The notes under the pieces were generated by a model. The model saw only the letters and a list, made by a program, of their open reading frames with translations, did not search any database and was not told where the DNA came from. From the IMG/VR virus record IMGVR_UViG_3300009104_000121, positions 1-24,435 of that record: a stretch of DNA of 24,435 nt; one strand, written 5' to 3'. This document shows, one piece after another, positions 1-24,435 of this stretch. The translations under genes and the position numbers were made by a program. Position 1 is the first letter of the stretch. Every line of letters starts with the position of its first letter. This DNA is from a virus.

Positions 1-2
1 AC

Positions 3-3000
3 CTAATGTAGTCTCGATACCTGGATATCCAGCTTTCCATAATCAACTTTTAGATACCCATTTTCTGTAATTACTGCATCTGGCCTTGTTTCTTGTACTT
101 CTTGCGCTATCACGCCGATTGTTGGGTACTTATCAGCACCTAATTCGATGCCTTTCTTATTCCAATTCCATGAGTAAATATTGAAACCGTTTTCTCTTCC
201 TATCTGGGTGATATTTTCTTTTAGTCTTCTGTCACTGATAGCATCTAAACCAGCCATTGCTGACCCTGCACCACCTAATGCTCGGCCTACGCCTTCAATC
301 ATCCCTGGGCCTTTTTGTGGTACTCCGCCTATCATTCCATAAGCACCAGAGGCGGCATTTAATGCTGCGTTCTGTCTTGCAGCAGTAGTATTAGCTATCT
401 GGTTGGCTGTATTAGCCCCCGCACCAGCTAACAGAGCTTGTAGATTTTGACCTTGACCGCCATAGAGATTAGCTAATCCCTGGCCTTGCAGATTGGCATA
501 ATTAGCAAGGTTCTGACTTTGGGCTGCAATATTATTAGCTATATCCCGTCCGGCTCCGATTCTTTGGTTAGCTAACTGCTGACCAGTGTTATAAGCATAA
601 TCAGCGCCCCTCATACCACCCTGGAAATTGTAATTAGCCCTGTCCTGTGCAGCCCTGCTCGATACGTCTGCCAGATTCAAACCACGCTGCCCATGAACAC
701 TGGCTAAATTTTGCCCTAAGTTACTCAAGGTCTGTAAGCCTTGAGTCCCGCCGGTCATCGCCATCTGGCTTAAATCTCTGCCAGCGCCTTGTAAAGCCTG
801 AAGTCCTTGAGTTCCTCCGGTCATTGCCATCTGGCCCATTTGGGAGCCTCGATTTTGCAAAGCCTGAAGTCCTTGAGTACCCGCCGTTAGTCCTAAGTTA
901 GCAAGTTGCTGACCAGCACCGCCTAACATATCAGCGCCACCCTGACCTCTTAATACATTTAAATTTGCTAGTCCCTGACCCATTTGAGTTTGAGAGCCGC
1001 CCATAACATTACGCTGCGCTGCTAATCGAGCTGCTGCATCAGACTGAATACCAGCTTGTGCCTCACCGCCTCTAGCCGCTAATCCAGAAGCTCCAGAAGC
1101 CGCTTGCAGCCCTTGACCACTCAAAGCCTGTAGATTGCCTATCTGGTTTTGTAAGTCCTGGCTTGCGACCCCTTGGCCGTATTTCAAAAGTTCTTTCTGA
1201 ACATTTCCACCGCCTAGACCGCCAGTTTTAGCAGCGTTCCGAGCTATAGCCCTTTCACCTTGCTCTTGTAAAAACTTCATCTGTGGCGAGGCTTGATAAG
1301 CCTGGTCAAAAGCCTCCTGACCTAATGCGCCACTCAATGCCAGTTGATTTTGATGGGCCTGTTGTCCACCCTGGGCATAGGGGCTAAACATCTGCTCACC
1401 TCGGCCAAAGGCTTGCTGCACTTGCTGACTAGCGGCATCTCGCCCAGCTTGAATATCACCAAGTCCTGCACCGTATTGAGCCATTGCCCTGGCATCAGCA
1501 GCCTGTAAATCAGAACGCCCACCAGATAGTCCACTGTATAAAGCACCTAGTCCTGCCTCTGTGCCGCCCATAATATCTTGACGGGCCGAGCCTAAACCAA
1601 GCCCAAGAGCCTGAAGGCCGCTATCTGTTCCAGTCCTTACGTCTTGTCTGCCTGTTGCTAAACCAGCACCCAAAGCAGTTAAACCTTGATTTGTCCCTGT
1701 AGTAACATCGCCCCGTCCAGTTTGAATACCTCCCATAAGAGCATTTAAACCAGCACCAGCACCGCTAGACAATGCAGTAGAGGCATCCTCTGCCCCAGAA
1801 GTAATATCCGTTCTAGCTTGTGTTTCCCCGCCTGTAACCTGTCCGGCGGCTGCATTTGTTCCTTCTTGAATTGCTGTTTGAGAAGCGTCTAAACCGCCAG
1901 CTAATGCTTTTTCTGCCCCAGCTAATCCTATTTCGTCACCTGTTGCATTAGCAGAGGCTGGTGACTTGTTTGGGTCAAACAGTTGAGTTTGAAGCCCTGC
2001 CTGAGACATTTGCCCTTTTACATATTCAGGCGATACACCATAGATAGCTGCGGCTTCTTCTGGCGATACATTGCCTTGGTCTAAACTTTTTAGAACTTGG
2101 TCAACTTCTTCCTGAGTATAGTCACCATCAGCAACGGGTAAGCCTTTATCCCGCTGCATATTTATATTTTTAATATTCTTGTTTATTTCTTCTAATGGGA
2201 ATTGATAATGCTGAGAGAGTTCTTCAGGACTAACTATCCCTTTATTCACTGCATCCATTACAGCGTCAATTTCTGCTTGAGTATAATTTGCATCTTCCCT
2301 ACGAGCCGGAAGACCAGCCATAGGATTGACTCCAGCGCCTCTGTATCCAGGCATATCTTCTTTAGCTATAAGAATTGACGGCTCCATTGGTACAGGTGTA
2401 ATAGGTGCTTCAGGGGAAACATCAATTTGAGGCTGTGGACTGTCACCACCAGCCTGTAAAACCTCCTGATTTTGTCTAGCTTGTTGTCTTTTTTTCCCTT
2501 GGGCCTCATAGCCTTCCATTTGTTTTTTGAACGCTTGTCCCTCTGGTGTTTTTTCAAACTCTTTAGCCATCTCTTCCATTGACAAAAGCCCTCTGGCTTG
2601 AGGGGTGTAGTCTTTAGGCATTTCTTGTGGTGTTGTGACAGCAGGTGGCTGGTTATTTCCCACTATAGTCTCTGGAGTATCTCTCCTTGTTGTAAAATCA
2701 GCATCACCTTCCGTAAGCCCTTGCGCTCCACCGCCCCAACCTGCGGCGGGTTCGCCCATAGTTCCATAACCAGTAATGTCATAATTTCTATCTGGCGCTG
2801 TATAAGGTGAAGTATTGTAAGGAAGAAAAGTCTCGCCCTTAGTTGGGTCAGGCTGAATAATCCGAGTATCTCCTAGACGGTCATCTAAGTTAGTCGATGG
2901 TGGTGCGGGTTGATTCTGGGCAGCTTGTCGCGCTTCATACGCAGCTTTAGCTCTTTGTTGAGCAGCCAGCCCCCCGCCTAATTGAGGAGACATTTGATTC

Positions 3001-3344
3001 TGGGAAGCTATTGCATTAGCTACCTGACCTGGAGACTGTTGAGGTGGAGGTGGTGGAGCGCCTGGGGGAGCCATCGAGCCGCCTAAAGTGGCAGGGAGTT
3101 GTTGCGCTATTCCTAAGTCTTGAGCCGCTTGTGAGGCTGTTCCAGGCGGCATCCCAAAGGCTTGTTCTAACGCTTCAGAACTCATACCGTCAGCCGCAGC
3201 TTTCTGAAATACCTGCTTTTGTAATTCAGGAGGTACTTGTTGACCAGCAGCCGCTAGACGTTGTGCTATTTGAATAGGGTCAGGCTCTCTGATTGTTTCA
3301 CGAATCCGCCCCTCTATTTGTCCACCCCGTCTACGTCTAGCCAT
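3..3344 (-). CDS. Large multidomain virion protein with ejection-protein-like core and C-terminal S74 chaperone domain
   Basis: This 1113-residue protein is probably a tail or DNA-ejection structural component. About residues 653-750 read like a domain common in phage ejection/tail proteins: a SPYAQGG stretch, an alanine-rich helix, SPQMKFLQEQGERAIARNA, then GGLGGGN and YGQGVAS. The N-terminal half holds three short helix-turn-helix-like modules (residues 52-80, about 350-392 and 405-447) with the pattern G-x-x-S-P-E-E-x-x-x-x-Y. Residues 815-875 contain 22-residue repeats beginning GTQGLQ. The C-terminus, from about residue 1035, starts SDRRLKENI and continues through GVIAQEVQ, the signature of the peptidase S74 intramolecular chaperone domain, which self-cleaves at the Ser-Asp bond in trimeric fibres. 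It is short for that family. The gene starts at ATG overlapping the previous stop (TAATG) with GGAG upstream. Composition is very Q/G/A-rich. Whether it is a fibre or an ejection protein is not certain. Confidence 0.8.
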   Translation of the reverse strand: MARRRRGGQIEGRIRETIREPDPIQIAQRLAAAGQQVPPELQKQVFQKAAADGMSSEALEQAFGMPPGTASQAAQDLGIAQQLPATLGGSMAPPGAPPPPPQQSPGQVANAIASQNQMSPQLGGGLAAQQRAKAAYEARQAAQNQPAPPSTNLDDRLGDTRIIQPDPTKGETFLPYNTSPYTAPDRNYDITGYGTMGEPAAGWGGGAQGLTEGDADFTTRRDTPETIVGNNQPPAVTTPQEMPKDYTPQARGLLSMEEMAKEFEKTPEGQAFKKQMEGYEAQGKKRQQARQNQEVLQAGGDSPQPQIDVSPEAPITPVPMEPSILIAKEDMPGYRGAGVNPMAGLPARREDANYTQAEIDAVMDAVNKGIVSPEELSQHYQFPLEEINKNIKNINMQRDKGLPVADGDYTQEEVDQVLKSLDQGNVSPEEAAAIYGVSPEYVKGQMSQAGLQTQLFDPNKSPASANATGDEIGLAGAEKALAGGLDASQTAIQEGTNAAAGQVTGGETQARTDITSGAEDASTALSSGAGAGLNALMGGIQTGRGDVTTGTNQGLTALGAGLATGRQDVRTGTDSGLQALGLGLGSARQDIMGGTEAGLGALYSGLSGGRSDLQAADARAMAQYGAGLGDIQAGRDAASQQVQQAFGRGEQMFSPYAQGGQQAHQNQLALSGALGQEAFDQAYQASPQMKFLQEQGERAIARNAAKTGGLGGGNVQKELLKYGQGVASQDLQNQIGNLQALSGQGLQAASGASGLAARGGEAQAGIQSDAAARLAAQRNVMGGSQTQMGQGLANLNVLRGQGGADMLGGAGQQLANLGLTAGTQGLQALQNRGSQMGQMAMTGGTQGLQALQGAGRDLSQMAMTGGTQGLQTLSNLGQNLASVHGQRGLNLADVSSRAAQDRANYNFQGGMRGADYAYNTGQQLANQRIGAGRDIANNIAAQSQNLANYANLQGQGLANLYGGQGQNLQALLAGAGANTANQIANTTAARQNAALNAASGAYGMIGGVPQKGPGMIEGVGRALGGAGSAMAGLDAISDRRLKENITQIGRENGFNIYSWNWNKKGIELGADKYPTIGVIAQEVQETRPDAVITENGYLKVDYGKLDIQVSRLH
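727..878 (-). repeat. Direct repeats of 66 nt inside the large virion gene
   Basis: Two exact 20-nt copies, aaagcctgaagtccttgagt, lie at 793-812 and 859-878 (plus-strand reading), exactly 66 nt apart. A diverged third copy begins near 727. They encode 22-residue protein repeats starting GTQGLQ and ending QMAMTG. The in-frame spacing shows expansion by duplication, and the unit may be helical or coiled-coil. Confidence 0.8.
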
Positions 3345-3910
3345 TAGGAATACTCCCCGTCATACCGTTCATCGAGTCGGTCGTTATACTGCTGCCCTCT
3401 TTTAGCAATAGCATTATCAGCACCACCACCGGCCTCAATAGCTTTTGACCTTGCCCGTCTATCAAGCATCGTATTTACATAATGCTCATCCATAAAAGGG
3501 TTAATAGGCTGGTCTTGGGCTAAGATAGACAAATAATTTGGATTGGTAATTGAAGCGGGTAGATTCTGCTGCGCCCAGCTTGTGTCATAACTAATATTCA
3601 CTGGCTGTAATTTACTATAGTCTATAGCCTGACCTCTTATAGCAGCATCGTGCATGGGCATCCCTGCTAGTATTTGCCGTTGTGCGCCTACATTTCCTTG
3701 ATTAAAAGCATCAAATTGTTTAGGGATAGTTTGACCTAAAACATTAAGACCTTGCTGCACACCTTCAGTTGCAGCGTGAATAGCTGAAGGCAAAGCATCA
3801 GCAGCGTCACGTCTTGCCCTTCTCGTTTCAAATTGCCCCGCCCTTAAACCTTGGGCAGTTTGATGTTTTGCGCCACTTTGGGCGCTGCTATCACTAAACC
3901 ATCCACTCAT
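3344..3910 (-). CDS. Alanine-rich putative virion protein
   Basis: This is a 188-residue protein of unknown function. The first half is rich in Ala, Arg and Gln and predicted helical by composition (RRARRDAADALPSAIHAA). The middle has NISYDTSWAQQNLPASI and the C-terminus is charged (RGQQYNDRLDERYDGEYS). No signal peptide or membrane segment is visible. The ATG overlaps the stop of the GNAT-like gene (ATGA), and GAGG lies about 8 nt upstream. Its stop overlaps the start of the 1113-residue gene by one base. Its place in the late operon, just before the large virion/ejection gene, suggests a minor virion or ejection protein in the position where P22 has gp14/gp7, but I see no sequence match to those. 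Confidence 0.7.
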   Translation of the reverse strand: MSGWFSDSSAQSGAKHQTAQGLRAGQFETRRARRDAADALPSAIHAATEGVQQGLNVLGQTIPKQFDAFNQGNVGAQRQILAGMPMHDAAIRGQAIDYSKLQPVNISYDTSWAQQNLPASITNPNYLSILAQDQPINPFMDEHYVNTMLDRRARSKAIEAGGGADNAIAKRGQQYNDRLDERYDGEYS

Positions 3911-4374
3911 AATATCGCCTCAATTTCTTGTCTGCTGATACCCATTATCCACTGGTCGTGTAATTCGCCATCTTTTTCAAATGACTTGGTTAAAAGCCCT
4001 TCAACTTTAAACCCCTGCTGTAATGCAAACAATTTTATATGTCTGTAAATAACTGGTGTTTCTGCTATCAATTTCTCAAAGTCCATGTTTTCAACTATGT
4101 AAGAGTAAAATTCTTTTGCAGCTTTATTAACCAACTTCCCTCGGAACTGTTTAGGGATTGCAGGGTGGACACATAATAATACTCCACTCCGTCTTTCTAA
4201 TATCCATAAACCTTCAAAATCTTCCATCTTTTGCATGAAATAGCCGAGCCTGAAATTAGGCTCAAAGTCTTCATAATTCACATCATCAGCGCCAGCTTCA
4301 TCAAACAGTTCAGGCGTAATAAAATTCTTTATTTCTTGAGCATCTTGTGTTTGAACAATCACACCGCAAGCCAC
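3907..4374 (-). CDS. GNAT-fold acetyltransferase-like virion-operon protein
   Basis: This 155-residue protein has the outline of a GNAT acetyltransferase: a beta strand GVLLCVHPAIP, a helix after FRGK, then KLIAETPVIY (the beta strand before motif B), and finally FALQQGFKVEGLLTKSF, the typical end of GNAT domains in which a helix leads to a Gly-Phe and a hydrophobic strand. The pyrophosphate-binding R/Q-x-x-G-x-G/A loop is not clear (Q76-F-R-G-K), so catalysis is doubtful. GNAT-like proteins are known in podovirus virion operons, including T7 gp13. It lies between gp10-like and ejection-protein-like genes, which suggests a virion or ejection accessory role. The start is GTG and overlaps the previous stop; a second in-frame GTG four codons on is also possible. 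Confidence 0.65.
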   Translation of the reverse strand: MACGVIVQTQDAQEIKNFITPELFDEAGADDVNYEDFEPNFRLGYFMQKMEDFEGLWILERRSGVLLCVHPAIPKQFRGKLVNKAAKEFYSYIVENMDFEKLIAETPVIYRHIKLFALQQGFKVEGLLTKSFEKDGELHDQWIMGISRQEIEAIL

Positions 4375-4610
4375 CCCTTAGTCTTGTCACCGCCTATATC
4401 TGGCTGCATTTTCCTGTACTGTATGCCCCCTGCACTTCCTGTTGTATCAAGATAAAGACTAAACTGCCTAGCCTCTACATTCCCTTCCGGTGAGCCAGTA
4501 CCCGTAATTGGGATACCTAATGCGGCATCCTGTGTAAATAACCTAAAAGGTGATGCCATAGTTCCATCATCTTCAATAATAGGCTGTGCTACGTTTAACT
4601 TATAAGTCAT
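4359..4610 (-). CDS. Small tail-associated protein with a GSPEG...SLYLDT motif
   Basis: This 83-residue protein ends with a motif I recognise from many phage tail proteins, where it occurs as a small domain: GTGSPEG, then SLYLDTTGSAGG, then a Tyr/Lys strand and GWLAV. In other phages the pattern is typically GSPEG-x-V ... GSLYL-x-T ... GW-x-x. It usually lies near receptor-binding or needle components. The ATG overlaps the gp10-like stop (ATGA), indicating translational coupling. The molecular role is unknown; a minor structural protein attached to the tail hub is the best guess. Confidence 0.65.
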   Translation of the reverse strand: MTYKLNVAQPIIEDDGTMASPFRLFTQDAALGIPITGTGSPEGNVEARQFSLYLDTTGSAGGIQYRKMQPDIGGDKTKGWLAV

Positions 4611-6049
4611 ATCGCCCCTGGAATAATATTAGCCGTAAGCTGTATCAACACCGGCTTTACTGGGTCAGTTAAAGTGAACCTGAACATTTCAAATCTCGAT
4701 GCCCTGCCGTTCCTTCGCCATATTGCCCGTCTGTTATATTCGCCAATCTTTCCCAAAGTCCGGTAGCTTATATCTGACCAGGTGAACCCATTTTCACTGC
4801 GCTCCATTCCAATTAGTGGCTCTGGTGAATTAGCGAGACCCACTCCAGACTCAGTAGTTAATTCTAAAGAAGGCACAAAGAACGACTGCATATTGTTTTG
4901 AAATGGCTGTGTAACCATTCGCCTTTGGATAATATTTCCATATTCAGTGTAAATATCAGGGTCAAGTCTACCGATACGCCCATCTGCTATATCACCACAG
5001 AAAACATGGTTATAAGCCTGAACCATTGACTGCACCCGATATGCACCCACCACACCGCCTATTCTGGACTTCCGTTGATGCCATTTCTTAGAAATAGTGT
5101 CATAAACTAAAGCAGAAGCCGGTAATGAAAAACCAACAAAATATGCCCCTTTCTGAGCATAAGACCAGCTATAAATACTTTGCATCTGCTCTTCAGTTAA
5201 AGCACTTAATACATTATCTATTGCCGTTGTAGAGACTTTGGTTAGCTGATTACCCGCCAGCGCCCAAATTGCTGGCCCTTCATTTTCGCCAGAACCTACA
5301 AAAACAAACGTATCTTCCATCAGCTTGACACTAAAAGGCGCAGCAATTCCTTTGCTTAAAAACAATCCGGTACGCTGAAATGGAAAGTCAGCCCCGCCAA
5401 TATTTTGAAACGCCTCTATAGTGTGCGTTCCAGCTATAAATAGTTGATTTTTATAGACAACTGGAGCCACGATTTCGTCAGGGTCAGACTCAGCCGTACC
5501 ATAATCTAAAGCGTTATAATTAAGCCCGTCATTAAGAGAGCTGACGATAAATTTCTTTGTGTCTGTGGTTAGACAAAAATACCCGTCTATGAAAACTACC
5601 TGCTGCGGGTTTCCATTTGCAGTAAAGTCGCTATCCGTTATCTGTACTAACGTATTGGTAGTGTGGTTATAGATATACCCGTCACCACCAGGGACTAAGA
5701 TTAATAACTGAGTGCCATTATCAGCCATCGAGACTCTTGAGGTTCCGGTTATGGCTCCCAGCGAGGTCGCTGTATAGGTTCCGCTGGATTCAGTTAATTT
5801 GAATAAAAAACCGCCATTTACAAAATAGGGAACGCCATTCATGGTATGAGCGCCCCGATTTACCCTGGCGTCCAGCTCAACTGCTGTTGTAGCTACCTGT
5901 TCAAGACCTGGAGTTCCCAGTAATGTTTCTTGGTTTAAAGCGGGAGCCTGAACAATATTAGGATAGAAGTTAGTACATTCCTGAGCCGATATAGGCAGGG
6001 AATCACTAACATAAAACCCATTAGCTAATGGTAATGTCGTTATTGGCAA
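4607..6049 (-). CDS. P22 gp10-like packaged DNA stabilisation / tail hub protein
   Basis: At 480 residues it is close to P22 gp10 (472). In P22, gp10 binds gp4 at the portal vertex to close the filled head and seat the tailspikes. It shares the N-terminal pattern (MPITTLPL here, MPIQQLPL in P22), an early GTPGLE resembling gp10 SFPGIA, RVSMADNG (gp10 RVSMAHGR), an HTIEAFQNIGG strand (gp10 STIEYFSLTG), a KGIA element, and WRRNGRASRFEMFRF near the end (gp10 WKRVGRIRRLIGFKL). The start codon is TTG at 6049-6047, chosen because AGGA lies 7 nt upstream and the resulting N-terminus matches P22. It is coupled to the downstream 83-residue gene. Confidence 0.88.
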   Translation of the reverse strand: MPITTLPLANGFYVSDSLPISAQECTNFYPNIVQAPALNQETLLGTPGLEQVATTAVELDARVNRGAHTMNGVPYFVNGGFLFKLTESSGTYTATSLGAITGTSRVSMADNGTQLLILVPGGDGYIYNHTTNTLVQITDSDFTANGNPQQVVFIDGYFCLTTDTKKFIVSSLNDGLNYNALDYGTAESDPDEIVAPVVYKNQLFIAGTHTIEAFQNIGGADFPFQRTGLFLSKGIAAPFSVKLMEDTFVFVGSGENEGPAIWALAGNQLTKVSTTAIDNVLSALTEEQMQSIYSWSYAQKGAYFVGFSLPASALVYDTISKKWHQRKSRIGGVVGAYRVQSMVQAYNHVFCGDIADGRIGRLDPDIYTEYGNIIQRRMVTQPFQNNMQSFFVPSLELTTESGVGLANSPEPLIGMERSENGFTWSDISYRTLGKIGEYNRRAIWRRNGRASRFEMFRFTLTDPVKPVLIQLTANIIPGAI

Positions 6050-6060
6050 AATTCAGTCCT

Positions 6061-6909
6061 TTAGCTTGTTCTAAAAGTAGCTTTAGAAACTATAATATTG
6101 TCAGTTGACGTATCGTTTTGAACAAATAACTCTACATAATCATTGGTTGTAAGTGACAACACCCAAGAAGTTGATAATGATTGTTCTACCGCAGTAGTTA
6201 CGACACTTGATATTTCACTTGCTGCAATAGATGTGCCATTTTTAGCTATAGAAAGAGAAAGATTCTGAGCGCTTGCAGAAGAAGGCGCTAAAGAAACAGA
6301 AGCATCAATTTTTATGTCCATCGCTGTGCCACCGGTATAAGTGAGTCTCCCAGCAGTGGTCGCTGTAACTGTTGAGGTCTTTTGACTTACCCAGGTTCCG
6401 GCAACCAAAACAGGTGTATTAGTTGCTGCGATAGTGGTAGCTGTTGTATTACCCTGCATTGATACCAGCCCGTCAACTATCGTATCAGCTACCTTTGAGA
6501 TAGTGATGTAATTATCAGTGGTAGCAATATTAATGCCCGTACCAGCTACAAGAGAGGCAAATGTGGGCTGTGTTGCTGTTATATTTTTAAATACAGCGTG
6601 ACCAGTTCCATCTGATAAAAAGTTATGTGAGACCTCACAACCATCAGAGGCAGAAATACTCGCTATGATGCCGGAACCGTTTTCAATATTTCGTATTCTA
6701 TTAACAGTCCCAGAAATATTTAATATAGCTATCCCACCGGAAGCACCAAGCGATTCAAGGCTCCCCGTAACTCCTAAGCCACCGATAAAGTCAGAGTAAG
6801 ATATTTTGTAATTGGTATTGTTTACAAAAAAATCCATGTAAGCCCCAGCCGTCACGCTGGTTTTCGCTACAAAATTACTCTTTTTACGACCGTCTGAATT
6901 ATCAACCAT
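6061..6909 (-). CDS. Putative fibre or knob structural protein
   Basis: This 282-residue protein is rich in Thr, Ser, Ile and Val and is clearly beta-structured. An N-terminal region with NYKISYSDFIGGLGVTGSL and NRIRNIENGSGI resembles conserved segments of virion proteins in other short-tailed phages. Residues about 155-282 look like a C1q/TNF-like beta sandwich: VLVAGTW, then alternating strands, ending LTTNDYVELFVQNDTS and a final strand. It lies between gp4-like and gp10-like genes, and no gp26 tail-needle gene is seen after gp10. It could be a tail-needle knob (Sf6 gp26 has a TNF-like knob) or a head fibre; sequence alone does not decide. ATG has AGGGAT 5 nt upstream. Confidence 0.65.
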   Translation of the reverse strand: MVDNSDGRKKSNFVAKTSVTAGAYMDFFVNNTNYKISYSDFIGGLGVTGSLESLGASGGIAILNISGTVNRIRNIENGSGIIASISASDGCEVSHNFLSDGTGHAVFKNITATQPTFASLVAGTGINIATTDNYITISKVADTIVDGLVSMQGNTTATTIAATNTPVLVAGTWVSQKTSTVTATTAGRLTYTGGTAMDIKIDASVSLAPSSASAQNLSLSIAKNGTSIAASEISSVVTTAVEQSLSTSWVLSLTTNDYVELFVQNDTSTDNIIVSKATFRTS

Positions 6910-6918
6910 TTCTTATCC

Positions 6919-7398
6919 CTATGTCGTATTAGTTTCAAGGCTTATAGCGCCAGTAGTTTCAGCTAATATTTCAGCTTCACTATCAGGATAAAAATAGCCA
7001 AAAGAACCATCCCATCCGCCATCATTACCGCTGCCTCTGGGTAATGTTGCTGGATATTTAGAAGTTCCCATAGACTGACCAATCTGACGCATAGTATTCA
7101 TGCCTTCTCTGGCAGCCTTGACCAGACCATCAGAAATAACACCACCATAGTCAGGGGAAACCTCGATAGCCATATTAGCTATCACCCCACGCAGCGCACC
7201 CGTTGGAATAGTTACCTCATCACCTAAGTCGCTGACTTCAGTAAAGCCCAACTGGATACCCTGAGCATCAAGCTCAGTCATGTAGTTATTTAAAGAGAAT
7301 ATGTAGTCGCTATATTCAGCGGGTTCTAATGGTGATTCAGAAGCCTGGACAAGAATTCTCTGGAGCGATGCCTTCGCTACCTGGGCAACAGTAGCCAT
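6919..7398 (-). CDS. P22 gp4-like tail accessory factor (head-completion protein)
   Basis: This protein has 159 residues; P22 gp4 has 166. In P22, twelve copies of gp4 bind the portal and form the first ring of the tail. Matching landmarks are the N-terminal helix followed by YIFSLNNYMTELDAQGIQLGF (gp4 has LEAMMAEWYQDGI at this place), then LRGVIANMAIEVSPDYGG (gp4 [20 protein letters not shown]), and YPATLPRGSGND near the end (gp4 YPSRMPTGSGN). The tail ends in a FGYFYPDSEAE strand. It follows the coat gene and the 42-residue gene, matching the P22 order coat, gp4, gp10. Confidence 0.85.
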   Translation of the reverse strand: MATVAQVAKASLQRILVQASESPLEPAEYSDYIFSLNNYMTELDAQGIQLGFTEVSDLGDEVTIPTGALRGVIANMAIEVSPDYGGVISDGLVKAAREGMNTMRQIGQSMGTSKYPATLPRGSGNDGGWDGSFGYFYPDSEAEILAETTGAISLETNTT

Positions 7399-7402
7399 TT
7401 AG

Positions 7403-7531
7403 TTAGCCTTTCTTCTTGGCTTTCTTTTTGGCTGCGCCTCTTTTCTTTTTCCACCCCATTTCTTTCGCAATGGATTCGGATGCTTCGTTCACCTTTATTT
7501 CTCTGCCATCTGGCTTTATGTATGTTTTCAT
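7403..7531 (-). CDS. Small lysine-rich protein (42 aa)
   Basis: This short gene was found by reading the 187-base gap between coat and gp4. It encodes 42 residues starting MKTYIKPDGREIKVNEASES and ending in a basic tail, KKKRGAAKKKAKKKG. The stop lies 4 bases before the gp4-like ATG, so it fits the operon. The N-terminal half looks like a short beta hairpin plus helix (P-D-G-R-E-I-K-V-N). The polylysine tail could contact DNA or the negatively charged capsid interior, which is inference. A longer frame overlapping the same bases (7377-7571) is less likely because it runs into the gp4 start. Confidence 0.65.
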   Translation of the reverse strand: MKTYIKPDGREIKVNEASESIAKEMGWKKKRGAAKKKAKKKG

Positions 7532-7585
7532 AAAATACCCTATCGCTAGGAAAGGGAGCCGTAGCCCCCATTCGCTAGACAGTCG

Positions 7586-8854
7586 TTATACACCAAAGCC
7601 CTGACCCGCAAAGAACGGATTGAAAGTTGCATAAGCTGGCAACAAGTCAAATCTGATTTTTTGGGTATTGGCATCACCATCGGAATACTTACTCACTCGG
7701 ACGGACATTCCATCATGAGTAGTAGCGACAGTATCAGTGCTATAAAGTTTAGGCAGTTTCACAGTACCTACACCAAAAGCCTGTTCATGGTAGAACATAT
7801 TTGGCTGGTAAAGCGTAGAAGCAGAACCCAGAAGGGTAACTACATCTCCACTAGCGGCGGCGGTAGCTGTTGTATTGTACTGACCATTAGCTTCATAAAT
7901 GGCAGCACCGGCAACTGTTAGGTTACCCGCACCTGAACCATTCAGCGTGACATCTTCCGTTACTGTTCCAGCATAGATAATCGCTGCACCAGTAGCATCT
8001 AGCATAGTTTCTCTAGTGGAAAGATTAAGCCGATTGCGACCAGCGATAGTAATTATTTCGCCAGCCTTCACAGTTGCGTTAGCAGAAAACGCAGTGACAG
8101 GTAATACTTGTGTCATTGTGTCTTTAGCCGTTACATAGGTCACATCCGGTGCGCTGCTTAAAGTGCCAGCCCTGTCAGATGCAGTGCCAGAGGTATAGCT
8201 TGCCAAAGCATTGGAAGTCAATGCACTTAAACCGCCGAAAGTCGATGGTATTTGTGCCTTTTCCCATGCAGTTCTAACTAGACCGTCAGAAGCACTTAAA
8301 CCGCTCTGTGCGCTTGCCAGATTGGTAGTAGTAAACGGATTCATTACATAATACCTTTCTCCATTAGTAGGTATTCCGACTGAATCCATTAAAGCCCCAG
8401 CACCGGCTACATCTGACCAAGCATCTACCACTGTGCCAGGAGTACCATAGTGGAGGTTACAGTTTTTAAACATATAACGTCCAAGGTCTAGCTCTAGGTC
8501 AGTGACAATACGCCGTGCCATTGGTGCAAGGATTTTTTGTAGCTGGTCGAGTTCCAAAGCCTCTTGAATATTTGTCCATTCAGTAGCAACAGTGAAATAG
8601 TTTTGAACTGTTCCAGTTGCTTTACCAGCAATGATGTCTGACTTGGTGGACGATGAAATATCACCACCAGCAGTGCGTATGCTGTTATAGTCATGAGGTC
8701 TTTTGAAGTCTACATTCGACCCGCTTGAGGGGTTGAACTTACCACTCAGAAGTTGGGTGTTAATGGTTTTAGTAATAACTCTTGAGCTTTCAAACTCATC
8801 TAAAAAAACCCGCGCCACCTTCCGAGTAATATTGGAGGATAGATTATTAGCCAT
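7586..8854 (-). CDS. P22-fold major capsid (coat) protein
   Basis: At 422 residues it matches P22 gp5 (430). It is the HK97-fold shell subunit assembled around scaffold. Visible features are an N-terminal helix, a conserved middle segment (ARRIVTDLELDLGRYM, where P22 has ARKLANNVELKVANM), YYVMNPFTTTNLA (P22 TSYFFNPQDYKKA), and a beta-rich insertion at about residues 245-350 (KAGEIITIAGRN...) in the position of the P22 I-domain (P22 RGDKISFAGVKF). The C-terminus runs through FDLLPAYATFNPFFAGQG. It lies directly downstream of scaffold, as in P22. The start ATG has AAGGTGA about 6 nt upstream. Confidence 0.9.
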   Translation of the reverse strand: MANNLSSNITRKVARVFLDEFESSRVITKTINTQLLSGKFNPSSGSNVDFKRPHDYNSIRTAGGDISSSTKSDIIAGKATGTVQNYFTVATEWTNIQEALELDQLQKILAPMARRIVTDLELDLGRYMFKNCNLHYGTPGTVVDAWSDVAGAGALMDSVGIPTNGERYYVMNPFTTTNLASAQSGLSASDGLVRTAWEKAQIPSTFGGLSALTSNALASYTSGTASDRAGTLSSAPDVTYVTAKDTMTQVLPVTAFSANATVKAGEIITIAGRNRLNLSTRETMLDATGAAIIYAGTVTEDVTLNGSGAGNLTVAGAAIYEANGQYNTTATAAASGDVVTLLGSASTLYQPNMFYHEQAFGVGTVKLPKLYSTDTVATTHDGMSVRVSKYSDGDANTQKIRFDLLPAYATFNPFFAGQGFGV

Positions 8855-8866
8855 GCTAAATCACCT

Positions 8867-9703
8867 TTATTCAAAAGTAGCACCTTTCGGCCCTCCAGCT
8901 TTCTGTCGCTTTCCCGTAGGGGTTGGCGTATCTAAAGGGTCTGGTGCTTGATTAATATTTGATTTAGCGTCCCGCTGCACTTTACCGGCAATTTTTGTAG
9001 CTATGTATACTGAAGCATTTGAAGGGCGCATTTGCGCTACCTTTTCCAACTCTGTTGTGTTTTCCTCTAAATATTTCGCAATTTGTGGGCCTTGGTCATG
9101 GTCTACAATAAAACCAGCCAGTTCTTCACCTACTCCGAAAGTCATTAAAGTTGACCCTGCCTGTTGCAGTTCTGTTTGTGAAATACCTGCTTTTGCTGCT
9201 TTCTGTACATAGTTAGCAGTTGCCTCTTGAGTTATCCTTTGCTGCTCTGCAATCTGTTGCGCTTGGACATTCCTGTAATAAGTGTCGTTTGCTAATTGCT
9301 GAGCATCCAGGTTAGCTTTGTTTACTATAGCTTCATCCCGCCGCTTCATTGCCTGTCTATAATCTGCATCCGTCATACTGAACGCATCAGGCATAGGCGG
9401 CACTTCAATGTCAGGAACTGCATTAACCTTTTGCTGTAACTCATTAACACTGCGCTGGAGTTCTTCATTTTTACGCTCTGTTTCACGGAGCTTAAACGTC
9501 TTCTTTCCAATTTCAGCGTTAAATACTTTTTGCTGCGCTTCGCTAAATACTACCTTTTCTTTGGGTGATGACTCCGTACTATCTGCATCTTCGCCGTCAA
9601 TTTCCTGACTGTCAGTTTCTTGACTGTCAATTTCCTGACGTTGTTCAGACTTTTCATCATCAAGCGTTATTTCAGCCTCATTGACTTCTTCATCTGGTTC
9701 CAT
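8867..9703 (-). CDS. Scaffolding protein (P22 gp8-like)
   Basis: This 278-residue protein lies between portal and coat. It has the scaffold architecture: a very acidic N-terminus (residues 1-50, E/D/Q/S-rich), a long helical and coiled-coil middle (KLRETERKNEELQRSVNELQQ, residues about 70-95; further Gln/Ala-rich helices 110-230), and a short basic C-terminal tail with TGKRQKAGGPKG, the type of end that contacts coat in P22. Scaffold directs procapsid assembly and portal incorporation and then exits. No protease is seen next to it, so release rather than cleavage is likely, as in P22. The N-terminal repeat QEIDS/QETDS/QEIDG comes from a 15-nt tandem repeat. Confidence 0.8.
   Translation of the reverse strand: MEPDEEVNEAEITLDDEKSEQRQEIDSQETDSQEIDGEDADSTESSPKEKVVFSEAQQKVFNAEIGKKTFKLRETERKNEELQRSVNELQQKVNAVPDIEVPPMPDAFSMTDADYRQAMKRRDEAIVNKANLDAQQLANDTYYRNVQAQQIAEQQRITQEATANYVQKAAKAGISQTELQQAGSTLMTFGVGEELAGFIVDHDQGPQIAKYLEENTTELEKVAQMRPSNASVYIATKIAGKVQRDAKSNINQAPDPLDTPTPTGKRQKAGGPKGATFE
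9596..9640 (-). repeat. 15-nt tandem repeat, 3 copies, in scaffold gene
   Basis: Three back-to-back 15-nt units (gtcaatttcctgact, gtcagtttcttgact, gtcaatttcctgacg on the plus strand) encode QEIDS, QETDS and QEIDG in the acidic N-terminus of the scaffold. Copies differ by one to three bases. The unit is in frame and likely varies in copy number by slippage. Confidence 0.85.
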
Positions 9704-9788
9704 CTTTATAGCGCCTCTTAAAAGAGTATTTACCTAGAGTAAGGTCTAGTTCCTGCTGTGGAATATACCACATATTTTTTAGAATTCG
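9704..9788 (-). other. Intergenic leader upstream of scaffold with small inverted repeats
   Basis: This 85-base gap contains three short inverted repeats: TGTGG-n6-CCACA (9757-9772), CTAGA-n6-TCTAG (9734-9749) and CTCTT-AA-AAGAG (9715-9726). None has a T-tract in the reading direction, so they are not classic terminators. A clear sigma70 promoter was not found. It may be a structured 5' leader or RNA-processing region between portal-side and scaffold/coat-side cistrons; this is inference. Confidence 0.3.
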
Positions 9789-10013
9789 TTAGTCCAGTTC
9801 CCTTATTGAAGATTGCCCTGTGCCAACTATTTTATTTATAGCTGATAACCCTCTGGGTCTGGTGGGTAATTGTTCTGAAACTTCTGTAATACTAATCATC
9901 TCAGGTATTATATCTGGTATTACCGGCTCTGGATTAATTAGGCTGTCTATATCTTTTGCAGAATAGCCCCGCTTTATTAATTCCTCGATTGCTAATTCTC
10001 TAACCCGTTGCAC
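9789..10013 (-). CDS. Small hypothetical protein between portal and scaffold
   Basis: This protein has 74 residues, starts at GTG (10013-10011) and overlaps the portal gene end by 14 bases. The N-terminus is a helix, MQRVRELAIEELIKRGYSAKDIDSLI, followed by a proline/isoleucine-rich linker (PEPVIPDIIPEMI) and a basic turn (LPTRPRGLSAINKIV). No known domain is recognised. Its place in the morphogenesis operon, coupled to portal, suggests a minor head protein or assembly factor. Confidence 0.6.
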   Translation of the reverse strand: MQRVRELAIEELIKRGYSAKDIDSLINPEPVIPDIIPEMISITEVSEQLPTRPRGLSAINKIVGTGQSSIRELD

Positions 10014-12207
10014 GAACTAAGCCCTCCAGATTTTCATCAGACATAGTGTTGAATTGCTGTCTTAATTCAACCTCACCCATTTTTTCAAAGACTTCTAATT
10101 CTTTGTATTGATTATCTAAATTCTTGTGTACGTTTTCCAAGTCCTGATGCAATCGCTTGCCTTCCTGGTCAGTAAGTTTAGCGCCAACTTCCTGAGCTTT
10201 AATCTGGACACCAAAGCGTTCTGTCTGGGCTTTGAACTCTGCTATCTGGTTATTCATTAAATCTTTCAGCCCTTGGTTCTGGGTCTTTTCTACTTCTATC
10301 TGTAGCTTCATTAAATCATTCTGGGCCGATTGTGCGTCTGTCTGCGCTTTAAGCATTTCCGCTTCAGCCTTTGTTTGCTCTGCCATTGCAGCTACCATCA
10401 TTGCATCCGGTTGTTGCTGACCAGCTTGAGCTTGTTGCTGTTGTTCCATCAGCTCCTCTTCGGTCATTTGGGACATAGGTATAAGTCCCTGCGCTACCAT
10501 TTGAACCCGCTTTCGGTCACTGATTTGTTTAGCCGCTGGAGTGCTTACATTATCTAAAAGAATATCGGCTGACATTGTTAATATTGTCGGGTCAACCTCT
10601 GCCAGTGAAGTAATAGCCTGTAACGTCTCTTTCTGTCTATTCTGGAAACTTGGCCCTGCATCACACTGAACGTCATATATTCCTTGAGATAAATCATTAA
10701 GCACAACTGATTGGCCGGTTTGACGGTCTACTATTTTCTGTCCTATCTCAGCCGTATCGTAAGTCTTGTCCTCTTTAAGCAGCCGAACAACACGCCTGGT
10801 GGTGTATATCTTAGGAATAGCATCAACCAATATCCGGCCTGTTGCAGCTATCGCATACTCTAAAGCCTTGAAGTATTTAACCGTTGAGTTATCGCCTTTG
10901 TTCTGAAGAGTCTCGATGGCTACACCAGACTGAGCATTAGGGTTGTCACCCATATTTGCAGCAAACATCCCAGATGCAGCATTAAACATTTGAACCATGC
11001 TCTCTGATAATGTTCGTAGACCAGGATTAATCTGAGCGCCGCCCTGCTGTTGTGGTGGCCCTGGCGAATCAGGGTCAGAGTTATAAAACTGAACAGGGTC
11101 AGTATTAGTATTCATTGTCTGTAGTTGTTTTTCATTACCCGCTGCCTGGGTAGTAGTCATCCAGTATTTTGCTCTCGGAGCTAATGCGCCTTCTTCAATT
11201 TCTCTGGATAAGCTGTAATTCATCACCCGCTGTGTGTCTATTAGCTTTTCTACCACACCTCTGTAGATAGTCTTGTTTTCATAGACTAGGTAATTACCAA
11301 ACACCGGAACGACAGGCAAAATACTGAATACAGTGTCTTTCTTGTCTTCAAGCCAATCTGTAGCATCAAAAAACCGACTGCACACAATCTTGTCATTTCT
11401 AACTCTTCGTCTTACTTCAGTTATTGGGCCGTCAGGCGGTGGTAAAGCAGCCAGCTCATCTTTAATAGTTTCGTAATTTTCATCAATCTCATGCACTTGA
11501 TTATTAGACATTAAAACCATCTCACGTTTTAAAGTCTCAATATAAAGCAGTTCACCTACTACGATTGTTTCTGCTTTGTCGTAGTAAGCATCGTCTTCTC
11601 TGTCTTGTGAGACGCTTTCTTTAGAGCCTTCAGGCCATCGGGCTTCATATTCTTCAACAGAAATCGGGTGCAAAATGAAACAGCACTTTGCGTCAGACCT
11701 GTCCTGTTTCTGAGAACTAGGGTCAAACCAAACTCGGTCGAGATAGTTATGAATCTTCTCAATAACTAAATCCTGGTCAAAAGCATTTTCATTGACGTAT
11801 TTTTGATTGACCCGCCAGCCGTCTAAACCGCAAATAACCATGCCTCTGGCAGCCTGGGCGTAGATATGTTTAGAGCCTGATATAACCTCGATGTTCCTAA
11901 CGATGCCATCATAGGTATTAGCTATTTGAGTGGTGGAGTTTCCCCCTGCTGGATTAACCTGTATATCAAAGTCTGCCTGTTCTATCTCAGAGCATACTTG
12001 GTCAACGATAGGAGAAACCATATCAAAGGTGTAACGGGGTTTTTTATCTTGAGAATCCTGTAAGTCTGTATCCCACTGTCCGTCACGCTTCTGGATAAAT
12101 AAATGCGCTTCCCTGGCATTTTCTCTAAGGTCATGGTCAGCCTCTTGAGCATCTTGTAGTTTACCCATGACTTTTTTATGGTCTTCGTATTCGTAAGCAT
12201 CTTTCAT
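10000..12207 (-). CDS. P22-like portal protein
   Basis: At 735 residues it is close to P22 gp1 (725). The dodecameric portal sits at one capsid vertex, binds the terminase during packaging and the tail afterwards. Features in order are an N-terminal helical region with GQWD and RYTFDMVSPIVDQV, a mixed wing/stem region (RVWFDPSSQKQDRSDA, FFDATDWLEDKKDT), a conserved segment EGALAPRAKYWMTTTQAAG followed by a Gln/Pro loop, and SGVAIETLQNKGDNSTVKYF. Residues about 560-735 are one long Gln/Glu/Lys/Ala helix, matching the C-terminal barrel of P22-type portals. Its start overlaps the terL stop (ATGA) and it is followed by the 74-residue gene. Confidence 0.9.
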   Translation of the reverse strand: MKDAYEYEDHKKVMGKLQDAQEADHDLRENAREAHLFIQKRDGQWDTDLQDSQDKKPRYTFDMVSPIVDQVCSEIEQADFDIQVNPAGGNSTTQIANTYDGIVRNIEVISGSKHIYAQAARGMVICGLDGWRVNQKYVNENAFDQDLVIEKIHNYLDRVWFDPSSQKQDRSDAKCCFILHPISVEEYEARWPEGSKESVSQDREDDAYYDKAETIVVGELLYIETLKREMVLMSNNQVHEIDENYETIKDELAALPPPDGPITEVRRRVRNDKIVCSRFFDATDWLEDKKDTVFSILPVVPVFGNYLVYENKTIYRGVVEKLIDTQRVMNYSLSREIEEGALAPRAKYWMTTTQAAGNEKQLQTMNTNTDPVQFYNSDPDSPGPPQQQGGAQINPGLRTLSESMVQMFNAASGMFAANMGDNPNAQSGVAIETLQNKGDNSTVKYFKALEYAIAATGRILVDAIPKIYTTRRVVRLLKEDKTYDTAEIGQKIVDRQTGQSVVLNDLSQGIYDVQCDAGPSFQNRQKETLQAITSLAEVDPTILTMSADILLDNVSTPAAKQISDRKRVQMVAQGLIPMSQMTEEELMEQQQQAQAGQQQPDAMMVAAMAEQTKAEAEMLKAQTDAQSAQNDLMKLQIEVEKTQNQGLKDLMNNQIAEFKAQTERFGVQIKAQEVGAKLTDQEGKRLHQDLENVHKNLDNQYKELEVFEKMGEVELRQQFNTMSDENLEGLVRATG

Positions 12208-13628
12208 TGGTCATTCCATCCAGTGAAATTCAATGTTACTGTTTGTTTTTTAGCTAAGTTGGGTCGATACATTGCCATCATAAGTGCATCACCCATATTC
12301 GGAGATGGTAGCTGGTAGGGTTTTTTCGCCATGTCTATCTTAGACATTATCTGGATTTTACCCGTGTTATTTCTCTTCAGCGGTATTCTACACACTTCAG
12401 AGCGTAATTGGTCAAGGTTTTCTATTTTACTTGATAAACTAATTAAGTAATCAGGGTCAATATATTCACCCTTCACTGCTCTATAAGTATTTTCAAATCT
12501 GTCTCGCAACCTCCACCAATATTGCGCTCGCTTATTGAAAAAGGTCTCTCTGTTAGTTTTATTTCTTGTTCTGCCTCCATCAGTGTAAGGCCGGTCAGGT
12601 TCTTCAACAGACTCAGAGCCTTTAAACATAATGTATTCAACTTTCTTATCAGTTAAAGCAGAGTCAACCTGACGTTTTAAGCTAACTCCTAATCCATCTG
12701 CATCCCACACAAAATAATCACACCTGAATTCCAGGGCTTTATCAATCGCCCAATCCATTCCCTCTGCTGCGTCACCTGTTACTTTCTCACTCACATCTAA
12801 GATTACATTTCCATGCCTGACTGCAAAACCCTTACTGTCACCGCCTTCATCACTGGGGTCATGGCTGGCTATTATTGCGCCTTCTTGCTTAATGCCGAGT
12901 TTCTCATGGGAGTCTACAGCCGCATCAAACCAATCCACTGGGATAATTGTATCCTCAACCTCATCGTAATATTCGCCCTCCCAGATATGTCGATAAAGGG
13001 CAGTAGGCATAGTCTCTTTGTCATGCAGCCTTTCAGACTCTAAGACTTCGGGGAACATCTTATTATCATCATGATTAATCCAGACAATCAGATGCAAATC
13101 GTCTTCATAGTAACCGTCTCGCCTTAGCTCTTTCTCGTAAGGCTTTATAAATCGCTGGCTAAACGGGTCAACCGATGACCTCGGATTCCCGCTGAACCAT
13201 ATCTCTGAATCTTCCAGCCTTAATGTAGGGGTCAAAGCCTTGAGGCTGTTAAAGCTAATAGTCTGTGCCTCTTCCACCCAGAATCTTTCAAAGCCGTGCA
13301 TAGACTTAACACCGTCTGTGTTCCTGGCTAATCCTCGGAACTTGAAAGCTGGTTCATTGTTGAAAAGTATTTGATTATGCTGAACTTCAAAGCCAGTAAG
13401 CTCAAGTCTTTCTATTTCATCTCGTAAAATAGCCATTACGCTATCGTCTATAGAGGATTGAAACTCTCGGAAACAGGCGGTTTTGATTCCTTGGGTTTGG
13501 GCTGCCATCAAGCAGCAGTCAGCAATGGTCATTGACTTGCCACTGCCTCTTCCACCGATAGCAACCTTAAAGCGTTTCGGAGTTTTAACCAGGGGCAGCA
13601 GCTTCCTGGGTATACTCATCTCTAGCAT
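12204..13628 (-). CDS. terL: Terminase large subunit (Sf6 gp2-like packaging ATPase/nuclease)
   Basis: This is a 474-residue motor that pumps DNA into the procapsid and cuts concatemers. The ATPase domain has Walker A G25-GRGSGK-S32, Walker B FWVEE with the catalytic Glu pair at 119-120, and a coupling SGNPRS motif. The RNase H-like nuclease begins IIASHDPSDEGGDSKGFA, close to Sf6 gp2 (VVSAHDPSDTGPDAKGYA), with further acidic sites in YFVWDADG and GDALMMAM. MFKGSES and a basic NKRAQYWW stretch also match Sf6. The family is Terminase_3/PBSX-type, with headful packaging in its best-known relatives. The ATG overlaps the nuclease stop (ATGCTAG); MSIPRK three codons on is an alternative start. Confidence 0.95.
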   Translation of the reverse strand: MLEMSIPRKLLPLVKTPKRFKVAIGGRGSGKSMTIADCCLMAAQTQGIKTACFREFQSSIDDSVMAILRDEIERLELTGFEVQHNQILFNNEPAFKFRGLARNTDGVKSMHGFERFWVEEAQTISFNSLKALTPTLRLEDSEIWFSGNPRSSVDPFSQRFIKPYEKELRRDGYYEDDLHLIVWINHDDNKMFPEVLESERLHDKETMPTALYRHIWEGEYYDEVEDTIIPVDWFDAAVDSHEKLGIKQEGAIIASHDPSDEGGDSKGFAVRHGNVILDVSEKVTGDAAEGMDWAIDKALEFRCDYFVWDADGLGVSLKRQVDSALTDKKVEYIMFKGSESVEEPDRPYTDGGRTRNKTNRETFFNKRAQYWWRLRDRFENTYRAVKGEYIDPDYLISLSSKIENLDQLRSEVCRIPLKRNNTGKIQIMSKIDMAKKPYQLPSPNMGDALMMAMYRPNLAKKQTVTLNFTGWNDQ

Positions 13629-14107
13629 TGTTTAATCAATCTCGTTTTAATTTCGGTTATGTCTCTTAACTCTTCTCTTGGAATGACATGATTTATTATT
13701 TCTCTGGGCCATTTTCTAGGCTCTTTAGCCAATAAAGCCGCGCCCCAAGACCAGCCAACAATGCCGCACTTTTTCGTTTCTTTATCACAATGCACTAAAA
13801 CATAGATACATCGTTTTTTGACGAATCCTTGCTCGACTAATAGTGAGCGACCGATAGCAGAAGTTTTAACGTCTACAGCAATATCTTCAATTTCGCCTTT
13901 AACAAGTAACGGTAAGCTAAAGTCTTTGCCGCCATCCCCTCTCGGTTTAAAAGATAAATCAGCGCACACATTAAATTGCTCGGCAAAGCATTGCTCCCCC
14001 AGTATGCCTATTTCAGTGGTGTTATCCCCTAAGAATCTTTGAAATCTACCCGTCTTGCTGTGCCTGGAATCTCTCCTTTCCGCTATAGCCACAGCCCATT
14101 CAGTCAT
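13622..14107 (-). CDS. PD-(D/E)XK-type nuclease-like protein between the terminase genes
   Basis: This 161-residue protein shows the core pattern of a PD-(D/E)XK endonuclease fold: an N-terminal helix with G37-E38 (ILGEQCFAEQF), RGDGGKDF with Asp62, a strand, then DIAVDVKTS with Asp79 and Lys81. These match the E...D...(D/E)xK catalytic set of Holliday-junction resolvase and restriction-endonuclease-like proteins. It lies between terS and terL and overlaps both neighbours' cistrons, so it is made with the packaging machinery. Possible roles are trimming or resolving DNA for packaging or degrading host DNA; the sequence does not say which. A start at 14107 overlaps the 56-residue gene by 8 bases. 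Confidence 0.7.
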   Translation of the reverse strand: MTEWAVAIAERRDSRHSKTGRFQRFLGDNTTEIGILGEQCFAEQFNVCADLSFKPRGDGGKDFSLPLLVKGEIEDIAVDVKTSAIGRSLLVEQGFVKKRCIYVLVHCDKETKKCGIVGWSWGAALLAKEPRKWPREIINHVIPREELRDITEIKTRLIKQC

Positions 14108-14270
14108 AGGTATGTTTACTCATATTGATAGCATTACGCTGTTTCTCTGCCCCTGCCCTGGAGCTATGCCCACCACCATCGATGGCAGTGCCTTTGCTGT
14201 TCTTTGCTATGCTTCCGCTTGGCTCAACTAACCTGAACTTCTTACCCCTTTTTGCTATCGCTAGTGGCAT
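14100..14270 (-). CDS. Small basic phage protein (56 aa)
   Basis: This short gene overlaps the 3' end of terS by 29 bases and the nuclease start by 8. It encodes 56 residues: MPLAIAKRGKKFRLVEPSG, IAKNSKGTAIDGGGHSSRAGAEKQRNAIN and a short tail. The pattern, a basic strand pair (GKKFRLVEP) followed by a helix with A-E-K-Q-x-x-A-I-N, occurs in small phage proteins of unknown function. GGAG lies 6 nt before the ATG, a good ribosome site. The tight overlaps on both sides support that it is translated. Confidence 0.7.
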   Translation of the reverse strand: MPLAIAKRGKKFRLVEPSGSIAKNSKGTAIDGGGHSSRAGAEKQRNAINMSKHTYD

Positions 14271-14646
14271 CGTCTTCTCCCATTATTCTTATCTTCCAGA
14301 CCAGTGGTTCGTCATCAGCACCAACCAGCTCATGGCGGTCGGTCTCTTTCCAGCCAGCCTGAGTCTTTAAGTAAAATATTGCAGCGGTGGTGTTACCGTC
14401 CTGCGCTTGCATCACAAGGTTATTAGCCACATTTGCCACTGCCTTTCCTTTGGCCTTTTTATAGAGTCCAGAAACTTCCTCATCCTCTTTCAACAATTCA
14501 AAGAATTTAGACCTGCTAATACCTATGGTGTCAGCTAACTGGTCGGCTGTTAGATAAGGCGCGAGCGTTCCTACTTCTGCTAACTGCTCTTCAGTCAACA
14601 CTATCTTAGGTCTGCCACCACCTTCGCCCTGCTTGCCATTCTTCAT
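14242..14646 (-). CDS. terS: Terminase small subunit
   Basis: This 134-residue protein is the likely DNA-recognition subunit of the packaging terminase. After a Gly-rich start and GRPKIVLTEEQ, it has a helix-turn-helix segment (YLTADQLADTIGISRSKFFELLKED), then a helical stretch AKGKAVANVANNLVMQAQDGNTTAAIFYLKTQAGWKETD, which is the classic small-terminase pattern (phBC6A51-like), ending in acidic residues. It is the first gene of the packaging operon, two genes before terL. The 124 bases upstream contain a large inverted repeat. Confidence 0.85.
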   Translation of the reverse strand: MKNGKQGEGGGRPKIVLTEEQLAEVGTLAPYLTADQLADTIGISRSKFFELLKEDEEVSGLYKKAKGKAVANVANNLVMQAQDGNTTAAIFYLKTQAGWKETDRHELVGADDEPLVWKIRIMGEDDATSDSKKG

Positions 14647-14710
14647 AAGACACGCCTTATTCTGTGAGTTATCACATAGGTTTAAAAATGGGAATTATTC
14701 TAATGTAGGT

Positions 14711-14761
14711 GACTTGCAGCATAATGCCCTCCAGTGAGGTACAACCATTATGCCACAAGTC
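14711..14761 (-). other. 16-bp inverted repeat / RNA hairpin upstream of terS
   Basis: The left arm GACTTGCAGCATAATG (14711-14726) and right arm CATTATGCCACAAGTC (14746-14761) are inverted with 14 of 16 bases matching. In a minus-strand RNA the two mismatched positions become tandem U-G and G-U wobbles, so the 16-bp stem is continuous. In plus-strand RNA they would be A-C mismatches. The 19-nt loop contains a further CCTC-n4-GAGG hairpin. There is no T-tract after it. It begins 10 bases past the stop of the preceding gene and lies 65 bases before terS. It may be a processing site, a terminator of another kind, or a packaging signal. Confidence 0.75.
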
Positions 14762-14770
14762 TGGGGAAAT

Positions 14771-15082
14771 CTATAAGAGGTCTTTCTGCTCGCCCTTCAC
14801 ACAGCGTAGTTCAAAGAAGTCTCTATGCTTAGGGTTCTGCTTCATCCAGTGCCTGGCGTAGTACGCCGTGTGGTTGTTGTTGAGGTCAAAATCCTGATTC
14901 TTGTTTCTTAGCGGGTCTTTAATAACATAAAGTGTTTGCCAGCGTATCTGTTCCCAAATCGCTTTGGCTCCGCATTTCTTACCAGCCTTAATGACCTGGC
15001 ACGTAAACTTATCAAACAAGTCATAAATATGCGGGTTGTTCTTATGGAACTTTAGCCATTGTTCATACAATTCGTTATCCAT
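14771..15082 (-). CDS. Conserved phage hypothetical protein (103 aa)
   Basis: The protein has 103 residues if it starts at ATG 15082, chosen because AGGAG lies 6 nt upstream and the ATG is coupled to the preceding stop as TAATG. A TTG-initiated version five residues longer is less likely. It has an N-terminal helix (MDNELYEQWLKFHKNNPHIYDLFDKF), IWEQIRWQTLYVIKD, then NNNHTAYYARHWMKQNPKHRDFFELR. That last pattern, NNHTAYYARHWM...P...FFELR, is common in phage hypothetical proteins. It contains many aromatic and basic residues. The function is unknown; it is the last gene before the inverted repeat and terS. Confidence 0.75.
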   Translation of the reverse strand: MDNELYEQWLKFHKNNPHIYDLFDKFTCQVIKAGKKCGAKAIWEQIRWQTLYVIKDPLRNKNQDFDLNNNHTAYYARHWMKQNPKHRDFFELRCVKGEQKDLL

Positions 15083-15246
15083 TATTGCTCCTCGCAATTT
15101 GGTGAAAGGTTCTTGTAATCAGGGTGATAGCCCTTACAGAATCCATCGATGTACCTGGATTCTGATGCCATCGCATCTTGATAATCTAAATCACTGACAT
15201 AGCCATATATGACTAAAAATACTACTGCTGTGAGTATTGCTTTCAT
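15082..15246 (-). CDS. Small membrane-anchored or secreted protein (54 aa)
   Basis: This short gene fills the gap between two larger ones. It encodes 54 residues: a hydrophobic N-terminus MKAILTAVVFLVIYGYVS that looks like a signal peptide or membrane anchor, then DLDYQDAMASES, a tyrosine-rich segment and two cysteines (GFCKGYHPDYKNLSPNCEEQ). The pattern DY..A...E..Y...C...Y.PDYK...C occurs in small phage proteins of unknown role. The stop overlaps the next ATG as TAATG. It is probably inserted in the host inner membrane or exported. Confidence 0.7.
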   Translation of the reverse strand: MKAILTAVVFLVIYGYVSDLDYQDAMASESRYIDGFCKGYHPDYKNLSPNCEEQ

Positions 15247-15255
15247 TTATCCCCC

Positions 15256-15606
15256 TTAAAACTCTGCATTTTCTGGATTTAGCGATTCATTCCATACTTC
15301 AGTCTTAAGCACATCCTTGGTGTATTCAATCGCTGACTGTCTAATTATTTTCCCAGCCTTCAAAAGCGACTCATCATCACCTTTGATAATAAGCATTTTC
15401 AGTGGTGAATCTGCATCATAGAAACAGTCACTTATAGCGTCCCAGAAAAAAGTAGGGTCTTCATCAGACACCAGTTTATCCATAGCCTTCTCATGTTTAA
15501 TTTCTTCTATCCTGTCTTCTTCTTCTGGGGTGTAACTACCACCGCCATCATATTCACGTTCAGCGATAGTATTGCTGCATGGCATATCGTTTTTACCTGG
15601 ATACAT
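15256..15606 (-). CDS. Acidic hypothetical protein (116 aa)
   Basis: The 116-residue protein is strongly acidic: SYTPEEEDRIEEIKHEKAMDKLVSDEDP, then aromatic FFWDAISDCFYDADS, and a C-terminal helix. No domain is recognised and no membrane segment is visible. The ATG has AGGGG upstream. It follows the methyltransferase gene and precedes the 54-residue gene with a 9-base gap, so it is probably expressed with the early cluster. An alternative start at MPCSNT (residue 8) is possible. Function unknown. Confidence 0.65.
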   Translation of the reverse strand: MYPGKNDMPCSNTIAEREYDGGGSYTPEEEDRIEEIKHEKAMDKLVSDEDPTFFWDAISDCFYDADSPLKMLIIKGDDESLLKAGKIIRQSAIEYTKDVLKTEVWNESLNPENAEF

Positions 15607-15628
15607 TTTGTTTCCCCTATTTTACCTT

Positions 15629-16531
15629 TTAAGCTGCCTTGAGTTGTGTTCGTTGATTGGCTGTGTAGTATCTTTGTATTTCTCGACCTAACCACTCCCC
15701 CCAAACTGTTGGCACTCCATTACCGATTATCTTATAGGCGTCCGTATCATTGACGGAATCAAAGCTAAAACTCTCCGGTATTCCCTGGAGTCGCGCATAC
15801 TCTCTAACCGAGTACGGCCTTACACCCATTGGAAACCTTGAGTCTGCAAGCAGTCGTGTGCTTTTGTCTTTTGCATAATGAGCTACACAAGTTGGCGCGA
15901 TATCACCTTTTACCGGGTCACTAATGATTGGCAAATCTCTGTATTTGCCTTTCATTCTTTGTCTAATGGCTTTGGGCAATGTCACCCTGGGATTCGTTTC
16001 GATAATGTCAGCCAGAGATTTTCTGCTGCTAACTGCCGGTGGTTGCCAGTTGAATTGATTGCGTGAGCCAATCAGAATAATGCGCTTCCGCTGTTGTGGT
16101 AAAACGTCTGCTGCCTGTAATGGGCAAAACGCTTTTACAAAGTAGTCGGGTAATGAAGTCATTGCTTCCATCACGACAGGGAATTTACGCATCCCCATAA
16201 CATTCTCGACGATAAAAATATCTGGCCTTGCTATTGCCATGTGCCGGAAAGCGTGTAAGAAAAGTTCATCACCAGTTCTAACACCGTGAATGTCTCCCGC
16301 TGTTGAATACTTGGTGCATGGATAGGTAAATGCCATAACGTGAGCCGAATCATCAGCAACAAGTTTTGTCGTGATGTCGCATTGTTTGACATGATTACCC
16401 AGATTTTCTTGCTGAACCTTACAAGCAGCAGCGTCTATCTCGTAGCTGTTCTGCAAAGTTAAGCCACCCTGGATAAGTCCGGCATCGAAAACGCCGCCTC
16501 CTGAGAAGTAACTATTACAAGTAATATTCAT
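15629..16531 (-). CDS. DNA (cytosine-5) methyltransferase
   Basis: This 300-residue enzyme transfers a methyl group from S-adenosylmethionine to C5 of cytosine in a specific DNA site. Motifs in order are I (YFSGGGVFDAG, residues 8-18), IV with catalytic Cys72 in YPCTKYSTAG (the usual PPC has become YPC), VI ENV (109-111), VIII QQRKR (146-150), IX PYSVREYARLQGIPESF and X KIIGNGVPTVWGEWLG. The target-recognition region between VIII and IX is about 70 residues, which is short. No partner restriction enzyme with matching specificity is visible, so it is probably a lone enzyme that protects phage DNA or alters regulation. It is the second gene of the operon driven from the promoter at 16856-16884. 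Confidence 0.9.
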   Translation of the reverse strand: MNITCNSYFSGGGVFDAGLIQGGLTLQNSYEIDAAACKVQQENLGNHVKQCDITTKLVADDSAHVMAFTYPCTKYSTAGDIHGVRTGDELFLHAFRHMAIARPDIFIVENVMGMRKFPVVMEAMTSLPDYFVKAFCPLQAADVLPQQRKRIILIGSRNQFNWQPPAVSSRKSLADIIETNPRVTLPKAIRQRMKGKYRDLPIISDPVKGDIAPTCVAHYAKDKSTRLLADSRFPMGVRPYSVREYARLQGIPESFSFDSVNDTDAYKIIGNGVPTVWGEWLGREIQRYYTANQRTQLKAA

Positions 16532-16550
16532 TGTTTCCCCTTGGGGCTGC

Positions 16551-16820
16551 TTACGCAGCCTCCCTTAATGTTGCTGTTGTAACTTCTTTGATATTTGTGT
16601 GCGCCCTTATGAATTGTGCGCTTAGTTTAGCTCTTACTGCTTTCATGTCTAAGGTGCTACGTTCTGCTACTGTGACCGTTAGGACATGGCTTTCACCTTC
16701 ATATTTGCCTGGGCCTTGAGCTTTGATTTCTGCTATTAGCTTCTTTTCTTCTTTCTGAAGCTCAGCTACTGCTGCTTTAAGTTCGGCCAATTTATTAACT
16801 GTATCTCTGAAGTCTTGCAT
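16551..16820 (-). CDS. Small coiled-coil phage protein
   Basis: This 89-residue protein begins with a heptad-type coiled coil (TVNKLAELKAAVAELQKEEKKLIAEIKAQG), then PGKYEGESHVLTVTVAERSTLDMKAVRAKLS and FIRAHTNIKEVTTATL. The second half matches a widespread small phage protein pattern (YEG...V.VSERETLDM.AVRAKLS...F...HT). Its function has not been recognised; Gam-like or Gp157-like roles were considered without support. ATG has AGGGG 7 nt upstream. It is the first gene downstream of the promoter at 16856-16884 and precedes the methyltransferase. Confidence 0.75.
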   Translation of the reverse strand: MQDFRDTVNKLAELKAAVAELQKEEKKLIAEIKAQGPGKYEGESHVLTVTVAERSTLDMKAVRAKLSAQFIRAHTNIKEVTTATLREAA

Positions 16821-16830
16821 TTTTTTTCCC

Positions 16831-16853
16831 CTGTGTTTATTTATCCAACACAG
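16831..16853. repeat. Short inverted repeat at the transcription start region
   Basis: CTGTGTT (16831-16837) and AACACAG (16847-16853) form a 7-bp perfect inverted repeat with a 9-base loop. It lies just downstream of the -10 box at 16856-16861 and upstream of the ribosome site of the 89-residue gene. It could be a second operator or a 5' leader hairpin. Confidence 0.45.
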
Positions 16854-16855
16854 AC

Positions 16856-16884
16856 ATTATGCTCTTTTCCCCCTTTGATGTAAA
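16856..16884 (-). promoter_or_regulatory. Sigma70-like promoter for the 89-aa/methyltransferase operon
   Basis: On the minus strand, -35 TTTACA (plus positions 16884-16879) is followed by a 17-base spacer and -10 CATAAT (16861-16856), each with one mismatch to consensus. The predicted start is near 16849, about 30 bases before the ATG at 16820. The -35 box lies inside the palindrome 16878-16898, so a bound regulator would block or alter its use. Confidence 0.6.
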
Positions 16885-16898
16885 GTATTATTTTACAT
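16878..16898. promoter_or_regulatory. Palindromic operator candidate
   Basis: Arms ATGTAAAGTA and TATTTTACAT flank a central T (position 16888); 9 of 10 positions are complementary. It overlaps the stop codon of the G39P-like gene and the -35 box of the leftward promoter. The 15-base core GTAAAGTATTATTTT recurs with one change at 17913-17927. Confidence 0.55.
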
Positions 16899-17273
16899 AT
16901 TTAGCTCTTTTTTTAGTATTTTTATGCGTTTTTTCACCTCCTCGCCTGATAACGGGGTAGATTTGTACGTTAATTGAGCATATTTAGGTGGTTTTGCAGC
17001 CCTACACCATTCTCTCATCTCACCTAATGTCATGTATCCCTTGAAGTTTTCTAGGTTTTTAACCGCTTGTTGATAGGTTTTCAGGTCAAAACTTCCGGCA
17101 ATCGACCTGTACCAGGTCTTGAACTCGATGCTCTGCTTGCCATCTTCCACTGCTTCCCAATGAATCACGCCATAGCCCTGGAGGATTCTGATGCCTTTGG
17201 CAAAATCACTCGCTGTGAAGTTGAATGAGGGCGGTATCTCTTCGCTGTTGCTTGGTTTGCTGATGATTTCCAC
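16893..17273 (-). CDS. Possible helicase loader (G39P-like) or replication accessory protein
   Basis: The 126-residue protein has, after a polar N-terminus, a helical domain SDFAKGIRILQGYG, then TWYRSIAGSFDLKTYQQAVKNLENFKGYMTLGEMREWC. This order (helix, TWY, a helix starting with Y/W, then a loop before a final helix) resembles the N-terminal domain of G39P-type loaders of replicative helicases, but the match is weak. The C-terminus is basic (KKRIKILKKELNM). It overlaps the DUF1376 gene end by 68 bases, so the two are made together, and that pairing is typical of phage replication modules. No DnaB-type helicase is in the window. Confidence 0.45.
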   Translation of the reverse strand: MEIISKPSNSEEIPPSFNFTASDFAKGIRILQGYGVIHWEAVEDGKQSIEFKTWYRSIAGSFDLKTYQQAVKNLENFKGYMTLGEMREWCRAAKPPKYAQLTYKSTPLSGEEVKKRIKILKKELNM

Positions 17274-17859
17274 GTTCTTTCTCCCATTTTTTCTGCCTGT
17301 TTATCCAATTTGTAGCTGCTGCCTTCCAAGATTTCATCGGATTCTTACCAACCTTCCAGCCATTTGATTCATAGTGGTTAAAAAAAGAAGTGGCTTCTTG
17401 CCCAGAATTTTCAATTCTTCCGTCAAATTCAGTACATACCTCTTCGAGCGTTGGCGGCGGCCCTTTCTTCTTGTTTATGGTTAGTGGTTTATGGTTAGTG
17501 GTTGGTAATGCCTTTGCATTGCCCTTGCTTTCCCAACGCTTAGCCGCTGCATCCCTGGCCTTATCAGAACGTGTCCGATAGACCTGGATTTCTTCATCAC
17601 ATCGACAATGTTGGTAGACAGTAGGATTCCGTTTATCAACAACCATAACAAAGAATTCGCTCAAAATTTGAGCAGCCGCTTCTTTTTCTTCGTCTGTCCT
17701 TATTGAGAGTTTGCGGTACAAGGCCGTCAGGTCGGCTGTAAGCGGTTCTTCCGTAAGGTAGTACCTTTCTATCATTTGTCTGTATATATCGCGCTCAAGG
17801 CGGCTCAGGTGCGCTGTGTGAGCGTTAAAATCCTTAATGTTGTGTTTGTAGTAATGCAC
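17206..17859 (-). CDS. DUF1376 (YdaU-like) replication-module protein
   Basis: The N-terminal domain reads YYKHNIKDFNAHTAHLSRLERDIYRQMIERYYLTEEPL, the signature of DUF1376, a winged-helix-like domain at the front of phage replication initiator-type proteins. A basic linker (DKARDAAAKRWESKGNAKAL) and a C-terminal domain with FFNHYESNGWKVGKNPMKSWKAAATNWI follow; that last pattern also occurs in phage replication proteins. The start is GTG at 17859 because GGGG lies 7 nt before it and the promoter at 17889-17917 would start transcription near 17882. An in-frame extension to 17961 would reach across the promoters and is rejected. Length is 217 residues. Confidence 0.8.
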   Translation of the reverse strand: MHYYKHNIKDFNAHTAHLSRLERDIYRQMIERYYLTEEPLTADLTALYRKLSIRTDEEKEAAAQILSEFFVMVVDKRNPTVYQHCRCDEEIQVYRTRSDKARDAAAKRWESKGNAKALPTTNHKPLTINKKKGPPPTLEEVCTEFDGRIENSGQEATSFFNHYESNGWKVGKNPMKSWKAAATNWINRQKKWEKERGNHQQTKQQRRDTALIQLHSE

Positions 17860-17876
17860 ATATATTCCCCAGTCTA

Positions 17877-17897
17877 ATCGAAAAAAACATTTTACAT
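17877..17897. promoter_or_regulatory. Operator-like site O1 in the divergent region
   Basis: This site has the right half CATTTTACAT (9 of 10 identical to the right half of the site at 16878-16898) and a weaker left half ATCGAAAAAA; the full 21 bases match that site at 15 positions. It overlaps the -35 box of the rightward promoter and the -10 box of the leftward promoter. Confidence 0.35.
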
Positions 17898-17917
17898 TAT
17901 AACTTGCCTGGCGTAAA
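17889..17917 (-). promoter_or_regulatory. Leftward promoter for the DUF1376 replication genes
   Basis: On the minus strand, -35 TTTACG (17917-17912) is followed by 17 bases and -10 TAAAAT (17894-17889). The predicted start is near 17882, about 20 bases before the GTG at 17859. It occupies the same bases as the rightward promoter; the two share a 7-bp inverted pair, ATTTTAC (17889-17895) and GTAAAAT (17913-17919). Confidence 0.5.
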
Positions 17918-17919
17918 AT
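17891..17919 (+). promoter_or_regulatory. Rightward promoter for the recombination operon
   Basis: -35 TTTACA (17891-17896), a 17-base spacer and -10 TAAAAT (17914-17919) each have one mismatch to sigma70 consensus. The predicted start is about 17926, upstream of AGGGA at 17941 and the ATG at 17952. It drives the 100-residue protein, Rad52-like and SSB-like genes. Confidence 0.65.
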
Positions 17920-17931
17920 ATTATTTTTATA
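17911..17931. promoter_or_regulatory. Operator-like site O2 in the divergent region
   Basis: The palindrome AAAATA-T-TATTTT (17915-17927, centre 17921) lies in a 15-base core GTAAAATATTATTTT that matches the site at 16880-16894 in 14 of 15 bases with the same centre of symmetry. It overlaps the -10 of the rightward promoter and the -35 of the leftward one. Confidence 0.5.
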
Positions 17932-17951
17932 TTCAAAATAAGGGAAAGAGT

Positions 17952-18254
17952 ATGGCCACAATACTAGAAGACCTCATAGCAAAAAGGGATTGGATGGAGC
18001 TATCAATTAGCAAAGTCCAAGACAAAACAAGAGAAATAAAATACAACGATGTTCCTACTGATATTTACCTGACAGTTGAGCGACTTGCTGAAGATACAGG
18101 CATTGACCTCAAAGAGCTGGAATACAAAATTGATGAAGTAAGGGAGCGTGTTAATTCCCTAGAGTCCTCTATTTATGAATTGGTCGAGCCATTTGAAGAC
18201 AGAAAGCGAGACCTTGATAACAAAATTGAAGAACTAGAAGAGGAACTATTATGA
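17952..18254 (+). CDS. Coiled-coil protein (100 aa), first gene of the recombination operon
   Basis: This 100-residue protein is mostly helical and highly charged: MATILEDLIAKRDWMELSI, a middle with VPTDIYLTVERLAEDTG, and a C-terminal heptad coiled coil (EVRERVNSLESSIYELVEPF, DRKRDLDNKIEELEEELL). It may dimerise. It starts at ATG 17952 with AGGGA 6 nt upstream, rather than an earlier in-frame ATG that would overlap the -10 box. It overlaps the Rad52-like ATG by 4 bases (ATGA), so it is coupled with it; a role in recombination or in adapting the annealase is possible but unsupported. Confidence 0.7.
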   Translation: MATILEDLIAKRDWMELSISKVQDKTREIKYNDVPTDIYLTVERLAEDTGIDLKELEYKIDEVRERVNSLESSIYELVEPFEDRKRDLDNKIEELEEELL

Positions 18255-19069
18255 GCGTACAGGCTGAAATTGAATATAGGGCTCTGCGGCAACAAGAAAC
18301 TGATGAAATGATAGCCAAACTATCGGCTCCGCTCAAAATTGAAGATGTGCAATTTATGGCTTCTAAGCAACTCAATGAAACTGAGTGTCTGGTTTTGGCA
18401 TACAAAAATGCCAGGATTGACCAGCGCAGATTGGATGAAGCGGTAGGTGTAGGTAATTGGCAACGTGAGCATAAATGCGTCGACGGCCACTGGTTCTGTC
18501 GAGTTGGCATTAAGATAGATGGCGAGTGGATTTGGAAGGAGGACGCAGGTTCAGAGAGTAATTTTGAAGCTGAGAAAGGCGCGGCTTCGGACTCTTTCAA
18601 AAGAGCCTGTTTTAACTGGGGCATAGGTCGGGAGCTATACGACTACCCGACCATAATAGTTCCAGGCAAAGCAAAAAATATCTATCCACAATATTGGCAA
18701 TGGGAAGCTGACTACGATGATGATGGAAAGATTAAATGGCTTCGGGGCATGGATGGTCAAAAAGAAATGTTTACCTGGCCTCACGAGAATCTGCCAGTTA
18801 ATGTTTTTGACCACGTTAAAACAGTCAGGGACAACTGGGATGACGTACACGCCATCAAAGAAGCTATCGCAAATGAAGATTGGCCGACAGTTGTAGAATA
18901 TTGGTACGGCACTGAAAACCAGATAAAACACGACTTATGGCTTGCTCCAACCAAAGGCGGTCTGTTTACAACCCATGAGATAAGCGTAATCAAAGGTGAT
19001 GATGTAGCCAGAGCCAGAGATTCTATAACTAGCGAAAAACACGCCGAGGAGGCAGTGGAAAATGAGTAA
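18251..19069 (+). CDS. Rad52/Sak-family single-strand annealing protein
   Basis: This 272-residue protein pairs complementary single strands during phage recombination and replication. The Rad52-like domain is at about residues 24-134: LSAPLKIEDVQ, then LDEAVGVGNWQREHKCVDGH and CRVGIKIDGEW, and the family hallmark KGAASDSFKRACFNWGIGRELYDYP (109-133), very like KG-x-ASDAFKRA...WGIGRYLY. The C-terminal half, with a Trp-rich stretch (NWDDVHAIKEAI, EDWPTVVEYWYG), and the acidic end EEAVENE may contact partners. The gene following it encodes an SSB-like protein with which it overlaps by 8 bases, and NinB/NinG-like genes follow, giving a recombination cassette. Confidence 0.88.
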   Translation: MSVQAEIEYRALRQQETDEMIAKLSAPLKIEDVQFMASKQLNETECLVLAYKNARIDQRRLDEAVGVGNWQREHKCVDGHWFCRVGIKIDGEWIWKEDAGSESNFEAEKGAASDSFKRACFNWGIGRELYDYPTIIVPGKAKNIYPQYWQWEADYDDDGKIKWLRGMDGQKEMFTWPHENLPVNVFDHVKTVRDNWDDVHAIKEAIANEDWPTVVEYWYGTENQIKHDLWLAPTKGGLFTTHEISVIKGDDVARARDSITSEKHAEEAVENE

Positions 19070-19361
19070 AGTAGGAATCAGCTTAAAAATAGACGTTACA
19101 AAAATCGAGAAAGAACGACTCTATGAGGGCGCAAAAGGTAAGTACCTCGATGCTACTACCTTTGTAGACCTCGATGAGGTCGACCAATATGATAACTCAG
19201 GGATGATTACCCAGGATGTTTCAAAGGAAGAGAAGGACGCTGGCGTAAAAGGCCCAATTCTAGGAAACTGTAAAGTTTTCTGGAAGTCTGATACCCAGGC
19301 TAAAACTCCGGCTCCGGCTCCAGCTCCTGAAAAGTCTTTTGATGATGATATTCCATTCTAA
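19062..19361 (+). CDS. Phage single-stranded DNA-binding-like protein
   Basis: This 99-residue protein begins MSKVGISLKIDVTKIEKERLYEGAKGKYLDAT, then FVDLDEVDQYDNSGMITQDVSKEEKDAG and GNCKVFW; this beta-rich pattern is found in small ssDNA-binding proteins of marine and other phages. After a linker of Pro/Ala pairs (TPAPAPAPEK) it ends DDDIPF, the acidic hydrophobic tip that SSB proteins use to recruit partner enzymes. It overlaps the annealase gene, supporting joint action on single strands. Two leftward-reading hairpins follow its stop. Confidence 0.8.
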   Translation: MSKVGISLKIDVTKIEKERLYEGAKGKYLDATTFVDLDEVDQYDNSGMITQDVSKEEKDAGVKGPILGNCKVFWKSDTQAKTPAPAPAPEKSFDDDIPF

Positions 19362-19389
19362 AAAAAACCCCTTCCCGAAAGAAGGGGTT
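19360..19389 (-). terminator. Intrinsic terminator, leftward orientation
   Basis: The stem AACCCCTTC (19366-19374) and GAAGGGGTT (19381-19389) has 9 bp with a 6-base loop. On the minus strand it is followed by a U run (A8 at 19360-19367 on the plus strand), which is a textbook intrinsic terminator. In the plus direction the tail is only UUCUCU, so it would end rightward transcripts poorly. Confidence 0.75.
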
Positions 19390-19402
19390 CTCTAATCAAG
19401 GG

Positions 19403-19434
19403 AAAAAAAATGCTCATGGCCTAGAGCAATTTTA
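19403..19434 (-). terminator. Second leftward hairpin with U8 tract
   Basis: TGCTC (19411-19415) and GAGCA (19424-19428) form a 5-bp stem with an 8-base loop; on the minus strand it is followed by U8 (A8 at 19403-19410). The stem is short, but extends with A-U pairs after one mismatch. In the plus direction the tail AUUUUAU is weaker. Confidence 0.5.
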
Positions 19435-19455
19435 TACTAGCACGAGGATTTAATA

Positions 19456-19665
19456 ATGGACAATACCCATCTGGGTAAAAGTATTCAGGCTGCCCAAAAA
19501 ATACATGGTATTTCAAATGCTACAGTAGCGCGAGAGTTAGGCATATCCAGACAGCTTTTCAACCATTTGAGACAGCAGAAAGATATATACACCTCTCGCA
19601 CTGTTGCTTTGTGTCAAATTTTCGACATGGAGCTAAACGAATTTATTGAGCTGGGAGAAGAATAA
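19456..19665 (+). CDS. Cro/CI-type helix-turn-helix regulator (69 aa)
   Basis: This small single-domain HTH protein has residues 9-55 fitting the XRE fold: SIQAAQKIHGISNATVARELGISRQLFNHLRQQKDI, with recognition helix about residues 30-40 (ISRQLFNHLR), then a hydrophobic helix (TVALCQIFDMELNEFIEL) that would form the dimer core. No dimerisation or cleavage domain follows, so it is Cro-like rather than a full CI. GAGGA lies 7 nt before the ATG. It lies downstream of the leftward terminators. It is the best candidate in the window to bind the palindromes at 16878-16898 and 17877-17931, an inference from proximity. Confidence 0.8.
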   Translation: MDNTHLGKSIQAAQKIHGISNATVARELGISRQLFNHLRQQKDIYTSRTVALCQIFDMELNEFIELGEE

Positions 19666-19895
19666 TGGCTGACTTTTATACTTTCAACGTCTTTGAAATG
19701 AATCAGGACGGCACTATAAAGCGGGATATGGTAGTGAACCTTGATACTATTCTTACTGTAACGCCAATAACGGACATCGAGGGCAAACCGATTAATGCTA
19801 ATCAAATGAATATATTGCTCATTGATGGCACAACTATCAAAGCCTTCCACTATGACAAATTCGTGGAAGACATGGGCCGAAAATATAATGGATGA
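19665..19895 (+). CDS. Hypothetical protein (76 aa)
   Basis: This 76-residue protein has mostly predicted beta strands: FYTFNVFEMNQDGTIKRDMVVNLDTILTVTPIT, NILLIDGTTIKAFHYDKFVEDM. It has no membrane segment or recognised motif. The pattern of strands around DG-T turns suggests a small barrel or sandwich. It is coupled to the HTH gene (TAATG) and overlaps the NinB-like gene by 8 bases, so it belongs to the same operon. Function unknown. Confidence 0.7.
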   Translation: MADFYTFNVFEMNQDGTIKRDMVVNLDTILTVTPITDIEGKPINANQMNILLIDGTTIKAFHYDKFVEDMGRKYNG

Positions 19896-20262
19896 TAAGG
19901 TCAGAACTCTGAGTCAAAACAAAGCCTTGCATTTGTACTGCTCAAGACTTGCAGAAGCTATGAATGATGCCGGTTATGACCAGGCGCATCGAGAATTTGA
20001 AAAAGTTAGTAACGAGTGGACAATGTATTCAGTAAAAGAAAAGCTATTTAAGCCGATACTTGAAGCAATGGCTGGCAAGGAAAGCACAACAGAAGCCTCT
20101 ACACTTGATTATGATAAAGTTCACAGGTCACTCAATAGATGGACTTCCACCCACTTAGGAATCTCTATAGACTTTCCAAATAGATATGGCCCCGACCACG
20201 CAGAAATTGAAAAACAAAGCCCTGGTACTTTCTCAGCTCTTAGCCAGGATGAGGGCCGCTGA
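19888..20262 (+). CDS. NinB-like conserved phage protein
   Basis: The protein has 124 residues from ATG 19888, chosen because the N-terminus MDDKVRTLSQNKALHLYCSRLAE matches the conserved start of a common phage family (RTLSQN..LH.Y...LAE.LN.AG). Further landmarks are WTMYSVKEKLFKPILEAM, STTEASTLDYDKVHRSLNRW and LGISIDFP. Lambda NinB has a related RSLDQNRKLWA motif and is an Orf-type recombination mediator that loads annealases on SSB-coated DNA. Placement before NinG and after Rad52/SSB genes fits that. The relationship to NinB is by motif and context, not full-length identity. The next gene overlaps by 77 bases. Confidence 0.6.
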   Translation: MDDKVRTLSQNKALHLYCSRLAEAMNDAGYDQAHREFEKVSNEWTMYSVKEKLFKPILEAMAGKESTTEASTLDYDKVHRSLNRWTSTHLGISIDFPNRYGPDHAEIEKQSPGTFSALSQDEGR

Positions 20263-20626
20263 CGATAACGGTTACTGCCAATGTGTTAGTTGTGGAACTA
20301 ACAAACACTACAAGGATATGGCGGGTGGTCATTTCATTCCTAAAGGCGCAAGCAGTTACCATGCTTTACGTTTAAACGAATGTGAAGAGTATGGCTCCAA
20401 CATTCACAGTCAATGTCATGGCTGTAATTCATTTGGGATGGTTCACGGTGTAGCTGCTCAAAACTACACTCTTTTTATGGTAGGTAAATACGGCCAGGAA
20501 AAAGTAGAAAAGATGCTGGCCCACAAGCGTAAACTAGCCAAAAGGTACAAAGGTGAAATGCTTGATTTAATTGCTGAGCTTAACAAAGAAATCAAAAAAC
20601 AAAAGGAAAGGCTGGGTGAAGTATGA
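20186..20626 (+). CDS. ninG: NinG/Rap-like recombination protein
   Basis: At 146 residues it fits the NinG (Rap) family, which in lambda acts on Holliday junctions and branched recombination intermediates. It has paired cysteines for a zinc site: C33 and C36 (QCVSCG), and C77, C80 (NIHSQCHGCN), with GGHFIPKGASSYHALRLNE between, the family core. The N-terminus TQKLKNKALVLSQLLARMRAADDNGY matches NinG starts, so ATG 20186 is kept although it overlaps the previous gene by 77 bases. The C-terminus is basic and helical. Its stop touches the stop of the convergent SNase gene with no gap. Confidence 0.85.
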   Translation: MAPTTQKLKNKALVLSQLLARMRAADDNGYCQCVSCGTNKHYKDMAGGHFIPKGASSYHALRLNECEEYGSNIHSQCHGCNSFGMVHGVAAQNYTLFMVGKYGQEKVEKMLAHKRKLAKRYKGEMLDLIAELNKEIKKQKERLGEV

Positions 20627-21046
20627 TTACAGCTTAACCAGCTTCCGGTTGGCAAGATGAGCAGCAGCGACCAGCTTCTTATTTTGACCTGTATATTCCA
20701 CTGCATGATGATGCTTTAGAAGTTCTTTGCACAACCATTTGCTACCCACTTTTATATCGGCCAGCCAGCGTCCGTACTTCCCTTTCTTATAAGTGCGTAA
20801 GGTTACTTCGGAACCTACCGGACAAAACGCTTTGACAAATTCTTTTGCTGCAAGTCCGTATTGTTTTTCTTCCAGGTTTCTAGTGCGAGATTCTGGTGTG
20901 TCGATTCCATTAAGACGTAAACAAATGCCACGCCCAGTGTCACCACAGTGCCAATTCCCAAAACCGAGAGAAATGTCAGTAACATACATTGTATCCCCAT
21001 CAACAATTTTAGAAACAGTCGCTTTAAATATATAAGGGTTAGACAT
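20627..21046 (-). CDS. Staphylococcal-nuclease-like (thermonuclease) protein
   Basis: This 139-residue protein is the SNase fold, a calcium-dependent phosphodiesterase that cleaves DNA and RNA. Catalytic positions are kept: Asp16/Asp18 in IVDGDT, Arg44, Asp49 and Glu52 in LRLNGIDTPE (spacing as staphylococcal Arg35, Asp40, Glu43), and Arg93 in YGRWLA for Arg87. No signal peptide is visible, so it acts in the cytoplasm unless released with lysis. It is the last gene of the lysis operon and overlaps the lysozyme stop by 8 bases, suggesting a late role in degrading host nucleic acid or debris. Confidence 0.88.
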   Translation of the reverse strand: MSNPYIFKATVSKIVDGDTMYVTDISLGFGNWHCGDTGRGICLRLNGIDTPESRTRNLEEKQYGLAAKEFVKAFCPVGSEVTLRTYKKGKYGRWLADIKVGSKWLCKELLKHHHAVEYTGQNKKLVAAAHLANRKLVKL

Positions 21047-21488
21047 ATTGATTAGTCTTAATCATTGAGGTGACCTCGATAGCTCTCATTTTGACCTGTC
21101 GCGCCCACAAACTGTCCAAAAACTCGGTAGCAGCTAAGTCATAACTGCCTTTTTCCATATGAGCCAACGCCTTAACAAACTTGGAGAAACGAACTCTACC
21201 TAGATTGAAGTGCATATTGATGATGCCGTCACGCCTAGCACCTTCTTCCAGGTCATTAAACCACTCATATTCTGTGCTTAATTCTTGAATGGTTCTAACA
21301 ATGTCATTAGAAAGCATGAAGTCTATTTCTTCCATGCTTAACCCAATGCCTTGATGCTGCCCGTCAGGGTGTATATTTCTTCCAGCGCCAATGTGCCAAG
21401 TGCCGTAGGGGTCTTTGTAAGCCCTGGTCTTAACACCTTCATGGCGTTTTAACTGCTCTATAAGTTTTTCCATACCTTTAACTTCCAT
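21039..21488 (-). CDS. GH24 (T4-type) lysozyme endolysin
   Basis: This 149-residue endolysin cleaves the MurNAc-GlcNAc bond of peptidoglycan. Catalytic pattern: Glu17 in RHEG, Asp26 nine residues later, and, where T4 lysozyme has Thr26, His32 in GTWHIGAG. The rest follows GH24: GRNI, LSNDIVRTIQEL, ARRDGIINMHFNLG, FVKALAHM. There is no signal peptide, so it needs the holin encoded upstream. The start ATG at 21488 overlaps the holin stop by 11 bases; ATG 21473 (MEKLIEQL) is an alternative. A longer N-terminal frame is read over the holin gene and rejected. Confidence 0.85.
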   Translation of the reverse strand: MEVKGMEKLIEQLKRHEGVKTRAYKDPYGTWHIGAGRNIHPDGQHQGIGLSMEEIDFMLSNDIVRTIQELSTEYEWFNDLEEGARRDGIINMHFNLGRVRFSKFVKALAHMEKGSYDLAATEFLDSLWARQVKMRAIEVTSMIKTNQYV

Positions 21489-21945
21489 TGTGACTGCTTC
21501 CGAAATAGAAACTGGCAATACCGCTGACCAGACCGCCAAGGTAACCGAGGACAAGGTTGACAATCGCATCATCGTTGCTCTCAGGCGCTTGCAGCGTGAC
21601 CGTAAAAATATAGGCCAAGAACCCCACCATTGCCAAAACTGCAATGACTTTAGGCGTAGGGTCTTTCGCAAATTTATCTCTTGCGTCCTGCCTATCCTCT
21701 GTCTCAAGTTTGAACCCCTCGATATTAGCCGTTAATTTTTTAATTTCTAATTCTGCGTCTTGCAGAATCTCGGCTTTTTCCGGTTCGTTCTCTACAGCTT
21801 CTTCTATCTGTTCTATGCTGGAAGTTTCAGGCATTCCCAGTTTTTTAGCGGCTAACTTTACGGCCATCCCCGCTATAGGATTACTACTAGCTACTGTCTT
21901 GACGAGCGTAGGGGCTAATGCTCCCAACAACCCTTTAAGTTTCAT
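21478..21945 (-). CDS. 3-TM phage holin (GTA-holin type)
   Basis: This 155-residue protein resembles the three-TM holin family used by gene-transfer agents and phages. After an N-terminal amphipathic/helical part with MKLKGLLGALAPTLVKTVASSNP, the middle is Glu/Lys-rich and carries DRQDARDKFAKDPTPK. Then come two hydrophobic segments, VIAVLAMVGFLAYIFTVTLQ and IVNLVLGYLGGLVSGIASF, and the family tail YFGSSHNGS. The N-terminal stretch could provide a third helix. It would form the membrane lesion releasing the lysozyme, whose gene overlaps its end. Confidence 0.75.
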   Translation of the reverse strand: MKLKGLLGALAPTLVKTVASSNPIAGMAVKLAAKKLGMPETSSIEQIEEAVENEPEKAEILQDAELEIKKLTANIEGFKLETEDRQDARDKFAKDPTPKVIAVLAMVGFLAYIFTVTLQAPESNDDAIVNLVLGYLGGLVSGIASFYFGSSHNGS

Positions 21946-21980
21946 AGATAATAAGCCATAGCTTTATTAACGCCTCAAGG

Positions 21981-22223
21981 TTACGAATCACTTTTGTCCG
22001 TTGCGTCAGCATTTTCCTCCGCAACAATCTCGTCAATAGTGTCGCAAGCATCCGGTATCGCTATACCTGTAGTTACTTCAGTAGCAACTCTGCCAACTGC
22101 CCGTATGCCTTTGTAGACTTCGCTACAGTACAGGTTTTTATTTGAAATCATGTCTTCAGATACTGAACAGCCGCTCAGCATAAATACCGCAATCAAACTA
22201 ATTAATGGTAGCTTCCAATTCAT
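21981..22223 (-). CDS. Small lipoprotein
   Basis: The 80-residue protein has a signal peptide MNWKLPLISLIAVFMLSGC with lipobox LSGC, so Cys19 would be lipidated. The mature part has two more cysteines (YCSEVYKGIRAVGRV and IPDACDTIDEI) and an acidic end. It lacks the proline-rich composition of Rz1, so an o-spanin role is possible only by position in the lysis cluster. It overlaps the lipase end by 26 bases; the start ATG lies inside that gene. Confidence 0.7.
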   Translation of the reverse strand: MNWKLPLISLIAVFMLSGCSVSEDMISNKNLYCSEVYKGIRAVGRVATEVTTGIAIPDACDTIDEIVAEENADATDKSDS

Positions 22224-22953
22224 CAGCCATTCTCTCCAGTTCTTTCAGTTCTTCTTTTCTTGGTGCTTCTTCTTGCAATCGCAGAAATTTATTTAAACGC
22301 TCTTCATAGCCGTCCATCATGTGGTCTGTAATTCTTTCAGAGATAGCCCCACTCTTTCTATCTGTTGTTCTTAATGACTTTTCTGGGTCAATATAGTCCA
22401 TTCCACTGTTGGCAAAGTAGAGCATCGTCTGGGACTTACTAGGCCCATAGCAAAGGCGAGGGATTCGGGCCACCATGTCTGAACCTTGCACACAGGAGAT
22501 TTGTTTGTCTAACTTCATTGGAAGTTTAAAGCCTTTGAAAAAGGTATTTGGCTTGCCAAAAGTAATAAGATTTACATTGGGATGCTTCTTCCAGATTTTA
22601 GCTGCGCTTAGCTCTGCGAGCGCTCCTCCCAGGCTATGCCCACAAAACAAAGTCCTTTTTTTCCAGTCAATCATCTTGACTACTTTTTTCCAGACTGATT
22701 TGTGTGCCAGAGCAAAACCCCCGTGACACAACCTTCCAGCGTAAGGCACAGGCACTACCATTGCATCAGTAAGCCAATCACGACCCTGCTGTGTGCCTCT
22801 GAAGGCGATAATATCTATGGTTTTGCGTTTAGCTACGTAAACAGTGGTGGAGGTGAGTCTGCTCTCGATTTTGGCAGCCTTTGGGTTCTTATCTTTGTAG
22901 GCTTTCATGGCCCAAGAACAAGCCATATTAAGTAGTACAGGGTCTAGTTTCAT
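22198..22953 (-). CDS. Class 3 lipase-like alpha/beta hydrolase
   Basis: This 251-residue protein matches the lipase (class 3) fold: early strands VYVAKRKTIDIIAFRGT (oxyanion FRGT), then CHGGFALA, the nucleophile elbow CGHSLGGAL with Ser107, ITFGKPN, Asp159 in GSDMVARIPR and His211 in ITDHMMDGY, giving a complete Ser-Asp-His triad. The end is a coiled-coil stretch (EEAPRKEELKELERMADELE). There is no signal peptide. Its position between two membrane/lysis proteins suggests hydrolysis of host membrane lipids during lysis, though a role in host lipid metabolism or entry cannot be excluded. It is coupled by ATGA to the 73-residue gene. Confidence 0.85.
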   Translation of the reverse strand: MKLDPVLLNMACSWAMKAYKDKNPKAAKIESRLTSTTVYVAKRKTIDIIAFRGTQQGRDWLTDAMVVPVPYAGRLCHGGFALAHKSVWKKVVKMIDWKKRTLFCGHSLGGALAELSAAKIWKKHPNVNLITFGKPNTFFKGFKLPMKLDKQISCVQGSDMVARIPRLCYGPSKSQTMLYFANSGMDYIDPEKSLRTTDRKSGAISERITDHMMDGYEERLNKFLRLQEEAPRKEELKELERMADELEATIN

Positions 22954-23171
22954 TTGTCAGCCTTATTCTCTAATCGCTTAAAGATTGCACCCAGCAAGTC
23001 TTTAATTTCTCTAATATCTTCGCGGTAATCATCCTTAGCGATGTATTTTTCAGGTATTAACTTCACATCTTCGTCTAATTTGTCCAAAAGTGCAAAAACA
23101 CGATTTACCAAGAAACCGCCAAAAAAAGAAATTATGATAATCGCTATGTTAAACATGACCTGGTAATCCAT
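22950..23171 (-). CDS. Small TM plus coiled-coil protein
   Basis: This 73-residue protein has an N-terminal membrane segment (VMFNIAIIIISFFGGFLVNRV), then charged helices with a pattern seen in many phage genomes: LDKLDEDVKLIPEKYIAKDDYREDIREIKDLLGAIFKRLENKADK. It looks like a one-TM membrane anchor with a cytoplasmic or periplasmic coiled coil and may be a holin partner or antiholin, which I cannot show. It lies 3 bases downstream of the 181-residue gene and is coupled to the lipase gene. Confidence 0.75.
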   Translation of the reverse strand: MDYQVMFNIAIIIISFFGGFLVNRVFALLDKLDEDVKLIPEKYIAKDDYREDIREIKDLLGAIFKRLENKADK

Positions 23172-23174
23172 ATT

Positions 23175-23720
23175 TTACTCACTGTCATTAAGCGGATTAT
23201 CTAGCATTTGTTGTATTCTGTTTTCTAGCTCTTCTCGTATTTCACGCAGCTCAACATCCACTTCTCGGAGAGTATCATTTACCCTTTCCTCTAGGCTATA
23301 TACATCGTCACGCAATTCTCTAGTGGTTTCTGCCACTGCGTCCTCGGCAATCCTGGCTATAGACTCTGTTTGGCGAACATCTCCCTCGATAGTGTCTATC
23401 TGGTCGTTGATGTTACTTAGCACCCTTTCAAGCTGATTCTCAATACCTTCAGTTTCTGCCCGTAACGACTCTTCAACGGTATCGAGTATTCGGTCTTGGT
23501 CGGTAAGCCGAGACTGCAACACTGCCAAGGCTTCATCATAACCGGAAAAATCAGGGCTGACGTATTCAGTAATGGCGGTTTCAGCATCGAGAAGTCGTTG
23601 ATAAACCTCAAACCCGCCCCACATTGACCCACCGACAGCACCTAAAAGGGGAACAATTAGCAGCAATTTGCTGCCTGAGAAGGTCGCTCCAGCAAATTCT
23701 ATTTCAGTTTTATCGGTCAT
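23175..23720 (-). CDS. Membrane-anchored coiled-coil protein
   Basis: The 181-residue protein has one hydrophobic segment at about residues 18-38 (KLLLIVPLLGAVGGSMWGGF) followed by a long acidic coiled coil (SRLTDQDRILDTVEESLRAE, NINDQIDTIEGDVRQTES, DVYSLEERVNDTLREVDVEL) up to the C-terminus. This topology is like an inner-membrane spanin subunit, but length and order differ from lambda Rz. Its role in lysis or in virion structure remains open. The start overlaps the previous gene by 11 bases. Confidence 0.7.
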   Translation of the reverse strand: MTDKTEIEFAGATFSGSKLLLIVPLLGAVGGSMWGGFEVYQRLLDAETAITEYVSPDFSGYDEALAVLQSRLTDQDRILDTVEESLRAETEGIENQLERVLSNINDQIDTIEGDVRQTESIARIAEDAVAETTRELRDDVYSLEERVNDTLREVDVELREIREELENRIQQMLDNPLNDSE

Positions 23721-24435
23721 ATTGCTGTCCTACTAAGTCCTGGTATGTCTGTGCGCCTTGCCCTTGCAAAGCCCGTACATTGCCGTCTACAGGGACGTTG
23801 CCTCCGTATATTTCCCTAGATTGATACCATTGTTGCTGGTCAACTAAATTGATATTGTAGGCTTCCATTCCTTGAACCCTGCCCATTAACAAGATGGTTA
23901 GGCTCTGGTCATCAAACCCGCCGGAGTCCTGTATCCCCTCCAGTTGAGCTTCTTGCGCCTCTTGTATCTCTGCATCACTCATGCTCTCAATGGCATTTTC
24001 TGCTCTTCTAACGGTTTGTTGCTCTTCTACGCTAGGAGGAGCTACATCAAACTGTCCAAAGTCAGGTAGTTGGTTAGACAGGAATTGACCAATGGTCTGA
24101 CCAGTTGCTATTGCATCATTAAAATCCTGCTCAAACTGCATCTCTGTTACTGATGCACTTAACTCCTGCATGACTTCAACCTCTTCAGAAGGTGTCTCTT
24201 CGGCGCTTTGAGCACCTATCTGATTGAAATTCTGTGCTGGGCCTGTAGATACTATTTCCTGAATCACCCCTATTTCAGGTTCAAAACCTCCTGCATCACC
24301 AAATACATCAGTGAAACCTCCGGTATCCATGCTCTGCTGTATGTCGGTCTGACCGAGTTGAGCAAGCTGCATAGAGCCTGAATCAAACACAATTCCTACT
24401 TCTGCCAGTGCCGCTGTCTGAGTTTCGTTAATAGC
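23710..24435 (-). CDS. Acidic protein, 5' end beyond the window
   Basis: The reading frame stays open from 24435 down to the stop at 23710, so at least 241 residues are visible. A GTG at 24390 (MFDSGS) could start a 226-residue protein, but the frame continues upstream without a stop (AINETQTAALAEVGI, then V F D S G S), so it is probably the C-terminal part of a longer protein. It is rich in Gln, Glu, Gly and Asp (EEVEVMQELSASVTEMQFEQ, ESMSDAEIQEAQEAQ), with a C-terminus of QTYQDLVGQQYDR. No known domain is recognised. Placed upstream of lysis genes on the minus strand, it may be a virion protein. Confidence 0.6.
   Translation of the reverse strand, partial: AINETQTAALAEVGIVFDSGSMQLAQLGQTDIQQSMDTGGFTDVFGDAGGFEPEIGVIQEIVSTGPAQNFNQIGAQSAEETPSEEVEVMQELSASVTEMQFEQDFNDAIATGQTIGQFLSNQLPDFGQFDVAPPSVEEQQTVRRAENAIESMSDAEIQEAQEAQLEGIQDSGGFDDQSLTILLMGRVQGMEAYNINLVDQQQWYQSREIYGGNVPVDGNVRALQGQGAQTYQDLVGQQYDR

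Follow-up and report, generated by a model that had tools for sequence, protein, structure and literature searches.

What does the hairpin do that separates the terminase small subunit gene (terS) from the gene upstream of it in this viral genome, and is it kept as DNA or as RNA? The window, meaning the whole stretch of 24,435 nucleotides that was analysed (IMG/VR record IMGVR_UViG_3300009104_000121), holds this hairpin and its two neighbours as follows:

14711–14761, minus strand: whole hairpin; in the RNA the 5′ arm is 14746–14761 and the 3′ arm 14711–14726, with a 19-nt loop; kept in seven relatives
14771–15082, minus strand: upstream gene, phrog_13625 (E 3.4e-22), ending in a stop 9 nt ahead of the stem
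14242–14646, minus strand: terS, terminase small subunit (phrog_309, E 2.5e-17), with its own AAGG at 14655–14658

The original prediction, that the two arms form a continuous 16-bp stem only in the leftward transcript, agreed with folding. The leftward (minus-strand) RNA gave the stem without interruption (MFE −26.1 kcal/mol, z −3.07), whereas the rightward (plus-strand) RNA had two internal mismatches in the stem (−19.8 kcal/mol, z −1.08). Scanning both strands of the window (G-U allowed, loop 3–60) revealed no second uninterrupted 16-bp stem. The whole 24-kb strand, shuffled with dinucleotide frequencies preserved, contained on average 0.18 such stems, and 8/60 shuffles had at least one, so that the hairpin is only mildly unusual and, from one genome alone, weak evidence. 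Judged by sequence comparison, it is the conservation in relatives that makes the hairpin real.

A Rho-independent terminator was ruled out, as already proposed, because no U tract follows the hairpin; the site was also absent from the terminator-scan list. An Rfam scan of the window returned 0 matches at the gathering score. Elsewhere in the window, a long A/T-flanked inverted repeat between plus-strand genes (19351–19404) is a likely terminator.

The hairpin element was found in 7/7 IMG/VR relatives whose contigs span the site. A core pattern search of IMG/VR matched nine contigs, seven of them being the window’s relatives, and a looser gapped version of the pattern, run against 2.9 million viral contigs, retrieved these seven and no others. 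Owing to the variable lower stem, a pattern covering all 16 bp with the outer arms fixed matched nothing. Where the contig includes the terminase large subunit gene (terL), terL of the relatives was 86–92% identical to that of the window; the L140 contig ends before terL, and its kinship was established via terS (68%) and ParB. Another close relative, L056, had no copy, but its contig stops short of the expected place. Searching with a covariance model of the element recovered it once in each record, on the sense strand; among the more distant relatives covered, the model picked up only the unrelated pattern hits. These pattern matches (L134, L137 and L168) were discarded, two lying in open coding frames and the third being another hairpin. 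The unrelated viral contig L168 carries at 1071–1117 a strong perfect hairpin with an ATG in each arm and GGGAGGTCATTATGG in the 3′ arm, another possible hairpin occluding a ribosome-binding site (RBS). No similar DNA was found in phage records at blastn sensitivity, and the exact core pattern had no match in bacterial genomes. A terL search of bacterial genomes detected only two loci of one gammaproteobacterial MAG, both without the element.

The alignment comprised eight sequences (the window and its seven relatives) in two clades, and thus few independent covariation events. Ten core stem pairs were invariant in all eight. The lower stem differed between the two clades with pairing partly retained, including compensatory changes at two pairs (C-G to G-C and G-C to A-U). 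At pair 17-63 the clades differed, one having C-G and the other G-C; pair 15-65 was G-C or A-U and unpaired in three sequences, and pair 21-59 was U-G or U-A. Lower-stem pairing failed at two pairs in five sequences, at one in three and at one in two. The covariation score of 0.127 was matched by 0/500 shuffles and by no slid register; control measures counting pairs or pair types did not rise above the shuffles. The wobble asymmetry, i.e., G-U pairing in the sense RNA only, was retained at one pair in 8/8 sequences and at the other in 3/8. The covariation supports RNA pairing and falls short of proof, because there are only eight sequences in two clades. Both the compensatory changes and the asymmetry speak for the earlier view that the structure is maintained as RNA in the sense direction.

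The earlier interpretation, correct about RNA-level selection and about the hairpin not being a terminator, overlooked that the 3′ arm and the loop next to it carry an RBS and a start codon:

14720–14722, minus strand: start codon ATG within the 3′ arm; the homologous ATG opens a ParB-like ORF in L135, L136, L139, L140 and L141
14728–14732, minus strand: Shine-Dalgarno GGAGG in the apical loop, 5 nt 5′ of the ATG; read from the sequence, invariant in 8/8
14737–14740, minus strand: ACCU opposite the Shine-Dalgarno (anti-SD of the nested hairpin), invariant in 8/8; predicted folds pair it partly with GGAGG

In long RNA, the predicted accessibility of the ATG was 0.001 for all eight sequences, and opening the stretch from the Shine-Dalgarno to the AUG was predicted to cost 14–20 kcal/mol. 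For RNA beginning at the conserved A of ACCU, a predicted transcription start, the accessibility was 0.39–0.71 and the opening cost 5–8 kcal/mol, again in all eight; the Shine-Dalgarno was still partly paired in this predicted short RNA. The hairpin start of the window had an opening cost of 17.6 kcal/mol, compared with 1.8–13.0 kcal/mol for 30 other putative starts in the window. For ParB-like starts outside the clade, the cost was at most 12.6 kcal/mol. Going by these folding models, such occlusion is special to this clade among the ParB-like starts examined. What characterizes an RBS-sequestering leader hairpin was found here: a buried start (predicted), evolutionary conservation (in a small sample) and a real gene behind the start in five relatives. 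The hairpin is therefore likely a conserved RBS-occluding element, the occlusion being well supported computationally.

A regulator could instead bind the inverted repeat as double-stranded DNA, an operator or promoter dyad in which the RNA fold is incidental. The core arm sequence is invariant and the repeat sits at a module boundary, and I-TevI of phage T4 likewise has an operator over its late promoter (PMC2988022). The dyad is, however, imperfect as DNA precisely where the sense RNA pairs by G-U, the lower-stem sequence varies with pairing partly retained, and the ATG and the Shine-Dalgarno are placed precisely in stem and loop. We regard this explanation as very unlikely.

Which gene the occluded start belongs to is seen in the relatives. 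In L135, L136, L139, L140 and L141, the hairpin ATG opens an ORF of 169–250 codons, starting MLELTYRAINTL or similar. Two of three ORFs tested scored above the cut-off for the ParB N-terminal domain (Pfam PF02195) and one just under it, and the ORF matched a ParB-like PHROG (E 8.5e-63). In these five genomes the hairpin lies 1.2–2.1 kb upstream of terS, behind a different upstream gene than in the window. The same position in the window has only a short ORF:

14672–14722, minus strand: stub ORF MLQVTYIRIIPIFKPM*, 16 codons; probable remnant of the ParB-like gene start, its ATG homologous to that of the relatives

The window’s two closest relatives, L138 and L003, have a 29-codon stub in place of the ParB-like gene, ending in ATGA so that its stop overlaps the terS start; their orthologues of the phrog_13625 gene are 87–88% identical to that of the window. 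Ungapped similarity between stub and ParB N-terminus gave a shuffle P of 0.009–0.05 for the window and 0.0003–0.003 for L138, and the likeness goes beyond the ML which the stem itself fixes. A conserved peptide was ruled out, because the window and L138/L003 differ in a 10-bp repeat, which puts their stubs in different frames. The similarity of the stub to the ParB start suggests that the ParB/Srx-domain gene was probably lost in the window lineage, and that this brought the hairpin beside terS. The direction would then be loss rather than gain. An outer relative, L070, has a ParB gene upstream of terS. The terL tree groups nine sequences and is compatible with loss as well as gain, because most outer terL relatives (66–73%) have no ParB just upstream. 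The present function of the hairpin in the window is uncertain, the locked ORF there being only a stub.

Two other ORFs near this region deserve mention. Between terS and terL (13622–14107, minus strand) the window encodes a protein of 161 amino acids, present also in the ParB-carrying relatives (55–58%) and absent from L138 and L003. Pfam and PHROG searches with it gave no match; on visual inspection, its sequence shows a PD-(D/E)XK-like pattern (GDGGKDF ... DVK), and it is perhaps a mobile endonuclease. Upstream of the hairpin region there is a DNA methyltransferase gene (15629–16531, minus strand; phrog_116), apparently of the C5-cytosine type.

The history of the ParB-like gene bears on the roles first proposed for the hairpin. 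In the window the hairpin lies between the phrog_13625 gene and terS, adjoining terS only because the ParB-like gene is absent there. Control of terS translation, through overlap of stub stop and terS start or through reinitiation, would fit the ATGA of L138 and L003. In the window, however, the stub stops 25 nt before terS, which has its own AAGG, and the distance in the five relatives weighs against it as well, making this reading highly improbable; terS control may be a side effect limited to one lineage. Because the element goes with the ParB-like start and can be as far as 2.1 kb from terS, both terS regulation and a packaging signal were ruled out as its main role. For an RNase III processing site, an mRNA 3′-end stabiliser, a separate non-coding RNA or a packaging signal, one could point to the stable 16-bp stem right after a stop codon in the window. 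The element tracks the ParB-like start and neither terS nor the upstream gene, which varies between clades, and the Rfam match is absent. No positive evidence was found for RNase III processing or a non-coding RNA, and to this group of roles, several of which had been put forward originally, we give almost no credence.

The 5′ arm, which hides the start codon in the RNA, may also have a role as DNA, as it holds a candidate promoter:

14747–14755, minus strand: extended −10-like sequence TGG-CATAAT (TGGCATAAT) in the 5′ arm, invariant in 8/8; putative function
14740, minus strand: predicted transcription start, an A after a 6-nt discriminator, invariant in 8/8; placed by promoter geometry

The spacing from TGGCATAAT to the invariant A is 6 nt, and 5 nt in two sequences (A at +7, and at +6 in those two). 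The two wobble positions coincide exactly with the TG of TGGCATAAT, and the opposite strand reads CAGCATAAT at the −10 site, without a TG. By a post hoc estimate, the TG would result from about 1 of every 28 ways of placing two wobbles. The two wobbles may thus reflect an extended −10 promoter rather than RNA structure alone. The pattern TGN[TC]ATAAT occurs once on the minus strand of the window, with 1.24 occurrences expected by chance, and part of CATAAT follows automatically from its complementarity to ATTATG. No good or clear −35 box was seen for the candidate. We put the chance of a promoter within the stem at about even or slightly better.

Further upstream, a good sigma-70-like promoter (TTTACA-17-CATAAT; 16856–16884, minus strand) precedes the ORF at 16551–16820 and is a candidate source of read-through transcripts. 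From this promoter to the hairpin, the scan detected nothing terminator-like on the minus strand.

An RBS-occluding hairpin could also work without an embedded promoter if a protein, temperature or ribosomes coming from the upstream gene opened the lock; CATAAT would then merely be the complement of ATTATG. The structural evidence (ParB start, covariation, accessibility and opening cost) needs no promoter, the −35 box is missing, and 9 nt separate the stop of the upstream gene from the stem. Left unexplained are the position of both wobbles on the TG and the invariant A 5–6 nt downstream. We consider this version rather unlikely.

Our preferred reading, to which we assign a probability of roughly 0.6, is that the hairpin is a cis-acting translational lock, probably with an extended −10 promoter in its 5′ arm, that was built for a ParB/Srx-domain gene since lost in the window lineage. 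On long leftward RNA reading through from the early genes, the stem would bury the start codon and the loop would hide the Shine-Dalgarno, so that the ORF starting in the stem would stay silent; the structure and its conservation are computed, and the silencing would follow from them. In RNA initiated at A14740 the 5′ arm would be missing, leaving the ATG exposed and the RNA translatable. The RNA start site would thus decide whether the ORF is read. The lock would have served a ParB/Srx-domain gene heading the packaging module, as still present in the five relatives. In the window lineage only a stub from the first codons would be left, with the lock and the possible promoter now just before terS.

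Locks of this kind are known from phage T4. For T4 gene e, the long early transcripts are folded and produce lysozyme in roughly 100-fold lower amounts, the late promoters being located in the DNA that encodes the 5′ strand (PMC3014915). The window hairpin would resemble this leader in that RBS and AUG are predicted to be hidden in long RNA, a candidate promoter sits in the 5′-strand DNA and short transcripts would escape. Unlike gene e, which has TATAAATA late promoters and gp55, the window candidate is an ordinary extended −10, and the target is a ParB-like gene or its stub instead of lysozyme. The T4 late promoter TATAAATA is absent from the window hairpin, which would therefore work like the T4 element and stand outside that T4 set. 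In T4 I-TevI and its relatives, read-through RNA keeps the RBS sequestered, and a late promoter lies beside or inside the hairpin (PMC2988022). The hairpins of T4 I-TevI, I-TevII and I-TevIII, SegB and Aeh1 MobE share with ours the sequestered RBS and a promoter next to or inside the hairpin, late in theirs and a candidate here. They differ in locking homing endonucleases; no endonuclease is locked here, and the window lineage lacks the locked gene.

The gene order has a parallel in phages with ParB/Srx-domain genes close to where the packaging module begins, such as Psychrobacter phage vB_PmaS_Y8A, whose ParB-like gene also comes after early genes and ahead of terS, in Y8A shortly after antitermination protein Q. 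The other ParB-like starts examined, unlike those of this clade, are without the hairpin. Tentatively, and with more doubt than confidence, we suggest that an unrelated phage group evolved a T4-like promoter-in-stem lock based on an ordinary extended −10. After the gene loss, the lock would have been retained because transcription of the packaging operon had come to start there, and the stub of 16 or 29 codons would now be a leader before terS. If so, one stretch of DNA would be promoter, anti-start strand and coding start at once, and a lock that outlived its gene would offer a small natural experiment on why such elements persist. T4 is known to time a gene by concealing the start site on early read-through RNA, and this strategy would then have evolved in a different group of phages as well, at the boundary between early and late genes.
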